Shown here piece after piece: positions 1 to 64,000 of a DNA stretch of 64,000 nt (within the stretch, counting starts at the first letter, position 1; every line of letters starts with the position of its first letter). The DNA is from Muribaculaceae bacterium (lineage in GTDB: Bacteria; Bacteroidota; Bacteroidia; Bacteroidales; Muribaculaceae). The translations under genes and the position numbers were made by a program. Under the pieces are notes generated by a model. It saw only the letters and a list, made by a program, of their open reading frames with translations, was not told the DNA's origin and made no database searches. The stretch spans positions 47,471 to 111,470 of the forward strand of contig JAFUKL010000002.1 of the NCBI GenBank assembly GCA_017473615.1. The letters run 5' to 3'.

Positions 1-2264
1 GGCATGATAATGTGGAGTATTGTATGGAATTAGGTCAAGATACCACACTATCCACTGAACGTATATCAAGTATTGCTAAAAGAAAGTCGGATACTAATAC
101 TCATTATTTTGCTGCGATAAATGCTGATTTTTACATTACAGCCTCCTATGTGCCTAAATATGTAGGAGAACCGCACATGGATTGCATCATGAAGGGAGAG
201 ATTGCAAGTACCGGTTATCTTAATGCTGCTGATTATGGTCATTTTTTCATGGATTATGATAAGAATATGTGGTGTGACAACCCTCAGCAATCTTTTGTTG
301 TAACTTATCCCGATGGAACTTCAGTGGCAATGCCTCGCATAAACGAAGATATTTTTGATAATGAAACAGTGCTTTTCAATTCAAAATATGGAAGACAAAC
401 ACGAGTGTCTGGTTGTACCGAAGTGCAGTTGGCTCTTGCCGAAGGCGAAGAATGGGGCGTGAATAAACCGATTAAACTTGTTGTAACGTCAGCTCCAAAT
501 ACGGCTGGAGCTACACCTATCAAAAAAGGTGGTGCTGTGTTGAGTGCGAAGGGTACAGGGACTTCCAATATTGCCGCATTAAAGCAAGGAGATGAGATTA
601 CTGTGAATTTTACCATTACGATGCAAGATTATAAGGTTTCTCCACAAGTCAAGGAATGTAGTGGTGGTGATGTGGTGATACTGAAACGAGGAGAGGTAAT
701 ATATGAGGCTCATCGTTTTATTAATGCTCGTGATAGTAATAATCCACGCACAATGGTGGGTTATAATGAAGACCGTAGCAAAATGGTGTGGTGTGTAGTA
801 GATGGTCGTTCTTCAGTATCTTCGGGGTGTACTTATCCTGAAGGAGCTGAATTGATGCACTTTTTAGGCTGTTATGATGCCGTTAATTTTGATGGTGGAG
901 GTTCTTCCGGAATGTATATTGATGCATTAGGGATTATGAATAATCCGAGTGATGGCAGTGAACGTGCAGTTGCTAATGGATTGTTTGCTGTATTGAATGC
1001 CCCTACTGACAATGAGATTAGTGAGATACGTTTTGTAGATTGGGTAAAAGAATTGCCTAAGTATGGATATTATACTCCTAAATTCTATGGTTATAACAAA
1101 TATGGTATATTGATAAATACCGATTTAAAGGGTGTAACCTTGTCATGTCCGGTTGAACTTGGAGAGATTATTGAAGATGGGACGAGATTGTTTAGCAATG
1201 GGGGTGGAACACATACCTTGACAGCCACTTATAACGGAATTAGTACAACTTTGGCAGTAACGGTAGATGATAAGACTGAACCAATATTCCGCCATCCGAA
1301 AATTCTTCTTGATACTTTTAATAATTATAAAGTAGATGTTTATGGGGTGATAAGAGGAGAAGATGTATCGTTGGATAACACAGCATTTACATGGAGCAGT
1401 AGTGAAGAGAGTGTAGCTACAGTAGATGAAAATGGCGTGATAAAAGCACTAAAGGATGGAAATACAATAGTAACCGGAACTGTAGGCGATTTTACTAAAA
1501 GTGTGGAAGTTGTTGTAGAAACCCCAACAAAGCGCTATCAGTCAATCGACCCTGACCTTGATGTATCGACATGGACTTTGGAGGTAAATAATATATCAAA
1601 TGCAAGTGTGACTAATATTGCCGGAGATGGTTTTGCTGTAGATTACACAGCTACTTCTACTCGTAAATTATATATAACGTTGGCAAAAGATTTAGTTTCA
1701 TGGTCACGTCCGGACTCTTTAAAAATTGAGTTAAATCCGGGAACTTCTAATATAAAAACATTATATGTTTATGCCGAAGATTATAGAACTCCGGGAGTTG
1801 AGGTGGAATACTCGTTTTCTCCTGAATTAATGGCAGGAGCGACAAACAGTGTACTGATTCCACTAAGTGAAATGCTGGATGTTAAAGATATGTCAAGTTT
1901 TCCAATAGTGTTTAAGCGTTTTTATCTTGTTTTAGCCGATGCAAAAGACAGTACACATCACATGGAATTTGGGGACATCAGCTGGGTGTATAACAATATA
2001 CCGGCAGAAAGTAGTGGAATAGAAACCATTGCATACTCTCTCAATAACACATTCTTGTTGTTGCCAAACCTTGTGCAAGCAGGTGAAGTGGTGAAAATAA
2101 ATGCCGCAGAATGTGAGGGCTATACTGTAAATTCTATGAATGGTACCGAAGTAAAACAAGGTAAAGGAACTGATTTAGATACCACAGGAATGACCCCGGG
2201 TTTATATTTGGTGACTATAAAATATTCAGGTGGTGTGAAAATTGCAAAACTGATTGTAAAATAA
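1..2264 (+). CDS. Phosphodiester glycosidase family protein (NAGPA domain) with Ig-like and T9SS sorting domains; 5'-truncated
   Basis: The reading frame is open to the left edge (first full codon at base 3). The first possible start codon, a GTG at 12, is therefore probably internal and the N terminus lies outside the window. The NAGPA fold (phosphodiester alpha-GlcNAcase/exopolysaccharide phosphodiesterase-like) shows as AINADFY near 118-138, VVDGRSS near 800 and the hallmark NFDGGGSSGM near 885-915, followed by PSDGSERAVANG. A bacterial Ig-like (BIG2) module with WSSSEESVATVDENG lies at about 1390-1510. The last ~75 residues (from about 2040) look like a type A T9SS sorting domain, ending PGLYLVTIKYSGGVKIAKLIVK in spirit of the family. 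I infer a secreted, surface-attached or released enzyme acting on a sugar-phosphodiester; the true substrate is not visible. The gap to dacB is 79 bp. Confidence 0.8.
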   Translation, partial: HDNVEYCMELGQDTTLSTERISSIAKRKSDTNTHYFAAINADFYITASYVPKYVGEPHMDCIMKGEIASTGYLNAADYGHFFMDYDKNMWCDNPQQSFVVTYPDGTSVAMPRINEDIFDNETVLFNSKYGRQTRVSGCTEVQLALAEGEEWGVNKPIKLVVTSAPNTAGATPIKKGGAVLSAKGTGTSNIAALKQGDEITVNFTITMQDYKVSPQVKECSGGDVVILKRGEVIYEAHRFINARDSNNPRTMVGYNEDRSKMVWCVVDGRSSVSSGCTYPEGAELMHFLGCYDAVNFDGGGSSGMYIDALGIMNNPSDGSERAVANGLFAVLNAPTDNEISEIRFVDWVKELPKYGYYTPKFYGYNKYGILINTDLKGVTLSCPVELGEIIEDGTRLFSNGGGTHTLTATYNGISTTLAVTVDDKTEPIFRHPKILLDTFNNYKVDVYGVIRGEDVSLDNTAFTWSSSEESVATVDENGVIKALKDGNTIVTGTVGDFTKSVEVVVETPTKRYQSIDPDLDVSTWTLEVNNISNASVTNIAGDGFAVDYTATSTRKLYITLAKDLVSWSRPDSLKIELNPGTSNIKTLYVYAEDYRTPGVEVEYSFSPELMAGATNSVLIPLSEMLDVKDMSSFPIVFKRFYLVLADAKDSTHHMEFGDISWVYNNIPAESSGIETIAYSLNNTFLLLPNLVQAGEVVKINAAECEGYTVNSMNGTEVKQGKGTDLDTTGMTPGLYLVTIKYSGGVKIAKLIVK

Positions 2265-2343
2265 ATCAAGAAAAATATGTGCTAAAAGTAGCTGAAACAG
2301 AAAAATAATTCTGATTAATTATAATGTATAAAATACTATTGAA

Positions 2344-3828
2344 ATGAAATTAAAATGTATAGTGTTATTGCTTTTAGGTGTGTGTGTTTCCACATTTTCA
2401 ATTAGGGCGAATGGGCCTATGAATGAAATTATCACACCTCAGCAAGCCATTGATAAATTCGTAGGAGATTCAGCTCTTAGATACGCCTCGGTGGGTGTGA
2501 GTGTTGTGTCGTTGGATAGTATGGATGTAGTAGCAGAATATAATCCGTATCAGTCACAGATAACTGCATCTACGATGAAAACCGTGACATCGGCGACCGC
2601 ACTGAAACTACTTGGAAAGGATTTCAGATTTCATACTCATGTTGTTGCAGATGGAGAGATAAGTAAAAAGGGAAAACTGAAAGGAGACTTATTGATAAAA
2701 GGGGGAGGTGACCCTACGCTTGGCTCATGCCACTTTCAGCAGTCGACAGGTTTTGTCGATTCATTGGTTCTGATACTGAAAGAATATGGTATAAACGAGA
2801 TACAAGGGGATGTTGTGGTGGATGATATGGCATATCCTTCGCCTTATGTACCGGCGAGTTGGATGATTGAAGATTTAGGGTATGGCTATGGTACTGGTGT
2901 TCATGCCTTGAATTTTGCCGATAATACGCTGAAATTGAACGTCAATATAGGTCATGACACCTTTGAATATGATACTGATCAATATCAAAGTTATTTATCG
3001 GTTGAAAATCATTGCACTGTGATGAGTGAAGAGAACGACAGTGTGTCAATCTCCGGATTGGGTTTGCGCTTGGATATTGAAAACGATATACTTCATTTAT
3101 CGGGTAATGTGAAGCCCGATAAGATTAGGATGACTATAGCCAATCCCTCTCCTGATCAATTGTTACGTGATAGTTTGCTTTTTGCTCTTGAGATGGCAGG
3201 GATAGAGGTAAAGTGTAAAAATATAGATAAAGAAGATAGAGTGACATCCTCTCGGTTGCTGGATTATACCTCTCCTGCATTAAGCGATATAGTTAAGTCA
3301 CTTCTTGAACGCAGTGACAACATGTACACTGAATGCGTGTTGAGAGCCATAGCCGTTAATGCACATAAGCAGGCTACTGCTGAAAACGGTGTGGAAATTG
3401 TAAAGGAATTCTGGAAAGAGCGTGGTGTGGATGTAGAAGGTTTATTTATGCTTGATGGCAGCGGGTTGTCACGTACCAATAAAGCTCCGGTTTCTTTCTT
3501 TACTCACATGCTTGCTGTTGCCGAAAAAGAATTGAGAGAGGATGGAATAGAATTTCATGAGCATTTTCCAGTGGCGGGCATAAATGGGACGGTAAAGCGT
3601 GTAGCGGCAGGAACTTCTGCAGCCGGTAAATTTGCGTTGAAGTCGGGCAGCATGAGCCATGTTCAGTGCTATGTGGGTTATTATCCGGTAGAGAATCCGC
3701 AGTATACGGTGGGAATACTTATCAATAGCTTTACGTGCCCGAGGAGTGAACTTGTTAAGATGGTCTCTGATATGTTGGTGGGTATAGACTCAGGATTATC
3801 TCAAGATAAGTCTCAAAAGCCGGAATAA
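2344..3828 (+). CDS. dacB: D-alanyl-D-alanine carboxypeptidase/endopeptidase, PBP4 (S13) family
   Basis: This 494-residue protein carries the three active-site motifs of S13 penicillin-binding proteins: STMK at residues 76-79 (nucleophile Ser76, base Lys79), SDN at 324-326 and KSG at 433-435. The N terminus (MKLKCIVLLLLGVCVSTFS) is a signal peptide, placing the enzyme in the periplasm, where the family trims or cleaves D-Ala-containing peptidoglycan cross-links. The long insert between STMK and SDN is typical of class C PBP4. The ATG at 2344 fits the signal peptide. It reads in the same direction as the genes after it, but a 44-bp gap and no visible promoter leave operon membership open. Confidence 0.93.
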   Translation: MKLKCIVLLLLGVCVSTFSIRANGPMNEIITPQQAIDKFVGDSALRYASVGVSVVSLDSMDVVAEYNPYQSQITASTMKTVTSATALKLLGKDFRFHTHVVADGEISKKGKLKGDLLIKGGGDPTLGSCHFQQSTGFVDSLVLILKEYGINEIQGDVVVDDMAYPSPYVPASWMIEDLGYGYGTGVHALNFADNTLKLNVNIGHDTFEYDTDQYQSYLSVENHCTVMSEENDSVSISGLGLRLDIENDILHLSGNVKPDKIRMTIANPSPDQLLRDSLLFALEMAGIEVKCKNIDKEDRVTSSRLLDYTSPALSDIVKSLLERSDNMYTECVLRAIAVNAHKQATAENGVEIVKEFWKERGVDVEGLFMLDGSGLSRTNKAPVSFFTHMLAVAEKELREDGIEFHEHFPVAGINGTVKRVAAGTSAAGKFALKSGSMSHVQCYVGYYPVENPQYTVGILINSFTCPRSELVKMVSDMLVGIDSGLSQDKSQKPE

Positions 3829-3872
3829 TTTTTAATGGATAAATGTTAATATATTAAATAAGTTTGTCGATT

Positions 3873-4484
3873 ATGAATCCTGCTATAGAAAAGATGCTGT
3901 CGCAAGTGTTTGAACTTGAAGGTTTGCTGTTGGTGCTTGACCGTCATGGCAGAGATGTGTCTCCTTATGTTTATGATATGATACAGAAAAAGGTGGAACG
4001 CCTAAATGAACTTGCACCGGATTGTACTCCCGATATGTTTGGCGTGAGAGATACCGATATCATAGAGACAGTAACTGTTGAGCAAGAGCCTGTTGTTGAC
4101 GAAGAGGAAGATAGCGCTCAGGCAGAACAGTCGACAGATATAGAAGAAATAGAAGTACCGACTGAAGAGAGCTGTAATGAGACGACAGAAGTAGCAGCAG
4201 ATGAAACACCGATGGAGAATAGCGAACATTTAAAACTTGACGAGGTTCTACAGCGAAATATATCGAAGGATTTGTCTAAAGCGTTTACTTTAAACGACCG
4301 TTTCCGTTATCGCAGGGAACTTTTTTGTAATAGTGAAGTGGAAATGTGTAATACAATCAATATGATTGAGACTATGCATTCATTTGCTGAAGCTGAAGAG
4401 TATTTCTATGGTGATCTTGAATGGGATAAGGAATCTCCTGAAGTAATGGATTTCATGACCATAATAAGGAATCATTTTTTATGA
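3873..4484 (+). CDS. Conserved hypothetical protein with acidic linker
   Basis: I do not recognise a functional family. I start it at the ATG at 3873 (203 aa); a TTG nine bases upstream is in frame but less likely. There is no signal peptide or membrane segment. The N-terminal ~50 residues look helical (IEKMLSQVFELEGLLLVLD), the middle (about 55-115) is a Glu/Asp/Thr-rich, probably disordered linker, and the last ~75 residues form a denser, probably conserved unit containing NDRFRYRRELFCNSE and ending in MTIIRNHFL. One base separates its TGA from the rsmI ATG, so the two are almost surely co-transcribed and may be translationally coupled. Confidence 0.7.
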   Translation: MNPAIEKMLSQVFELEGLLLVLDRHGRDVSPYVYDMIQKKVERLNELAPDCTPDMFGVRDTDIIETVTVEQEPVVDEEEDSAQAEQSTDIEEIEVPTEESCNETTEVAADETPMENSEHLKLDEVLQRNISKDLSKAFTLNDRFRYRRELFCNSEVEMCNTINMIETMHSFAEAEEYFYGDLEWDKESPEVMDFMTIIRNHFL

Positions 4485-4485
4485 T

Positions 4486-5235
4486 ATGAGTGTGAGTGGA
4501 AAATTATATATAGTACCTACACCGGTGGGTAACTTGGATGACATGAGTGTAAGAGCCGTGCGAACGTTGAAAGAGGCTGGTTTAATACTTGCAGAAGATA
4601 CGCGCACCAGTGGTGTGCTGATGAAACATTTCGGGGTAGAGACACGCATGCAGAGCCACCATAAGTTTAATGAGCATAATACGATAGATACGCTCGTCTC
4701 CCGATTGGAGGCGGGTGAGATAATAGCTTTGGTGTCTGATGCAGGAACACCTGCAATTTCCGATCCGGGGTTTCTTTTGGTGCGTGAATGTCGCCGAAAG
4801 GGGATTGAAGTAGAGTGTCTGCCGGGTCCTACAGCTTTTGTCCCCGCTCTTGTCAATTCCGGTTTGCCTTGTGATAAGTTCTGTTTTGAGGGCTTTCTGC
4901 CACAAAAGAAAGGCAGGTTAACGCGTCTGCAACAATTGGCAGAAGAACCGCGGACAATGATTTTTTATGAATCTCCCATGCGCTTGTTGAAGACTTTGCA
5001 GCAATTGGCAGAAGTTTTTGGCGAGAATCGAGAAGCATCGGTAAGTCGTGAAATTTCTAAAATTCATAATACAACTCATAACGGTACATTGAAAGAACTT
5101 GTTGATTATTTTACAGTCACTGCTCCAAAAGGTGAGATTGTGCTTGTAGTGGAAGGCAAGGAATCTCAGTCGGTGGAGAAAGTGGATAAATACGCTAAAT
5201 TTAAGAATACAAACAAACTAAATACTTTATTATGA
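4486..5235 (+). CDS. rsmI: 16S rRNA (cytidine(1402)-2'-O)-methyltransferase RsmI
   Basis: RsmI is a tetrapyrrole-methylase-fold SAM enzyme that 2'-O-methylates C1402 of 16S rRNA in the decoding centre. Diagnostic stretches are LYIVPTPVGNLDDMS at the N terminus, LAEDTRTSG, LVSDAGTPAISDPG, LPGPTAFVPALVNSGLP and FYESPMR, in family order. At 249 aa it is shorter than the E. coli protein because the C-terminal extension is reduced, as is usual in Bacteroidetes. Its stop overlaps the ATG of the following lipoprotein gene (ATGA), indicating coupled translation. Confidence 0.95.
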   Translation: MSVSGKLYIVPTPVGNLDDMSVRAVRTLKEAGLILAEDTRTSGVLMKHFGVETRMQSHHKFNEHNTIDTLVSRLEAGEIIALVSDAGTPAISDPGFLLVRECRRKGIEVECLPGPTAFVPALVNSGLPCDKFCFEGFLPQKKGRLTRLQQLAEEPRTMIFYESPMRLLKTLQQLAEVFGENREASVSREISKIHNTTHNGTLKELVDYFTVTAPKGEIVLVVEGKESQSVEKVDKYAKFKNTNKLNTLL

Positions 5236-6095
5236 TGAAACGTGTGGTTTTATTATCGGTATGTGCTACATCTTTGCTGTTTTCGGCTTGCAACACGTCA
5301 TCTAAAACGGATGAATTGCAAATGGTGACTACTGAACTGACAGATTCACTGCAAACAGCCAACGCTGAAAAGGACAGCCTTTTAAAACTGCTTAATGACA
5401 TAAGCAGTGGAATGGCTCAAATAAAGGATATGGAAAAGCTGATGGCTTCTGATTTGGATAAAGAAACACCCGACAAGAAAGAGCAAATAAAATCGGACAT
5501 GATAATTATTCAGCAGGCAATGCTTGAGCGTCGGCAAAAATTGGAGGAACTTGAATCCAAGTTGAGAAAGTCAGCCAATTATAATGCCGAAATGAAAAAG
5601 ACCATAGAGTCCTTACGTTATCAGATTGAGACGCAGGAAGCGACTATAGCCGAATTGCAAGCGGCTTTAAAAAAGGCGCATGTGGAAATAGAGGATTTAA
5701 ACACCCGTGTCGATTCTCTTTCAAATGTGAATAAGGAAGTTATGAAAGAAAGACAAATGGCGCAAGATGAAGCTGTACAATTAGCTAATCAGTTGAATAC
5801 GTGCTATTATGTCGTGGGTTCAAAATCGGAGTTGAATAAGTATAAAATAATAGAATCAGGATTTTTGCGTAAAACAAAGATTTTGGAGGGAGATTTTGAA
5901 AAATCCTATTTTACAAAAGCCGATAAGCGAACCTTGTCAAGTATATCCCTGCATTCACAGAAAGCTAAGGTATTGAGCAAGCATCCGACCGATTCTTACA
6001 CGATTGTGAATGAAGAAGGTGCAAAAGTGCTTAAAATCAATGATTCTGCTAAGTTTTGGGAACTATCCAATTATTTGATAATACAGATTGATTAA
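5232..6095 (+). CDS. Coiled-coil lipoprotein (possible Cbp1-type adhesin family)
   Basis: This is a 287-aa lipoprotein. The signal peptide ends in the lipobox LFSAC, with Cys about residue 20. Residues ~30-190 are Lys/Glu/Leu-rich with heptad-like spacing and form a long coiled coil. A globular C-terminal part starts at CYYVVGSKSELNKY. This layout resembles Bacteroides proteins annotated as Cbp1-family collagen-binding adhesins; I recall the family only by resemblance and cannot confirm binding. The start overlaps the rsmI stop by 4 bp (two adjacent in-frame ATGs, 5232 and 5235). A role in envelope structure or surface adhesion is inference. Confidence 0.7.
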   Translation: MMKRVVLLSVCATSLLFSACNTSSKTDELQMVTTELTDSLQTANAEKDSLLKLLNDISSGMAQIKDMEKLMASDLDKETPDKKEQIKSDMIIIQQAMLERRQKLEELESKLRKSANYNAEMKKTIESLRYQIETQEATIAELQAALKKAHVEIEDLNTRVDSLSNVNKEVMKERQMAQDEAVQLANQLNTCYYVVGSKSELNKYKIIESGFLRKTKILEGDFEKSYFTKADKRTLSSISLHSQKAKVLSKHPTDSYTIVNEEGAKVLKINDSAKFWELSNYLIIQID

Positions 6096-6109
6096 AAAGG
6101 AGGCGTATT

Positions 6110-7210
6110 ATGGATTCAGCGTATAAGCCTTTGACTTTTGACAGAGTGGCGCGTATCGTATTTGTCGTAATATGTGTGATAGGTGCAATTTGGGTAATAG
6201 ACTACCTGAGTGGGGTGTTATTACCATTTCTTGTGGCTTGTGTGCTTGCTTACATGCTGAACCCTATGGTTGAATATAACCGAAGGCTCTTACGCTTGAA
6301 CCGTCGGCTTGTCCCCACGATAATCACACTATTTGAAATTGTGTCGATTATTATTGTTGTATCCTATATCATATATCCTTTTATCGTATCGGAATTCAGA
6401 GATATGATAGGGATGCTACGGGAATACAGCCAAATGAATACGGAAGGGAAATTTCTTTCTGAGGAAGTTCATGCGTTTATCAAGACACATATAAATGTGG
6501 AAGATTTGTCTAAATTGCTCACCCGTGAGCAGTGGATAAGTTTTATAAGCTCGGCGGCAAACAATACATGGTCCTTCGTAGGATCTACGTTGAGTGTTCT
6601 GTTTACCATAGCCGGTTGGATAATCGTTTTGTTATATCTTGTATTTCTTCTTATCGATTATGATAAGATTAAGACCGGTTTTCATAAAGCGATACCCGTT
6701 AAATTTCAAGAAACTACATGGCAGATATTGCAGGATATAGGCAATGTTATGCAACGTTATTTCAGAGGTCAATCCTTGATAGCATTGTTAGTTGGCATTA
6801 TGTTCAGTATAGGGTTTGTTATAATAGGGTTGCCGTTAGGATTGCTTTTCGGGTTGTTTGTAGGAGTTTTGAATCTGGTTCCGTATCTTCAACTTATATC
6901 CATACCGGTAGCGTTGGTGCTTTGCCTTGTGGATTCGATAACGTCGGGAGGTAATTTCTGGATAATGTTGTGTGAAGTTACCGCTGTCTATTGTATTGTA
7001 CAAGTGATACAGGATTTGGTATTGACGCCTAAGATAATGGGAAAAGAAATGGGTTTGAATCCTGTTTTTGTCTTTCTGTCATTATCCGTTTGGGGCGTAG
7101 TCCTTGGCTTTATAGGACTTATAATAGCATTACCGCTTACAACTCTCATAGCTTCATACTATAGGCGTTATATTATATGCTCAGTGGATATGGGAAAAAG
7201 TGAGAAATAG
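6110..7210 (+). CDS. AI-2E family transporter (PF01594-type permease)
   Basis: A 366-aa inner-membrane protein with about eight hydrophobic segments: pairs near residues 10-50 and 60-90, a soluble loop at ~95-150, then segments at ~155-185 and several at 225-350. Family landmarks are the YLSGVLLPFLVACVLAYMLNP region, GQSLIALLVGIMFSIG, and QDLVLTPKIMGKEMGLNPVFVFLSL near the C terminus. Members have been linked to autoinducer-2 export, Na+/H+ antiport or other substrates, so the substrate cannot be read from sequence. The start is preceded by a clear AAAGGAGG, uncommon in this phylum. It lies 14 bp after the lipoprotein gene, probably in the same operon as rsmI. Confidence 0.88.
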   Translation: MDSAYKPLTFDRVARIVFVVICVIGAIWVIDYLSGVLLPFLVACVLAYMLNPMVEYNRRLLRLNRRLVPTIITLFEIVSIIIVVSYIIYPFIVSEFRDMIGMLREYSQMNTEGKFLSEEVHAFIKTHINVEDLSKLLTREQWISFISSAANNTWSFVGSTLSVLFTIAGWIIVLLYLVFLLIDYDKIKTGFHKAIPVKFQETTWQILQDIGNVMQRYFRGQSLIALLVGIMFSIGFVIIGLPLGLLFGLFVGVLNLVPYLQLISIPVALVLCLVDSITSGGNFWIMLCEVTAVYCIVQVIQDLVLTPKIMGKEMGLNPVFVFLSLSVWGVVLGFIGLIIALPLTTLIASYYRRYIICSVDMGKSEK

Positions 7211-7283
7211 AATAGAACAAGCGTGTGAGTAATGCCTAAAGGACTAAATATTGTGTAGTACTTTCAAAAAAATGCGGATAAAA

Positions 7284-7315
7284 TTTGCATAATACAAAAA
7301 ATAGGCGTACCTTTG
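7284..7315 (+). promoter_or_regulatory. Promoter of tRNA-Lys
   Basis: TTTG at 7284-7287, a 20-bp spacer and TACCTTTG at 7308-7315 match the Bacteroidetes primary-sigma consensus (TTTG/TANNTTTG). Transcription should begin about 7320-7323, just before the tRNA 5' end. Confidence 0.8.
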
Positions 7316-7330
7316 CAACGCTTTTAAGGA

Positions 7331-7406
7331 GATTCGCTAGCTCAGCAGGTAGAGCACAACACTTTTAATGTTGGGGTCTTGGGTTCGAGCCCCAAGCGGA
7401 TCACCA
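7331..7406 (+). tRNA. tRNA-Lys (anticodon TTT)
   Basis: A complete cloverleaf: acceptor GATTCGC pairs with GCGGATC (7396-7402), the anticodon stem is CAACA/TGTTG with loop CTTTTAA (anticodon 7364-7366), and the T arm TTGGG-TTCGAGC-CCCAA is intact. Discriminator A and an encoded CCA (7404-7406) complete the 76-nt gene. Confidence 0.96.
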
Positions 7407-7413
7407 AAGATAG

Positions 7414-7447
7414 AGCTGTTAATCGATGGGTTAACAGCTTTTCTTTT
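7414..7447 (+). terminator. Rho-independent terminator of tRNA-Lys
   Basis: Perfect 9-bp stem AGCTGTTAA (7414-7422) / TTAACAGCT (7431-7439) with an 8-nt loop, followed by TTTCTTTTT. Confidence 0.85.
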
Positions 7448-7510
7448 TATATGGCTTTGGAAACTTTATTTATCGGCTGAGCCGGTAGCGGCTGGTTGAG
7501 GTGGATGAAA

Positions 7511-7548
7511 CGCAAAAGCGGAAATTCGATTGAATTTCCGCTTTTGCG
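7511..7548 (-). terminator. Long perfect hairpin at the 3' end of tRNA-Asn
   Basis: A perfect 17-bp inverted repeat (7511-7527 / 7532-7548) with a 4-nt loop. Read on the minus strand it starts at the last acceptor base and discriminator of tRNA-Asn and ends in a short TTTC. It most likely terminates the tRNA transcript, although the U-run is weak. Its right arm overlaps the tRNA by two bases. Confidence 0.65.
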
Positions 7549-7620
7549 CTTCAAGATGGGCTTGAACCAACGACCCCCTGATTAACAGTCAGGTGCTCTA
7601 ACCAACTGAGCTATTGAAGC
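7547..7620 (-). tRNA. tRNA-Asn (anticodon GTT)
   Basis: Minus-strand cloverleaf: acceptor GCTTCAA/TTGAAGC, D arm with AGCTCAGTTGGTTAGAGC, anticodon stem CTGAC... with loop CTGTTAA giving GTT, variable loop and a T arm containing GGTTCAAGCC. Discriminator is G and no CCA is encoded. 74 nt. Confidence 0.94.
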
Positions 7621-7651
7621 AGTATAGCACTCACATTTGTGAATTGCGTTG

Positions 7652-7682
7652 CAAAAGTACTTCCAATATTTGAATTATGCAA
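7652..7682 (-). promoter_or_regulatory. Promoter of tRNA-Asn
   Basis: On the minus strand, TTG at 7682-7680, a 20-bp spacer and TACTTTTG at 7659-7652. The start site would be near 7645, about 25 nt before the mature tRNA. Confidence 0.75.
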
Positions 7683-7790
7683 CAACTTTCTTAAAAAAAG
7701 ATTGATATTTTTCTTTTTTAAGACTTTTTTGCTGAAAATGGGCTTAACTTTCATCTCTATGTTGTACTTTAGCAAATAAAATAGAAGAAA

Positions 7791-9473
7791 ATGAAGAATA
7801 GATTGAAATCGACAATTGTGATTGTACTCTTGTGTTTGTGTGCGGCATCTTTTGTTAATAGCTCGACACCAAAGAAAGACACTGAAATAATAAGGAATCT
7901 TGATATATTCAATAGTCTGTATAAAGAATTGAATACTTTTTATGTGGACACATTGGATGCCAAGAAAAATATTGAGACTGCTATCAGAGCAATGCTTAAT
8001 GATGTGGATCCTTATACCGAATATGTTCCCGAAGAGAATCAAGATGATTACCGTACGATGTCGACCGGTGAATATGGAGGCATAGGTTCCGGTATTATCT
8101 ACCGTGATAGTGCTACCTATTTTTCTGAACCTTATGAGGGGAGTCCTGCTGCGAAAGCCGGGATACGCATAGGTGATAAAATCGTGAAAATAGACGGTGA
8201 CAGTGTGGCGGGATTGTCTAACAGTAAAGTGAGCGAACTGTTGCGCGGACAACAGAATACTGTAGTAAAGGTGCAGGTGGAACGCCCTTATGTGGGACTT
8301 GTCGATGTTGAGATAACGCGTAAGAAGATTAAGGTTCCTACAGTGCCTTATTATGGTGTACAGCGCGGAAATTTGGGATATATATCGTTAACGGCTTTTC
8401 AGCAGCGCTCGGCTCAGGAAGTCAAGGAGGCATTGGTTGCTTTAAAGAAGAATCCTGATGTGAAAGCTATTGTGTTGGATTTGCGTGGCAATGGAGGTGG
8501 TTTGCTTGAATGTGCCGTGCAAATTGTAGGAATGTTTGTTCCCAAAGGTACTGAAGTTTTGAGTCAAAAAGGACGAGTAAAGCAGAATACAAAAGTGTAT
8601 AAAACCACGCAAGAGCCTATTGTGCCGGATTTGCCACTTGTGGTGCTGATGGACGGTTCTTCGGCATCTTCTTCGGAGATTGTGGCGGGGGCTTTGCAGG
8701 ATCTTGACCGTGCGGTAATTGTCGGCAATCGTTCTTATGGAAAAGGGTTGGTACAGACTTCACGCCCTCTCCCTTATGGCGGCTTACTGCATGTGACGAT
8801 AGCGAAATATTATATTCCGAGCGGCAGGCTTATTCAGGCAATAGACTACTCGCATCGTAATCCCGACGGTACAGTGGCGCGAATACCGGATAGTCTTACC
8901 AATGTGTTTCACACAGCCAATGGCAGGGAAGTGCGAGATGGTGGCGGTATCACCCCCGATATAAAAGTCGAGTATTCCAAGGTAAACCGTTTGTCTTACA
9001 ATATCGTGCAGGACTTTTGGGCTTTTGATTTTGCTACTAAGTATGCACATGAGAACGATACGATAGTCCCTGTTGAAGATTTTGTTATTTCTGATAGTAT
9101 TTATAATAGTTTTAAAAAATTTATAGACCCGTCTAAGTTACATTACGACAAAGTTTGTGAGGATGGGTTGAAACAATTGCGTGAGGTGGCTGAAGTTGAA
9201 GGGTATATGAATGATTCGACAAAAGCAGTGTTTAACCGTCTGGACGGTCTGTTGAAACATGACTTGAATCATGATTTGGACACCCATCGAGAGATAATAT
9301 CTCAGATAATGGCAATAGAGATAGTGAAACGCTATTATTTCCAGCGTGGCGTGTGTATACAGGAATTGAAAAATGACCCGGCAATGGATGCGGTGGTTAA
9401 ACTATTCTCTCAAGAAGGAGAGTATGAGAGGATACTTAATCCTGACGGTGTAAATAAGCACCGTAAAAAGTAA
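7791..9473 (+). CDS. C-terminal processing peptidase, S41 family
   Basis: A 560-aa serine protease of the Tsp/CtpA type. It has an N-terminal signal sequence (MKNRLKSTIVIVLLCLCAAS), a PDZ domain at about residues 90-165 (GEYGGIGSGI, AAKAGIRIGDKIVKIDG) and the S41 catalytic core. LRGNGGG is at 232-238, the nucleophile lies in GSSASSSEI (Ser293 as the central serine), and the general base is Lys318 in SYGKGL. A helical C-terminal extension of ~150 residues follows, usual for Bacteroidetes. It probably degrades or trims envelope proteins in the periplasm. It is monocistronic here, ending before a bidirectional terminator. Confidence 0.94.
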   Translation: MKNRLKSTIVIVLLCLCAASFVNSSTPKKDTEIIRNLDIFNSLYKELNTFYVDTLDAKKNIETAIRAMLNDVDPYTEYVPEENQDDYRTMSTGEYGGIGSGIIYRDSATYFSEPYEGSPAAKAGIRIGDKIVKIDGDSVAGLSNSKVSELLRGQQNTVVKVQVERPYVGLVDVEITRKKIKVPTVPYYGVQRGNLGYISLTAFQQRSAQEVKEALVALKKNPDVKAIVLDLRGNGGGLLECAVQIVGMFVPKGTEVLSQKGRVKQNTKVYKTTQEPIVPDLPLVVLMDGSSASSSEIVAGALQDLDRAVIVGNRSYGKGLVQTSRPLPYGGLLHVTIAKYYIPSGRLIQAIDYSHRNPDGTVARIPDSLTNVFHTANGREVRDGGGITPDIKVEYSKVNRLSYNIVQDFWAFDFATKYAHENDTIVPVEDFVISDSIYNSFKKFIDPSKLHYDKVCEDGLKQLREVAEVEGYMNDSTKAVFNRLDGLLKHDLNHDLDTHREIISQIMAIEIVKRYYFQRGVCIQELKNDPAMDAVVKLFSQEGEYERILNPDGVNKHRKK

Positions 9474-9530
9474 ATACTGCTTTAAGGACGGTGTGTAGAA
9501 TTACAATCGTATCGATTTACACAAAACTAA

Positions 9531-9574
9531 AAGGAGCTGAGCCAAAAAAATAAATTTGACGCAGCTCCTTGTTT
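9531..9574. terminator. Bidirectional terminator between converging genes
   Basis: AAGGAGCTG (9531-9539) pairs perfectly with CAGCTCCTT (9562-9570). The stem is followed by TTGTTT on the plus strand and by TTTAGTTTTG on the minus strand. It separates the S41 peptidase from the converging symporter gene. Confidence 0.75.
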
Positions 9575-9593
9575 ATATAGGAAGATAGGATTG

Positions 9594-10952
9594 TTAATCC
9601 TGATTGTTCTTGTTGAAATAGATCTTCATCTCCCGCTTTACTTGAGGGGAAAGACGGAATAATACATACATAGTAGGTATAGCCATTAAGGCAAAAGCCA
9701 AATCCATGATGCTTACCACCAAGTCAAGTGATATTACGCAAGCTACTACAATCATAAATAAGTAGAAATAGTCGTAGTATTTACCGTTCTTGTAGCCAAA
9801 TAAATAACCGGCACATTGTGTTCCGTAATATGAATAGGAGAACATTGTGGTAACGGCAAAGATGAATACTATTACCATTAATGCGTATTTTCCCCAACCC
9901 GGTAACATTGTTTCAAACGAATTAAGGGCTATGTAGAGACCTTTAATACCCTCAACTTCTATAGGTGATACTTGCATCGCCATAAGTATGGGTATTGCTG
10001 TGAGTGTACACACCAATCCGGAGTCTATCGCAGGTCCTATCATTGCAACAAGTCCTTCCTTTATGGGAGAGGTGTTGCGAGATGCTCCGTGCATAAGAGA
10101 CGCAGTACCCACGCCCGCTTCGTTTACATACATGGCGCGACGTGCTCCGGTAATTGCGATGAAAGCTAAAGCTCCAAATCCGGCTTTGAAATTGAAAGCT
10201 TCGCTTATAATGTTATGTAGAACCTTAGGCAGCAATTGTATGTTCATGATAATGATGATGAATACAAGCATAAAGTATAGTCCTACCATAACGGGTACAA
10301 CCTTGGTGGCAATCTTGGATATGCGGGTGATGCCGCCGAGTACCACAACCGATACGCATGCGCCCATGATGATACCGGTTATCAGTCTGAACTTAAACGT
10401 GTCAGGTGCATCAAGAACGGTGATGAACGACTCGGTAAGTTGGTTTGCTTGCATAAAACACAATGTTCCAATCATTCCAAAGAATGCAAAAAATATAGCC
10501 ATAGGCTTGTATTTCTTACCAAGACCTTCGGTCAGCATATACATGGGACCGCCGTGAACATTTCCTTGTTTATCTTTGCCTTTATACATAATGGCAAGTG
10601 TTCCCTCAAAAAATTTTGTTGCCATACCGAGTAAAGCACTGACCCACATCCAAAAAATAGCACCGGCACCACCGATAGATATGGCAATGGCAACACCGGC
10701 GATATTGCCCATTCCTACCGTAGAGCAAATGCTGCTCATCAGAGCTTGGAATGAACTTATTTGTCCCTCACCATTAGGCGTTTTTGTGCGTAGGGCTTTT
10801 ATTGACCAGTTCAAACGTCGCAAAGGAATTGCGCCCGAGTAGATAAATAAAAATAAACCTCCTCCGATTAACCATATAAAAAGGGGATAACCGCAAATGA
10901 AATCGCTTACAGTTACGATTCCATTACCTAAAACATCTAAAATTCTTGTCAC
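9594..10952 (-). CDS. Alanine/glycine:cation symporter (AGCS family)
   Basis: A 452-aa inner-membrane carrier with about ten to eleven hydrophobic segments, importing alanine or glycine with Na+ (or H+). AGCS landmarks are the first segment PLFIWLIGGGLFLFIYSG, then SSICSTVGMGNIAGVA, which belongs to the substrate/cation site, and the signature HGGPMYMLTEGLGKKYKP. ITGARRAMYVNEAGVGTASLMHGAS is also diagnostic of the family. There is no operon partner. The exact substrate cannot be read from sequence. Confidence 0.94.
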   Translation of the reverse strand: MTRILDVLGNGIVTVSDFICGYPLFIWLIGGGLFLFIYSGAIPLRRLNWSIKALRTKTPNGEGQISSFQALMSSICSTVGMGNIAGVAIAISIGGAGAIFWMWVSALLGMATKFFEGTLAIMYKGKDKQGNVHGGPMYMLTEGLGKKYKPMAIFFAFFGMIGTLCFMQANQLTESFITVLDAPDTFKFRLITGIIMGACVSVVVLGGITRISKIATKVVPVMVGLYFMLVFIIIIMNIQLLPKVLHNIISEAFNFKAGFGALAFIAITGARRAMYVNEAGVGTASLMHGASRNTSPIKEGLVAMIGPAIDSGLVCTLTAIPILMAMQVSPIEVEGIKGLYIALNSFETMLPGWGKYALMVIVFIFAVTTMFSYSYYGTQCAGYLFGYKNGKYYDYFYLFMIVVACVISLDLVVSIMDLAFALMAIPTMYVLFRLSPQVKREMKIYFNKNNQD

Positions 10953-10992
10953 GAAAATAAATTTAAAACTTAATTCTATAATTATTAAGGTG

Positions 10993-11000
10993 CAAAGGTA
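10993..11000 (-). promoter_or_regulatory. -7 element of the AGCS symporter promoter
   Basis: TACCTTTG on the minus strand, 40 bp upstream of the ATG. I see no clear TTG at the -33 spacing, so the upstream element is weak. Confidence 0.55.
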
Positions 11001-11096
11001 GTGTAAATAAGGAAGAAAATAAAATTAGTTAAGTCTTTTTTGTGACTATTTGCGTATTAACATACTTGAATGGAGGCTCTATTGCGGAAAAAGTGC

Positions 11097-11104
11097 TATC
11101 TTTG
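11097..11104 (+). promoter_or_regulatory. -7 element of the aroA promoter
   Basis: A perfect TATCTTTG lies 7 bp before the ATG at 11112. It implies a leaderless or nearly leaderless transcript and rules out the upstream in-frame start at 11070. No good -33 element is visible. Confidence 0.6.
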
Positions 11105-11111
11105 TGCTAAT

Positions 11112-12350
11112 ATGGATTACAGGATTATTGCACCCGAAAGGGTTGTCGGAGATATAGACCTGCCAGCATCAAAGAGTATCAGCAACAGGGCTTTGATAAT
11201 AAATGCATTGGCGGGAGGTGGTTCTTTTATATCAAATGTGGCTAATTGCGATGATACCGATGCTATGGTGTCGGCGTTGAGCGAAGATGCTGCCGATTAT
11301 GTCAATATAGGGGCTGCCGGTACGGCAATGCGTTTTCTTACAGCATATTTTGCCGTACAGGGAAATCGTTCTGTTTTGCTTGACGGCAGTGAGCGAATGC
11401 GGCATAGACCAATAGGTGTCCTTGTCAATGCGTTGCGTTCTTGTGGTGCTTGTATCGAGTATGAGTGCGAAGAAGGATTTCCTCCGTTGAGGATAACAGG
11501 TGGAGTGTTGAGTTCTCATGAGATTACTGTTTCCGGAAATGTAAGTTCGCAATATATATCGGCATTACTTATGATAGCACCTCTTATAGATGGAATGGAA
11601 CGTGTGAAGTTGACCGATAATGTTATTTCTCGTCCATATATCGATATGACGTTGTCATTGATGGCGCAGTTCGGAGTGAAAACCCATTGGGATGGTAATG
11701 ATGTAGTGATAGAGAAGAGTACGGGCTATAAAAAAGTTGATTTTACCGTAGAAAATGATTGGACGGCTGCATCATATTGGTTTCAGATACAGTCATTGCT
11801 CTGTGAATCGCAAATAACGTTATGCGGTTTGTTTGCCGATAGCTCACAAGGAGACTCGGCTGTAGCCCGATTATTTGAGCCTTTTGGGGTACGGTGTCTG
11901 CGTATAGGAAATGATCTCGGATTGTGCAGTGATAAAGCCGCTTTGCATGATTTTGTGGAAATGAATTTGATAGAGAACCCGGATTTGGCACAGACTATTG
12001 TTGTCACAGCTTGTCTTTTGGAGCGTCCTTTCCATATTACAGGACTGCAAACATTAAAGATAAAAGAGACCGACCGAATCGAGGCTCTTCGTTCGCAGTT
12101 GCTCAAGTTGGGATATGTAATAACAGTAGGAGAGGACTTGTCGCTTTCTTGGGATGGAACAAAATGTGATGTCGATGAATGTATTATGATAGAAACGTTT
12201 GAAGATCATCGCATGGCAATGGCTTTTGCTCCGGCGGCAATAAAGTTCCCGGGTATAATAATAAAAAATGCAGAAGTTGTAAGCAAGTCTTATCCTGATT
12301 ATTGGAATCATTTGAGAAATGCAGGGTTTAAATTGGAGGAAGTTAAATGA
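11112..12350 (+). CDS. aroA: 3-phosphoshikimate 1-carboxyvinyltransferase (EPSP synthase)
   Basis: Cytoplasmic shikimate-pathway enzyme joining shikimate-3-phosphate and PEP to give EPSP. From the ATG at 11112 it is 412 aa. Motifs in order are LPASKSISNRALI (phosphate-binding Lys), GAAGTAMRFLTAYFAV, the ERMRHRPIGVL segment, SSQYISALL, NDWTAASYW (catalytic Asp region) and KETDRIEAL. The protein is slightly shorter than the ~427-aa E. coli enzyme and follows the compact Bacteroidetes form. An ATG at 11070 reached by frame extension would put the promoter inside the gene, so I rejected it. Its stop overlaps the next gene by 4 bp (ATGA). Confidence 0.95.
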   Translation: MDYRIIAPERVVGDIDLPASKSISNRALIINALAGGGSFISNVANCDDTDAMVSALSEDAADYVNIGAAGTAMRFLTAYFAVQGNRSVLLDGSERMRHRPIGVLVNALRSCGACIEYECEEGFPPLRITGGVLSSHEITVSGNVSSQYISALLMIAPLIDGMERVKLTDNVISRPYIDMTLSLMAQFGVKTHWDGNDVVIEKSTGYKKVDFTVENDWTAASYWFQIQSLLCESQITLCGLFADSSQGDSAVARLFEPFGVRCLRIGNDLGLCSDKAALHDFVEMNLIENPDLAQTIVVTACLLERPFHITGLQTLKIKETDRIEALRSQLLKLGYVITVGEDLSLSWDGTKCDVDECIMIETFEDHRMAMAFAPAAIKFPGIIIKNAEVVSKSYPDYWNHLRNAGFKLEEVK

Positions 12351-12775
12351 CAGGAGCATTTATTATATTGCTTGCAACCGTGGTGACAGGTGTTGTGCTT
12401 TATGTTCAGCATCGTTATGAAATGCGAAAAAAAAGTGACTCGGATGAAGTGGAGGAGGTTGTTCGTCCTGAAGGATGTTGCGGTATGCATGAAGTGTGCG
12501 AAAAGGATTCACTTCTGTCCGGCGTAAGCGGCAGCATTGAGTATTATGAAGATGAAGAGCTTGATGCTTACAAAGGTATGCAGGCAGATGAATATACAGA
12601 GGAGCAGATAGAGCAATTCAGGGATGTGCTGTATACGCTGCGCCGTGAGGAAGTTGCCGGGTGGGCGCGTTCAATACAGTTGCGTGAGATTACGCTTCCG
12701 TCTATAATACAAGATGAACTGCTTATGATTATATCGGAAATGCGTGATGGCGGATTAAATGTTCAGCTTAGATAA
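12347..12775 (+). CDS. Single-pass membrane protein with a CCGxHxxC motif, unknown
   Basis: This 142-aa protein has one N-terminal membrane segment (residues 3-20) followed by a charged, cytoplasm-facing body. It contains EGCCGMHEVCEK (Cys44, Cys45, His48, Cys51), a compact cluster able to bind a metal. Further on are an acidic stretch EYYEDEELDAYKG and a helical C-terminal part LYTLRREEVAGWARSIQLREITLPSIIQ. I know no assigned function. It overlaps aroA by 4 bp and is followed after 11 bp by a metal-type ABC permease. A role near metal handling is therefore possible but only inferred. Confidence 0.75.
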   Translation: MTGAFIILLATVVTGVVLYVQHRYEMRKKSDSDEVEEVVRPEGCCGMHEVCEKDSLLSGVSGSIEYYEDEELDAYKGMQADEYTEEQIEQFRDVLYTLRREEVAGWARSIQLREITLPSIIQDELLMIISEMRDGGLNVQLR

Positions 12776-12786
12776 ATAAGTCAAAA

Positions 12787-13587
12787 ATGGAGATTTTTCA
12801 ATATACTTTTTTTCAGAATGCATTGTTAGGTGTGGTTATAGTAAGTGTGATGTCGGCAATGATAGGCACTTATATCATCACCCGCCGCTTGATGTTTATT
12901 ACGGGTGGTGTTACGCATGCTTGTTTCGGTGGTTTGGGTATTGGGTATTATCTTGGTCTGTCTCCGGTGGTAATGGCTGGAATATTTGCGGTTTTGTCCT
13001 CTTTGGGAGTGGAATGGCTCACTGTTAAGCATCGGGTCAGAGAGGATTCGGCTATATCGGTTATGTGGGCTTTGGGAATGGCTGTGGGTACACTGTTTAT
13101 CTTCTTGACCCCGGGATATGTACCGGAACTCAATTCTTTCCTGTTCGGTAACATACTTACTATCACAAAGGGTGATTTGCTGGCATTCGCAATATTCACA
13201 GTTATATTTGTGATATTCTTCTTCTCTTGTTACCGTCTTATCGTGTCATGTGCGTTTGACCGTGATTTCGCCCGTACAATGGGGCAACCGGTCACTCTCA
13301 TTAATACAATAATGACAGTGGCTATTGCAGTGTGCGTGGTACTTACTATACGATTGATAGGTATAATGCTGTTGATGTCATTGCTCTCGATGCCGCAAAT
13401 GGTAGCGGAGGTGTTTACAAACCGTTTGAAACCTATGATAGCCGTTTCGGTTTTTGTAAGTATGGTCTGTTCGGTCTTAGGGTTGATTTTTTCATACGTA
13501 CTTGGAGTGCCGGCATCGGCTATGATAGTGCTTTCACTTGTCGTGGCGTATGTGGCTGCAAGGGTGATAAAGAAATGTAATAATTAG
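12787..13587 (+). CDS. Metal ABC transporter permease (ABC-3/ZnuB-MntB type)
   Basis: A 266-aa inner-membrane permease with seven to nine hydrophobic segments. Family landmarks are the FFQNALLGVVIVSVMSAMIGTYIITRR start, GGVTHACFGGLGIGYYLG, DRDFARTMGQPV (the coupling loop) and the LIGIMLLMSLLSMPQMVAE segment. Such permeases import Zn2+, Mn2+ or Fe2+ together with an ATPase and a binding protein, but neither is encoded next to it. The partners must lie elsewhere, or the locus has been split. Metal specificity is not visible. Confidence 0.88.
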   Translation: MEIFQYTFFQNALLGVVIVSVMSAMIGTYIITRRLMFITGGVTHACFGGLGIGYYLGLSPVVMAGIFAVLSSLGVEWLTVKHRVREDSAISVMWALGMAVGTLFIFLTPGYVPELNSFLFGNILTITKGDLLAFAIFTVIFVIFFFSCYRLIVSCAFDRDFARTMGQPVTLINTIMTVAIAVCVVLTIRLIGIMLLMSLLSMPQMVAEVFTNRLKPMIAVSVFVSMVCSVLGLIFSYVLGVPASAMIVLSLVVAYVAARVIKKCNN

Positions 13588-13627
13588 CATGGGCGAACGT
13601 TATATTATTGATTTAGTGTAAACTTTT

Positions 13628-16432
13628 GTGGGAGACTTGAAAAAAAATACGGTAATATTGTTTGCGGTTGTGGCGGTGATAGGTGCTTTAAATTCGTGCA
13701 GCACCAAGAAGAACACAGCCGGTTCCCGCATGTGGCATGCTTTCAATACGCGCTATAATGTGTATTATAATGGCGAGACGCACTACAAGGAACAGATACA
13801 GGAATTGGAGAATAAGTATGAAGATAATTTCTCCCAGTTGCTGTTTATGCATCCTGCCGAGGCTTATTCAAATCCTAAAGCGCCCCAACCGAGTGCTGAT
13901 TTTGACCGCACGATTGAAAAAATGCAAAAGGCTATTCAATTGCATTCCATTAAAAAGCGTCCCAAAAAGAAATCGGGGAAATTATCAAAGAAAGATAAGG
14001 AATGGCTCATGCGAGAGGAATATAATCCTTTTCTGCATAACGCATGGTACTTGATGGCAAAGGCACAGTACATGAAAGGAGATTTCTTGGCGTCGGCGGC
14101 TACATTTCATTATATATCGGGGCATTTCAAGTGGTTGCCCGATTTGGTGATGGATGCAAAATTGTGGGAGGTTCGTTCTTATTGTGCATTGGGCTGGCTT
14201 ACAGAGGCTGAAAATGCCTTGGCTTATATCAAGCCTGAGAAAATTACCAATAAAAAGACTAAAGAATTGTGTAATCTCGCATTTGCCGGATACTATGTGA
14301 AAAGCAAGAAGTATAAGGAAGCTGCTCCGTTCCTTGCCGCAGCGGCTAAGTCGGCTAAAGGTGCTCAAAAAGTTCGATTGCATTTCTTGTTGGGACAGAT
14401 TTATGCCGACTTGGGGGAGAAAACTCTTGCTTACAAGGCATTCAAGACGGCAGGTAGTTCCAGCGGAACAACCTACCGCACCAAGTTCAATGCAAGAATC
14501 AAGCAAAGCGAGGTATATACAGGCGATAATATAGAAAGTGAAGTGCGTGCGTTGAAACGTATGACGCGTTTTGACAGAAATAAAGAATACCTTGACCAGA
14601 TTTATTATGCCATAGGCAATTTATATCTGTCAAGGAAGGATACGGTAAATGCTATTCGCAATTATGCTTTGGCTGTTGAAAAAAGTACAAGAGGTGGAAT
14701 AGAGAAGGGTATAGCTCAATTGTCATTAGGGGGATTGTATTTTGCACAAGGAAAATATTCCGAGGCACAACCATGTTATTCAGAAGGTATTACGTTGGTT
14801 AATGAGGATTATCCTAATTATAGAGAGATGCAGCGCCGCAGTGATGTACTTGATGAATTGGCGGTTTATTCTCAAAACGTAGTGCTACAGGATTCATTGC
14901 TGAAACTGTCGGAGCTATCACCTGAGGAACAAACCAAAGTAGCTGAACGCTTGGTAGAAGAGTTGAAGAAGAAAGAAAAGGAAGAGGCTGAGGCTGCCAG
15001 AAGAGAGGAATATCTTGCCAATCAAGCTGCAGCAGGAAACGTTTTTAATAATAATGCATCGGCTCCTACTTCTTATCAGATAAATACTGATGACTCTTGG
15101 TATTTCTATAATACTGCTACAAAAAATGCCGGAAAAACCGCATTCCAAAAGGCTTGGGGCAGTAGAAAACTTGAAGATGACTGGCGCCGCCGTAATAAGA
15201 CTGTGATTGCACAGGAGATACCGGAAGAAGAACTGCCCGACGAAGAAAACAATGATATTGCATTGCAAGATTCTGTAAATGCCGATAATGAGGCAGAAAA
15301 GGAGGAATTGGCTAAGGCTGATGACCCTCATTATGTGGAATATTACTTGAAACAGATACCTAAGACGGATGAGGAAAAGCAGACAAGTAACGATGTTATT
15401 CAAGAGGGCTTGTACAATATGGGGCTTATTTTGAAAGATAAACTTGAGGATTATCCGAGTTCGGTTAAGGAATTTAATTCGTTGATGTCACGTTATCCCG
15501 ACAATGTGTACCGTCTGGATGTGTATTATAATATGTACCTCATTTATATGCGTCAGGGTGATGTGGCGATGGCTGAGAAATATAGGTCGTTAATAACTTC
15601 CGATTTTGCCGAGTCTAAGTATGGTGTGGCAATGAAAGATCCTCGTTATCTTGATAATTTGCGGGAAATGGAGGTCATACAGGAGCAATTATATGAAAAG
15701 GCTTACAATGATTATATTTCCAATAACAATAATGGCGTGCATGATGCTTATGCAAAAATGATGCGTGATTATCCTATGTCGAAGATTATTCCTAAGTTCA
15801 TGTTTATTGATGCATTATCTTATGTAACCGAGAATAATTTGGATAAGTTTAAGTCTACGCTGAAAGAAATGCTTGAGCGTTATCCCGATACGGATATGAC
15901 ACAAATGGCATCATCCATGCTGAAACAGGCAGAACAGGGCAGGAAACTTGAGAGTGGCGGAAGTAATGTGCGTGGTATTATATGGGCTACGCGTCTCACA
16001 GGCGACACAACTGCTGTAGCTGCCGATCGTGAAGTTACACCGTTTAAAGATGCTCCCGATTCTCCGCATGTGTATGTGATGGTGTATCCCACCGACAGCG
16101 TTTCAGCTAACCAATTGCTGTATGACGTGGCTCGTCATAACTTCTCACGCTTTGTCGTGAAAGATTTTGATTTGGAACAAATGACCTTTGGCCCTCTTGG
16201 ATTGTTAGTAATAAAAGGCTTTTCCAATTTTGAGGAGCTTAGCCATTATAAGCGTGTTCTTGAAGAGAATACCGAACTTGTTATACCGGAGCAGGTGCGT
16301 CAGGTTATGATAAGTGTGGACAATTTCAATCTATTGCTTAATGAGGGACGTTCTTTTGAAGAATATTTTGAGTTCCTTGAGCAGGATAATATTGAAAAGA
16401 TGGAAAGCGCTGCCGAAAGCGGAGAGTTTTAA
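13628..16432 (+). CDS. porW: T9SS-associated TPR lipoprotein PorW/SprE
   Basis: A 934-aa lipoprotein. The signal peptide ends in the lipobox ALNSC. The next residues include FNTRYNVYYNGETHYKE, a signature of the PorW/SprE family. TPR-like repeats follow at about residues 130-450, then a Lys/Glu-rich linker and a second TPR-like block from about 570 to 780. PorW/SprE is needed for type IX secretion and is reported to connect the PorKLMN motor/ring with the translocon. The start is either this GTG or a TTG at 13637; no ATG fits. It is followed after 9 bp by porX, which supports the T9SS assignment. Confidence 0.85.
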   Translation: MGDLKKNTVILFAVVAVIGALNSCSTKKNTAGSRMWHAFNTRYNVYYNGETHYKEQIQELENKYEDNFSQLLFMHPAEAYSNPKAPQPSADFDRTIEKMQKAIQLHSIKKRPKKKSGKLSKKDKEWLMREEYNPFLHNAWYLMAKAQYMKGDFLASAATFHYISGHFKWLPDLVMDAKLWEVRSYCALGWLTEAENALAYIKPEKITNKKTKELCNLAFAGYYVKSKKYKEAAPFLAAAAKSAKGAQKVRLHFLLGQIYADLGEKTLAYKAFKTAGSSSGTTYRTKFNARIKQSEVYTGDNIESEVRALKRMTRFDRNKEYLDQIYYAIGNLYLSRKDTVNAIRNYALAVEKSTRGGIEKGIAQLSLGGLYFAQGKYSEAQPCYSEGITLVNEDYPNYREMQRRSDVLDELAVYSQNVVLQDSLLKLSELSPEEQTKVAERLVEELKKKEKEEAEAARREEYLANQAAAGNVFNNNASAPTSYQINTDDSWYFYNTATKNAGKTAFQKAWGSRKLEDDWRRRNKTVIAQEIPEEELPDEENNDIALQDSVNADNEAEKEELAKADDPHYVEYYLKQIPKTDEEKQTSNDVIQEGLYNMGLILKDKLEDYPSSVKEFNSLMSRYPDNVYRLDVYYNMYLIYMRQGDVAMAEKYRSLITSDFAESKYGVAMKDPRYLDNLREMEVIQEQLYEKAYNDYISNNNNGVHDAYAKMMRDYPMSKIIPKFMFIDALSYVTENNLDKFKSTLKEMLERYPDTDMTQMASSMLKQAEQGRKLESGGSNVRGIIWATRLTGDTTAVAADREVTPFKDAPDSPHVYVMVYPTDSVSANQLLYDVARHNFSRFVVKDFDLEQMTFGPLGLLVIKGFSNFEELSHYKRVLEENTELVIPEQVRQVMISVDNFNLLLNEGRSFEEYFEFLEQDNIEKMESAAESGEF

Positions 16433-16441
16433 AAAAATGGA

Positions 16442-17992
16442 ATGATTATGACAAACGGATTGATACTTTGGGCTGATGATGAGATAGATTTATTGAAACC
16501 GCATATAATGTTCTTGAACGCCAAGGGCTATGATGTGGTGACGGTATCGAATGGGCGTGATGCTCTCGATGCTGTGAAGGAGCGTAATTTCGATCTTGTG
16601 ATTTTGGATGAGAACATGCCCGGTCTTAGCGGACTGGAAACGTTGTCGCAAATAAAAATGACTCATCCCGGAGTGCCGGTTATCATGATTACCAAAAGCG
16701 AGGAAGAAAATATCATGAATCAGGCGATAGGAAATAAGATTGCCGATTATTTGATAAAACCCGTGAACCCCAATCAAATACTGCTTTCTATAAAGAAAAA
16801 CCTGCATTCGGGTTTGCTGGTATCGCAAAAGGCGTCATCCGACTATCGGCAAGAGTTTCAGCGTATCAGCAGTATGATAAACGGGGCTTCTGATTTTGAT
16901 GAGTGGTGCGATGTATATCGTAGTTTGGTTCACTGGGAACTTACGCTTGCCGGCGCCGATACCAACATGGATGAACTGTTGAAAATGCAGAAAATAGAGG
17001 CAAATGCAGCTTTTGGTAAGTTTGTCAAGAAGAACTATGAGCAATGGATAACTTCCGACAATCATCCTCTTATGAGCCATGAGATTTTTAAGAAGAAAGT
17101 GTTTCCTTTGCTTGATGCCGGGGAAAAGGTGTTCTTTATTGTGATAGATAATTTCCGTCTTGATCAATGGCGTGCGATAAAGCCGTTGCTTGGGGAGTAC
17201 TTCACTATAGATGAGGATGGTCTTTATTGCAGTATATTGCCTACGGCTACACAATATGCGCGCAATTCCATTTTTTCGGGACTTATGCCTATAGATATAG
17301 CGAGGATGTTCCCCGATTTATGGGTGGATGAGGATGAAGAAGAGGGTAAGAATCTGAACGAATCTCCATTGATACAGACGATATTGGATCGCTATCGCAA
17401 ACCGTATAAGTTCTCCTATAATAAGATAAACGACTCTGTAGCGGGAGAAAAGTTGTTGCAGAATTTCAGTAATTTGGATAATTATGACTTGAATGTTATA
17501 GTCCTGAATTTTGTGGATATGCTTTCTCATGCCCGTACCGAAAGCAAGATGATACGTGAACTTGCTTATAGTGATGCGGCATATCGTTCGCTCACCGAAT
17601 CATGGTTCAAACACTCAAGTGCGCTTGAAATTATCAAGAAAATTGCCGAAAAGAATTACCGGCTGGTGCTTACCACCGATCACGGCACTATCTGTGTGGA
17701 TAATCCGGTGAAAGTTATAGGAGATAAAGCCGTGAATACCAATTTACGTTATAAGGTGGGTAAAAACTTGAGTTATAATGCTAAACAGGTATATGAGGTG
17801 AAGAAACCACAGCAATTAGGATTGCCTTCACCTAACATTTCGTCTACATATATATTTACGATGAACAGGGACTTTTTTGCTTACCCCAACAATTATAACT
17901 ATTACGTGCAGTATTATAATAATACGTTCCAGCACGGTGGTATCTCTATGGAGGAGATGCTTGTCCCCGTTGTTACCATGACAAAGAAATAA
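16442..17992 (+). CDS. porX: T9SS regulator PorX: response regulator with PglZ domain
   Basis: A 516-aa fusion of a CheY-like receiver (residues 5-125) and a C-terminal alkaline-phosphatase-like PglZ domain. The receiver has acidic-pocket Asp12/Asp13, phospho-acceptor Asp56 in LVILDENMPG, and the switch Thr and Lys in VIMITK and YLIKPVNP. In the PglZ domain, FIVIDNFRLDQW and LTTDHGT carry likely metal ligands. There is no DNA-binding domain. In Porphyromonas PorX works with the PorY kinase and the sigma factor SigP to control T9SS genes, and its PglZ domain acts as a nucleotide phosphodiesterase. It sits directly behind porW. No porY or sigP is in the window. Confidence 0.93.
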   Translation: MIMTNGLILWADDEIDLLKPHIMFLNAKGYDVVTVSNGRDALDAVKERNFDLVILDENMPGLSGLETLSQIKMTHPGVPVIMITKSEEENIMNQAIGNKIADYLIKPVNPNQILLSIKKNLHSGLLVSQKASSDYRQEFQRISSMINGASDFDEWCDVYRSLVHWELTLAGADTNMDELLKMQKIEANAAFGKFVKKNYEQWITSDNHPLMSHEIFKKKVFPLLDAGEKVFFIVIDNFRLDQWRAIKPLLGEYFTIDEDGLYCSILPTATQYARNSIFSGLMPIDIARMFPDLWVDEDEEEGKNLNESPLIQTILDRYRKPYKFSYNKINDSVAGEKLLQNFSNLDNYDLNVIVLNFVDMLSHARTESKMIRELAYSDAAYRSLTESWFKHSSALEIIKKIAEKNYRLVLTTDHGTICVDNPVKVIGDKAVNTNLRYKVGKNLSYNAKQVYEVKKPQQLGLPSPNISSTYIFTMNRDFFAYPNNYNYYVQYYNNTFQHGGISMEEMLVPVVTMTKK

Positions 17993-18085
17993 TCCAATAA
18001 AAGAAAGTTAAGTTTTCGTTGTTTTTAGGAAAACTATTGGAGATATAGAAGGCTGAATGAACTTTTGAGATAAGTTGCAGGTGAC

Positions 18086-18580
18086 ATGAAACGGATTGGA
18101 ATTTTGTCGGATACACATTCCTTTTGGGATGATAAGTATATACAGTACTTTACCGGATGTGATGAGATATGGCATGCCGGCGACATAGGTACAGAAGATA
18201 TTATAGACCGTTTGGAAAGTATTGCTCCTGTACGTGCCGTGTATGGCAATTGCGATGGTGGCATGATGCGACGCCGTTTTAAGGAAGTGGAGACATTTAT
18301 TCTTGATGGTGTGAAAGTGTGGATGACTCATATAGGTGGTTATCCCGGTAAGTATGCACCGGGAGTAAAATCGGCACTTATGGCAGAACATCCTGATGTG
18401 ATGGTGTGCGGTCATTCTCATATTTTAAAAATCATGCCCGATCGTGTATTGGGGCTGTTGCATGTAAATCCCGGGGCAGCCGGGAGGCAGGGGTGGCAAG
18501 TGGTGAGAACCTTGGTTATTCTTACCATTGATGCCGGAGTGATAAAGGATTGTGAAGTTATTGAATTAGGAAACAGATAA
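18086..18580 (+). CDS. Metallophosphoesterase, YfcE/MJ0936-type
   Basis: A 164-aa soluble calcineurin-like phosphoesterase with the five metal-binding blocks in order: GILSDTHS, WHAGDIG, VYGNCDG, MTHIGGYPG (in place of the usual GH) and VCGHSH. The ending LHVNPGAAG...R is typical of the YfcE/YsnB group, which hydrolyses model phosphodiesters; the natural substrate is unknown. It starts 93 bp after porX and is followed 11 bp later by a SPOR lipoprotein. Confidence 0.92.
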   Translation: MKRIGILSDTHSFWDDKYIQYFTGCDEIWHAGDIGTEDIIDRLESIAPVRAVYGNCDGGMMRRRFKEVETFILDGVKVWMTHIGGYPGKYAPGVKSALMAEHPDVMVCGHSHILKIMPDRVLGLLHVNPGAAGRQGWQVVRTLVILTIDAGVIKDCEVIELGNR

Positions 18581-18591
18581 ACAAAATATTT

Positions 18592-19095
18592 ATGAGAAAG
18601 AGAATCGTTTATGCAATGATTGCTGCAGTGCTGTTGTCGTTGACAGCGGTCTCATGCAAGACTTCTGAAGAGAATTATAAAGCCGCTTATGATATAGCAG
18701 CAAGAAAGCAAGTGGGAGGAGTAAATCGTGACGTAAGTTCGTTTATTGAGCGAGAGAAGCGATTATCGGAACAGAAGGTTGTAGCAGGAGATACTGTGCG
18801 TATGCTCACCCGGCGAGTAAGAATGATAGAGGGGAACGATGCTGATATTGACAATTATTGTGTCGTGGCAGGTGATTTTAAGCAAGTATTTAATGCAAAG
18901 TCGCTGAGCGGTCGCATAAATACCGCTGAAGGTAATACATTATCTTATGTGGTGATGAATCCGGAGAAACTTTATTATGTGGTCTATCGCGGATTTGATA
19001 CTAAGGAAGATGCTGCATCTTTCTTGAAGAATAAGGATAATTTCAAGGTTAAACTACCTGTTGAGCAACCGTGGATTCTGGAAACTCAAAAATGA
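18592..19095 (+). CDS. SPOR-domain-like lipoprotein
   Basis: A 167-aa protein with a signal peptide and lipobox LTAVSC (Cys about residue 22). The second half, from DIDNYCVVAGDFKQVFNAKSL to about residue 155, resembles a SPOR domain: a start like Y.VV.G.F, and a middle with YYVVYRGFDTKEDAASFL. SPOR domains bind denuded peptidoglycan at division or remodelling sites. The assignment is by pattern only. It is likely co-transcribed with the phosphoesterase before it and the acetyltransferase 6 bp after. Confidence 0.75.
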   Translation: MRKRIVYAMIAAVLLSLTAVSCKTSEENYKAAYDIAARKQVGGVNRDVSSFIEREKRLSEQKVVAGDTVRMLTRRVRMIEGNDADIDNYCVVAGDFKQVFNAKSLSGRINTAEGNTLSYVVMNPEKLYYVVYRGFDTKEDAASFLKNKDNFKVKLPVEQPWILETQK

Positions 19096-19101
19096 TTCTC
19101 T

Positions 19102-19614
19102 ATGCCGGGTGATATTAATTTACCTGAATTGAAACGGGGGTGGAAACTTGGGTTTGGTGATGATGATGAATTTATCGATTATTTCTTTTCCCATTATGAC
19201 AGTGATGATACCCGTTCGGTGGTACGAGACGATAATGGTTGTATTATAGCACAGTTACATTGCTATCTGTTTTATGATGCGGTATGTAATGATAAAGGGT
19301 GTTATATTTACGGAGTTACCACTTTGCCGGAATATCGTGGAAAGGGCATAGCTGCCGAAATGATTAAAAACTTATTACTTGATTTAAATGGCAGCGGTGT
19401 GGCGTATGCCGTGTTGATTGCCGAGAATGCGGTGCTGCAGCGGTGGTATGAGAAATTAGGGTTTGTGAAAAGTACTCCAATAATAGAAGTGAAGGGGCAA
19501 GATGATAATATGAATTTTGCGATGGACGATATATCAAAAAATCAAGGAATGTATTATATTTTCAAACCCGAAATAACTCGTTTCACTCCGAAAATCCCGA
19601 TTTCTTGCACCTGA
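19102..19614 (+). CDS. GNAT family N-acetyltransferase
   Basis: A 170-aa soluble enzyme with the GNAT fold. The acetyl-CoA binding motif A is YGVTTLPEYRGKGIAAEMIKNLL (R/Q-x-x-G-x-G/A as RGKGIA), and a C-terminal NAVLQRWYEKLGFVK gives motif B. The acceptor substrate cannot be inferred. The start at 19102 lies 6 bp after the SPOR gene. The end approaches the converging porE gene, with an AT-rich gap of 87 bp. Confidence 0.85.
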   Translation: MPGDINLPELKRGWKLGFGDDDEFIDYFFSHYDSDDTRSVVRDDNGCIIAQLHCYLFYDAVCNDKGCYIYGVTTLPEYRGKGIAAEMIKNLLLDLNGSGVAYAVLIAENAVLQRWYEKLGFVKSTPIIEVKGQDDNMNFAMDDISKNQGMYYIFKPEITRFTPKIPISCT

Positions 19615-19674
19615 CTTCGTCGTAAGAAAAACACAATTTGACGAAAAACTCCATTCCAAAATATTCCTTAAAAG

Positions 19675-19699
19675 AATCTCGAAATAAAATTAAAACAAC
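19675..19699 (-). repeat. 25-bp repeat, copy 1, at the 3' end of porE
   Basis: The 25 bases 19675-19699 are identical to 53724-53748. On the minus strand the copy begins two bases after the porE stop codon. Unlike the second copy it has no clear matching left arm, but nearby TTTTAAGGAA suggests a degenerate version of the same element. Confidence 0.7.
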
Positions 19700-19701
19700 T
19701 T

Positions 19702-21678
19702 CTAATAAATGTAGTTTGTGCTGATAACTTGAAACTCGGTGCGGCGGTTTATCTGGTCGGCTGCATCCTTGTCTTCGTCACTCAAGCCATCGATGTATTC
19801 TTCTGTGAGAGTATCCCCTTCTTTGAATTGAGGATAAAGTCGTGCGATGCGTTTTGTAACCGTTTTAGGTCGGCTTTTACCATATCCTTTATGGCGCAAT
19901 CTGTCTTCCGCTATACCCTGTGAAATCAAGTAGTCTACTACCGATTTAGCACGCCTGTCACTTAATTTGTTGTTGTATTCATCGCTTCCTATTCTGTCGG
20001 TGTGAGATGACATCTCTATCGCCACATGAGGATTGTCTTTAAGCAGTTGTGCCATTTCATCGAGTGCCTGTTTGGATTCGTCTCTCAAGACGGCTTTATC
20101 GAAATCGTAGAAGATGTTTTCCACAACTTGTGGTTTTTCTATCGATGCAAGGATGAAATCCACCGTATATTCGGCGTCTTCTTCTATGGTATCGCTTTCA
20201 AATTCTTGTTTGCCGTTCAAGTAGTTCTTTGCGCTTGCCAACATGGCGTATTTGACACCTCTTTGCAGCTTGAAACGGAAAGTACCATCGGGCTTACCCA
20301 TTGCTTTCTGGTTGGAACCGTCGTCTCCCACTATACGTATGATGGCATTGGGTACAGGCTCTTCGTCTTTGTCGAGCACCGATCCGGAAATCCATATTTG
20401 CAAATCGGGTAGGACAAAACTATAGATGTGGTCGTAGCCGCGGGCATCGTTTCTGTTGGAACTGAAGAATCCCGATTCTCCTTTATCGAAAGTGATTCCG
20501 AAGTCATCGGCAGCCGAGTTCATTGGTATACCCATATTCACTATATTCCAACCGCCTGATGGCGTTAATTGCGCACGGAATAAGTCAAGCCCTCCCAATC
20601 CGGCATGTCCATCGCTGGAAAAGTACATCACGCTGTCACTTCTCCAGTAGGGAAATCGCTCGTCACCGGGCGTATTTATCACATCACCGAGGTTTTCAAG
20701 AGTTCCTATGCGTTCTTTCAGATTGATGCGCCAGATGTCTTTGCCACCCTGACCTCCCGGCATATCGCTTACGAAGTAGAGCCAATTACCGTCGGCACTT
20801 ATGGCAGGGTCTCCGTATGCCGAAATGGTGTCGGCGGTGATTTCAAGTTTTTGGGGTGCGCTCCATTGGGCTTCGGAGCGTTGTGAAGTGTATATTTCCA
20901 CCGATGTGTTTGCGTTAGGTTCACGTCGTGCTTTTGCCAAGTACATGGTAGTACCATCGGGCGAAAATGCGGTTATACCTTCATCCAATTCGGTATTAAG
21001 TTCTCCTTCGGCAAGTTCAGGACGTTGCCATGCACCTTTTTCGTTTTTCTTGGAAACAAATATGTCGCTTTTTTTTGTGCCGGTAATCTCGCTTTTGTTG
21101 GTGCCTGTCGCTTTTTCGCTTGAGGAAGTGAAATACAACTGGTCATAATCGCCTCCCGGCAGGAACATCGGAGCGAAGTCGGCGCGCCGCGAATTCAAGA
21201 GTTTGGCGTTCTTTACGATGTAGCGTGTGGGTGTCTTTTTCCACTTCAGGGCGAGTTGACATCCTCTTTTTCCGTCTTTTGCCTCTTGTGATTTAGGATT
21301 CAATTCAAGGAAAGCATCATAGTTTTTCAGTGCTGCCGCATATTTGCCTTCTTTGTGTTGCGACTGTGCGAGGTATAGGAATTTCATGCTGTCGGGATAT
21401 GCGTAGCGGATGGCATTTTGGTAGGCAGCCGATGCGCGTGCCGACATGTTTATTTTACGGTAGCATTCTCCCATTTTGAAAGCAATCATGCCTCTTGTGG
21501 GTCTTTCCTCTCGCTTTGTCATCTTGTTGTAGACTTTGCGGTAGGTGTTTGCGGCATCATGATATTCGCCGCGTGCCATTTGTTCGTCTGCTACACTTAG
21601 TTTTGCGCCACCGCATCCCGTAAGGGTTATGCAGACAGTTGCCAAAATGGCGAATACTATGTAAAATTCCTTCTTCAT
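19702..21678 (-). CDS. porE: T9SS component PorE-like: TPR / beta-propeller / carboxypeptidase-regulatory / OmpA lipoprotein
   Basis: A 658-aa lipoprotein (lipobox TLTGC, Cys about residue 22). Its domain order is that of Porphyromonas PorE: TPR-like helices to residue ~150, a WD40/PD40-type propeller (repeats such as AISADGNWLYFVSDMPGG and YFSSDGHAGLGGLDLF) to ~430, a carboxypeptidase-regulatory-like domain (ISGSVLDKDEEPVPNAIIRI) to ~520, and an OmpA C-terminal domain. The OmpA part has FYDFDKAVLRDES and the peptidoglycan-binding SHTDRIGSDEYNNKLSDRR. PorE is reported to anchor the T9SS to the cell wall. A generic OmpA/PD40 protein is the alternative, but porW and porX nearby favour PorE. Confidence 0.82.
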   Translation of the reverse strand: MKKEFYIVFAILATVCITLTGCGGAKLSVADEQMARGEYHDAANTYRKVYNKMTKREERPTRGMIAFKMGECYRKINMSARASAAYQNAIRYAYPDSMKFLYLAQSQHKEGKYAAALKNYDAFLELNPKSQEAKDGKRGCQLALKWKKTPTRYIVKNAKLLNSRRADFAPMFLPGGDYDQLYFTSSSEKATGTNKSEITGTKKSDIFVSKKNEKGAWQRPELAEGELNTELDEGITAFSPDGTTMYLAKARREPNANTSVEIYTSQRSEAQWSAPQKLEITADTISAYGDPAISADGNWLYFVSDMPGGQGGKDIWRINLKERIGTLENLGDVINTPGDERFPYWRSDSVMYFSSDGHAGLGGLDLFRAQLTPSGGWNIVNMGIPMNSAADDFGITFDKGESGFFSSNRNDARGYDHIYSFVLPDLQIWISGSVLDKDEEPVPNAIIRIVGDDGSNQKAMGKPDGTFRFKLQRGVKYAMLASAKNYLNGKQEFESDTIEEDAEYTVDFILASIEKPQVVENIFYDFDKAVLRDESKQALDEMAQLLKDNPHVAIEMSSHTDRIGSDEYNNKLSDRRAKSVVDYLISQGIAEDRLRHKGYGKSRPKTVTKRIARLYPQFKEGDTLTEEYIDGLSDEDKDAADQINRRTEFQVISTNYIY

Positions 21679-21717
21679 CGTAACTATATCAACGGAAAAC
21701 GCTCTTGTTTTATTGTA

Positions 21718-22935
21718 TCATCTCAATAACAGGGAACTATCGCCGTAACTAAGGAAACGGTAATCGTGTGCGAGTGCATGGTCATATATAGCCTGCCAAT
21801 TGCCCTCAACGAATGCCGATACTAACAGCAACAGAGTGGATTGCGGTTGGTGAAAATTTGTAATCATCCCTCTTATTATACGGAATTTGAACGTTGGTGC
21901 AATCATAATCTGTGTGCTGCCTATGTAGCGGTCGACTCCTTGGCGGTCAAGTCGGTCTATGATGGCTTGAAGGGCATCACGCGTGCTTATTTTGTATTCT
22001 TTTTCGTATGGAGCCCATTGCTTGACGCACAAGTCCTCTTCTCCGGCATCGGGATTGTCGAGCAGTGTCACACCTATATAATAAAGGCTCTCTATTGTTC
22101 TGACCGAAGTGGTTCCCACTGCGATTACATTGCCTTCGGCATTAATCAGGTCGTTAAGCAGACTGCGTTCTACCGAAATGAATTCTGTGTGCATTGTATG
22201 GTCGCCAATGTTGTCGGCTTTGACCGGTTGGAATGTACCGGCTCCTACGTGTAAGGTAAGTTCACGACGTGTGATTCCTTGCTTGTCGCACTCGGCTAAG
22301 ACTTCATCGGTGAAATGAAGGCCTGCGGTTGGAGCTGCAACACTGCCTTCGATGTGTGAGTAAACAGTTTGGTAGTCGGTTGAATCGGACTCTTCGGTGT
22401 TTCTGTTTAAATAGGGAGGGATGGGAATTTCTCCTATTGCATCGAGTAACGACGCAAATGTTACGTTCTTGTTGTCCCAAGTGAAGATTATTTCAAATGC
22501 GTTTCCGCGTTGCTCGCCTCGAGTGGCGCATAGTGTCACCAGTAGCCCCTCTACGTTTACCTCTTGTTCCAAGCAGCCTTGCTTCCAACGTTTTGAGTTA
22601 CCTACGAAACACAGCCAGCGGCATTCTCCCGAAGTCTGAAAAATAAGGGCGTAATCCCGTGGTAGAACAGGCTCAAGGCAGAATATTTCTATAGTGGCTC
22701 CGCCGTTGGGCTTTTGAAACCGCAATCGGGCATTGATGACCTTGGTGTTGTTGTAAACAAGCATTGAGTTTTGCGGCAGCAACCGTGGAACATCATAAAA
22801 ATGCAAATCCTCGATGTTGCCATCCTTGTAGAACAATAATTTGCATTGTTCGCGCTTGGCAAGCGGATGCTTTGCAATCCGCTCATCAGGGAGAGGGTAG
22901 TTGAAATCCTGTATTTGAATCTCTTTTATTGTCAT
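21718..22935 (-). CDS. queA: S-adenosylmethionine:tRNA ribosyltransferase-isomerase
   Basis: Cytoplasmic queuosine-pathway enzyme that transfers the ribosyl part of SAM to preQ1-modified tRNA, giving epoxyqueuosine. The 405-aa protein shows DFNYPLPDERIAKHPLAKRE at the N terminus, NNTKVINARL, the core VYSHIEGSVAAPTAGLHFT, LTLHVGAGTFQPVKA, and ITNFHQPQSTLLLLVSAF at the C terminus. It is slightly longer than typical (~350 aa). It lies 43 bp downstream of the PatB-type gene, in the same direction. Confidence 0.95.
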   Translation of the reverse strand: MTIKEIQIQDFNYPLPDERIAKHPLAKREQCKLLFYKDGNIEDLHFYDVPRLLPQNSMLVYNNTKVINARLRFQKPNGGATIEIFCLEPVLPRDYALIFQTSGECRWLCFVGNSKRWKQGCLEQEVNVEGLLVTLCATRGEQRGNAFEIIFTWDNKNVTFASLLDAIGEIPIPPYLNRNTEESDSTDYQTVYSHIEGSVAAPTAGLHFTDEVLAECDKQGITRRELTLHVGAGTFQPVKADNIGDHTMHTEFISVERSLLNDLINAEGNVIAVGTTSVRTIESLYYIGVTLLDNPDAGEEDLCVKQWAPYEKEYKISTRDALQAIIDRLDRQGVDRYIGSTQIMIAPTFKFRIIRGMITNFHQPQSTLLLLVSAFVEGNWQAIYDHALAHDYRFLSYGDSSLLLR

Positions 22936-22978
22936 CGTTAAAGCAAGTCGTATAAACTTATGGGGAAAGTTAACCTGA

Positions 22979-24157
22979 TTATTCTGTATATATTGCGTTT
23001 TTGAGTTGTTCCAATGCGTTTAGTAACATTCCGCGTGAGTTTGCCACATTCAGGCGCATGTGACCTTCTCCTCCATTGCCGAATGTTTCGCCGTCGTTAA
23101 GTGCAAGATGAGCCTTATTTACAAAAAGGTCGATTAAGGCATCGTGGCTGAGCTTTAGGCCTGTGCAGTCAAGCCAGATAAGGAATGATGCCTGTGGGCG
23201 TACCGGATGTATTCCGGGAAGATTCTCCTTGCAGTATTCTTCTACGGCTATGATGTTGTCTTCTATATACGGGATAAGTTCTTCAAGCCATTCTTCCCCG
23301 TATGTATAGGCTGCCTCGGTGGCTACTGTGGCGAACCATGTGGGTACATTTAATTCGTTTACTTGAAGCCATTGGAAGAACGGTTTGCGCAGTTCGGGAT
23401 TTTTAACTACGCACCATGAGCTTGTAACCCCGGGAATGTTAAAAGTTTTTGACGGTGCGCCGAAAGAGATACTCACCATTGCTGCGTCTTCGCTTACCGA
23501 TGCAAACGGAGTATGCTTATGTCCGAACAGACCCAAGTCGCCATGTATTTCATCGCTCACAACCACCACATCGTATTTACGTGCCAGTCGTGCCACTTCA
23601 GTAAGCGTTTCCTTACTCCAGCATATTCCTATGGGATTGTGAGGGTTGCATAGCACCATCAGTTTGGGCTTTTGTTCTCTGAATATATTTTCAAGCCCTT
23701 CTAAATCCATTTCGTAAGTGTCGTCTTTCTTTATAAGATCGTTGCTTACTACTCGGCGGTGGTTGCCTATAGCCACATTGCGGAACGGTGTGTACACAGG
23801 CTGCTGTATCACCACGGTATCGCCTTTTTGGGTGAAGAAATTCAAAGCGTAGGCATATCCTCTCACCACGCCTGCCACAAATGTTATTTCCTCATGGGCT
23901 ACGTCCCATTTGTGCCGTTTTCTGATCCATTTGATAATGGAGTTCCAGTAGCTTTCGGGAGCTTGGGAATAGCCGTAGATGTGATGTGAAGCGCGTTTTT
24001 CAATGGCATCGCTGATTGCGGGGCATACCTCAAAGTCCATATCGGCAATCCACAGCGGACACAGGTCATCTCGCCCGAATACCTTTGTCAGGCAATCGGT
24101 CATGATGGAACCGGTTCCTCGCCTGTCGATGATTTTGTCAAAATTGTATTTGTTCAT
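22979..24157 (-). CDS. PatB/MalY-type C-S lyase (PLP-dependent, aminotransferase fold)
   Basis: A 392-aa fold-type I PLP enzyme. It opens with MNKYNFDKIIDRRGTGS, PLWIADMDFEV and HIYGYSQAPESYW, which are characteristic of cystathionine beta-lyase PatB and MalY rather than ordinary aminotransferases. CNPHNPIGICWS, VVVSDEIHGDL and the PLP lysine in SFGAPSKTFNIPG follow. It probably cleaves C-S bonds of cystathionine or cysteine conjugates. I use the ATG at 24157; an in-frame upstream ATG at 24184 would start inside the -7 promoter box at 24182-24189. Confidence 0.9.
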   Translation of the reverse strand: MNKYNFDKIIDRRGTGSIMTDCLTKVFGRDDLCPLWIADMDFEVCPAISDAIEKRASHHIYGYSQAPESYWNSIIKWIRKRHKWDVAHEEITFVAGVVRGYAYALNFFTQKGDTVVIQQPVYTPFRNVAIGNHRRVVSNDLIKKDDTYEMDLEGLENIFREQKPKLMVLCNPHNPIGICWSKETLTEVARLARKYDVVVVSDEIHGDLGLFGHKHTPFASVSEDAAMVSISFGAPSKTFNIPGVTSSWCVVKNPELRKPFFQWLQVNELNVPTWFATVATEAAYTYGEEWLEELIPYIEDNIIAVEEYCKENLPGIHPVRPQASFLIWLDCTGLKLSHDALIDLFVNKAHLALNDGETFGNGGEGHMRLNVANSRGMLLNALEQLKNAIYTE

Positions 24158-24181
24158 TTCGTTAAGTTGTAGAAGATTGTG

Positions 24182-24189
24182 CAAAATTA
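24182..24189 (-). promoter_or_regulatory. -7 element of the patB-like/queA promoter
   Basis: A perfect TAATTTTG on the minus strand, 25 bp upstream of the ATG at 24157. It sets the start of the lyase gene. No clear -33 TTG is seen. Confidence 0.55.
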
Positions 24190-24326
24190 CAAAATAGTTG
24201 GAAGTTGGGTATTAGAAGATGTGAATTATTTCAATATTAAGAGACATTTTAAGAACAGAGGAGCGTTTAACTAATGTTAAAATCAAGAAAAGAAGTTATA
24301 TATTATCTAAATTAAAGAAAAATATA

Positions 24327-24626
24327 TAAATTTGCAGGTTGAATATAGAAGTGAACCTATGATTAAGAGTTGTTCTCAGATAATAAAATAAGTACTTGGC
24401 TCTCACAAGGCTCTATTAGTGTGCCTTGTGTGTGTTATTTATGCCTATGATTGGTGATTAAAACATGAAAACTTGAACTTTAAGCCGTAGAAGTTTGTTT
24501 ATCAATGTTGAGAGGACTTATAAAAGTCCAAATCATCATGAGAACCCCCGGAAACATGGTGTAAAGGTCTATGAAAGAGAGAAATAATTTAATATAAACC
24601 AATGTAAAACTAAAAACGATTTTTGC
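24327..24626 (+). promoter_or_regulatory. -7 box and long structured leader of the SusC-like operon
   Basis: The gap 24190-24626 holds no gene. A perfect TAAATTTG (24327-24334) suggests transcription starting near 24341, leaving about 285 nt of untranslated leader. It can form two hairpins: CACAAGGC (24404-24411) with GCCTTGTG (24423-24430), and GGACTT/AAGTCC at 24514-24529. A long structured leader suggests post-transcriptional control, but I see no known riboswitch. Confidence 0.5.
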
Positions 24627-27600
24627 ATGAAGAACATTTGTTTTCAAATGATGAATCGGAAGACATTGATAGTGATGTTGTTGTCGCTATGTATGTCTCT
24701 TCCTGCTTTAGCGCAGAAAATTACTGTAAACGGTACAGTAGTTGATGAATCAGGTGAGACTCTGATCGGAGCCAGTGTCATTGTAAAAGGCACTTCGGTG
24801 GGAGTTGCAACCGATTTCGATGGTAACTTCAGAGTGGAAGCCGCACCCGATGCTACTTTGGTGGTGTCTTATGTAGGCTATGTATCTCAGGAAGTTCCGG
24901 TGGGTGGACGCACTGAAATCAAGATTACGCTTAAAGAAAACAGCGCAGTGCTTGACGAAGTGGTTGCCATCGGTTATGGTACGGTTAAGAAGAATGACGC
25001 AACCGGTTCGGTGTCAACCATCAAACCGAGCGAAATTCAAGCAGGTCTTGCCACTTCGGTACAGGATCTTCTTGTAGGTCAGACACCGGGTGTGGTAGTT
25101 ACCACAAGTGCAGGTCCTGAAGGTAAGGGTAATATCATCATTCGTGGTGGTGCATCGCTAAGCGCAAGCAACGACCCTCTTATCATCTTGGACGGTGTAC
25201 CTTTGTCAAGCGGTGGCGTTGACGGTATGGGTAACCCGTTGTCGATGATTGCTCCCGATAATATCGAGAACATGGTGGTATTGAAAGATGCATCAGCTAC
25301 AGCTATTTATGGTAGCCGTGCGTCAAACGGTGTCATTATCATTACTACCAAGAAAGGTAAGTCAGGCAAGCCGCAGGTAAATTTCACAGCAAATATGTAT
25401 GTAAACACAGCCCGCAAGACTTGGGATATACTTAATGCCGACGAATACCGCGCTATCATGACCGAGTATCACGGTGCTGAAAGCGATGCAGTGAAAGCGA
25501 TGGGTAATTCCAATACCAATTGGCAGGATGAAATCCTCCGCACCACAATATCAAGCGACTACAGCTTGAGCGTAGGCGGTACTGCTGGTATTCTTCCTTA
25601 TCGCGTGTCGGTATCTTACACCAATAATAACGGTATCTTGGATACATCAAAGATGGATCGTCTTACTTTCGGTTTCAATCTTACTCCGGAATTCTTTGAC
25701 GGTAAGTTGAAGGTTCAAGCAAGTGCCGATGGTTATTATATCAAGAACCAATTCGCCGATGAAGCTGCAGTGGGTTCTGCATTGTCAAGCGATCCTACAC
25801 GTTCTGTGTACAACGACTGGGAAACTCAGTCTTACAACCTTTATGGTAAGAGTGCCGACTGGATGTTGTATAACGGATATAACGTGTGGACCAGTGCCGG
25901 AGTGCTTAACAGTAACTCCAATATGAATGCCGTAAGCATGTTGAAAGACCGTAATAATTACGCTAACGTATGGCGCAGCACCGGTAAACTGAATCTTGAC
26001 TATGCTCTTCATTTCTTGCCGGATTTACGCCTTAACTTGACTATGGGTTACGATGCAAGCAATTCTAAGGGACACAATATTGTGGCATTCAATTCACCGC
26101 TTGCATTCAAGAACGCTTATAACGACGGTGCGGGTACAAATTACCGCTACTTCTCACGTAAGTTGAATACTTCTCTTGAATTTTATGCTAACTATAAGAA
26201 GGATTTTGAGGTAATTAAGTCTGACATCGACGTTACCGCAGGTTATTCTTGGCAGCGTGAAACCGCTAACGGAAGCAATAACGGTACAAGATTCACTACT
26301 CACGGTTTCAATGTAATCACTCAGAACGCCGATGGCTCTTACAACCTGATTGCTAATCAGGACTCGGAAGGTCGTGTGGGCAAGTCTTACAGTGATCCGT
26401 ATGTATGGGATAACGGTAACTTGCAGTTGATTTCATTCTTCGGACGTTTGAATTATTCGTTCTTGGATCGCTATTTGTTGACTGTTACAATGCGTAGCGA
26501 TGCTACTTCTCGTTTCAGCGAAGATAATCGTTGGGGTACATTCCCGTCGGTTGCTCTTGCGTGGAAGATTCTTGACGAACCTTGGTTGAAAGGCTTGAAG
26601 GGTGTGATGAACGAGTGGAAACTACGTTTGAGCTGGGGTATCACCGGTCAGCAGGCAGTGGGCGGATATTTCGATTATTTGGCTCGCTACAAAGCATCTC
26701 AGCCACAATCTAACTATCCTGCAATCAACGGTCAGTATGATGATCCTAACAACAGATTCGAGCAAACATTATATCCTGAAGGCTACAACCGTAACTTGAA
26801 GTGGGAGGAAACAACCACTTGGAATGCCGGTTTTGACTTCGGATTCTTGAATAACCGCATCACAGCAGCTGTAGACTACTACTTCCGCGAATCTAAGGAC
26901 TTGTTGAGTACTATCGATGTACCTGCCGGTACAGCAACAACCAACCAGATAGTTCAGAACTTCGGTTCTCTTGAAAACCGCGGTATAGAATTTAATGTTA
27001 CAGCACGTCCTATCGTAAACAAGGATTTGACATGGACTGTTAACTACAACGTTGCATATAACAAGAATGAAATCACTAAGTTGAACAACGACGGTTCTTA
27101 TGTTTACGTAGATGGTAGCGGTATCAGCGGTCCTACAGGTAACAAGGTGCAAGTTCACAAAGTAGGTTATCCGGCTTATTCTTTCTTGCTGTTTGAACAG
27201 GTATATGATGCCAACGGTAATCCTATCGAAGGTGAATATGTCGACCAAAACGGTGACGGACAAATCAATGATGATGACTTGCGTATCCGTTACAGCAGAG
27301 ACCCGAAAGTGACTATGACATTCGGTACTACAGTAAACTGGAAAAACTGGGATTTCGGAATCAACTTGCGTGCAAACTTGGGTAACTATGTTTACAATAA
27401 CGTGCTTTCAAACAACACTACTTTGAACAGTACCTACAAGAATGCTCAGTTGAGCAACTTGGTTAAGAGCGATGTTTATTTCACCGGAGATGTGAATCCT
27501 AACCGTAATCTTTATTTGAGCGACTATTGGCTTGAAAATGCAAGTTTCTTGCGTTGCGACAATATTACCGTAGGTTATACATTCAATGACCTTGCGAAGA

Positions 27601-27752
27601 ATTTCTCAAGATTGCGTATCTACGGTGCTGTTCAGAATCCGTTCGTAATCACCAAGTACAGTGGATTGGATCCTGAAGTATTCGGAGGTGTGGACAACAA
27701 CGTTTATCCGCGCGCTACTACATTCACATTGGGTCTTGTGGCTAACTTCTAA
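24627..27752 (+). CDS. SusC/RagA-type TonB-linked outer-membrane transporter
   Basis: A 1041-aa outer-membrane beta-barrel that imports oligosaccharides with TonB energy. Order: signal peptide (MLLSLCMSLPALA), carboxypeptidase-regulatory-like domain (VNGTVVDESGETLIGASV to ~115), TonB box region, plug domain with the SusC hallmark IIIRGGASLSASNDPLIILDG and DASATAIYGSRASNGVI, then the barrel ending in aromatic Phe (LGLVANF). An ATG eight codons in (MNRKTL) is an alternative start. Codon use is rich in NNC relative to its neighbours, as in highly expressed genes. First gene of a four-gene locus with SusD, SusE- and SusF-like partners. Confidence 0.96.
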   Translation: MKNICFQMMNRKTLIVMLLSLCMSLPALAQKITVNGTVVDESGETLIGASVIVKGTSVGVATDFDGNFRVEAAPDATLVVSYVGYVSQEVPVGGRTEIKITLKENSAVLDEVVAIGYGTVKKNDATGSVSTIKPSEIQAGLATSVQDLLVGQTPGVVVTTSAGPEGKGNIIIRGGASLSASNDPLIILDGVPLSSGGVDGMGNPLSMIAPDNIENMVVLKDASATAIYGSRASNGVIIITTKKGKSGKPQVNFTANMYVNTARKTWDILNADEYRAIMTEYHGAESDAVKAMGNSNTNWQDEILRTTISSDYSLSVGGTAGILPYRVSVSYTNNNGILDTSKMDRLTFGFNLTPEFFDGKLKVQASADGYYIKNQFADEAAVGSALSSDPTRSVYNDWETQSYNLYGKSADWMLYNGYNVWTSAGVLNSNSNMNAVSMLKDRNNYANVWRSTGKLNLDYALHFLPDLRLNLTMGYDASNSKGHNIVAFNSPLAFKNAYNDGAGTNYRYFSRKLNTSLEFYANYKKDFEVIKSDIDVTAGYSWQRETANGSNNGTRFTTHGFNVITQNADGSYNLIANQDSEGRVGKSYSDPYVWDNGNLQLISFFGRLNYSFLDRYLLTVTMRSDATSRFSEDNRWGTFPSVALAWKILDEPWLKGLKGVMNEWKLRLSWGITGQQAVGGYFDYLARYKASQPQSNYPAINGQYDDPNNRFEQTLYPEGYNRNLKWEETTTWNAGFDFGFLNNRITAAVDYYFRESKDLLSTIDVPAGTATTNQIVQNFGSLENRGIEFNVTARPIVNKDLTWTVNYNVAYNKNEITKLNNDGSYVYVDGSGISGPTGNKVQVHKVGYPAYSFLLFEQVYDANGNPIEGEYVDQNGDGQINDDDLRIRYSRDPKVTMTFGTTVNWKNWDFGINLRANLGNYVYNNVLSNNTTLNSTYKNAQLSNLVKSDVYFTGDVNPNRNLYLSDYWLENASFLRCDNITVGYTFNDLAKNFSRLRIYGAVQNPFVITKYSGLDPEVFGGVDNNVYPRATTFTLGLVANF

Positions 27753-27782
27753 TATCTTATCAACATAAAAAAGAAAAGAATA

Positions 27783-29444
27783 ATGAAATCATATATTAAT
27801 AAATCACTTTTAGCTCTTGCTTTGGCATTCTCTTTGGGAATGACTACATCATGTACCGGTGATTTGGATCAGGTTCCTGAAGATCCTAATGTTACCACTG
27901 CACCGCAGTTTGATGCAGAGCAAGTGCGTCAGGCTTTGGCTAAATGCTATGCTGTATTAGGTGTGTCAGGTCAGGACGGACCGGGCAGTTCCGATATAAA
28001 GGGTCTTGATAACGGTACAGGTCAGTATATGCGTGCATTGGCTATGATGAACGAGTATCCTACCGATGAGTTGATGTGGATCTACAAGGATGCCGGTGTG
28101 GTTGACCTTGTAACCAATACATGGGGTAAGGATAACGTGAATATTTTCGGTACTTACAATCGATTGTATGTGCATATCGCTATTTGTAACGACTTTATCC
28201 GCGTAATCGATGGCGGTTGCCCGGGTGAACCTGCCGATCTTGCACAGTATCGCTTGGAGGCTCGCGCTCTACGTGCGTTAAGCTACTATTGGGTGATAGA
28301 CGTGTTCGGTCAGGGAAGTTTTGTCGACGAAAACACTTCAGGTAATCCTAAACAGTGGTCACGCATAGACTTGTTCAACTGGCTTGAATCTGAATTGAAG
28401 GATATTATTGCCAACTATTCTACAGCAACTCCGGTTTACGGTCGTGTGGGAGTGGACGGAGTGCGTGCGCTTCTTGCCCGCTTGTATTTGAATGCAAAGG
28501 TTTATACCGGTGAAGAACGATATGCCGATTGTCAGGCTCAATGTGAGGAGATAATCAAGAATCACAAGGACGGATTGAACGGTTCGGGTCTTGTTCCTCA
28601 TTACATGTATGTGTTCTGCGGTGATAATGACGAATATCTGCCCGGTGGTGGCGGAGTGAATGAAATCCTTTGGGGTGTGCCTCTTGATAGTGAATATGCT
28701 CAATCATACGGTGTAACAACATTCTTGTCGGCTGCATCAATAAGTAACTTGACATGGCAGGATAATAATGCTTACATGAACCAGCTTGATTACGGAATGG
28801 GTGCTCAATGGGGATGTATGCATGCACGCAAAGAATTCTCCGATAAGTTCACCGAAGGTGACGCTCGTTGGTCTATGTGGTGTAAAGAAGATAACGGTTT
28901 CATTCGCGAAAATACCGATTTCTCTACATTTACCAATGGTTATGGTGTGGTTAAGTTTACCAATTTGCTAAAGGGTGTAAACGGTGAATGGAGTCCTGCC
29001 AACGGCGGAATCTACAGCGCAGATCCTGAAAATCCTACAGCAGCACGTTCAGAGGCTTTCTCTGATTCCGACTATCCGGTATTCCGTCTTGCCGACGTGT
29101 ACTTGATGTACGCTGAATGTAATATCGTAGGTAATGTGGGCGACGCTGCCAAGGCTCGCACTTATGTGAATTATGTGCGCGAGCGTGCAGGTGTTCCTGC
29201 TTGGTCTCCTGAGGATATGACAAGTGATAATATTCTTGATGAGCGTTGCCGCGAAATGTATTGGGAAAATACCCGTCGTTCCGACTTGATTCGTTTTGAC
29301 AAGTTTACCGGCAGCAATTACCTATGGTCTTGGAAGAACAATATCCTTGAAGGTGGTTCTATACCTGAACACATGAAATTGTTCCCGATACCGTCAAGCG
29401 TTATCACTGCACAGCCTGAATTTAATCAGAATCCGGGTTATTAA
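27783..29444 (+). CDS. SusD/RagB-type nutrient-binding outer-membrane lipoprotein
   Basis: A 553-aa lipoprotein with lipobox MTTSC, the lid of the SusC channel on the cell surface. It has the SusD pattern: NTWGKDNVNIFGTYNRLYVHIAICNDFI, a TPR-like EARALRALSYYWVIDVFG block, GVRALLARLYLNAKVYTGEERY, and the conserved C-terminal FRLADVYLMYAECN, LDERCREMYWENTRRSDLIRF and ending LFPIPSSVI. It binds glycan, but the specificity is not readable. It starts 30 bp after the SusC-like gene. Confidence 0.95.
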   Translation: MKSYINKSLLALALAFSLGMTTSCTGDLDQVPEDPNVTTAPQFDAEQVRQALAKCYAVLGVSGQDGPGSSDIKGLDNGTGQYMRALAMMNEYPTDELMWIYKDAGVVDLVTNTWGKDNVNIFGTYNRLYVHIAICNDFIRVIDGGCPGEPADLAQYRLEARALRALSYYWVIDVFGQGSFVDENTSGNPKQWSRIDLFNWLESELKDIIANYSTATPVYGRVGVDGVRALLARLYLNAKVYTGEERYADCQAQCEEIIKNHKDGLNGSGLVPHYMYVFCGDNDEYLPGGGGVNEILWGVPLDSEYAQSYGVTTFLSAASISNLTWQDNNAYMNQLDYGMGAQWGCMHARKEFSDKFTEGDARWSMWCKEDNGFIRENTDFSTFTNGYGVVKFTNLLKGVNGEWSPANGGIYSADPENPTAARSEAFSDSDYPVFRLADVYLMYAECNIVGNVGDAAKARTYVNYVRERAGVPAWSPEDMTSDNILDERCREMYWENTRRSDLIRFDKFTGSNYLWSWKNNILEGGSIPEHMKLFPIPSSVITAQPEFNQNPGY

Positions 29445-29476
29445 TGAGATTTCTTAACTGATAAAAAAGGAATAAC

Positions 29477-30748
29477 ATGAAAAAATTGAATTATATATTT
29501 TTCACTCTTCTTGCATTGCTTTTCACAGTGTCTTGTGAAGAACCGCAAGATGAGAATCCGGTATATCAGAATCCGGCAGCAAGCTTTAATCTGAATGTAC
29601 CCACTATGGCAAGTCATCATATCGACTTGACACCGGAAATGCAATTTAAGTTGTCTTGGTCTCAACCTGACTACGGATATGCAGCATCGGTGAATTATAC
29701 TGTACAAGTGTCTCTTACCGAGGATTTCGCCGAATTTGTCGATGTGAATGAAACTCCGGTAAACATCGTAAATACAGTGATTACAGGTGAAGAACTCTCT
29801 ACTGCGCTGTTTGACTTGATAGGCGTTGAAGATGAGGCTGAATACAACGCACTTCCTGCAAGTACATTGTATGTGCGTGTGAAAGCTGTGTTGTCTACAT
29901 TACCCGAGAGCGAAACATACTCTAACGTAGTTGTGTTTAACTCGGTTAAGGGATATTTCACTCTCAAATTGCCGGGATTCATCTATTTGGTAGGTGCACC
30001 TTCAGGCTGGACAGAGCCGGTTGAAAGCAATGCCGCTCACTATGAAAACTGGAAATTGTATGAAAGCTCTACTGCTATAGGCAGCAAAATCTATTCAGGA
30101 GTATTTGACATACCTGAAGGTTCTGCACAATTCCGTTTCTATACAGCGTTGACCGGTTGGGGCAATAATGGAGAACTTCCTGCTGTGGGTGTCAGACCTG
30201 ATGACGGTGACAATGTGGATGTGGTAATGACCGACGGCGTATTTGAAGGTTCTGCGGTGTATGGTAAAGGAAACTGGCAGATTACCAACTGGGCAGGCGG
30301 TTCCATGAAGATTACCGTAAACATGTCAGATCCGGGTAATATTACAGTTAAATTTGAAGCCGGCGGTGTAGATACAAATGGTAAAGCATTTATCTTCCTT
30401 GTGGGTGCTCCTTCAGGCTGGACAGAACCGAGTGAAAGTAATACTACTCACTATGAGGATTACAAGTTGTATGACTTGGGCGATAACGGTGTATATACAG
30501 GAACATTTAATATAGATGCCGGCAGCTTTGAGTTCCGTTTCTATACAGCATTGACAGGTTGGGAAACAGACTCTTATGGTGCAGGTGAGGCTGATGAAAG
30601 TACCGAAATCACATTCAGTGCCGATGGTACCTACAAAGGTGCTGCAATGGCAGGCAAGGGCAAATGGAAAGTTGCCGACTGGCAGGGCGGTAAAGTTGAA
30701 ATCGCTGTGGATATGGTAAGTAATACAGTAAAATTCACTAAAAAATAA
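29477..30748 (+). CDS. SusE-like surface glycan-binding lipoprotein with duplicated module
   Basis: A 423-aa lipoprotein with lipobox TVSC (Cys20). Residues ~35-160 are a SusE-type N-terminal Ig-like domain (QFKLSWSQPDYGYAASVNYTVQVS). Two successive binding modules of about 120 residues follow. Each opens with VGAPSGWTEP (168-181 and 306-318), and they share HYE..KLY and FRFYTALTGW. In the Sus system SusE and SusF are tandem carbohydrate-binding proteins that hold starch on the surface; whether this one binds alpha-glucan is unproven. 32 bp separate it from the SusD-like gene. Confidence 0.88.
   Translation: MKKLNYIFFTLLALLFTVSCEEPQDENPVYQNPAASFNLNVPTMASHHIDLTPEMQFKLSWSQPDYGYAASVNYTVQVSLTEDFAEFVDVNETPVNIVNTVITGEELSTALFDLIGVEDEAEYNALPASTLYVRVKAVLSTLPESETYSNVVVFNSVKGYFTLKLPGFIYLVGAPSGWTEPVESNAAHYENWKLYESSTAIGSKIYSGVFDIPEGSAQFRFYTALTGWGNNGELPAVGVRPDDGDNVDVVMTDGVFEGSAVYGKGNWQITNWAGGSMKITVNMSDPGNITVKFEAGGVDTNGKAFIFLVGAPSGWTEPSESNTTHYEDYKLYDLGDNGVYTGTFNIDAGSFEFRFYTALTGWETDSYGAGEADESTEITFSADGTYKGAAMAGKGKWKVADWQGGKVEIAVDMVSNTVKFTKK
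29978..30745 (+). repeat. Intragenic tandem duplication in the SusE-like gene
   Basis: Two module copies, about 29978-30361 and 30392-30745. They are still alike at DNA level (a shared 17-mer at the SGWT segment and a long match around FRFYTALTGW), suggesting a fairly recent duplication. Confidence 0.7.
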
Positions 30749-30759
30749 ATTGGAATTAT

Positions 30760-32229
30760 ATGAAGAAGTTAAATATATTCTTGATGATGGTTCTTGCCTT
30801 ATGCTTTACTTCTTGTGAAGATGAATGGGTTGAAGCAAAACCGTTGACGAGCGAGCAAGAAACCGTATTCCGTGGTGAGAATTTTGTGGTAGGAAACGGA
30901 GACTTGAGCGGGGAAATAGTGCTTTTGGCTGAAAATGCCGAAACGGTGCTTACTGTTGCTGAATTTGTAAGCGCAGACAGTATGCCTGCTGAAGCCACAG
31001 TGGAATTTAGCATGCAGATGGCGAAGAACGAGGATTTCTCTGACGCTGTAGATGTGCCTGTGGAAAATGCAGGTAATGCAGCTACTGCAAAAACAAGTGA
31101 TTTGCAGGAAGCTTACGTTAAAGTACAAGGTAAGAATCCTGAGGCTCGCATGGTGTATGTGCGTTACGCTGCATACGTTATTACTCCGGAATATAAGGTT
31201 AAGGTGCGTGTGAATGGTGACGAAACCTATTTCGCTACCACTTCTGTAACAGTAACTCCTTATGATCCGGGCTTCCGCATGGAACCGGCTTACTATCTTG
31301 TGTGGAGCGATGATCCTGAAACTCTTTCTTTGAACAATCCTGATCGCGTATGGCAGTTTGAACATTCCGAAAAAGATGTTTATGACGATACCAAGTTCTA
31401 TTTGATATTCGATATCCCTGAAGCAGCTGCAGGCTCATTCTATTGGATGGTTGTTCCTCAATCTTTGAAGGATGCCGGAACGCTTGAAGGAGCATACGGT
31501 GCTGAAGAAGGTTTCGAGTATGAATTGAACGGACCTCTGTATGCAAATACAAATGAGGATTATCCTGCTATTGCGGTTTGCACAGAAGAGACCGGCAAGT
31601 ATCAATTCACCGTGGATATGTATACCAAGGTTGAAGAAGAAGTGTATGCTAATTATGCTATAACTCCGGCATTTGACTATATGTATACTCCGGGTGTATC
31701 CAACGGATGGGTACCGGAAGCGTCCAACATGCTTGGTACTACCGACTATAAGACATATCAGGGTATGATTTATTTGGCTGGTGATTTCAAATTCACAAAT
31801 GCTCCTGACTGGAATCATACTAATTACGGTCAAGGTGGCAAGGATGGTGAAATTTCGGCTACAGGCGGAAATATCGCAGGGCCTACAGGTATCTTCTGGT
31901 GTTCTTTAAGTCTTCCTGACTTGACTTATACGCTCACTGAAATCACTACTATGGGTATCATAGGTAGTGCAACACCGGGTGGCTGGGATGCATCTACAGC
32001 ATTGACTTTGGTTGAAGAAGGCTCAATTGCTATCAAGTATGCAGGAGAAGTGACTTTGACCGATGGCGAAATCAAGTTCCGTGCTAATGACGCATGGGAT
32101 GTCAATTTCGGTGGCTCTTTGGAAGAACTTACTTACAATGCAGGTAATATTACCGTTACAGCAGGAACTTATGATATATTGCTTGATATGTCATCACTTC
32201 CTTACACTTGTACTTTGACAAGGAAATAA
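30760..32229 (+). CDS. SusF/SusE-like surface lipoprotein
   Basis: A 489-aa lipoprotein with lipobox LCFTSC (Cys about 19). An N-terminal Ig-like region (up to ~170; TVEFSMQMAKNEDFSDAV, MVYVRYAAYV) precedes a middle domain and C-terminal SusE/SusF-type modules. The first has YTPGVSNGWVPEASNMLGTTDYKTYQGMIYLAGDFKFT and the second MGIIGSATPGGWDASTALTL. Aromatic residues in those loops suit stacking against sugar. It starts 12 bp after the SusE-like gene and ends the locus before a terminator. The glycan is unknown. Confidence 0.85.
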   Translation: MKKLNIFLMMVLALCFTSCEDEWVEAKPLTSEQETVFRGENFVVGNGDLSGEIVLLAENAETVLTVAEFVSADSMPAEATVEFSMQMAKNEDFSDAVDVPVENAGNAATAKTSDLQEAYVKVQGKNPEARMVYVRYAAYVITPEYKVKVRVNGDETYFATTSVTVTPYDPGFRMEPAYYLVWSDDPETLSLNNPDRVWQFEHSEKDVYDDTKFYLIFDIPEAAAGSFYWMVVPQSLKDAGTLEGAYGAEEGFEYELNGPLYANTNEDYPAIAVCTEETGKYQFTVDMYTKVEEEVYANYAITPAFDYMYTPGVSNGWVPEASNMLGTTDYKTYQGMIYLAGDFKFTNAPDWNHTNYGQGGKDGEISATGGNIAGPTGIFWCSLSLPDLTYTLTEITTMGIIGSATPGGWDASTALTLVEEGSIAIKYAGEVTLTDGEIKFRANDAWDVNFGGSLEELTYNAGNITVTAGTYDILLDMSSLPYTCTLTRK

Positions 32230-32251
32230 TCTTATAACGATTATAACGAGA

Positions 32252-32288
32252 AATGGCGAGGTTGATAAAGACCCCGCCATTTTTTTTA
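32252..32288 (+). terminator. Rho-independent terminator of the SusC-D-E-F-like locus
   Basis: An 11-bp stem, AATGGCGAGGT (32252-32262) / ACCCCGCCATT (32271-32281), with one A-C mismatch, followed by seven or more T. Confidence 0.88.
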
Positions 32289-32370
32289 TATATTTAAAAA
32301 CCATGAAATGAAAATATTCGGGTAGTTGTGCGTTAGGTAAATAAAAATGCGTATATTTACGATAGATTAA

Positions 32371-33960
32371 ATGCAAAGGGTTATGGATATTATATTGCCT
32401 GATAGAATCGATGGAGTTCCTGCACGGGTCTTGGAGAATGTGCGGCAAGTGACTATTATAGGGGCAAACGGTTCTGGAAAAACACGTTTTGCCCATTGGT
32501 TGGTGGGCAAATACGGAGATAAAGCTTATCGTATATCGGCATTGAAGGCTCTGTTCCCGGCTACCGAGCGAAACGAACTTGACGGCTCTATCGACAGACA
32601 GTATGAGGAAGCTACGGCATCCTCCCCCTATTATAAGAATGATTCCGCCACGGAATTTCAGCGGCTTATATTCCTGCTCTTGCATGATGAATTCATGGAT
32701 TTGCTTAGGTATAAGGCATTATTGAAACTGGATTCGGCAGCATCAAATGAGCAATTACCCGTGACAAAGTTTGACCAAGTGGCGCGCATGTGGCAGGAAG
32801 TATTTCCAAATAACAGGATAATGCGCGACGGCGGTAAAATGATCTTTACCAATGAAAAGACTGAAGAAACTTTCACTGAGATAAAACTGAGCGATGGCGA
32901 GAAGGCTGTGCTGTATTATATTGCTGCCGTGCTTTATGCCAAACAGGATGCCATAATATTTGTCGATGACCCGGAAATATATATTCACCACTCTATTATG
33001 CAGGCTTTGTGGAATGTGATAGAGGAAATGCGCCCCGATTGTACATTTATCTACAACACGCATGACATAGACTTTGTATCGTCACGAACAGAAAACGTGT
33101 GCGTGTGGGTGCGTAACTATGACTTGCTGCGCAACGCTTGGGATTATGAGATAGTGGATGCCGGCGGTACTTTGTCCGATGAATTGTATTTCGACCTGCT
33201 CGGCAGCAGAAAACCAATCCTGTTCGTTGAAGGGGATGCATCGCATAGCATCGATTCTAAATTGTATTCGTTGATATTCACTGAATACACTGTGAAGCCG
33301 CTTGGAAGTTGTAATAAGGTGATAGAATCCACCCGGGCTTTTAATGACCTGAAGAACTTCCATCATCTCGACAGTCATGGAATAGTGGATAGAGACAGGC
33401 GCAGCGATAAAGAAGTGCAGTACCTTCGTGACAAGAAAATATTGGTGCCTAACGTAGCTGAGATTGAAAACATCCTTATGTTGGAAGGTGTGATTAGGGC
33501 AGTGGCGCGTAGTCGTAAAAAAGATGAACAATACGTAATACTGAAAGTGAAAAGTGCGGTAATGAAGATGTTTAAGTCGGATTTACGCAAGCAGGCACTT
33601 GAGCATGTGCGTCATCGCATGAAACGTATGGCGGGAGTGTGTATCGATCGTCGTTTTCAAGATATAGGTTCTTTGGAAGACCATATCAATGACTTGCTTA
33701 ACGAGCTTAATCCTCGTGCTGTATATGAAGAACTATGCAGGGATTTTCATAGATATGTGGCGACCAATGACTATGATGCTGTCTTAAAAGTATATAACGA
33801 GAAATCAATGCTTGTCAACAGCAATGTTGCCGCATTATGCGGATTGGGCAACAAAGACGCTTATATCCGTGCCGTTCTCCATATACTGAAAGGAGACAGC
33901 AAGGAGGCTCAGGCTATCCGCAAGGCGATAAAGCAGTGTTTTGGTATCAGTTTGCAGTGA
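32371..33960 (+). CDS. Fused ABC-type ATPase and DUF4435 (TOPRIM-like) protein
   Basis: A 529-aa protein in two parts. Residues 1-270 form an ABC/SMC-like ATPase: Walker A GANGSGKT (31-38), signature-like LSDGEKA (173-179), Walker B IIFVDDPE (195-202) and switch His in NTHD (229-232). Residues ~280-529 match DUF4435, with TOPRIM-like acidic residues: Glu287 in LFVEGD, Asp340/Asp342 in IVDRDRR and Glu364/Glu366 in AEIEN. OLD nucleases and the PARIS anti-phage system (AriA ATPase plus AriB DUF4435 TOPRIM) share this pairing. It may instead be a housekeeping Bacteroidales gene, as flanking genes are all metabolic. The ATPase part is short. Defence is a hypothesis. Confidence 0.8.
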   Translation: MQRVMDIILPDRIDGVPARVLENVRQVTIIGANGSGKTRFAHWLVGKYGDKAYRISALKALFPATERNELDGSIDRQYEEATASSPYYKNDSATEFQRLIFLLLHDEFMDLLRYKALLKLDSAASNEQLPVTKFDQVARMWQEVFPNNRIMRDGGKMIFTNEKTEETFTEIKLSDGEKAVLYYIAAVLYAKQDAIIFVDDPEIYIHHSIMQALWNVIEEMRPDCTFIYNTHDIDFVSSRTENVCVWVRNYDLLRNAWDYEIVDAGGTLSDELYFDLLGSRKPILFVEGDASHSIDSKLYSLIFTEYTVKPLGSCNKVIESTRAFNDLKNFHHLDSHGIVDRDRRSDKEVQYLRDKKILVPNVAEIENILMLEGVIRAVARSRKKDEQYVILKVKSAVMKMFKSDLRKQALEHVRHRMKRMAGVCIDRRFQDIGSLEDHINDLLNELNPRAVYEELCRDFHRYVATNDYDAVLKVYNEKSMLVNSNVAALCGLGNKDAYIRAVLHILKGDSKEAQAIRKAIKQCFGISLQ

Positions 33961-33973
33961 TTAGTAGAAAAAT

Positions 33974-35059
33974 ATGAAAGATATTGAAATTAAATCGATT
34001 GGATTGATGTCGGGGACTTCTCTCGATGGGCTTGATGTGTGCCATTGCACTTTCAGCAGAATTGGCGGTAAGTGGTCGTTTACGCTTGATTGCGCTCGAG
34101 GGTATGATTACCCCAAAGAGTATAAATATAAGCTTGGTATCGGTGCTCAGAATATGAGTGCGTATGAATATGTGGCTTTCCATAGTGAATACGGCTTTTT
34201 CTTGGGAGAACGTGTGAAAGAATTTATGGAGGAGTTTGGTGTGCATCCCGATATTATTTCATCTCATGGGCATACCATCTTCCATGAACCTCAAAAGAAG
34301 ATAATGTATCAGATAGGTGACGGAGCAGCCATTGCTGCCGTGACCCGTGTGCCGGTAGTGAGTGATTTTCGTCGGCTTGATATTATGCTGGGCGGTCAAG
34401 GAGCACCGCTTGTTCCTATCGGAGACCGTATTCTCTTCGGCGAGTATGATTTTTGCCTTAATATAGGCGGATTTTCCAATATATCATTTGAAAGAGGTGG
34501 TGAGCGCATAGCTTTCGATATAAGCCCTGTAAATTATGTGATAAACCATTATTGCCGGCAGATAGGGCTGGAATTTGATCGAGACGGAGAAATCGCTCGT
34601 AGAGGTGCTGTGTGTACACCGTTGCTCGATGCCCTTAACAATATGGATTTCTATAAGCAGGATGGACCTAAATCGCTTGGACGGGAATGGGTGGAAGCTA
34701 ATGTATATCCGCTTTTGGAAAGTTCCGGGCTTTCGATCGAGAATCTGTTGCGTACATTCTATGAACATGCCGCAATGCAGGTGGCAGATGTGGTGAAAAC
34801 TAATGCCGGAAAGACTGAACCCACTATGCTTATCACAGGCGGTGGGGCATTCAATAAATTCCTTATAGAGAGAATTAAGGAACTTAGCGGAGCTGCCATT
34901 GTTATTCCCGATAAGAATATTATAGAATATAAGGAGGCTGTCATTTTCGCTTTGTTGGGTGCGTTGTATATGGCCGACGAACCGAGTTGCCTTTCTTCTG
35001 TTACCGGGGCTGCTATTGATAATATAGGCGGAATGCTGTTTAAAGTTGGAAATAAATAA
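33974..35059 (+). CDS. anmK: Anhydro-N-acetylmuramic acid kinase
   Basis: Cell-wall recycling enzyme that opens and phosphorylates 1,6-anhydro-MurNAc to MurNAc-6-phosphate. 361 aa. Motifs: IGLMSGTSLDGLDV at the N terminus (ATP-binding fold), HGHTIFHEP, VSDFRRLDIMLGGQGAPLVPIGD (with the catalytic Asp), NIGGFSNISF, and TGGGAFNKFLIERI. It starts 13 bp after the ATPase-DUF4435 gene and is followed 14 bp later by menA. The operon grouping carries no obvious functional meaning. Confidence 0.95.
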   Translation: MKDIEIKSIGLMSGTSLDGLDVCHCTFSRIGGKWSFTLDCARGYDYPKEYKYKLGIGAQNMSAYEYVAFHSEYGFFLGERVKEFMEEFGVHPDIISSHGHTIFHEPQKKIMYQIGDGAAIAAVTRVPVVSDFRRLDIMLGGQGAPLVPIGDRILFGEYDFCLNIGGFSNISFERGGERIAFDISPVNYVINHYCRQIGLEFDRDGEIARRGAVCTPLLDALNNMDFYKQDGPKSLGREWVEANVYPLLESSGLSIENLLRTFYEHAAMQVADVVKTNAGKTEPTMLITGGGAFNKFLIERIKELSGAAIVIPDKNIIEYKEAVIFALLGALYMADEPSCLSSVTGAAIDNIGGMLFKVGNK

Positions 35060-35073
35060 TAGGAAGTTGAGTC

Positions 35074-35958
35074 GTGAAAAATGCAATAAAAATTTGGATT
35101 GAGGCAGCACGTTTACGAACGCTGCCTGTATCTGTTGCCGGAGTTGTTGCGGCTATAGGAGTAGCCAAGTGGGAACATCGTTTTTCTTGGCTACCGGCTG
35201 TAATATGCCTTGTGTTTGCCGTTTTAGCACAAGTGACAAGCAATTTTGCCAACGAATACTATGATTTCAAGAGAGGAAGCGACAAAAAAGGTCGTGTGGG
35301 ACCTCGTCGCGGAGTGACTGAGGGTGATATAAAGCCCGCTACTCTGCGTAAAGTAACATTTGCAACGCTGGCAATGGCATGTGTGGTGGGATGTTGCCTT
35401 ATTCCTTTCGGTGGCTGGTGGCTGATACCGGTGGGAGCCGCCATAGCTGTGTTTGCGCTTGCTTATAGTGCAGGACCTTACCCCTTGTCATATCATGGAC
35501 TTGGAGATTTGGCGGTATTGGTGTTCTTTGGGCTTGTTCCCGTAAATTTCACATATTATGTACAGGCAGGAGCATGGAGCCCGTTTGCATTCCTTGTATC
35601 GGTATCAATAGGTCTTATGGGTATAAATGTGCTGTTGGTGAATAATTATCGCGATATGGAAGATGATATTGATGCAGGTAAGCACACTACGGTGGTGATA
35701 TTCGGACGTAAAGTTGCCGGTACATTCTATCTTGTATCGGGATATTGTGCCGTGTTTTTCCTTTCGCCCATTTGGGTGCTGTTGCGGGGATGGGCTTTGC
35801 TTATACCGTTGCTGTATCTGATAATGCACACGATCACATGGAGAAAACTCTTGTCTCGTAAAGGAACAGCTTTGAATCCGTTGCTTGGGGCGACAGGACG
35901 AAATATGCTGATTTTTGCTATCCTTCTTGCCGTAGCGATGATTCTAAATCAGAGATGA
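35074..35958 (+). CDS. menA: 1,4-dihydroxy-2-naphthoate polyprenyltransferase
   Basis: UbiA-type inner-membrane prenyltransferase that joins the polyprenyl tail to DHNA in menaquinone synthesis. The 294-aa protein has eight to nine hydrophobic segments. The two Asp-rich motifs for prenyl diphosphate and Mg2+ are seen: NFANEYYDFKRGSD and NNYRDMEDDIDAGKHT. The opening IWIEAARLRTLPVSVAG is typical of MenA. It uses a GTG start at 35074. Only 23 bp separate it from the converging pncB. Confidence 0.94.
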   Translation: MKNAIKIWIEAARLRTLPVSVAGVVAAIGVAKWEHRFSWLPAVICLVFAVLAQVTSNFANEYYDFKRGSDKKGRVGPRRGVTEGDIKPATLRKVTFATLAMACVVGCCLIPFGGWWLIPVGAAIAVFALAYSAGPYPLSYHGLGDLAVLVFFGLVPVNFTYYVQAGAWSPFAFLVSVSIGLMGINVLLVNNYRDMEDDIDAGKHTTVVIFGRKVAGTFYLVSGYCAVFFLSPIWVLLRGWALLIPLLYLIMHTITWRKLLSRKGTALNPLLGATGRNMLIFAILLAVAMILNQR

Positions 35959-35981
35959 GAAGTGTGCAGTGAAAAAACAGT

Positions 35982-37205
35982 TCAAGCTATTACGCTTAGC
36001 AGATAATCGCACTTCTGTTTATTGCCGAGAGTCTTCCCCTTGTCACAAGATAACTTTACGCAGTCGTGCCACTCACGTGATTCTGTTATACGGCATTTGG
36101 TGAGTTTTACAACAATATTCATAGGGCTGCAATTGTGTATGTCGCATGTGATGTTGGTTCCTACACCGTAACTGTCCAACAGCCGCCCGTCGACGTATTT
36201 GTGTATATCTATGGCTCTGTCTATGTCTAAGCCGTTACTGAAAATCACCTGTTTGCCGGCAGGGTCGATGCCTAATGAATGGTATTTTCTGATTATTTTC
36301 TCGATTTGTTCTTCCTCCAAGCCGCTGTCTACACGCAATCCCTTATACATCATGGCCATGCGTTTGGAAAGGTTATTGAAGAAAACTTTATCCCCGAAAG
36401 CGTCATATAGATAGACTCCGTTGTCTCCGTCATAAACATCACTGAACTTTTTCATTACGTTGTAATTGCATTCAAAAACTCCGCTTACGGTTTCTTCAAA
36501 CATTACAAGTTGGTGGCTCATGGTTCCTATTGGAGTCAAATTGTGTTTCATGGCAAGGTATACGTTACTTGTGCCTATGAATTTGCCGTTCCATGAAATG
36601 TATTGGTTATTTCCGTTGCATGTGCCGCCCTCTTTATATAGTTTGGCGAGTTCGGCTACAGCCATGTCCTGATGTGAGTAAGTGAAACGCCTGCGAGTTC
36701 CCATATCTCCAAGAATAAGTCCGTTGCTGAGTATTTTGACACCTTTTTCACGTATGCGCTTTCGCTCTAATTCCTCGTTGTATTTTTCAGTATCGCCATT
36801 TATACGGTGAGCCAGTTCCGATACAGTAGATAATATAGGCATTTCCCACATTATCGCAGAATGCCATTTCCCACATACCGTAACGTTAAGGTGTCCTTCG
36901 ATGTCTTGGCTGATGGATAGTTCTTCGGGATTGAAACGGTATCCGCGCAAGAATGTGAAGTACCATTCAGGAAGATAGTAGCACTTCCGGCGCATGAAAT
37001 TGATTTCTTCATCGGTGATTTTCACATCTGCCATGTGGTTCATCTGTTCCCTAAGCAGTTCGGCGAAGCCTTGAGGATAGCAAGTCCCGTTTCGGTCGAA
37101 GAAACTGTATTCCACCTCAGCTCTGGGGTAGGTCTGCAGCACATAGTATTGGCATGTGAAAGTGTATAGGTCGTTATCGGTGAAATGTGTTATGATGGGT
37201 TCCAT
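35982..37205 (-). CDS. pncB: Nicotinate phosphoribosyltransferase
   Basis: NAD-salvage enzyme converting nicotinate and PRPP (with ATP) to nicotinate mononucleotide. The 407-aa protein has ITHFTDNDLYTFTCQYYVL at the N terminus, the conserved GTRRRFTYSHQD, SWNGKFIGTSNVYLAMKH and PIGTMSHQL (active-site His region), and FSNGLDIDRAIDI plus VGTNITCD for the phosphate site. The length fits the bacterial PncB type I. It is monocistronic. It starts 74 bp from a large hairpin that closes the his operon. Confidence 0.95.
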   Translation of the reverse strand: MEPIITHFTDNDLYTFTCQYYVLQTYPRAEVEYSFFDRNGTCYPQGFAELLREQMNHMADVKITDEEINFMRRKCYYLPEWYFTFLRGYRFNPEELSISQDIEGHLNVTVCGKWHSAIMWEMPILSTVSELAHRINGDTEKYNEELERKRIREKGVKILSNGLILGDMGTRRRFTYSHQDMAVAELAKLYKEGGTCNGNNQYISWNGKFIGTSNVYLAMKHNLTPIGTMSHQLVMFEETVSGVFECNYNVMKKFSDVYDGDNGVYLYDAFGDKVFFNNLSKRMAMMYKGLRVDSGLEEEQIEKIIRKYHSLGIDPAGKQVIFSNGLDIDRAIDIHKYVDGRLLDSYGVGTNITCDIHNCSPMNIVVKLTKCRITESREWHDCVKLSCDKGKTLGNKQKCDYLLSVIA

Positions 37206-37270
37206 AGTTGTCGGTATATGTAAATTAGTCGTATAAACTTTATATTGCTTGCTAAGTTACAAAAAAACGG

Positions 37271-37323
37271 TTATAAAGGAACATAATTACCGCAAAGATG
37301 TTACGCTTACGGTAATTATGTTC
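37271..37323 (-). terminator. Terminator of the his operon
   Basis: On the minus strand, a perfect 14-bp stem (37323-37310 with 37292-37279; GAACATAATTACCG) and a 17-nt loop lie 35 bp after hisB. It is followed by CCTTTATAACC and then, from 37267, a run of seven T. It sits between hisB and pncB. Confidence 0.75.
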
Positions 37324-37357
37324 AGTTTCTTATCTTCTAATGTGTTGCTATGGCACA

Positions 37358-38500
37358 TTAGAGTGTCCCCTTGGTGGTTGGGAGTTGGTAGGTGAAGATG
37401 TCACGCCTTATCGCCATTTTAATGGCGCGTGCCAGAGCTTTGAATATGCCTTCTATCTTGTGATGTTCATTTTCTCCGCATGCAGAAATATATAGATTCA
37501 TGCGTGCGCTGTCGCTCAGGCTCTTGAAGAAGTGCATGAACATTTCGGTGGGCATCTCTCCGATTTTCTCGCGGTGGAACACCGTGTCCCATACAAGCCA
37601 ACTCCGTCCCCCGAAGTCGAGTGCAACAGTGCATAGGCAATCGTCCATAGGGAGAACAAAACCGTAACGCTCTATACCGCGTTTGTCGCCTAATGCGATG
37701 CGTATGGCATCACCCAAGGCTATGGCTGTATCTTCTATGGTGTGATGCTCGTCAACCCAAGTGTCTCCTTTCACTTTCACGAAAAGGTTAATGCCTGAAT
37801 GTTTGCCTATCTGGCAAAGCATGTGATCGAAGAACCCCAGTCCGGTGTCGATGTCGCATGAACCGGTTCCATCAAGGTCTATGGCTATGTCGATGTCGGT
37901 TTCGGCTGTGGTGCGTTTAACTGTAGCTGTGCGAGAACCTCCGCGCAGGAAATCGCATATTCTGTCCCATGATGGTGTGATAAGTGCGCACACGTTTTCC
38001 AGACCTGTTTCAGATATTTTGGTTTTGCCGGTTTCTTCATCGCATAGGAAAATGGCTTTTGCTCCGAGGTTTTGAGCCAAGAGTACATCGGTGATACGGT
38101 CGCCTATGACAAAAGAATCGGCAAGGTTATAATCTCCGGAGGTGTATTTACCCAATAAGGCTATACCGGGTTTGCGCGTAGGAGCATTTTCATGCTCAAA
38201 AGTCTTGTCGATGACAATATCATCGAAAGTAACCCCTTCGCCTTCAAGTGTCTTCAACATCTTATTATGTGGAATCTCAAAAGTGACGGTAGGGAAAGCT
38301 TCACTGCCTAATCCGTCTTGATTAGTCACCATTACCATCTCATAGTCGAGATGTGACTTGATAAAGCTAAGGCTGCTTATGACTTTAGGAATAAATTCCA
38401 ATTTTTCAAGCGTGTCTACTTGGAAATCGATGGGCGGTTCTGTGATTATAGTTCCGTCTCGGTCGATAAACAATGCTTTTTTCAATTTATTTCCGTTCAT
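37358..38500 (-). CDS. hisB: Bifunctional histidinol-phosphatase/imidazoleglycerol-phosphate dehydratase
   Basis: A 380-aa fusion covering the histidinol-phosphatase and IGP-dehydratase steps. Residues 1-170 are an HAD phosphatase: FIDRDGTI (nucleophile Asp), MVTNQDG, and [13 protein letters not shown]. Residues ~185-380 are IGP dehydratase, with [27 protein letters not shown] and [17 protein letters not shown], the metal-binding His/Glu pairs. The fusion is also found in enterobacteria. It overlaps hisC by 14 bp and is the last gene of hisGDCB. Confidence 0.96.
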
Positions 38501-39524
38501 ATTCCTTAATTGCGTTTAGCAGTTGGGTGTTTTCTTCTATTGTGCCTATGGTGATGCGCAGGCATCCTGCACATTTTTCCACTCGGTTGCGGTTTCTCAC
38601 GATAATACCGTTTTGGCACAGATAGGAGTATAAATTATCGGGGTTGTCCACTTTTACCAATATAAAATTAGCATCACTTGGGTAGATTCGCTTTACACAG
38701 GAGATGTCTTTTAGTTCGTCGGCGAGGTGAGTACGGCTTTCAATTAATTCTTCCACCCAAACTTTTACCATGTGGCGGTCTTCGAGAGCCTGTAGCGCCA
38801 ATTCCTGAGTAACGGTGTTTAAGTTATAGGGATATTTAACTTTATTGTAGTAATCTATGATTTCGGGACTTGCAAAAGCTGCTCCGAGTCGCAGTCCTGC
38901 ACATCCCCAAGCTTTCGAGAACGTTTGCAGTACTATCACATTGGGATAATCTGCCAAGTACTCCAGCATACTGCCTTTGTTTGAAAAATCGATATACGCT
39001 TCATCTACCATCACTATGCCGTTGAATCCTTTTGCCACGGTTTTTATAATATCGGTGGATGCAGCGTTTCCTGTGGGATTGTTGGGTGAACAAATCCATA
39101 TAAGTTTGGTGTTCTCATCGGTAGCAGCCAGTAAGTCGGCAGGGGTGAAACAGAAGTTATCGTCGAGTTGTACCTTACGGTATTCGATGTCGTTAATATC
39201 GGCACACACTTCATACATGCCGTAACTTGGAGCAATAGCTACCGCATTGTCAATGTTCGGTCGGCAGAATATACGGTATGCCAAGTCTATGCCTTCGTCA
39301 CTACCTGCACCGAGGAAAATATTTTCAGGCTTTACGCCTTTTACTGCCGCTAATTTTTCTTTTACGTTCTTTTGTAACGGGTCGGGATAGCGGTTGTAAG
39401 GGGCATTGAACGGATTCTCGTTTGCATCGAGGAAGACCGCCGCTGTTCCGGTAAACTCATTTCTGGCGGAACTGTAAGGAGAAAGCCTGTTGATATTGGG
39501 TCTTACTAATTTATCAATGTTCAT
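38487..39524 (-). CDS. hisC: Histidinol-phosphate aminotransferase
   Basis: PLP enzyme converting imidazole-acetol phosphate and glutamate to histidinol phosphate. The 345-aa protein has [53 protein letters not shown], and the PLP lysine in [16 protein letters not shown]. It ends with [20 protein letters not shown]. It starts 7 bp after hisD and overlaps hisB by 14 bp, so translation is probably coupled. Confidence 0.96.
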
Positions 39525-39531
39525 AACGGTA

Positions 39532-40812
39532 TCACTTTTGAAGTCTTATTGATACGGCGAGTTTGTGAGCCATCAGTTCCTCATTTTCAGCCATGATTTC
39601 TATGGCGTTGCCTATAGAACCTAATCCGGCTTGAGTAAGGCGTTGGAACGTGATTTTTTTGCAGAAACTGTCGAGGTTCACACCACTATATGCGTGAGCA
39701 TATCCGCTTGTGGGTAAGGTGTGGTTAGTTCCGGAAGCGTAGTCACCTGCACTTTCGGGAGAATAGGAACCAAGAAATACCGAACCTGCATTTTCCACTT
39801 GACGGGCAAGTCTGTCGGCATCGGTATGGTTGATGATGAGATGCTCGGGTGCATATTCATTGGCGAAGTTCATGATGTCATTCTCATTTTCAAACACGAT
39901 GATGCGACTGTGTGCGAGGGATTTAATCATCATATCCTTACGGGGTAAAGTGTCAAGCATCTCGGCAAGAACCGATGGTAATTTTTCTGCAAGTTCCTTA
40001 CTATCGGTGAGCAGAATAGATTGGCTGTCAGGGCCATGTTCGGCTTGTGAAAGAAAATCACCTGCTACAAATGCCGGATTTGCATTTTTGTCGGCTATAA
40101 TCATTACTTCCGAAGGACCGGCGGGCATGTCTATAGCAACAGTTTGCGCTCCTACTTGCAGCTTTGCCTCCATAACGAAACGGTTGCCGGGACCGAATAT
40201 CTTATGTACTTTGGGAATGGATTCAGTGCCGTATGCCATAGCTGCTATTGCTTGAGCACCTCCAACTTTGTATATTTCGGTTACGCCTGCAACTCTTGCT
40301 GCATATAGAATAGCGGGATGTACTTTACCTTCCTTGTTGGGAGGGGTACAAAGTATAATCTTCTTGCATCCTGCGATACGTGCCGGAATGGCTAACATAA
40401 GTACAGTGGAGAACAGTGGAGAGTTTCCTCCCGGGATGTACAGACCTACTTTGGAGATAGGCACGGCACGTTGACTACAAACAATTCCGGGCATTGTCTC
40501 CAATGAAATTTCGTTCATTCGCTGGGCTTTATGAAACTTTGAAATGTTTTTAGAGGCAATGGCAATAGCTTGTTTTAAAGAGTGTTCCACTATGTCGTCG
40601 GCATCATCGGATTCGGCTGAACTTACCCTTAAAGTGTCCAATTCCACGCCGTCAAATTGTCGACTGAATTTACGCAATGCTTCATCGCCATGATGACACA
40701 CTTCGGCGATGATACCGGCTACCGATTCTTTTAATTCGGCAGTGTCATTGACAGCGCGTTTCATAATGTCCTGCCATTTTGAGCGGTCGGGGTTGATGAA
40801 TATCTGTATCAT
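39532..40812 (-). CDS. hisD: Histidinol dehydrogenase
   Basis: Zinc- and NAD-dependent enzyme that performs the last two oxidations to histidine. The 426-aa protein includes VGLYIPGGNSPLFSTVLMLAIPA, VGGAQAIAAMAYGTESIPKV, FGPGNRFVMEAK, DMPAGPSEVMIIAD, SQAEHGPDSQS (zinc ligands Gln/His) and the C-terminal YASGTNHTLPTSGYAHAYSG. Its ATG overlaps the hisG stop as TAATG, indicating coupling. Confidence 0.96.
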   Translation of the reverse strand: MIQIFINPDRSKWQDIMKRAVNDTAELKESVAGIIAEVCHHGDEALRKFSRQFDGVELDTLRVSSAESDDADDIVEHSLKQAIAIASKNISKFHKAQRMNEISLETMPGIVCSQRAVPISKVGLYIPGGNSPLFSTVLMLAIPARIAGCKKIILCTPPNKEGKVHPAILYAARVAGVTEIYKVGGAQAIAAMAYGTESIPKVHKIFGPGNRFVMEAKLQVGAQTVAIDMPAGPSEVMIIADKNANPAFVAGDFLSQAEHGPDSQSILLTDSKELAEKLPSVLAEMLDTLPRKDMMIKSLAHSRIIVFENENDIMNFANEYAPEHLIINHTDADRLARQVENAGSVFLGSYSPESAGDYASGTNHTLPTSGYAHAYSGVNLDSFCKKITFQRLTQAGLGSIGNAIEIMAENEELMAHKLAVSIRLQK

Positions 40813-41666
40813 TATGGTATCATTTTTTCAATGTTCAGTACTAATAAACCTTCGGCACCGGCAGCTTTCAGTTTGCCGATGATTTCCCAAAAATGCTTTT
40901 CCTCTATAACGGTATGAACAGAACACCAATTTTCATCGGCAAGAGGAAGTATGGTTGGGCTTTTGATTCCCGGCAGGATGGTCACAACTTCGTTCAATTT
41001 GGCGCGAGGTACGTTCATCAGCACATATTTTTTGTTTTCAGCAGTCTTAACAGCTTCTATACGGAATAGTAATTCCTCTAATATTTGCTGTTTGGCATCA
41101 TCAAGTTTTCGCATATTTCCTATTAGTACTGCTTCGGAAGAAAGAATGGTTTCTACCTCGGTGAGGTTATTGCTTACCAATGTGCTTCCCGATGAGACTA
41201 TGTCGAAAATAGCATCGGCAAGCCCTATGCCCGGGGCTATTTCTACCGAACCGCTAATCACATGTATGTCGGCTTGTATATTGTTCTTTTTAAGAAAATC
41301 TTCCAAAATTCGGGGGTAGGAAGTTGCGATTTTCTTCCCATTGAACCATTCTACACCCTGATATTGGTGTTTTTGCGGAATTGCGAGTGACAGACGACAT
41401 TTACTGAATCCAAGTTCCTTGATGATTTCCACTTTTTGGCGTTTTTCCAAGACTTCATTCAGTCCTACAATCCCAATGTCGGCTGTACCTGTGGCAACAG
41501 AGTCGGGGATGTCGTCATCGCGGAGGAAGAGTAGTTCCACGGGGAAGTTGCGTGATGGAACCAGCAGGGTGCGTTTTACTGCCGTGAGTTTTATGCCTGC
41601 CTCACCAAGAAGTTCCATTGTTTCGTCGTAAAGACGTCCTTTTGATTGTACCGCTATGCGTAACAT
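40812..41666 (-). CDS. hisG: ATP phosphoribosyltransferase, long form
   Basis: First committed enzyme of histidine synthesis, joining ATP and PRPP. From the ATG at 41666 (MLRIAVQSKGRLYDE) it is 284 aa; a GTG three codons upstream is possible but less natural. The PRPP loop region EIAPGIGLADAIFDIVSSGSTL is present. The last ~75 residues (KLNEVVTILPGIKSPTILPLAD) are the HisG_C domain, which makes this the long, histidine-inhibited form that does not need HisZ. Expression is probably set by the attenuator just upstream. Confidence 0.95.
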   Translation of the reverse strand: MLRIAVQSKGRLYDETMELLGEAGIKLTAVKRTLLVPSRNFPVELLFLRDDDIPDSVATGTADIGIVGLNEVLEKRQKVEIIKELGFSKCRLSLAIPQKHQYQGVEWFNGKKIATSYPRILEDFLKKNNIQADIHVISGSVEIAPGIGLADAIFDIVSSGSTLVSNNLTEVETILSSEAVLIGNMRKLDDAKQQILEELLFRIEAVKTAENKKYVLMNVPRAKLNEVVTILPGIKSPTILPLADENWCSVHTVIEEKHFWEIIGKLKAAGAEGLLVLNIEKMIP

Positions 41667-41710
41667 GTTGTTCACTTGGAAATTATAAATTGATACATTA
41701 AATAAATAAG

Positions 41711-41738
41711 CCGATTGTCCGTATGGCGGAAATCGGCA
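41711..41738 (-). terminator. Attenuator terminator of the his operon
   Basis: On the minus strand GCCGATT (41738-41732) pairs with AATCGGC (41717-41711), extended by TCCG/CGGA with a bulged C. It is followed by TTATTTATTTA and lies 45 bp before hisG. Its loop-side bases 41730-41723 (CCGCCATA) are complementary to 41794-41787 in the leader peptide gene. Confidence 0.82.
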
Positions 41739-41783
41739 AGTTATCTTTAGTTCTCAACACCGTGCTACATAATCAACACCAGC

Positions 41784-41843
41784 CTACCGCCATAGCAGAA
41801 TGCCATAATGATGATGCATGTGATGTAGAAAAAGTATAGTCAT
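41784..41843 (-). CDS. hisL: his operon leader peptide (five His codons)
   Basis: The minus strand reads MTILFLHHMHHHYGILLWR then TAG, 19 codons with His at positions 7, 8, 10, 11 and 12. It starts about 19 nt after the predicted start site and ends 117 nt before hisG. The last codons (CTA TGG CGG) contain TATGGCGG, able to pair with the terminator. By the classic attenuation model, ribosomes stalled at His codons would leave this segment free to pair and break the terminator. Ribosomes reaching the TAG would cover it and allow termination. It is too short for ordinary gene calling. Confidence 0.85.
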   Translation of the reverse strand: MTILFLHHMHHHYGILLWR

Positions 41844-41868
41844 AACAAATTGTTGCTTTCTGTGTGTG

Positions 41869-41899
41869 CAAAGTTATATTTATTTCTTAATTCTGCAAA
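41869..41899 (-). promoter_or_regulatory. Promoter of the his operon
   Basis: On the minus strand, TTTG at 41899-41896, a 19-bp spacer and TAACTTTG at 41876-41869. Start predicted near 41862, with a short 5' UTR before the leader peptide ATG at 41843. Confidence 0.82.
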
Positions 41900-42183
41900 A
41901 ATAATTATCAAAAATCATTGAATATGCAGTTTTTATGTCATTTGTAATAATTTGTAGGATTCGTGAGTAATGTACAAAGCGGATGTTGTAATGGCGCTTA
42001 TGAAGTGAAGAATCCAAAAAATATAGGTGAATTTTCGGATTATAATCCAAAAAGTGTGTATGATTTTTGGATTAGGGGTGTCCTGACGTGTATTGTTGAT
42101 GCCTTTTCGCTAATTTGCGCATTTAGGGGGATTATTTACGAAAAGCAAATGTATAATTGTTTTGGGTGTAAGTTTTTGTGGTA
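41900..42183. other. Intergenic region with inverted repeats between the his and tsaE promoters
   Basis: I see no convincing gene here; an open frame from 41963 crosses into tsaE through its promoter. A perfect palindrome GGATTATAATCC (42037-42048) overlaps AATCCAAAAA (42044-42053), which pairs exactly with TTTTTGGATT (42064-42073). A direct copy of AATCCAAAAA is at 42011-42020. These could be operator-like or hairpin elements. Confidence 0.45.
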
Positions 42184-42214
42184 TTTGTTTTTAGGGGGAT
42201 TTTGTGTAACTTCG
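42184..42214 (+). promoter_or_regulatory. Promoter of tsaE
   Basis: TTTG at 42184-42187, a 19-bp spacer and TAACTTCG at 42207-42214 (7 of 8 to the consensus). It lies 28 bp before the tsaE ATG. Confidence 0.7.
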
Positions 42215-42242
42215 CAGAATAGAAAGAAAAAGTCATTTAATT

Positions 42243-42680
42243 ATGGGAAATAAGACTATTGCGATAGATTCGCTTGACAAAATAAGAGAAGCAGCTCACG
42301 CATTTGTATCTGAAATGGGAGATTATACTGTTTTTGCCTTTAATGGCGAAATGGGTGCGGGAAAAACGACCTTTATTAAAGCTGTATGCGAAGAATTGGG
42401 CGTAGAGGATATCACTAATTCGCCTTCGTTTGCTATTATCAACGAATACCGCAGTGAGACTACCGCTGAGTTGATTTATCATTTCGATTGCTATCGTTTG
42501 GAAAATGAAACCGAGGCAGAAGAAATAGGTGTTGAAGATTATTTCTATAGCGGGGCATTGTGCTTTATTGAGTGGCCTGAACGAGTAGCTGATCTTCTTC
42601 CTGATGATACGGTTGATGTTGATGTGGAGGAACTTGAGGATGGAAGTCGTAAAGTAACTTTGAAATTTCCGGAGGAATAA
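42243..42680 (+). CDS. tsaE: tRNA threonylcarbamoyladenosine biosynthesis ATPase TsaE
   Basis: A 145-aa P-loop protein that energises the TsaBD complex forming t6A37 on ANN-decoding tRNAs. Features: Walker [30 protein letters not shown] and FIEWPERV, in the family order. The length is standard. It is followed 5 bp later by birA, so the two form an operon with a clear promoter upstream. Confidence 0.94.
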
Positions 42681-42685
42681 AGCGG

Positions 42686-43420
42686 ATGCCGAGGTATATT
42701 CTTGTGCGTAGTACAGCATCGACCAACAGCTACCTCGCAAAAATGGCGATGATACTTCCGTGTGGAACTGTGATTCACACGCCGGAGCAGACGGCAGGAC
42801 GCGGTCAGCGTGGAAATTCGTGGGAGTCGGAGACCGGCAAGAATGCTATCTTTTCCATGTTGTTGAAGAAACCGGCTGTATCTGTCACAAATCAGTTTTA
42901 TATAAGTGAAGCCGTCTCGCTTGCAGTGGTAGAAGTGCTTTTGCGCTATGCTGACGGTTTCTCGGTGAAATGGCCTAACGATATTTATCATGGTGATAAG
43001 AAGATTTGCGGTATGCTTATAGAACATTCCGTAATGGGAACAGGTATAAATCATTCTATAATAGGGGTGGGTATAAATGTAAATCAAACGGAATTTGTGA
43101 GTGATGCTCCCAATCCTGTTTCGTTGGCTCAGATTCTTGGACGTGAAGTGCCTGTAGAGGAGATTTTACATGGTGTGTGTGAGGCTATTGAGAAGAGATG
43201 TGCTTTTGATGAATATGCTGAAAATGATTTCGATGAATTGCATGCTTCTTATTTACAGTCTCTGTATAGAAATGACGGCAATATGTATAGCTTTGCCTTG
43301 CCGGACGGCAGTGCCTTTCAAGCAAAAATAGCCGGTGTTTATCCCTCCGGATTGTTGATGCTTACTAAAGCGGATGGCGTTACAGATACATTCGCCTTTA
43401 AAGAAGTGAATTTTTTTTAG
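42686..43420 (+). CDS. birA: Biotin--[acetyl-CoA-carboxylase] ligase
   Basis: A 244-aa ligase that attaches biotin to carrier proteins via biotinyl-AMP. It opens directly with VRSTASTNSYL and has TAGRGQRGNSWES (the adenylate-binding GRGRxG loop variant), VKWPNDIYHGDKKICGMLIE and IIGVGINVNQ. There is no N-terminal helix-turn-helix, so this is a monofunctional (group I) ligase that does not repress genes. It lies 5 bp after tsaE. Confidence 0.93.
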   Translation: MPRYILVRSTASTNSYLAKMAMILPCGTVIHTPEQTAGRGQRGNSWESETGKNAIFSMLLKKPAVSVTNQFYISEAVSLAVVEVLLRYADGFSVKWPNDIYHGDKKICGMLIEHSVMGTGINHSIIGVGINVNQTEFVSDAPNPVSLAQILGREVPVEEILHGVCEAIEKRCAFDEYAENDFDELHASYLQSLYRNDGNMYSFALPDGSAFQAKIAGVYPSGLLMLTKADGVTDTFAFKEVNFF

Positions 43421-43455
43421 TCGGGTGGTGTTAGAAAATTTTAAATCATAAGAAT

Positions 43456-44460
43456 ATGAAGAAATTATTGTTAGTATTAGGCTGCCTTATATGTATATGT
43501 TTTATGGGGTTTGCTCAGAATAAAAAAATGGTGCGTCCGGCTGCATTGAAACCGGGTGATAAGATTGCAATATTAAGCATGGCGAGTGATCCTAAGGATG
43601 TCTATGCCAAGGCAGGTATGAAAGTGCTGAAAGAATGGGGCTATACTCCGGTTCTTTCACCTAATTTGGGTGCGAAGCATGGTTCTTTTGCCGGAACTCC
43701 CGAACAACGTCGTGATGATATGCTGTGGGCTTTGAGAGATCCGGAAATTAAGGCAGTGATGAGTACTCGCGGCGGTTACGGCTCGATTCAGCAGTTGCAG
43801 CAGATACCGCTCGATACGCTTGCGAAGTATCCTAAATGGATTATCGGCTATAGTGACATCACATCGGTACATTCAGCTATGGTAAATGCGGGAGTTATGA
43901 GTATTCATGCCCACATGTGCGGATACTTGTATGAAAAAGAAGTGGAGAAACTGTTCAGTGACAATCCCGATGCACCCGATTCATGCAGCCTTGCCTTGCG
44001 TAATATCTTGGCGGGAGGTGTTCCCGAGTATAATGTGCCGACGCATAAGTATAATCGTTATGGAAAAGCGAGTGGTATGCTTGTTGGCGGAAACCTGTCG
44101 GTATTTTGCGGTATGATAGGTTCCGAATATGATTTTTTGAAGAACGATAATATAATCTTGTTTATCGAAGATGTGAGCGAAAGCACGTCAAGTGTTAACC
44201 GAATGATTCAGCAAATGAAAATACTCGGCATTTTGGATAAAGTCAAGGGTATAATAGTGGGTCAGTTCACCGATTACAGTCCAAACAGCGATTTCAAGAA
44301 AATGGAAGATATGTTGAATGTAGAATTAAGGGGGTATAATATCCCTATCGCATTCAATTTTCCGGTAGGTCACGTGGACGAGAATTATCCTATGATTGAA
44401 GGGGCAAGTGTAACTCTCGAAGTAGGTAAGAAAGGCGTATCTCTTACATTTGATAAATGA
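43456..44460 (+). CDS. LD-carboxypeptidase (S66 family), exported
   Basis: A 334-aa serine peptidase of the MccF/LdcA family that cleaves the L,D bond of muropeptides. It has VRPAALKPGDKIAILSMAS near the N terminus, the GYGSIQQL segment, IIGYSDITSVHSAMV (nucleophile Ser), GNLSVFCGMIG, FIEDVSES (Glu) and FPVGHVDENYP (His of the triad). Unlike cytoplasmic E. coli LdcA, it begins with a signal peptide (MKKLLLVLGCLICICFMGFA) and so should act in the periplasm. It starts 35 bp after birA. Confidence 0.9.
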   Translation: MKKLLLVLGCLICICFMGFAQNKKMVRPAALKPGDKIAILSMASDPKDVYAKAGMKVLKEWGYTPVLSPNLGAKHGSFAGTPEQRRDDMLWALRDPEIKAVMSTRGGYGSIQQLQQIPLDTLAKYPKWIIGYSDITSVHSAMVNAGVMSIHAHMCGYLYEKEVEKLFSDNPDAPDSCSLALRNILAGGVPEYNVPTHKYNRYGKASGMLVGGNLSVFCGMIGSEYDFLKNDNIILFIEDVSESTSSVNRMIQQMKILGILDKVKGIIVGQFTDYSPNSDFKKMEDMLNVELRGYNIPIAFNFPVGHVDENYPMIEGASVTLEVGKKGVSLTFDK

Positions 44461-44506
44461 ATTAACAATTAAAAAGTTAAATTACGATTGTTTTTAACAC
44501 AAACTA

Positions 44507-44624
44507 TTGCGTGAATAAACAATCGGCATTACATTTGCAATGTTTTTCATGAGCATTAGATTTATATTTTAAGGTTAATTATTTAGGGTTTGAAAGACCG
44601 GTTCGTGATGAATCGGTCTTTTTT
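44507..44624 (+). ncRNA. Candidate small RNA: promoter plus terminator without ORF
   Basis: TTG (44507-44509), a 20-bp spacer and TACATTTG (44530-44537) form a full promoter. About 85 bp later AAAGACCG (44593-44600) pairs with CGGTCTTT (44614-44621), with inner TTC/GAA, followed by TTTTTT. A transcript of ~80 nt (about 44544-44624) would contain no plausible ORF. It could be a small RNA, or an attenuated leader of the threonine aldolase gene. It may also just be the terminator of the gene before. Confidence 0.45.
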
Positions 44625-44716
44625 CGTCTGTGCAAGATAGGAATATCGTAATTTTTCTATAATTTCGCAATTAGAATAATAACGTATAAGGTCACCGGAG
44701 ATCTAAAAGAAGGATT

Positions 44717-45742
44717 ATGGTAAAATTCAACAGTGATTATATGGAAGGAGCGCATCCGCTCATCCTTAAGCGATTGGCAGAAATTAATTTTGATAAGAAT
44801 CCGGGTTACGGTCATGATGATTATTGCACTTCTGCCCGTGAGAAGATAGCGCGAGCATGCAATGCTCCTGATGCCCGCATTCATTTTTTGGTAGGCGGTA
44901 CACAGACCAATGCTATTGTGATTGATTCAATACTGCGACATAACGAAGGAGTGATTTCCCCGAATACCGGTCATATATTCTTGCATGAGGCGGGAGCTAT
45001 AGAGGCATGTGGTCATCGAGTGTTGCCTATGGACTGTAAGGAAGGCAAAATTTCGGCAGTTGCGCTTGCTCAATATCTTAAAGAGGCTACTTCCGATGCA
45101 TACGGTGAGGAACATGTGGTAGTTCCTAAAATGGTGTATATATCCAATCCCACAGAATATGGTACGATATATACGTTGTCGGAGTTGTATGATATACGCA
45201 AAGTGTGCAACAGGTATAATCAGATGTTGTATATCGACGGGGCACGTTTGGGGTATGCTTTAACAGCTCCTGATAATGATGTTACGTTGCCCGATATGGC
45301 ACGATTGTGTGATGCGTTCTATATTGGCGGAACTAAGGTGGGTGCATTGTTCGGGGAAGCCGTGGTGATACTGAATAAGGATATTCACATGACAAAGGGT
45401 TCAATAAAGAATCGAGGAGGACTTTTGGCAAAGGGCTGGTTACTCGGTATACAGTTTGACACGCTTTTTACCGATGATTTATATATGAAGATAGCTAAAA
45501 ACGGCGTGGATCAGGCAATGCGTATTCGCAAAGCGATAGAAGAAAAGGGATATCCGATATACCTTGACTCTACCACCAATCAACAATTTGTGGTGTTTGA
45601 GGATAGTAAGGTGGCAGAACTTGCCAAGCACGTGGGGTTCAATTTTATTGAGAAGGTGGGAGCTAATCACTCTGTTGTTCGTTTTGCTACCAGTTGGGCT
45701 ACCACCGATGAACAGGTAGATGAACTGATAAGTTATTTGTAA
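44717..45742 (+). CDS. ltaE: Low-specificity L-threonine aldolase
   Basis: A 341-aa PLP enzyme (beta-eliminating lyase fold) that splits L-threonine/allo-threonine to glycine and acetaldehyde. Landmarks are NPGYGHDDYC, FLVGGTQTNA, HIFLHEAGAIEACGH, VYISNPTEYGTIYTLSEL, YIDGARLGYAL and the PLP lysine in YIGGTKVGALFGEA. The length fits. It has its own upstream gap after the candidate small RNA and is followed 3 bp later by the LOG-family gene. Confidence 0.92.
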   Translation: MVKFNSDYMEGAHPLILKRLAEINFDKNPGYGHDDYCTSAREKIARACNAPDARIHFLVGGTQTNAIVIDSILRHNEGVISPNTGHIFLHEAGAIEACGHRVLPMDCKEGKISAVALAQYLKEATSDAYGEEHVVVPKMVYISNPTEYGTIYTLSELYDIRKVCNRYNQMLYIDGARLGYALTAPDNDVTLPDMARLCDAFYIGGTKVGALFGEAVVILNKDIHMTKGSIKNRGGLLAKGWLLGIQFDTLFTDDLYMKIAKNGVDQAMRIRKAIEEKGYPIYLDSTTNQQFVVFEDSKVAELAKHVGFNFIEKVGANHSVVRFATSWATTDEQVDELISYL

Positions 45743-45745
45743 AGG

Positions 45746-46300
45746 ATGGGAAACAAGAATATTGTGGTGTATTGTTCTTCTCGGGAGAAAATACCTCAGG
45801 AACATAAAAATTGTGCTGCTGCTCTCGGTGCATGGATAGGAAGTAACGGGCATACGCTTGTATATGGCGGAGTTCATGCCGGACTTATGAGCATTACTGC
45901 TCAGGCTGTTCACGATAACGGTGGGCGTGTGGTGGGGGTTATACCTAAGATGTTTCTGTACCGCCGTTCCGAGCTTAACGATGAGTTGATAACCACCGAG
46001 GACTTGAACGACCGCAAGTCACGCATGATAGAAACGGGTGATGTATATGTGGTTATGCCGGGAGGCGTAGGTACGCTTGACGAATGGATTGCGACATTGT
46101 CGCATAATTTGTCTGTCGGGAACAATAAAAAAATAGTTGTAGTAAATCTTGATGGCGTATTTGATTGGCAAATTAAGCAAATAGCTGTTACAGCTTCATC
46201 TCCTTTTGCTCATGGCGATATAATGAGTCGTATGATAATAGTGGCGAGTACAGAGGAGATGATTAATCGTTTGGATGAATTAACAGAATCTGATATATAA
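45746..46300 (+). CDS. LOG family protein (TIGR00730, cytokinin riboside 5'-monophosphate phosphoribohydrolase-like)
   Basis: A 184-aa Rossmann-fold protein with the LOG hallmarks LVYGGVHAGLM, the DDLNDRKSRM-like arginine and PGGVGTLDEW (PGGxGTxxE). Family members hydrolyse nucleotide 5'-monophosphates to base and ribose 5-phosphate; many are mislabelled lysine decarboxylases. The natural substrate here is unknown. It is 3 bp after ltaE and 5 bp before the cobalamin adenosyltransferase gene, so it lies in the same operon. Confidence 0.9.
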   Translation: MGNKNIVVYCSSREKIPQEHKNCAAALGAWIGSNGHTLVYGGVHAGLMSITAQAVHDNGGRVVGVIPKMFLYRRSELNDELITTEDLNDRKSRMIETGDVYVVMPGGVGTLDEWIATLSHNLSVGNNKKIVVVNLDGVFDWQIKQIAVTASSPFAHGDIMSRMIIVASTEEMINRLDELTESDI

Positions 46301-46305
46301 CAACA

Positions 46306-46860
46306 ATGAAAATATATACTAAAGGCGGTGATGCAGGTACAACCTCATTGGTTGGAGGAAAACGTATAAAGAAATTCGGTGTACGTATTGAGGCGTATGG
46401 AACTGTAGATGAAATAAATTCTTGTGTCGGCATGCTTGCCGTGGCTGTTCGACCGGCAATGAATGAATGGACTGATTTTCTCGCAGTTATACAGAATAAA
46501 TTGTTTAATATAGGTTGTTATCTTGCTACTGATAACGAAAATGCTGAAAGTGAGCCTTTCGGGTTGAGCGAGAGTGATATAGAGCGCATGGAGCAAGCTA
46601 TTGACAATATACAGACCGAATTGCCGCCACTTAATAACTTTGTGTTGCCCGGAGGGACTGATGGAGCTGCTCTTGCCGATATGTGCAGGACGACCACGCG
46701 CCGGGCAGAGCGTCGGGTTGTGGAACTTGCCGAAGAAACGTATGTATCCCCTCTTGTGATGAAATATTTGAACAGATTGAGTGATTTTTTCTTCGTTTTT
46801 GCAAGATTTAACAATATTGTCCGACAAATTCCTGAAAATTTATGGAATAAGGATTGCTAA
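46306..46860 (+). CDS. Cob(I)yrinic acid a,c-diamide adenosyltransferase, PduO type
   Basis: A 184-aa ATP:corrinoid adenosyltransferase that makes adenosylcobalamin from cob(I)alamin. PduO signatures: IYTKGGDAGTTSLVGG (ATP-binding), AYGTVDEINSCVG, and the helix pair with CRTTTRRAERRVVEL and MKYLNRLSDFFFVFARF. The cofactor is needed by enzymes such as methylmalonyl-CoA mutase. No cobalamin riboswitch is seen; it is the third gene after ltaE. Confidence 0.94.
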   Translation: MKIYTKGGDAGTTSLVGGKRIKKFGVRIEAYGTVDEINSCVGMLAVAVRPAMNEWTDFLAVIQNKLFNIGCYLATDNENAESEPFGLSESDIERMEQAIDNIQTELPPLNNFVLPGGTDGAALADMCRTTTRRAERRVVELAEETYVSPLVMKYLNRLSDFFFVFARFNNIVRQIPENLWNKDC

Positions 46861-46883
46861 TATATAAATATTCCGTACTTTTG
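46854..46883 (+). promoter_or_regulatory. Promoter of the DUF2795 gene
   Basis: TTG (46854-46856), a 19-bp spacer and TACTTTTG (46876-46883). The start near 46890 leaves about 75 nt of leader. Confidence 0.75.
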
Positions 46884-46964
46884 CGCAAAATTTTAGAAGT
46901 GGCTTTCAAACTTAATGAAAACGAACTTCTTAGATAGTAAGAATTTAAAACCTGAAAGATAACT

Positions 46965-47186
46965 ATGTATTGGACATTAGAATTAGCGACAAAATTGGAA
47001 GATGCTCCTTGGCCTGCAACAAAAGAAGAACTTATCGATTATGCGATGCGTTCGGGAGCACCTCTTGAAGTAATAGAAAATCTGCAAGAAATGGAAGATG
47101 AAGGCGAAACATACGAATGTATTGAAGATATTTGGCCTGATTATCCAAGCAAAGACGATTTTTTCTTTGATGAAGAAGAATATTAA
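46965..47186 (+). CDS. DUF2795 domain-containing small acidic protein
   Basis: A 73-aa, strongly acidic protein. WPATKEELIDYAMRSGAPLEVIENLQEM matches the helical DUF2795 fold, followed by YECIEDIWPDYPS and a tail of Asp, Glu and Phe (DDFFFDEEEY). It has no signal peptide. The family is common and highly conserved in Bacteroidetes but has no assigned function. Own promoter and terminator make it monocistronic and probably well expressed. Confidence 0.9.
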   Translation: MYWTLELATKLEDAPWPATKEELIDYAMRSGAPLEVIENLQEMEDEGETYECIEDIWPDYPSKDDFFFDEEEY

Positions 47187-47211
47187 AGAGAACTTGAATT
47201 AAACGTTTATA

Positions 47212-47257
47212 TGTCAGCGAGATGAGCCTTAGGGCCTATCTCGCTGATATGTTTTTT
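47212..47257 (+). terminator. Terminator after the DUF2795 gene
   Basis: Stem TCAGCGAGAT (47214-47223) / ATCTCGCTGA (47238-47247), perfect over 10 bp, then TATGTTTTTTA. Confidence 0.88.
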
Positions 47258-47322
47258 ACTAAATGGGTCTTTTAAAGGGTATTTTAATTGGGCTGAGGTG
47301 TGAGGGATTGGAATATTTTAGC

Positions 47323-47330
47323 TAAATTTG
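47323..47330 (+). promoter_or_regulatory. -7 element of the glutaminase promoter
   Basis: A perfect TAAATTTG 36 bp before the ATG. No clear -33 element at the usual distance. Confidence 0.5.
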
Positions 47331-47366
47331 TTTGTTGTATAATAATGATTTTGACGAAAGATTTTT

Positions 47367-48281
47367 ATGGAGTATCAGCAGATATTGGAAAATATATACC
47401 AATCGATACGCCCGTATGCGAAAGAGGGTAAACAGGCGGATTATATTCCTGAACTGGCAAAGGTGAATCCTGACCAGTTCGGTATGTGTATTCACACGAT
47501 ATATGGTGAGATTTTTTCTATAGAGCAGGCTGATACACGATTTTCGATACAGAGTATCTCGAAAGTGTTTGCATTAGCAATGTGTTTGTCGCTGAAAGGT
47601 GATGAACTATGGAAAAGAGTAGGGAAAGAACCATCGGGTACGGCATTCAATTCGCTTGTTCAGCTTGAAGTGGAGAGGGGGGTACCCCGAAATCCGTTTA
47701 TCAATGCCGGTGCAATAGTTATGTCGGATATTCTACTTTCGCATTTGGAAAAACCCGAGGAGGATTTTCTTGCGTTTGTGCATGCAGTGTCAGGTGACAA
47801 TACCATAGGCTACAATGAGCAAGTTGCGCTATCGGAGCGTGAAAACGGCTATCTGAATGCAGCTATAGCCAATTTGTTGAAGTATCATGGCACTATTGAT
47901 AATGATATAGAAAGTGTACTGCATTTCTATTTCATGATGTGCTCGGTGGAGATGAGTTGCAGTGAATTGTCTCGTGCGTTCCTTGCATTTGCCAATCATC
48001 GCAGAAGGTTCAGTTATGCCGGTGTAGAACTTACTTCATCGCAGGTGAAACGAATGAATGCTATCATGCAGACTTGCGGATTTTATGATGAAGCAGGAGA
48101 GTTTGCCTATTTAGTGGGTCTTCCCGGAAAGAGCGGTGTTGGTGGAGGAATCGTAGCTATTTACCCGTTGCAGTATTCGGTAGCGGTATGGAGTCCTCGA
48201 TTGAACGCCAAAGGTAATTCGGTGATGGGCATTAAGGCTCTGGAACTTCTTACTACAGAGACCAAAGAGTCTATTTTTTAG
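47367..48281 (+). CDS. glsA: Glutaminase A
   Basis: Cytoplasmic serine-dependent enzyme that hydrolyses glutamine to glutamate and ammonia. The 304-aa protein is full length. Motifs: FSIQSISKVFALAM (SISK, catalytic Ser and Lys), EPSGTAFNSLVQLE, RNPFINAGAIVMSD, and GLPGKSGVGGGIVAIYP near the C terminus. It stands alone between a terminator and the converging suf operon. A role in nitrogen balance or acid tolerance is family knowledge only. Confidence 0.95.
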   Translation: MEYQQILENIYQSIRPYAKEGKQADYIPELAKVNPDQFGMCIHTIYGEIFSIEQADTRFSIQSISKVFALAMCLSLKGDELWKRVGKEPSGTAFNSLVQLEVERGVPRNPFINAGAIVMSDILLSHLEKPEEDFLAFVHAVSGDNTIGYNEQVALSERENGYLNAAIANLLKYHGTIDNDIESVLHFYFMMCSVEMSCSELSRAFLAFANHRRRFSYAGVELTSSQVKRMNAIMQTCGFYDEAGEFAYLVGLPGKSGVGGGIVAIYPLQYSVAVWSPRLNAKGNSVMGIKALELLTTETKESIF

Positions 48282-48309
48282 CTTTTATTCGGGGTAAGTA
48301 AGCGGATTC

Positions 48310-48711
48310 CTATAGATATGGAATGAATGCCGGAAGAAAGGTAAATTCATCGATATGCTGAGACAGGGTACTGATAACTGCACTCAAAGTTTCGGACGAC
48401 AGACCTGAGTTCTTGAACGTGAAGGTTCTTTTGTCACGGAGTGTGATAACGAGATTATATTCCGTATCGGAATGACATTCTTTACACGTTGTAAGCGTCT
48501 TGGCTATTTGTGAACAAATTTCGGTGAATGTGTCGTGTGTACATCGGTCTTCACCGTCTTCTCGGGTATCTTCGTTTTTGAAACAATAAAAGACTTTACA
48601 CCGAGGTTCGTGTTTGCGTATGGTCGTTTGAGCGTATGTGTCGCGATTAAGGGCTAAATCGAAATCAATCGACACGATGTCACCGGCATTGATATTTTCT
48701 TTCGTGTTCAT
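48310..48711 (-). CDS. Hypothetical protein at the end of the suf operon
   Basis: An unrecognised 133-aa protein. I start it at the ATG at 48711, two bases after the sufS stop; a TTG at 48717 would overlap the stop. It has no signal peptide or membrane segment. It contains several Cys (CKVFYCF, DRCTHD, EICSQ, TTCKECHSD), including a CKEC pair. The predicted pattern alternates strands and helices (EYNLVITLRDKRTFTF). Position just after sufS suggests a link to Fe-S assembly, and the Cys residues allow it, but it is not SufE or SufU by sequence. Confidence 0.7.
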   Translation of the reverse strand: MNTKENINAGDIVSIDFDLALNRDTYAQTTIRKHEPRCKVFYCFKNEDTREDGEDRCTHDTFTEICSQIAKTLTTCKECHSDTEYNLVITLRDKRTFTFKNSGLSSETLSAVISTLSQHIDEFTFLPAFIPYL

Positions 48712-48713
48712 AT

Positions 48714-49937
48714 TCAAGAAAACATTTTAGCCGTTCGTTCAACAGCTGCAACAAATTGTTCTACTTCTTCCATTGTATTATATACACCGAATGATGCTCT
48801 CACCGTGCCTTCTATGCCAAGCCTGTGCATAAGCGGTTCGGCGCAATGATGCCCTGTGCGTACCGCCACTCCGAGTTTGTCGAGTATGGTTCCCATATCA
48901 TAAGAGTTGATGCCGTTTACAAGGAATGATATTACTGCGCTCTTGTTTTCAGACGTACCAAATATGCGCATCCCCGGGATTTGTTGCAGTTTCTCGGTGG
49001 CAGCTTTAAGCAGACGGTCTTCGTGAGCCGCTATGTTGTCTATTCCTATGTCTTGAATATAGTCTATTGCAGTGCCGAAAGCCGCAATGCCTACAAAGTC
49101 GGGTGTCCCTGCCTCAAATTTATAAGGTAAACCGGCGAATGTTGTTTTCTCAAAAGTTACAGTGCCTATCATTTCACCTCCGCCTTGGTAGGGTGGCATC
49201 ATTTCAAGGAATTTTTTCTTCCCATATAGAACTCCTACACCTGTAGGTCCATACATTTTGTGAGCTGAGAACGCATAGAAATCGGCATCAAGCTCTTTCA
49301 TGTCCACTTTCATACATGATACGGCTTGAGCACCGTCTACAAGTACCGGTACGCCGTGGCTATGTGCTATTTCAATCATTTTCTTAACCGGGTTAATACT
49401 TCCGAGTACATTGGATACATGGCTTATAGCCACAAAACGTGTATTCTCTGTGAAAAGATCCTCATAGTCTTCGGTTACTATCTCACCGCGCTCGTTTAAT
49501 GGAACAATACGCAACCTGATACGCTTGTTGCGCTGTAGTAATTGCCATGGGACAATGTTGGCGTGATGTTCCATTGCTGTGATGATTATTTCATCGCCGT
49601 GCGTGAGTGTACCACCAAAAGAAGAAGCAACTAAATTTATTGCTTCAGTTGTTCCTCGGGTAAAGATTATTTCCCCGGTACTGTCGGCGTTAATATACCG
49701 GCGTACTTTCTCGCGTGCCTCCTCCTGTTTGTCGGTGGCAAGTTGGGAAAGTGTGTGTACCCCGCGGTGAACATTTGCTTTCAGGTTACGGTACATGTAG
49801 CTGATAGTGTCCACTACGGCATCGGGTGTTTGTGAAGTAGCGGCATTGTCAAGGTATATGAGAGGGCGTCCTTCTATCTTAGTATCCAGAATAGGGAAGT
49901 CCTTGCGTATATCGATTATGTCTTGGTCGTTAAGCAT
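48714..49937 (-). CDS. sufS: Cysteine desulfurase SufS
   Basis: PLP enzyme that takes sulfur from cysteine for Fe-S cluster assembly. The 407-aa protein, from the ATG at 49937, has FPILDTKIEGRPLIYLDNAATSQTP, NVHRGVHTLSQLAT, FTRGTTEAINLVA, AMEHHANIVPWQ, the PLP lysine region FYAFSAHKMYGPTGVG, and the catalytic Cys in AVRTGHHCAEPLM. An upstream in-frame ATG at 50021 would overlap sufD by 71 bp and adds an unrelated sequence, so I rejected it. Confidence 0.95.
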   Translation of the reverse strand: MLNDQDIIDIRKDFPILDTKIEGRPLIYLDNAATSQTPDAVVDTISYMYRNLKANVHRGVHTLSQLATDKQEEAREKVRRYINADSTGEIIFTRGTTEAINLVASSFGGTLTHGDEIIITAMEHHANIVPWQLLQRNKRIRLRIVPLNERGEIVTEDYEDLFTENTRFVAISHVSNVLGSINPVKKMIEIAHSHGVPVLVDGAQAVSCMKVDMKELDADFYAFSAHKMYGPTGVGVLYGKKKFLEMMPPYQGGGEMIGTVTFEKTTFAGLPYKFEAGTPDFVGIAAFGTAIDYIQDIGIDNIAAHEDRLLKAATEKLQQIPGMRIFGTSENKSAVISFLVNGINSYDMGTILDKLGVAVRTGHHCAEPLMHRLGIEGTVRASFGVYNTMEEVEQFVAAVERTAKMFS

Positions 49938-49950
49938 GAAAAAAGTGGGT

Positions 49951-51321
49951 TTATTGCTCAATGTTATTAACGATGTCGTGGCAGTCGCTGCCACATTGTT
50001 GGCAGAGAGCCAATTTACCATATAGTCTTTTGTCTACAAGGTGTCGCAGCCTGTCCTTCAGCGAGTCCATGCGCACGGTAGATATGACATCAGCCATAAA
50101 CGCCTGCATTAGCAACATGCGTGCTTCTTGCTTGGAAATACCTCGCGCCTGCATGTAAAAAATTGCGTCTTGGTCGAGCTGTCCTATGGTGGAACCATGA
50201 CTGCATTTTACGTCATCGGTGTATATCTCAAGTTGCGGTTTTGAATACATCTTGGCTTCGGGTGACATGCAGATGTTGCGGTTGCCTTGGTAAGCCTCGA
50301 TGCGGGGAGCATTGGGTGCAACTTTGATTCTTCCGCAGAATGCGCCGCGTGAGCGGTCTTCCAGTATGTATTTGAAAAGTTCATTGCTTGTGCAGTGTCC
50401 TACATTATGATTTATCTCTGTGTGATTGTCGATATGTTGCTCATTGCCTGCTATTGCCATACCGTACAAGTGTGTTTCGGCATTCTCACCGACAACGTCT
50501 ATGGAATAGTCGTTGCGCGTGTGTCCGTTCACAAGTGTTATTCCGTTTATAAGTACATTGGAACCTTCCTCTTGCCGTACCCACATGGATGAAATGCGGT
50601 GTGTGCGTTCGCCCGATTCCTCTAAATCGTAGAAATCAAAAGATGAATTCTTACCTGCATATACTTCGATGACCTGCGTATTCAGAAAGTCAGTCTCTTG
50701 GCTCTGTGTGTGATCGCACGCAAGCATTTTGGCGTGAGCATTTTCTTCCAGAACGATAAGAATGCGACGGTTCACCATAACCGGAATTGTGGCGTTGAGT
50801 ATGTTTACAAGCTGTAAAGGTTTCTCTAATGAGGTGTTCTTGGGTATGTATATGAACAGACCGTCCTGTGCAAGCAGCGTATTGAGTGCTACCTGAGTAT
50901 TTTCAATGGGTGCGAGTTTACCGTAGTATGTGCTTATGAGTTTGCCGTATTGCTTAGCCAATCGGTTGAAAGAACCTATAACCACGCCATCCGGCATTGA
51001 TATTGACGCTGTGCGACTGCTGTGGTAGGTGTCGTTAAATGAAAAATACAGCCAAGTACTCATATTGGGAACATCGCAACGGAATGCATTGGCGGTGTCT
51101 GCGCCAAAGTCGTAGCGGTTGATGTTTACTCCATAGTCGGGGGCATACGTCTCGTTAAGGTCGGTTATCTCATAGTTTTCGTCACCTTTTGCGGGAAGTT
51201 TGCCGGAAATAAGGGAGTTGATAGCCTTATCGCGCAGGCTGTTCATCACTTCGGTGGAATGAGCCTCTATTGTAGAGCGGCTCTCCTTGAAAAGGTCGAT
51301 GTATTGTTTCAGTGAGGACAT
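49951..51321 (-). CDS. sufD: Fe-S cluster assembly protein SufD
   Basis: A 456-aa beta-helix scaffold subunit that pairs with SufB and SufC. The C-terminal half carries the conserved EAYQGNRNICMSPEAKMYSKPQLEIYTDDVKCSHG, GQLDQDAIFYMQARGISKQEARMLLMQAF in family order, and the N-terminal half has the SufD-type GVVIGSFNRLA. It is divergent in the N terminus as usual for SufD. It lies 11 bp after sufC and 13 bp before sufS. Confidence 0.93.
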   Translation of the reverse strand: MSSLKQYIDLFKESRSTIEAHSTEVMNSLRDKAINSLISGKLPAKGDENYEITDLNETYAPDYGVNINRYDFGADTANAFRCDVPNMSTWLYFSFNDTYHSSRTASISMPDGVVIGSFNRLAKQYGKLISTYYGKLAPIENTQVALNTLLAQDGLFIYIPKNTSLEKPLQLVNILNATIPVMVNRRILIVLEENAHAKMLACDHTQSQETDFLNTQVIEVYAGKNSSFDFYDLEESGERTHRISSMWVRQEEGSNVLINGITLVNGHTRNDYSIDVVGENAETHLYGMAIAGNEQHIDNHTEINHNVGHCTSNELFKYILEDRSRGAFCGRIKVAPNAPRIEAYQGNRNICMSPEAKMYSKPQLEIYTDDVKCSHGSTIGQLDQDAIFYMQARGISKQEARMLLMQAFMADVISTVRMDSLKDRLRHLVDKRLYGKLALCQQCGSDCHDIVNNIEQ

Positions 51322-51332
51322 AAGCGCCTGTT

Positions 51333-52112
51333 TTATTCTTGGTTCTTATCGCATACTTCCTTTATCCAGTCATATCCCTTTTCTTCCAGCTCTAAAGCCA
51401 GTTCGGGACCGCCCGTCTTCACGATACGCCCTTTGTACAGCACATGTACGAAGTCGGGTTTGATGTAGTCGAGCAGACGCTGGTAGTGAGTGATGACGAT
51501 AGTTGCATTATTCTCGGTTTTGAGTTTGTTGACTCCTCCGGCGACAATGCGCAGTGCATCGATATCGAGACCGCTGTCAGTCTCATCAAGTATTGACAAT
51601 TTGGGTTCCAACATTGCCATTTGGAATATTTCGTTACGCTTTTTTTCGCCTCCGGAAAAACCTTCGTTTACCGAGCGAGAAGCCAATTTGTTGTCAAGTT
51701 CGACGATTGCTCGTTTTTCTCGCATCAGTTTCAAGAAATCACTGGCTGAAAGCGGTTCTTGATTAAAATACTTTCGTTTTTCGTTTACGGCAGCGCGCAT
51801 GAAATTCACCATTGAAACGCCGGGGATTTCTACCGGATACTGGAAACTCAAGAACAGTCCTTCGTGTGAACGATCTTCGGGGGAAAGTGACAGCAGATCC
51901 TTTCCACCAAAATCGGCAGAACCTCCTGTGACGGTATAGGCAGGATTACCGGTCAATACCGCCGATAGCGTACTCTTTCCCGAGCCGTTAGGTCCCATGA
52001 TTGCATGTACTTCACCCGGACGAATCACTAAATTCACGCCTTTAAGTATCTCTTTGCCTTCTATGCTTGCGTGAAGGTCTTTTATTGTCAATAGGTTTGG
52101 CTTATTTTCCAT
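51333..52112 (-). CDS. sufC: Fe-S cluster assembly ATPase SufC
   Basis: A 259-aa soluble ABC ATPase of the SufBC2D scaffold. It has Walker [10 protein letters not shown]-loop [12 protein letters not shown], the signature [36 protein letters not shown] (a SufC-specific form, Walker B included) and the switch His in ITHY. It lies 29 bp after sufB in the operon. Confidence 0.96.
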
Positions 52113-52141
52113 TGTCCTTTGTTTTTTCGTGTTAGATGATG

Positions 52142-53620
52142 TTAACCAACGCTGCCTTCTAATGAGATGGAAAGCAACTTTTGAGCCTCAAAGGCAAATT
52201 CCATAGGCAGCTTAGCCATCACTTCCTTGGCATATCCGTTAACGATAAGACCGATAGCATCCTCGGTAGAGATTCCCCGCTGGTTGCAATAGAATATCTG
52301 CTCTTCGTTAATCTTGGATGTTGTTGCCTCATGTTCGACCACTGATGTGTCGTTCTGTACATCTATGTATGGGAAAGTGTGCGCTCCGCATGTGTCAGTA
52401 AGCAGCAGACTGTCGCATTGAGTAAAGTTTCGGCTGTTGGCGGCCTTTGGTAAAACTTTCACCAACCCGCGATAGCTGTTTTGGCTCAGTCCTGCAGATA
52501 TGCCTTTTGATACTATTGTGCTACGAGTGTTCTTGCCCATGTGTATCATCTTGGTGCCGGTGTCGGCTTGTTGGTGATTGTTGGTTACAGCCACCGAGTA
52601 GAATTCGCCCACCGAGTTGTCACCTTGAAGTATGCAACTTGGATATTTCCATGTGATTGCCGAGCCTGTCTCAACTTGTGTCCAAGAAAGTTTTGAGAAA
52701 TCGCCACGGCATAATCCGCGTTTTGTTACGAAGTTGTAGATTCCGCCTTTCCCATCCTTGTCGCCCGGATACCAATTTTGTACGGTGGAATATTTCACCT
52801 CGGCACGGTCTTCAACGATGATTTCCACTATCGCTGCATGGAGTTGGTTTTCATCGCGCATAGGAGCAGTACATCCTTCAAGATAGCTCACGTAGGCATC
52901 GTCATCGGCTACGATAAGGGTACGTTCAAACTGTCCTGTATCCTTGGCATTGATGCGGAAGTAGGTGGATAGTTCCATTGGACAACGTACTCCCTTGGGA
53001 ATATACACAAACGAGCCGTCGGAGAATACAGCACTGTTGAGTGCAGCATAAAAATTGTCGCGGTAGTTTACCACAGAACCGAGATATTTTTTTACAAGAT
53101 CGGGGTAATCCTTAATGGCTTCCGATATAGAACAGAAAATTACTCCGAGTTCTGCCAAGCGTTCTTTATATGTTGTTTTCACACTTACGCTGTCCATAAC
53201 GGCATCTACAGCTATTCCCGACAGACGCATCTGTTCTTCAAGTGAGATGCCTAATTTATCAAACGTCTTGCGGACTTCCGGATCAACTTCATCAAGGCTT
53301 TTAGGTCCTTCTTTTTGTTTAGGTGCAGCGAAATAGCTTATGTCTTGGAAGTCTATTTCCGGAATGTCTAAGTGCGCCCAAGTGGGAACTTTCAGTGTGA
53401 GCCAGTATCTATAGGCATTCAACCGAAAATCAAGCATCCACTCCGGTTCGTTTTTAGTTTGGGAAATGTATCGTATGACATCTTCATTAAGCCCTTTGGG
53501 GATAATGTGCATGTCGATGTCGGTCACGAAGCCATATTTGTAGTCGCTGTTGGCGGCGTTTTGGATTATTTCTTCGTTTTCCTTTTTCTTATTTTTTTCT
53601 TTATCTTCGCTTGACTTCAT
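52142..53620 (-). CDS. sufB: Fe-S cluster assembly protein SufB
   Basis: Scaffold subunit on which the cluster forms. From the ATG at 53620 it is 492 aa. Diagnostic stretches are [86 protein letters not shown] and [19 protein letters not shown], with the conserved Cys in CDSLL. The first 30 residues are Lys/Glu-rich. An in-frame upstream ATG (53677) is less likely because it adds an unrelated stretch. It opens the suf operon. Confidence 0.94.
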
Positions 53621-53700
53621 TTCGTCGTCTTGTAGCTCTGTTTCAACATAAAGGCACACCTTGGTATCATACCGCAAGTGCCGGTTATTTAAACTTGAAA

Positions 53701-53748
53701 GTTGTTTTGAATTTTCTTGGAATAATCTCGAAATAAAATTAAAACAAC
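53701..53748 (-). repeat. Stem-loop in the suf leader containing the 25-bp repeat, copy 2
   Basis: 53724-53748 is identical to 19675-19699. Here the right arm 53735-53748 pairs with 53701-53715 (14 bp, one bulged G), forming a stem-loop with a 19-nt loop. It lies about 80 bp upstream of sufB, in its predicted leader. Confidence 0.65.
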
Positions 53749-53803
53749 ACTTCTTAGAACAATCCTCAAAAGCTGTGGTTTAGTTCTGTTCTCAATCAAT
53801 CTG

Positions 53804-53811
53804 CAAAGTTA
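53804..53811 (-). promoter_or_regulatory. -7 element of the suf operon promoter
   Basis: A perfect TAACTTTG on the minus strand, 184 bp upstream of the sufB ATG. The predicted leader of about 175 nt holds the repeat stem-loop. The nearest TTG is spaced too closely (14 bp) for a good -33. Confidence 0.5.
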
Positions 53812-54055
53812 CGAAAAAAATAATTCAAAACATTTATATCTACATACAAGTTTATTCGGTCTATTCGGTATAATGTAGCTCAATACAATATTGTCCTAAA
53901 CAATACACACGTAAAACCGTATTGGCGTTTTAAGAAAATTCAAAACACTTTCTTGTTTTCTTTCTGAAAATTTAAGTTATGTGTACCCGAAAATAATAAA
54001 TTTTTTGATGTTAACAAAATTTAACAAGGGGGGGTAAAATGTGTTTATAAATAAT
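53812..54055. other. AT-rich intergenic region with a G7 tract
   Basis: The stretch between sufB and the SUMF1-type gene is strongly AT-rich and holds no credible ORF. It contains a run of seven G at 54028-54034, just upstream of the downstream promoter -7 box. Confidence 0.6.
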
Positions 54056-54063
54056 TACTTTTG
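54056..54063 (+). promoter_or_regulatory. -7 element of the SUMF1-type lipoprotein promoter
   Basis: A perfect TACTTTTG, 71 bp before the ATG. No TTG at -33; the G7 tract lies about 22-28 bp upstream, roughly where that element should be. Confidence 0.5.
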
Positions 54064-54134
54064 CAAAAAAATATATATGTGTTGAATAACAAACGAATTA
54101 AATAATGTTTAACTTATTAAATTAAAAAGAAATA

Positions 54135-55031
54135 ATGAAAAAAGTATTTGCGTTAATAGCTGTAGTCGGTGTAATAATGATTTTAGGTAGTTGTAGTAAG
54201 AACGATGAGCCTAAAATAGGAGAAAATACGCCTTCTCAATTTGAAAATTTCGAGGTACTTGCAGATTCTGTTTGTTTTGAAATGATTGCCGTTGAAGGTG
54301 GTACTTTTACTATGGGAGCTACTTCTGAGCAAGAGAGAGATGCTTATGATGATGAAAAACCGGCTCATCAAGTGACTGTGAGTGATTTTTACATCGGAAG
54401 ATACGAGGTTACTCAGGAGTTGTGGACTACTGTTATGGGAAGTAATCCATCATTTTTTAAAGGGATTGATCTTCCTGTAGAGTGTGTTAGTTGGGATGAC
54501 TGTCAAACTTTCATTTCAAAACTTAATAAACTTACAGGTATGAGATTTCGCTTACCGACTGAAGCAGAATGGGAATATGCCGCACGTGGTGGTAATAAGA
54601 GTATGGGCTATAAATATAGTGGAAGTAATAACATAGATGATGTAGCTTGGTATTTCTTTGATACAGATTCAACTTCCATTGATTATGGTATTCACCATAC
54701 TCATCAAATAGGAACAAAACAACCAAATGAACTTGGTCTATATGATATGAGTGGAAATGTATATGAGTGGTGCGATGATTGGTTTGGTTATTATGATAAT
54801 TCACCGGAACAGTCAGAACAGGTTGAAATTAATCCTACCGGTTCGAAATCCGGCTCATATCGTGTTCTGCGTGGTGGTAGTTGGCTTTTAGTTCCTAAAG
54901 ACAACGAATTAGAACCGGACGACCAAGGCGTACATCATAATAAGAGGTGCTGTCGTGTATCTTATCGTGCCGAATGTATTCCATCCGGTCGCTATTACGC
55001 TTATGGATTCCGATTGGTGCTTGTCCCATAG
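54135..55031 (+). CDS. SUMF1/formylglycine-generating-enzyme-like lipoprotein
   Basis: A 298-aa lipoprotein (lipobox ILGSC, Cys about 20) with a full SUMF1 domain: VEGGTFTMGATSEQERDAYDDEKPAHQVTVSDFYIGRYEVT, YDDCQTF-like WDDCQTFISKLN, RFRLPTEAEWEYAARGG, GLYDMSGNVYEWCDDWFG, VLRGGSWL and a C-terminal YYAYGFRLV. The paired active-site cysteines of true FGE are not evident, so it is more likely a non-catalytic or C-type-lectin-like domain protein, or has another substrate. It is much shorter than GldK/PorK. It is flanked by AT-rich non-coding DNA and may be acquired. Confidence 0.85.
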   Translation: MKKVFALIAVVGVIMILGSCSKNDEPKIGENTPSQFENFEVLADSVCFEMIAVEGGTFTMGATSEQERDAYDDEKPAHQVTVSDFYIGRYEVTQELWTTVMGSNPSFFKGIDLPVECVSWDDCQTFISKLNKLTGMRFRLPTEAEWEYAARGGNKSMGYKYSGSNNIDDVAWYFFDTDSTSIDYGIHHTHQIGTKQPNELGLYDMSGNVYEWCDDWFGYYDNSPEQSEQVEINPTGSKSGSYRVLRGGSWLLVPKDNELEPDDQGVHHNKRCCRVSYRAECIPSGRYYAYGFRLVLVP

Positions 55032-55176
55032 TAAAAAGTGTTTTCTCAAATTTTTTCTCTCGTTTTCCAATGTATACCAATCTTAGTGTTATGTATTTAT
55101 CATTGGTGTTAATGTCGTAATTGGAATTTGTAGGGTTTAAATATCAGATATTAAAGAAATTGTTATAATTGAAATG

Positions 55177-55220
55177 CAGACGGAAGGACATAATCATCTT
55201 TTGTCTGTATTTCTTTTTAT
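55177..55220 (+). terminator. Probable terminator downstream of the SUMF1-type gene
   Basis: CAGACGGAAGG (55177-55187) pairs with TCTTTTGTCTG (55197-55207) using G-U pairs, followed by TATTTCTTTTTAT. Confidence 0.55.
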
Positions 55221-55471
55221 ATCCTTGTGGTAAATAATAAAACTTGGTGTGGAAGGAATCCGAATAGGGGCGTTCGTTTGATGCTTCATCTGTGTTGTTC
55301 TGACGTGAGTATAAAACAGAACAGACCTCGTATCACTACGAAGTCTGTTGAAACCTTAATCTTATTTTAATACTATGAAAAACACATAGCAAATATACGA
55401 TTAATGCAAAGAAATCCAAATACTCTATATAAAGAATATTTGGATTTTAGTATTTTTTAAGGAATTAAACT
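55221..55471. other. Non-coding stretch with two hairpins before slyD
   Basis: From 55032 to 55471 I see no gene. After the terminator at 55177, ACAGACCTCGTA (55321-55332) pairs with TACGAAGTCTGT (55337-55348, one mismatch, 4-nt loop). AAATCCAAATA (55412-55422) pairs perfectly with TATTTGGATTT (55437-55447), placed to terminate slyD on the minus strand. The first hairpin has no assigned gene. Confidence 0.5.
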
Positions 55472-56035
55472 TTAGTGGCAGCCGTTACAGCCTCCGCAAC
55501 CATCGCCACAGCCGTCGTGGTCGTGTCCGCAACCACAACCGCATGAGTGTTGAGGCTCCATGTCTTCAGCTTTGGCATCTCGCACATTCACTACTTTACC
55601 TTTGTAGCGCACAGTCTTTCCTGCAAGTGGGTGGTTGAAGTCGACCGAAACTTTGTCGTCGGTGATGTCGAGTACGATACCGTGTACTCTGTAACCGTCT
55701 TCTGTCATCATCGGTATTACGTTACCTACGTATACCATTTTGCTGTCAAATTCTCCTCCTTCGTTGCAGAAGATGGATTTATCAAGTTCCATTACATATT
55801 CTTGTTGGTGCTTGCCGAAAGCCTGCTCGGGTGAGAAAGTCATATCGAAAGTATCGCCTGCTTTCAAGCCTTGCAGACCTTTTTCAAAATCGGGAAGTAC
55901 GTCCTTTTCCACGCCGAAAATGAAACGGTCGGGATGTTCTTCTGTGAATTTCATCATTAAGGCGTTTTCGCCTTTTTCCACTTCATATACTTCGTAGGCA
56001 AGTTCGATGTATTTACCCGGTTTGATTGTTTCCAT
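55472..56035 (-). CDS. slyD: FKBP-type peptidyl-prolyl isomerase, SlyD type
   Basis: A 187-aa cytoplasmic prolyl isomerase/chaperone. The FKBP part is split by an insert-in-flap domain: LAYEVYEV and FIFGVEKDVLPDFEKGLQGLKAGD, then the IF insert (FSPEQAFGKHQQEYVMEL through FDSKMVYVGNVIPM), then VDFNHPLAGKTV. The tail from about residue 161 is very rich in Cys, His, Gly and Asp (a CGCGCGHDHDGCGDGCGGCNG stretch), typical of SlyD and known in other species to bind Ni2+ and Zn2+. It has its own promoter. Confidence 0.93.
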   Translation of the reverse strand: METIKPGKYIELAYEVYEVEKGENALMMKFTEEHPDRFIFGVEKDVLPDFEKGLQGLKAGDTFDMTFSPEQAFGKHQQEYVMELDKSIFCNEGGEFDSKMVYVGNVIPMMTEDGYRVHGIVLDITDDKVSVDFNHPLAGKTVRYKGKVVNVRDAKAEDMEPQHSCGCGCGHDHDGCGDGCGGCNGCH

Positions 56036-56096
56036 AAATTCTGTATTTGTTTAAAATTATAAAATCAACTTTGTTACCTTTATGCAGAAAGGCATG

Positions 56097-56127
56097 CAAA
56101 GTTACTTTAATTTAGTCGGTTGCACAA
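56097..56127 (-). promoter_or_regulatory. Promoter of slyD
   Basis: On the minus strand, TTG at 56127-56125, a 20-bp spacer and TAACTTTG at 56104-56097; start near 56089. A G6 tract lies directly upstream. Confidence 0.7.
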
Positions 56128-56155
56128 GGGGGGACATCAATTTTACGCCTTGTTG

Positions 56156-56530
56156 CTAATTTCTCATAAGATAAACGGCGAAGTATAGCGCCAAAATACC
56201 CAGCAGAATGCTTAATGCGGTGTAAAGCGCAAGTTGTAGGAAATGACCGTTTTCTATCATCACGTAATTCTCATGCATAAAACTGGAAAATGTGGTGAAT
56301 CCTCCGCAGAAACCGGTTGCCAACAGTAATTGCATGTTGGCATCGGCTGTAGTGTTGCGAGTGAATATGCTGTATATAAGACCGATTAAGAAACATCCTA
56401 ATACATTTACTGCCATTGTGCCTATGGGGAACGGTGTTGCAATGATGCTGTGTGTCCATTTGCCTGCAAGGTAACGCAATATTCCGCCTCCTGCACTTCC
56501 TAATCCTACTAATAATATGGCTTTTAACAT
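56156..56530 (-). CDS. crcB: Fluoride channel CrcB/Fluc
   Basis: A 124-aa four-helix inner-membrane protein that forms dual-topology dimers and exports fluoride. It has GLGSAGGGILRYLAG, the FPIGTMAVNVLGCFLIG segment and the hallmark GFCGGFTTFSSFMHEN, and no other domain. Length is standard for a single-gene Fluc. The upstream leader does not match the crcB-type fluoride riboswitch. Confidence 0.95.
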   Translation of the reverse strand: MLKAILLVGLGSAGGGILRYLAGKWTHSIIATPFPIGTMAVNVLGCFLIGLIYSIFTRNTTADANMQLLLATGFCGGFTTFSSFMHENYVMIENGHFLQLALYTALSILLGILALYFAVYLMRN

Positions 56531-56630
56531 AATCTTCCGTTATTTTTGTGTAACATGAAATTTTGTCCTGTCTTGTTTTATAACAATCAACATTGTGACA
56601 GGTTTTGCCAAATATGCCGTATGCCGAATA

Positions 56631-56661
56631 CAAAAATACTATAAGTTCTTAAAATTATCAA
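56631..56661 (-). promoter_or_regulatory. Promoter of crcB
   Basis: On the minus strand, TTG at 56661-56659, a 20-bp spacer and TATTTTTG at 56638-56631. The leader is about 95 nt and can fold CCTGTC with GACAGG. Confidence 0.65.
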
Positions 56662-56729
56662 TCCGGTAATGGGGAAACGCTATTCAATTACTAACTTTAC
56701 ACAAATATTCTAACTTAGATTAAGATAAG

Positions 56730-57818
56730 ATGAAACTGATGATGCTTATAGTACTGTTGTTATATCTATGCGGTAATGGATATTTGTTTTGGAAAGTGTG
56801 GATAGCAATGTCCGGATTGCCTGTGTGGGGTAAGACTCTGATTACGCTGCTGTTCTGGATTCTTGTTTTTTCGCTGTTTGTCTCGATAGTGTTTCGAGAG
56901 ACTTCGTTGCCTGATATTGTATCGAAAGTGATGTTTCATGGCGGGGCAACATGGTTGGTGTTCCTGCTGTATATGATATTATCGTTGATAGTCCTTGATA
57001 TAGCAAGGCTGTTCATCCCGTTAGGCAATACTCTGTGGTATGCTTTATCTATAACAGGCATAATAATGATTTACGGGTATATTAATTACAAGCAACCTCG
57101 GGTGGAGCGTTTTGATATAAAGCTTGAGAAAGAATTTCAGGGAAAGCGACTGAAGATTGTGGCAGTGAGTGATATACATATAGGTTATGGAACAGGAATT
57201 TCTGCTTTGAAAGAATATGTGGAAATGATAAACGACCAAGAGCCTGATGTTGTGTTGATTTCGGGAGATTTGATTGATAATAGCGTAAAGCCATTAAAAA
57301 AAGAGCCTTTTGACAAAGTACTTTCCGAGCTGAAAGCTCCAATGGGTGTTTATATGGTGCCGGGTAATCATGAGTATATAAGCGGAATAGACGCTTGTAT
57401 GGATTTTTTGAGAGATACGCCCGTTACGTTATTGCGTGACAGCGTGGTGGAACTTCCCGGAGGTGTTCAAATCGTGGGTAGAGATGACCGAAGTAACCGA
57501 AACCGTAAGCCGTTGGCGAAGATTCTTGAAATGGTGGATAAGAATAAACCTGTTATTGTAATGGATCATCAGCCTTATCGTCTTGCCGAGGTTGATTCGC
57601 TTGAGGTGGACTTGCAGTTGAGCGGTCACACTCATCATGGGCAGGTGTGGCCTTTAAGCAAGGTGACGGACTTTATGTATGAGCAAAGCCACGGTTACCG
57701 TAAGTGGAGGCATTCTCACATTTGGGTATCCAGCGGGTTGTCTTTATGGGGACCGCCGTTCCGTATAGGCACAAATAGCGATATGGCTGTCTTTGAAATC
57801 AGTTCGGCTATAGAATGA
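56730..57818 (+). CDS. Membrane-anchored metallophosphoesterase (YkuE/YaeI-like)
   Basis: A 362-aa protein with about four membrane segments in residues 1-125 (the first MLIVLLLYLCGNGYLFW) followed by a calcineurin-like phosphoesterase. Its metal-binding blocks are in order: VSDIHIGYG, SGDLIDN, VPGNHEYI, MDHQP and LSGHTHHGQVWP. Related YaeI and YkuE hydrolyse phosphomonoesters or lipid-like phosphates; the substrate here is unknown. It is the only plus-strand gene between crcB and the tRNA-Asp on the opposite strand. Confidence 0.9.
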   Translation: MKLMMLIVLLLYLCGNGYLFWKVWIAMSGLPVWGKTLITLLFWILVFSLFVSIVFRETSLPDIVSKVMFHGGATWLVFLLYMILSLIVLDIARLFIPLGNTLWYALSITGIIMIYGYINYKQPRVERFDIKLEKEFQGKRLKIVAVSDIHIGYGTGISALKEYVEMINDQEPDVVLISGDLIDNSVKPLKKEPFDKVLSELKAPMGVYMVPGNHEYISGIDACMDFLRDTPVTLLRDSVVELPGGVQIVGRDDRSNRNRKPLAKILEMVDKNKPVIVMDHQPYRLAEVDSLEVDLQLSGHTHHGQVWPLSKVTDFMYEQSHGYRKWRHSHIWVSSGLSLWGPPFRIGTNSDMAVFEISSAIE

Positions 57819-57830
57819 TATTGTAGATAT

Positions 57831-57861
57831 AAAAATAGCATTGAAAGAACTTCAATGCTAT
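57831..57861 (-). terminator. Terminator of tRNA-Asp
   Basis: On the minus strand a perfect 11-bp stem, ATAGCATTGAA (57861-57851) / TTCAATGCTAT (57845-57835), with loop GTTCT, followed by TTTTTATA. It begins directly after the tRNA 3' end. Confidence 0.85.
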
Positions 57862-57863
57862 TG

Positions 57864-57937
57864 CGGTGCGTACGGGACTCGAACCCGTGACCCCCTGCGT
57901 GACAGGCAGATATTCTAACCAACTGAACTAACGCACC
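57864..57937 (-). tRNA. tRNA-Asp (anticodon GTC)
   Basis: Minus-strand cloverleaf: acceptor GGTGCGT/ACGCACC, anticodon loop CTGTCAC giving GTC, T arm with GGTTCGAGTCC. Discriminator G, no encoded CCA, 74 nt. Confidence 0.96.
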
Positions 57938-57979
57938 AAATTTATGATTAAACCCGAACGCTTTTCGAGTTTGCGAGTG

Positions 57980-58010
57980 CAAAGGTACTACATTTTTTTT
58001 ATTCTGCAAA
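57980..58010 (-). promoter_or_regulatory. Promoter of tRNA-Asp
   Basis: On the minus strand, TTTG at 58010-58007, a 19-bp spacer and TACCTTTG at 57987-57980. The -7 box is identical to that of tRNA-Lys. Confidence 0.8.
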
Positions 58011-58092
58011 TAATTAAGCGAAAAAATATGTTGTTGCTTAAAAATTATGCACGGAAAAAGCAAAAACGTATTTCAGCATTTATAGAAAACGG

Positions 58093-59127
58093 TCAGACGA
58101 GCTGGATGCCGTGTTGACGGCATAATTGAATTTGCTCTTCAGGCCAAATGCTGGCTTGTACTTCGCCGATGTGTGCTTTCTGTAACAAGAACATACACAA
58201 TCGACTTTGCCCGATACCTCCGCCGATGGATAGAGGAAGTTCTCCGTTTAGTAAAGCTCGATGAAAAGCCAACTCTTTACGTTCGGTGCAACCTCTTACC
58301 TCAAGTTGCTGTATGAGTGACTTGGGGCTTACGCGTATTCCCATAGAGGATAATTCCACGGCTGTTTCCAAAATGTCATCCCAGACGAGGATGTCTCCGT
58401 TCAGTCCTTGGTAGCCGTCGCTGTTGGGAGTAATCCAATCGTCATAGTCGGGAGCGCGTCCGTCGTGAGGCTCGCCATTGCTCAGAGGTGCTCCAATTCC
58501 TATAATGAATATAGCTCCGTATTTTCTTGTTGCTTCGGTTTCGCGTTCTTTGGCTGTGAGATCGGGGTACATGTCGAGTAACTCCTGAGAATGCAAGAAT
58601 TTAATTTCTTCCGGCAGACGCGGTGTGATGTGCGGGAAGTCTTCATATATAGAGCGTTCCGTTTCACGCATTGCACAATAGATGCATTTGACGGTCTGTT
58701 TAAGGTAATCGATATTTCGGTCTTCTGCTTTTATTGAACGTTCCCAGTCCCATTGGTCTACATATAGTGAATGCAGATTGTCAAGGTCTTCGCATGCGCG
58801 TATTGCATTCATGTCGGTGTATAACCCGTAGCCTGCAGGGATGTCGTAGGCACCTAATTTGATTCGTTTCCATTTGGCTAAAGAGTGTACTACTTCGGCT
58901 TTGCGGTTGCCCATGCACGCTATAGGGAATGAAACGGCGTTTTCTACGCCGTTGAGGTCATCGTTTATGCCTGTTCCGCTTAGTACGAAAAGTGGCGCTG
59001 TGACGCGTCGGAGGTTGAGCCGTCGAGCCAACTTCTCTTGAAATGTTTCTTTTATTTTCTTTATGGCTATTTCCGTAGTCTCAGGAAGTAGCTTTTGCTT
59101 ATATTTTTTAGGTATTATCAATGACAT
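58093..59127 (-). CDS. asnA: Aspartate--ammonia ligase (asparagine synthetase A)
   Basis: ATP-dependent enzyme making asparagine from aspartate and free ammonia, related to class II aminoacyl-tRNA synthetases. 344 aa. Features: LNLRRVTAPLFVLSGTGINDDLNGVENAVSF at the N terminus, RKAEVVHSLAKWKR, LYTDMNAIRACEDLDN, DQWDWER, and the C-terminal LPLSIGGGIGQSRLCMFLLQKAHIGEVQ. The length is normal. It is monocistronic and its own promoter is visible. Confidence 0.96.
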   Translation of the reverse strand: MSLIIPKKYKQKLLPETTEIAIKKIKETFQEKLARRLNLRRVTAPLFVLSGTGINDDLNGVENAVSFPIACMGNRKAEVVHSLAKWKRIKLGAYDIPAGYGLYTDMNAIRACEDLDNLHSLYVDQWDWERSIKAEDRNIDYLKQTVKCIYCAMRETERSIYEDFPHITPRLPEEIKFLHSQELLDMYPDLTAKERETEATRKYGAIFIIGIGAPLSNGEPHDGRAPDYDDWITPNSDGYQGLNGDILVWDDILETAVELSSMGIRVSPKSLIQQLEVRGCTERKELAFHRALLNGELPLSIGGGIGQSRLCMFLLQKAHIGEVQASIWPEEQIQLCRQHGIQLV

Positions 59128-59152
59128 GTTTGCAGTCTTTTAAATTCTGTGA

Positions 59153-59184
59153 CAAACATAGCATTTTTTTTGCGATTTGGCAAA
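59153..59184 (-). promoter_or_regulatory. Promoter of asnA
   Basis: On the minus strand, TTTG at 59184-59181, a 20-bp spacer and TATGTTTG at 59160-59153; start near 59146. Confidence 0.75.
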
Positions 59185-59329
59185 TTCTGTATCAAAATGA
59201 TGATAAAACAAGAATGGATTTAATCAATAATTTATGTAATCTGTCATATTTGGTCTTTGTTTGAAAGGTGAGATAATTTTTTGTGGGCAATAAATTGTGG
59301 CAAATGGGGTGATTGTCGCAGAAAAATTG

Positions 59330-59337
59330 TATTTTTG
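59330..59337 (+). promoter_or_regulatory. -7 element of the lolD promoter
   Basis: A perfect TATTTTTG, 50 bp before the lolD ATG at 59388. No TTG at normal -33 distance. Confidence 0.5.
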
Positions 59338-59387
59338 CTGTTTAAAAGATAGTCGCCGTGTTGCGGCATGGTTTTAACCGGTATAAA

Positions 59388-60056
59388 ATGATAGAAATAA
59401 GGAACATAAGAAAGGCATACGGCTCGTTGCAGGTACTTGACAATGTGAACGTGAATATTGCCCGGGGCGAAGTGGTTACTATAGTGGGGCCAAGCGGTGC
59501 CGGGAAAACGACGTTGCTGCAAATAATGGGTACGCTGGATAGACCCGATGAAGGCTGTGTGCTTTATGACGGTGAAGACGTGATGCGTTTTAAGGAACGA
59601 GAATTGGCTCGATTCCGTAATCGTAATATCGGTTTTGTGTTCCAATTTCATCAATTGTTGCCTGAATTTACTTTGCTTGAGAATGTGTCAATCCCCGCTC
59701 TGATAGGAGGAGCTAAACGAAAAGAGACAGAAGAAAGAGCAAAGGAATTGCTGGATTATTTAGGATTGTCGGGGCGATTGGGACATAAGCCTGCCGAATT
59801 GTCGGGAGGGGAATGCCAGCGTGCTACAGTGGCACGTGCATTGATTAACCGTCCGGCTGTGGTACTTGCCGACGAACCCTCGGGCAGCCTTGATACTCAG
59901 AACAAGCAGGAACTCCACAAATTGTTCTTTAAGTTGCGTGATGACATGAAACAGACTTTTGTGATTGTGACTCACGATGAGACGCTTGCCGGTGATGCCG
60001 ATCGCGTGTTGCGTATGTGCGATGGCAGAATAGTAGGGGATGAGATAAAATTATAG
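59388..60056 (+). CDS. lolD: Lipoprotein-releasing ABC transporter ATP-binding protein LolD-like
   Basis: A 222-aa ABC ATPase of the MacB/LolD type that would drive release of lipoproteins from the inner membrane. Walker [10 protein letters not shown] (34-42), Q-loop [18 protein letters not shown] (typical LolD), signature LSGGECQR, Walker [13 protein letters not shown] and switch His in VTHD. I use the ATG at 59388 rather than an in-frame GTG at 59358. No LolC/E permease is adjacent, so it pairs with proteins encoded elsewhere. The ATPase could serve another MacB-like system. Confidence 0.9.
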
Positions 60057-60063
60057 TATTGAT

Positions 60064-60729
60064 ATGAAAATAATTAAATACATATTGGTGATAATCTCGG
60101 CGGTGATTTTTGCCGCTTGCTCGGATGAAGACGAAAGTTTTGCTTATGGCGATTTCAGCTATGAGTTAGTGACTTATTCCGGTGAGGGGGAAATCGGGTC
60201 GGTGTTTACGTTCCGTTCTTATAACGATTCACCTCTGATAACGTTGAATGCGTCTAATGTGAAATATCCCGGTATGCCTGTGGGGCAACGCTTACTGCTT
60301 AATTATGTGGTGGACGATGATTTGGGTGGGAATTGCTTGACTGTGACAGTTAAAGGACTCTCAAAAGTGAATACTGATACTATATCGGTTTTGCCACAGG
60401 AAAAAATCGACGAGCTGAAAATGGAAGATGTGAAACTCAAGAGCGTGTGGCGAACAGGTAATTACCTAAATATAAGATGCCAGTTGCTTTACACCGAAAA
60501 ACCTCGTCAAATGTTCCTTGCCACTACGGGAAGACCCGATGCCTCGGGCAGAATTGATTGTTATCAAATTCAGAATCTGATGGATGCGCACACCTATTAT
60601 TGGATAGAAACATATTTCAGCTATTATATAGAGCCTGTATGGAGTGTGGCAGACTGTAGCTCGGTGAGGTATCATGTAAATGATTTGACCTACCCCGATG
60701 TCAAATACTATGATTTTTTTAAGAACTAA
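60064..60729 (+). CDS. NigD-like lipoprotein
   Basis: A 221-aa lipoprotein (lipobox IFAAC, Cys about 20). It resembles the Bacteroidetes NigD-like family: an N-terminal OB-like region (FTFRSYNDSPLITLNASNVKYPGMPVGQRLLLNYVV) and a C-terminal beta domain (LNIRCQLLYTEKPRQMFLATTGRP, DAHTYYWIETYFSY). NigD proteins are linked with bacteriocin and stress loci, but the function is open. It is 7 bp after lolD, probably co-transcribed. Confidence 0.65.
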   Translation: MKIIKYILVIISAVIFAACSDEDESFAYGDFSYELVTYSGEGEIGSVFTFRSYNDSPLITLNASNVKYPGMPVGQRLLLNYVVDDDLGGNCLTVTVKGLSKVNTDTISVLPQEKIDELKMEDVKLKSVWRTGNYLNIRCQLLYTEKPRQMFLATTGRPDASGRIDCYQIQNLMDAHTYYWIETYFSYYIEPVWSVADCSSVRYHVNDLTYPDVKYYDFFKN

Positions 60730-60755
60730 AACAACAAATTATATAAATAAAAGAT

Positions 60756-61070
60756 ATGAGCAATAATTCAAACCAGCAGAAAAAAGAAATAAGTATAGAA
60801 ATGTCGCCCGAAGTAGCACAAGGGAAGTATGCTAATCTGGCTGTGATTTCTCACGGACCATCGGAATTTTTTCTTGATATGATATGCGTAGCTCCAAATA
60901 TCCCGCAGGCGAAAGTTCAAAGTCGAATTGTGATGACGCCCGAAAATGTTAAGCAATTGATGTTTGCTTTGCAGGATAATGTGCGAAAATATGAAGAAAC
61001 TTTCGGCGAAATAAGACCGAAACAACCTAAAGGGGGAACAGCTCCGCTAAATCCATTTGGTGTGAACTGA
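60756..61070 (+). CDS. DUF3467 domain-containing protein
   Basis: A 104-aa soluble protein. ISIEMSPEVAQGKYANLAVISHGPSEFFLDMICVAPN and the end MTPENVKQLMFALQDNVRKYEETFG match DUF3467, a compact family widespread in bacteria with unknown role. It has no signal peptide. It lies 26 bp after the NigD-like gene and 56 bp before cysS. Confidence 0.92.
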   Translation: MSNNSNQQKKEISIEMSPEVAQGKYANLAVISHGPSEFFLDMICVAPNIPQAKVQSRIVMTPENVKQLMFALQDNVRKYEETFGEIRPKQPKGGTAPLNPFGVN

Positions 61071-61126
61071 TTCGGACTATTGTATATTTTAGAAAAAATG
61101 AATAAAAGGCATTAATAGGAATTTTT

Positions 61127-62605
61127 ATGGAAAATCCATTGTATATATATAATACGCTTTTTCGCAAGAAGGAACAATTTATTCCGTTGAATCCTCCTCA
61201 TGTGGGAATGTATGTGTGTGGACCTACTGTTTATGGTGATGGTCACTTAGGACACGCTCGTCCTGCCATAACATTCGATATATTCTATCGCTACTTGTTG
61301 CACTTGGGATATAAGGTGCGTTATGTGCGTAATATCACCGATGTAGGACACCTTGAACATGATGCCGACGATGGAGATGATAAGATTGCTAAAAAAGCAC
61401 GTCTTGAGAATCTTGAACCAATGGAAGTGGTTCAGTATTATCTGAATCGCTATCATAAGGCAATGGATGCGCTTAATGTATTACCTCCGAGCATCGAGCC
61501 TCACGCTTCGGGGCATATAATAGAGCAAATAGAATATATCAAAACCATACTTGATGCCGGATATGCTTATGAAAGTAATGGCTCGGTGTATTTTGATGTG
61601 CCTAAGTATAATAAGGATTTTAATTACGGTAAGTTGTCGGGGCGTAATATCGACGAATTGCTGAATACCACTCGTGCTCTTGACGGACAGACTGAAAAAC
61701 GTAATCCTGCCGATTTTGCATTATGGAAAAAAGCTGCTCCGGAGCATATAATGCGTTGGCCGTCTCCTTGGAGTGACGGTTTTCCGGGCTGGCACTTGGA
61801 ATGCTCTACTATGGGTACAAAGTATTTGGGTGATACGTTTGATGTACATGGCGGAGGAATGGACTTGATGTTCCCGCATCACGAATGTGAAATAGCTCAA
61901 TCGGTGGCGCATTCGGGACACGATGCCGTGCGCTACTGGATGCATAACAACATGATTACCATAAACGGACAAAAGATGGGTAAGTCATTAGGTAACTTCA
62001 TTACGCTTGACGAGTTCTTTACCGGTAATCACAAGTTGCTCGAACAGGCTTATTCTCCCATGACGATACGATTCTTTATTCTTATGGCTCATTACCGCGG
62101 TACTGTGGACTTTTCTAATGATGCACTTAAGGCGGCTGAAAAGGCATACGACCGCATGATGGACGGATGGAAACGCTTGAATGAATTGAAAGCGGGAGAA
62201 TCTACCACCGTGGATTTGAATGTGGATGAATTAGGCAAGAAGTGCTATGAGGCGATGAATGACGACCTGAATACGCCTATGGTGATAGCCAATCTGTTTG
62301 ACGCTTGCCGAGCCATTAATCTTGTAAACGATGGAAAAGCCACGATTTCTCAGGCCGATTTGGACAAGTTGAAGAACCTTTTCAATATATTTTTGTTTGA
62401 TATATTAGGGGTACGTGATGTGGCGTCTTCGGGTGATGTGAACCTGAAACCATACGAAGAAGCAGTGGATTTATTGTTGCAGATTCATAAGAATGCAAAA
62501 GACAACAAGGACTGGGCTACAAGCGACCTTATTCGCAATCGTCTTGCCGAAATAGGCTTTGATGTGAAAGACACTAAAGACGGTTTTGAATGGAAAGTGA
62601 AATAG
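61127..62605 (+). CDS. cysS: Cysteine--tRNA ligase
   Basis: A 492-aa class I synthetase that charges tRNA-Cys. Features: the first zinc ligand in [17 protein letters not shown] with the HIGH-like [25 protein letters not shown] and [11 protein letters not shown] (remaining zinc ligands), [16 protein letters not shown] (the KMSKS variant KMGKS), and a helical C-terminal domain to residue 492. KMGKS is common in Bacteroidetes CysS. It stands 56 bp after the DUF3467 gene. Confidence 0.96.
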
Positions 62606-62632
62606 GCTTGGAAGTCTGGGTAATTAGAAGAT

Positions 62633-63070
62633 ATGGTAAATAAGTTTATTTTTATGTTGGCGGTTGTGGCGGGGGCTGTTGCTTGCCGATCAACCGCAAC
62701 TGATTCGGGACAGGCTGTTGGCGATAACGAGGCAGCAACGGTCGATGTATATGTGGGAAAACTTCCTGCAGCCGATGGTCCGGGTGTTATATATGAACTT
62801 GCTATTGAAAAGGATAGTTTATATGTGCTAAAAACGACCTATATTGAAGCGGTTGATGGTCGTGACACTACTTTTGTTTCAAAAGGTAGAGTTGAGAAGG
62901 ATTATGTTGAGGCAGAATATCCAAGAGGTTCTTATGAACTTTTGAAATTAGAAGAAGGGAATGAGATTATTCATTTTGAAGTTATCAACGATAGTACATT
63001 ATGTTTGTTGAATGAGAATCGGGATTTACCTGAAAATGAATCGCTATATTACATTCATAAATCAAAATAG
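62633..63070 (+). CDS. NlpE-like lipoprotein (N-terminal NlpE domain only)
   Basis: A 145-aa lipoprotein with lipobox GAVAC (Cys about 18). VYVGKLPAADGPGVIYELAIEKDSLYVLKTTYIEAV matches the N-terminal NlpE barrel (GxLPxADCPGI.. pattern), including the following FVSKGRVEKD. The CxxC motif of Escherichia NlpE is lost, since the usual Cys is replaced by Gly in ADGPG. NlpE senses lipoprotein-sorting stress in enterobacteria; whether that applies here is unknown. It starts 27 bp after cysS. Confidence 0.75.
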   Translation: MVNKFIFMLAVVAGAVACRSTATDSGQAVGDNEAATVDVYVGKLPAADGPGVIYELAIEKDSLYVLKTTYIEAVDGRDTTFVSKGRVEKDYVEAEYPRGSYELLKLEEGNEIIHFEVINDSTLCLLNENRDLPENESLYYIHKSK

Positions 63071-63083
63071 AATAATGTAATCA

Positions 63084-63121
63084 AGTGGCTGTCTAACTTT
63101 CGTTGTTAGGCAGCCTCCTTT
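63084..63121. terminator. Terminator between the NlpE-like gene and the esterase remnant
   Basis: GGCTGTCTAAC (63087-63097) pairs with GTTAGGCAGCC (63105-63115; one G-U), followed by TCCTTTT. Placed to serve both converging genes. Confidence 0.75.
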
Positions 63122-63859
63122 TATTGTCTTTTCGGTATCAAGAATGTGAGGGGGATGTGTAGGCGGGATTCCCATGAGTTTTCGTCATGTGCATGTCCGG
63201 GAAATACCTGAGTGCTGAAATGCTCTTTGTCCCAGCCTTTTTCTGTGAAAATGTTGTCTATAAGGGGCTGGAACGGAATATAGAATTCATCGATCGTCTT
63301 ATCTCCTCTGTCCATATATATGAGGCGGCTGTTTGTCTCTGGTAGATAATCGTTAAGGTAATCCCGTAGAGCTTTTGCCCAAATAGGAGCTTCTTCTTTG
63401 CTCCCGTTAAGAACCATCGGAGAATGTGTGGATATGCAGCCTGCTCCGCCGAATATCTCAGGATATTCGCATATTGCGTATAGCGAAATAAGACCACCCA
63501 TGCTTGAACCCATTATAAATGTATTATCGACATCTGTTAGAGTAGAATAATTCTTGTCAATGAATGGTTTAAGTTCAGTGACGATAAATTTCAGGTATTT
63601 GTCGGCTATGAACTCTTTTATATCATATTTGGCAAGCAATGTGTCACCTGCCGGGATATAGTCTAAGGCTTTACGCGGCATATAGTCATAAAGTCGTCCG
63701 GTGGGGTGATTGTCGATGCCTACCACGATGAAAGGACGTGTGCGTTCATCGTTCTGAACGGCTTCGGCTACGCTGTCTACATTCCAACTTTGCTTGTTCC
63801 ATGATGTGTTCTTGTCAAATAGCATTTGCCCATCGTGCATATATAATACGGCATATTTT
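63121..63859 (-). pseudogene. Esterase D-like alpha/beta hydrolase, 5' part removed by an insertion sequence
   Basis: The frame codes for an esterase of the PF00756 type: PKYAVLYMHDGQMLFDKNTSWNKQ, a catalytic Ser in FIMGSSMGGLISLYA, and a likely His in VFPGHAHDENSW. Upstream of the Met at 63840 the frame stays open only as unrelated sequence to a stop at 63900 and has no ATG, GTG or TTG. Intact relatives have a signal peptide and some 60-100 residues before the conserved core. The homologous stretch stops near 63859, at the supposed IS end. I call it a truncated pseudogene. Confidence 0.75.
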
Positions 63860-63898
63860 GGCTCAGTAGCAAAAAGGTGTGGTGATGAATAAAAATGT

Positions 63899-63906
63899 TA
63901 TCTTTG
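63899..63906 (+). promoter_or_regulatory. -7 element of the transposase promoter
   Basis: A perfect TATCTTTG, 7 bp before the transposase ATG, giving a nearly leaderless transcript. Confidence 0.5.
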
Positions 63907-63913
63907 CAGTCAT

Positions 63914-64000
63914 ATGGAAACACAGATATTAGAACAATTAGCGAGAATCGTATTGCCCAAAGAGATACTCGAACGCTTTTCGATCGTTAAAATTGAAACA
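63914..64000 (+). CDS. Transposase N-terminal region (ISAon1-like), partial
   Basis: The first 29 residues are METQILEQLARIVLPKEI then LERFSIVKIET, running off the edge. The pattern of a helical LPxEILxxFxIVxI opening resembles the proteins called ISAon1 family transposase N-terminal region in Bacteroidetes. The assignment rests on this short stretch and on the neighbouring truncated gene. Confidence 0.6.
   Translation, partial: METQILEQLARIVLPKEILERFSIVKIET

Follow-up and report, generated by a model that had tools for sequence, protein, structure and literature searches.

How does a Bacteroidota genome decide when to transcribe its histidine biosynthesis genes? The question is raised by 64 kb of DNA from a Muribaculaceae bacterium (the whole analysed stretch, hereafter the window), in which hisG, hisD, hisC and hisB follow on the minus strand behind a short open reading frame (ORF) rich in His codons. 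An earlier note on this DNA had read the region ahead of hisG as a complete attenuator of the enterobacterial design. On the evidence of sequence comparisons and folding models, we put the probability that the element is a ribosome-mediated transcription attenuator of hisGDCB at about 0.9, and such an element would very probably let the bacterium make histidine only when histidine is short.

The promoter, the leader peptide with its five His codons, the terminator and the gene order hisGDCB, all of which the earlier note had reported, could be read directly on the minus strand (Table 1), and the identities of hisG, hisD, hisC and hisB were confirmed with NCBIfam models. As read from the letters, the locus comprises the leader, a predicted terminator, a complementarity between a strand A and a segment B of that terminator, and a defined spacing between the His codons and A. 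The leader peptide has 19 codons, with His as residues 7, 8, 10, 11 and 12. A hairpin with a T-rich tail does precede hisG, its stem lying at 41737-41710 rather than at 41738-41711 as first given, and the distance from the stem end to the hisG ATG (41666) is 43 nt instead of 45 bp. This terminator is absent from the list of a simple terminator scan, plausibly because of its bulge. The promoter is called Bacteroidota-type after what we take to be the consensus of the phylum; of 60 loci, 49 have a TTG-N18-22-TANNTTTG pattern no more than 110 nt ahead of the leader start, as against 1.4% of shuffles, one of the 61 loci introduced below having too little upstream sequence to be counted. The upstream region that contains the his promoter is shared with the divergent tsaE gene (42243-42680, plus strand). 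At the other end, a nicotinate phosphoribosyltransferase gene (35982-37205, minus strand) lies about 150 nt after hisB on the same strand.

Table 1. Features of the predicted his attenuator and of the operon behind it, in window positions
Feature	Position	Strand	Basis and remarks
Bacteroidota-type promoter: TTTG 41899-41896, 19-bp spacer, TAACTTTG 41876-41869	41869..41899	-	Sequence reading
Leader ORF MTILFLHHMHHHYGILLWR, ATG 41843-41841, stop TAG 41786-41784	41784..41843	-	Sequence reading; His-rich ORF in the same place in relatives
Putative regulatory His codons CAT CAC ATG CAT CAT CAT	41808..41825	-	Also in the 5' side of the outer hairpin
Antiterminator strand A, TATGGCGG	41787..41794	-	Duplex model adds GGC 41784-41782
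GGTGTTGA copy 1	41773..41780	-	Within the 3' side of the outer His-codon hairpin (MFE fold)
GGTGTTGA copy 2	41754..41761	-	Outer His-codon hairpin, lower part; partner ACATC at the first His codons
Segment B, CCGCCATA	41722..41729	-	Upper 5' arm and loop of the terminator, complementary to A
Intrinsic terminator hairpin, predicted	41710..41737	-	11 pairs, one bulged C, -14.1 kcal/mol
T-rich tail TTATTTATTT	41700..41709	-	A-interrupted
hisG, first controlled gene	40812..41666	-	TIGR00070 198.8 bits, TIGR03455 112.7 bits, above cut-offs
hisD	39532..40812	-	TIGR00069 530 bits
hisC	38487..39524	-	TIGR01141 364.8 bits
hisB, bifunctional	37358..38500	-	NF003937 503.7 bits

A frame so rich in His is rare in this DNA. 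ATG-initiated ORFs of 8-61 codons with at least five His in seven codons number two in the window, the his leader included; the other (10359-10225, minus strand) shares its strand with a 452-aa ORF that it overlaps. No ORF of this density appeared in twenty dinucleotide shuffles of the 64 kb, which averaged 0.9 at four His in seven. The pattern CAYCAY-N0-6-CAYCAYCAY occurs four times in the organism's own genome. Apart from the copy before hisG, one lies in the window, one inside a 154-aa open frame and one outside any frame with four His in seven, and in scans of these sites the copy before hisG alone was recognised as belonging to a short His-rich leader. Fold energy of the whole window leader was set aside as uninformative, the leader folding slightly better than its shuffles (z -1.46; 16 of 200 shuffles as good).

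Two samples bear on how widely this arrangement is kept. The first set, of 110 hisG loci, joined 30 loci, found by searching the window's genome and those of 60 relatives (36 of these 61 genomes had a hisG match), to 80 GTDB loci, the best among 561 confirmed ones, a choice that favours near relatives, and the two sources overlap. An ORF counted as a leader when it had three or more His in seven codons and its stop lay 60-260 nt ahead of hisG. Such leaders were found at 73 of the 110 loci, duplicates included, and 65 remained after removal of near-identical ones. A hairpin of -9 kcal/mol or stronger and a T-rich tail, both of which the search required, accompany 61 of these 65, the window's included; the leaders dropped had weaker hairpins (L056, L068 and L081) or none (L074). 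Beyond these relatives, a hisG search in 148 genomes of the phylum was positive in 128, from 68 genera, and 40 of the 128 were chosen by hand as a phylum sample, one per genus with close matches favoured; family f135, with many distant hisG matches (about 32% identity), has only two entries in it. A His-rich ORF within 450 nt before hisG is present in 32 of the 40 and is joined by a terminator in 24 of the 40, the remainder comprising eight loci without a His leader and eight with a leader and no hairpin at the cut; among the loci retained, L131 looks doubtful. As a yardstick, 21 window ATG ORFs pass three His in seven in 128 kb of strand, or about 0.07 per 450 nt, a count restricted to ATG unlike the phylum-sample scan, which also accepted GTG and TTG starts. 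Leaders of the same layout also occur in the sampled family f124.

Two hallmarks of the attenuator class are thus visible: a short ORF with several codons for the amino acid that the operon makes (five His codons before hisGDCB), which is conserved, and a predicted intrinsic terminator between the leader and the first structural gene, in 61 of 65 leaders of the first set and 24 of 32 in the phylum sample. The 61 loci with a His leader and a strong terminator include none of the 17 titled Prevotella or Xylanibacter (one of the 17, L094, has only 82 nt upstream), and control by the his leader seems, from these sequences, to have been lost or replaced there. The loci concerned include L056, L059, L069, L073, L078, L091 and L096, and further L099, L101, L102 and L108. 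Within the window's own family, L012, L013, L025 and L027-L029 are not among the 61 either. Four of them (L025, L027, L028 and L029) carry a more distant hisG, of 53-58% identity, without a leader, and their hisG could have been replaced along with its control. In the window's own genome, hisH (by family match) and hisA and hisF (by eye) lie together on another contig (L171, G000:C24:9505-10086, and its neighbours). No open frame with four His in seven was found in 3.6 kb there, so that attenuator control seems limited to hisGDCB.

Two other uses of such a leader have to be weighed at this point. Leader genes near structural genes are treated in PMC4833913, the available text of which proposes that short ones boost translation by reinitiation, and the leader might accordingly act on hisG translation, through reinitiation or by hiding the start, instead of on transcription termination. 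The leader stop here lies 117 nt from the hisG ATG, far from the Bacteroidetes peak of 11-14 bp given in the same text, and the hairpin with T-rich tail that accompanies 61 of 65 leaders (both required by the search) ends well before hisG in the window, at the 43 nt already mentioned; we regard translational control as very unlikely. The ORF might alternatively encode a functional His-rich micropeptide, ended by the terminator of its own transcript and close to hisG by accident. His-rich peptides can bind metals, and the ORF does have a promoter-like site of its own. Against this, His makes up 31% of the residues after the initiator and the next commonest residue 7%, the non-His residues follow no common pattern, and both lengths and C-termini vary among relatives. 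The end of the leader is moreover tied through A to the last His codon and to the terminator, as set out below, and among the four pattern copies of the genome it is only the one before hisG that belongs to a recognisable short leader. A free-standing peptide function is, on this evidence, very improbable.

An attenuator calls for more than a leader and a terminator, and the sequence also predicts an alternative antiterminator pairing that excludes the terminator. For each leader, A:B was taken to be the strongest duplex that the sequence following the last His codon can form with the 5' arm plus loop of the terminator. In the window this duplex reaches -18.0 kcal/mol (p=0.015, 200 shuffles of A) and consists of eight pairs and three more between GGC (41784-41782) and GCC (41737-41735). 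The 8-nt complementarity had been noticed before, with A correctly at 41794-41787 and its partner one position off, at 41730-41723 in place of 41729-41722. The eight pairs exclude the upper terminator stem only, so that a 7-bp lower stem remains available when they alone form; the three extra pairs would take the base of the stem as well.

The pairing is a property of the group and not of the window alone. In the first set (n=61), mean A:B energy is -15.1 kcal/mol, against -12.6 when B is taken from other leaders. Permutation of partners gave a real sum of -921 against a mean of -768 (sd 18) in the first set and of -374 against -243 (sd 15) in the second set (the 24 of the phylum sample), with none of 5000 permutations reaching the real value in either, and kinship among the loci inflates this contrast. 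Shuffles of A at each locus, which are independent of kinship, gave p<=0.05 in 38 of 61 leaders of the first set and 19 of 24 of the second, leaving 23 and 5 without individual significance, and A:B is stronger than A paired with reversed B in 53 of 61. The letters of A and B themselves vary: the window has TATGGCGG/CCGCCATA, several Bacteroides have CGGTGGGC/GGCTTACCG and family f124 has CTCAAGCG/CGTTTGAG. With paired letters that differ between groups while the complementarity stays, A and B have changed together. The earlier note had staked its reading in part on conserved His codons ahead of hisG and on kept complementarity between leader end and terminator; the former are conserved in relatives, and the latter is kept with changed sequence. 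A fixed motif, CGGTRGGC-N20-50-GGCTTRCCG, had 10 matches in 9 of 198 Bacteroidales genomes, which does not exceed the background given by the 11 of a backward control pattern; 4 of the 10 stand before hisG (L111, L112, L116, and L118 by position), and the window's own leader was missed. By these sequence statistics, the His leader together with its A:B complementarity is beyond chance.

A search over everything between the last His codon and the terminator in the 61 loci placed the start of A a median of 17 nt downstream of that codon's first base (IQR 16-19, sd 4.9; 16 nt in the window), as against a median of 22 nt in shuffles (IQR 11-34, sd 14.6). With the stop codon as reference point, the sd in real leaders is 10.5, and the smaller scatter from the last His codon indicates that A is tied to that codon and not to the stop. 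In the second set the same distance is 14-21 nt in 19 of 24 leaders, the others having 6, 6, 6, 10 and 44 nt. Given the dimensions of a ribosome, its front edge with the last His codon in the ribosomal A site ends near the start of strand A, and on this model A begins just outside a ribosome halted at the last His codon.

To follow the consequences, the transcript was folded as it stands when the terminator loop has been made and the 3' arm is still missing, with a ribosome masking -15 to +13 nt around the start of the A-site codon, and three model states can be told apart: naked RNA, stalled ribosome and ribosome at the stop codon. Mean P(A:B) is 0.24 in naked RNA (above 0.5 in 16 of 61). It is 0.82 when the first His codon occupies the ribosomal A site (54 of 61) and again 0.82 with the last (53 of 61), and 0.03 with the ribosome at the stop (2 of 61), this last result being largely built in because the mask then covers A. 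The corresponding values for the window are 0.08, 0.86, 0.96 and 0.00. The His and stop values are robust to front edges of 11, 13 and 15 nt. Codon by codon, the mean over the 61 leaders keeps within 0.79-0.84 while the ribosome moves from five codons upstream of the last His to one codon past it, where it is 0.79, and is 0.22 three codons and 0.04 four codons past that His. Three of the 61 (L007, L018 and L024) form A:B in no state. Shuffling the stretch from the His codons to the terminator lowers the share of leaders with stalled P(A:B) above 0.5 from 88.5% to 18.4%, and a full switch (stalled above 0.5, naked below 0.5) is seen in 62% of the 61 real leaders and 10.5% of 610 shuffled ones. 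In the second set, the stalled value exceeds 0.5 in 22 of 24 leaders and the stop value in none of 24. The naked mean there is 0.52 and the full switch is found in 37.5%, against 11.7% in shuffles, so that the default-off part is weaker in these leaders; together with the naked A:B of 16 of 61 leaders in the first set, this implies that default termination is not universal. In these models it is the position of the ribosome that decides between A:B and the terminator.

Full-length transcripts at equilibrium behave differently: all states favour the terminator (mean P 0.90-0.96), and the switch must depend on the order of synthesis, with A:B forming first. The same result, along with a perfect A:B run of only 8 bp in the window, would suit a constitutive terminator that merely lowers expression, behind His codons that are a relic. 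A relic would not show the complementarity of A and B and the His-to-A spacing that are kept across divergent leaders, and we accordingly hold this explanation to be highly improbable.

The folds also assign a part to the His codons themselves. In the naked window RNA, the His-codon stretch pairs with a region containing both copies of GGTGTTGA, copy 1 pairing in the MFE fold with the His-codon stretch and the next codon, and inside this outer stem a small leader-end hairpin takes up part of A (mean A:leader-end pairing 0.48). The direct repeat GGTGTTGA between peptide and terminator had been recorded in the earlier note; it is present, and its role would now be that of a partner of the His-codon stretch in the outer hairpin. 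An operator-like direct repeat, which we had considered, was dropped in favour of this hairpin. Across the 61 loci, the complementarity of the His codons to the downstream stretch exceeds that of shuffles at p<=0.05 in 17 and at p<=0.1 in 29 (median p 0.12), the window's own His-codon:repeat pairing being non-significant as a single locus (p=0.105). Support for the outer hairpin is present for the group and modest for any single locus. In naked RNA, the main partner of A is the leader end in 17 of 61 leaders, the His region or sequence further upstream in 8 and B in 16. Bacteroides-type leaders (L050, L058, L104) carry CCTAACGAATAA at the leader end shortly before CGGTGGGC, and this element makes a small hairpin with A when the RNA is naked; L087 and L107 are among those with CCTGACGAATAA in its place.

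Put together as an attenuator, these elements would operate as follows, the transcription start, the termination and the histidine response of the leader being what we infer from them. RNA polymerase would start at the promoter and a ribosome would begin the 19-codon leader. With ample charged His-tRNA, the ribosome would reach the stop codon and cover A, the terminator would form, and transcription would end before hisG. When charged His-tRNA is scarce, the ribosome would halt on the five His codons with its front edge just short of A, keeping open both the His-codon:GGTGTTGA hairpin and the small hairpin that hides part of A. The freed A would then be ready to pair with the terminator's 5' arm and loop the moment they are synthesised, which would block the terminator and let the operon be transcribed. 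In the absence of a ribosome, the outer hairpin would fold A away, with termination as the default.

On a wider scale, the data are compatible with an old, phylum-wide his attenuator of the Bacteroidota, in which the leader end doubles as the antiterminator at a ruler of 16-19 nt and the regulatory codons form a default-off hairpin; for this larger proposal we see the odds as even. Bacteroidota seldom use Shine-Dalgarno sites, and, if the proposal is true, RNA polymerase and ribosome would have to stay closely together at leaders in such a phylum. The attenuator itself would offer a concrete control mechanism, open to test, for the his operon in many members of the phylum, Bacteroides and other gut genera among them. 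Since the switch works only if transcription and translation remain coupled, his leaders could also serve as natural probes of that coupling outside the Proteobacteria.

Among the papers listed by our literature searches, none describes a his attenuator in Bacteroidales, and the attenuation survey of Lopatovskaya et al. 2010 may list such leaders. The available portions of two reviews of his genes (PMC8305728, PMC10138114) do not mention a leader for Bacteroidota, and those of a study of Bacteroides thetaiotaomicron mention short ORFs in long 5' UTRs and not hisG (PMC7366714). A possible precedent comes from Flavobacterium psychrophilum, for which the accessible text of PMC9723704 reports clues to leader-peptide attenuation of amino-acid operons; it also notes, ahead of hisG, a structured element that has no Rfam hits and is conserved in Flavobacteriaceae. 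Gene, phylum and lack of an Rfam hit agree with our locus; that text describes the element without a sequence, a peptide, an alternative pairing or a distribution beyond Flavobacteriaceae. The earlier note had thought a full attenuator in Bacteroidales notable. One is indeed predicted there, and it is less exceptional than that, since many relatives across the phylum share the design and the portion of PMC9723704 cited above already mentions a structured element ahead of hisG. Outside Proteobacteria, bacilli likewise have short His-codon ORFs in attenuated 5' UTRs, before hisZ and hisS* according to the text available of PMC2965389, and these differ from ours in gene and phylum.

Among catalogued RNA families, none in Rfam 15 reaches its gathering score in the window leader, matches at E<=10 lying far below those scores, and nothing was found at gathering scores in 16 relatives scanned. 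RF01692 (Bacteroid-trp), which we take to be a trp leader, has no match in the window or in 37 genomes of its family, and its matches in 5 of 61 relatives are all outside that family. Bacteroid-trp is listed as a candidate structured RNA of Bacteroidetes in the consulted part of Weinberg et al. 2010 (PMC2864571). RF00514 (His_leader), the enterobacterial his leader, has no match in the window either; with stricter filters and part of the candidates scored, it exceeds its cut-off in 0 of 99 phylum genomes, and none of 27 weaker matches in 22 genomes falls at a hisG position. The his leader described here is a member of neither family.

Models of the trp and his attenuators, such as those in the accessible text of PMC1183508, invite comparison with both. 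The enterobacterial his leader, like ours, places His codons before hisG, and ours has fewer alternative segments than hisL as generally described. The behaviour of stalled and finishing ribosomes that the earlier note expected from the enterobacterial model does hold in the folding models; the layout is nearer to that of the trp attenuator. In the trp attenuator the pairings 1:2, 2:3 and 3:4 are nested, a stalled ribosome covers the first strand, and a ribosome at the stop covers the antiterminator strand. The nested logic of protective hairpin, antiterminator and terminator is common to trpL of E. coli, as generally described, and the element modelled here, which differs in using His instead of Trp codons, in having A overlap the last codons of the leader, and in an extra outer stem built by the regulatory codons themselves. 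In the logic of its modelled states, the his leader is a trp-like attenuator with His codons.
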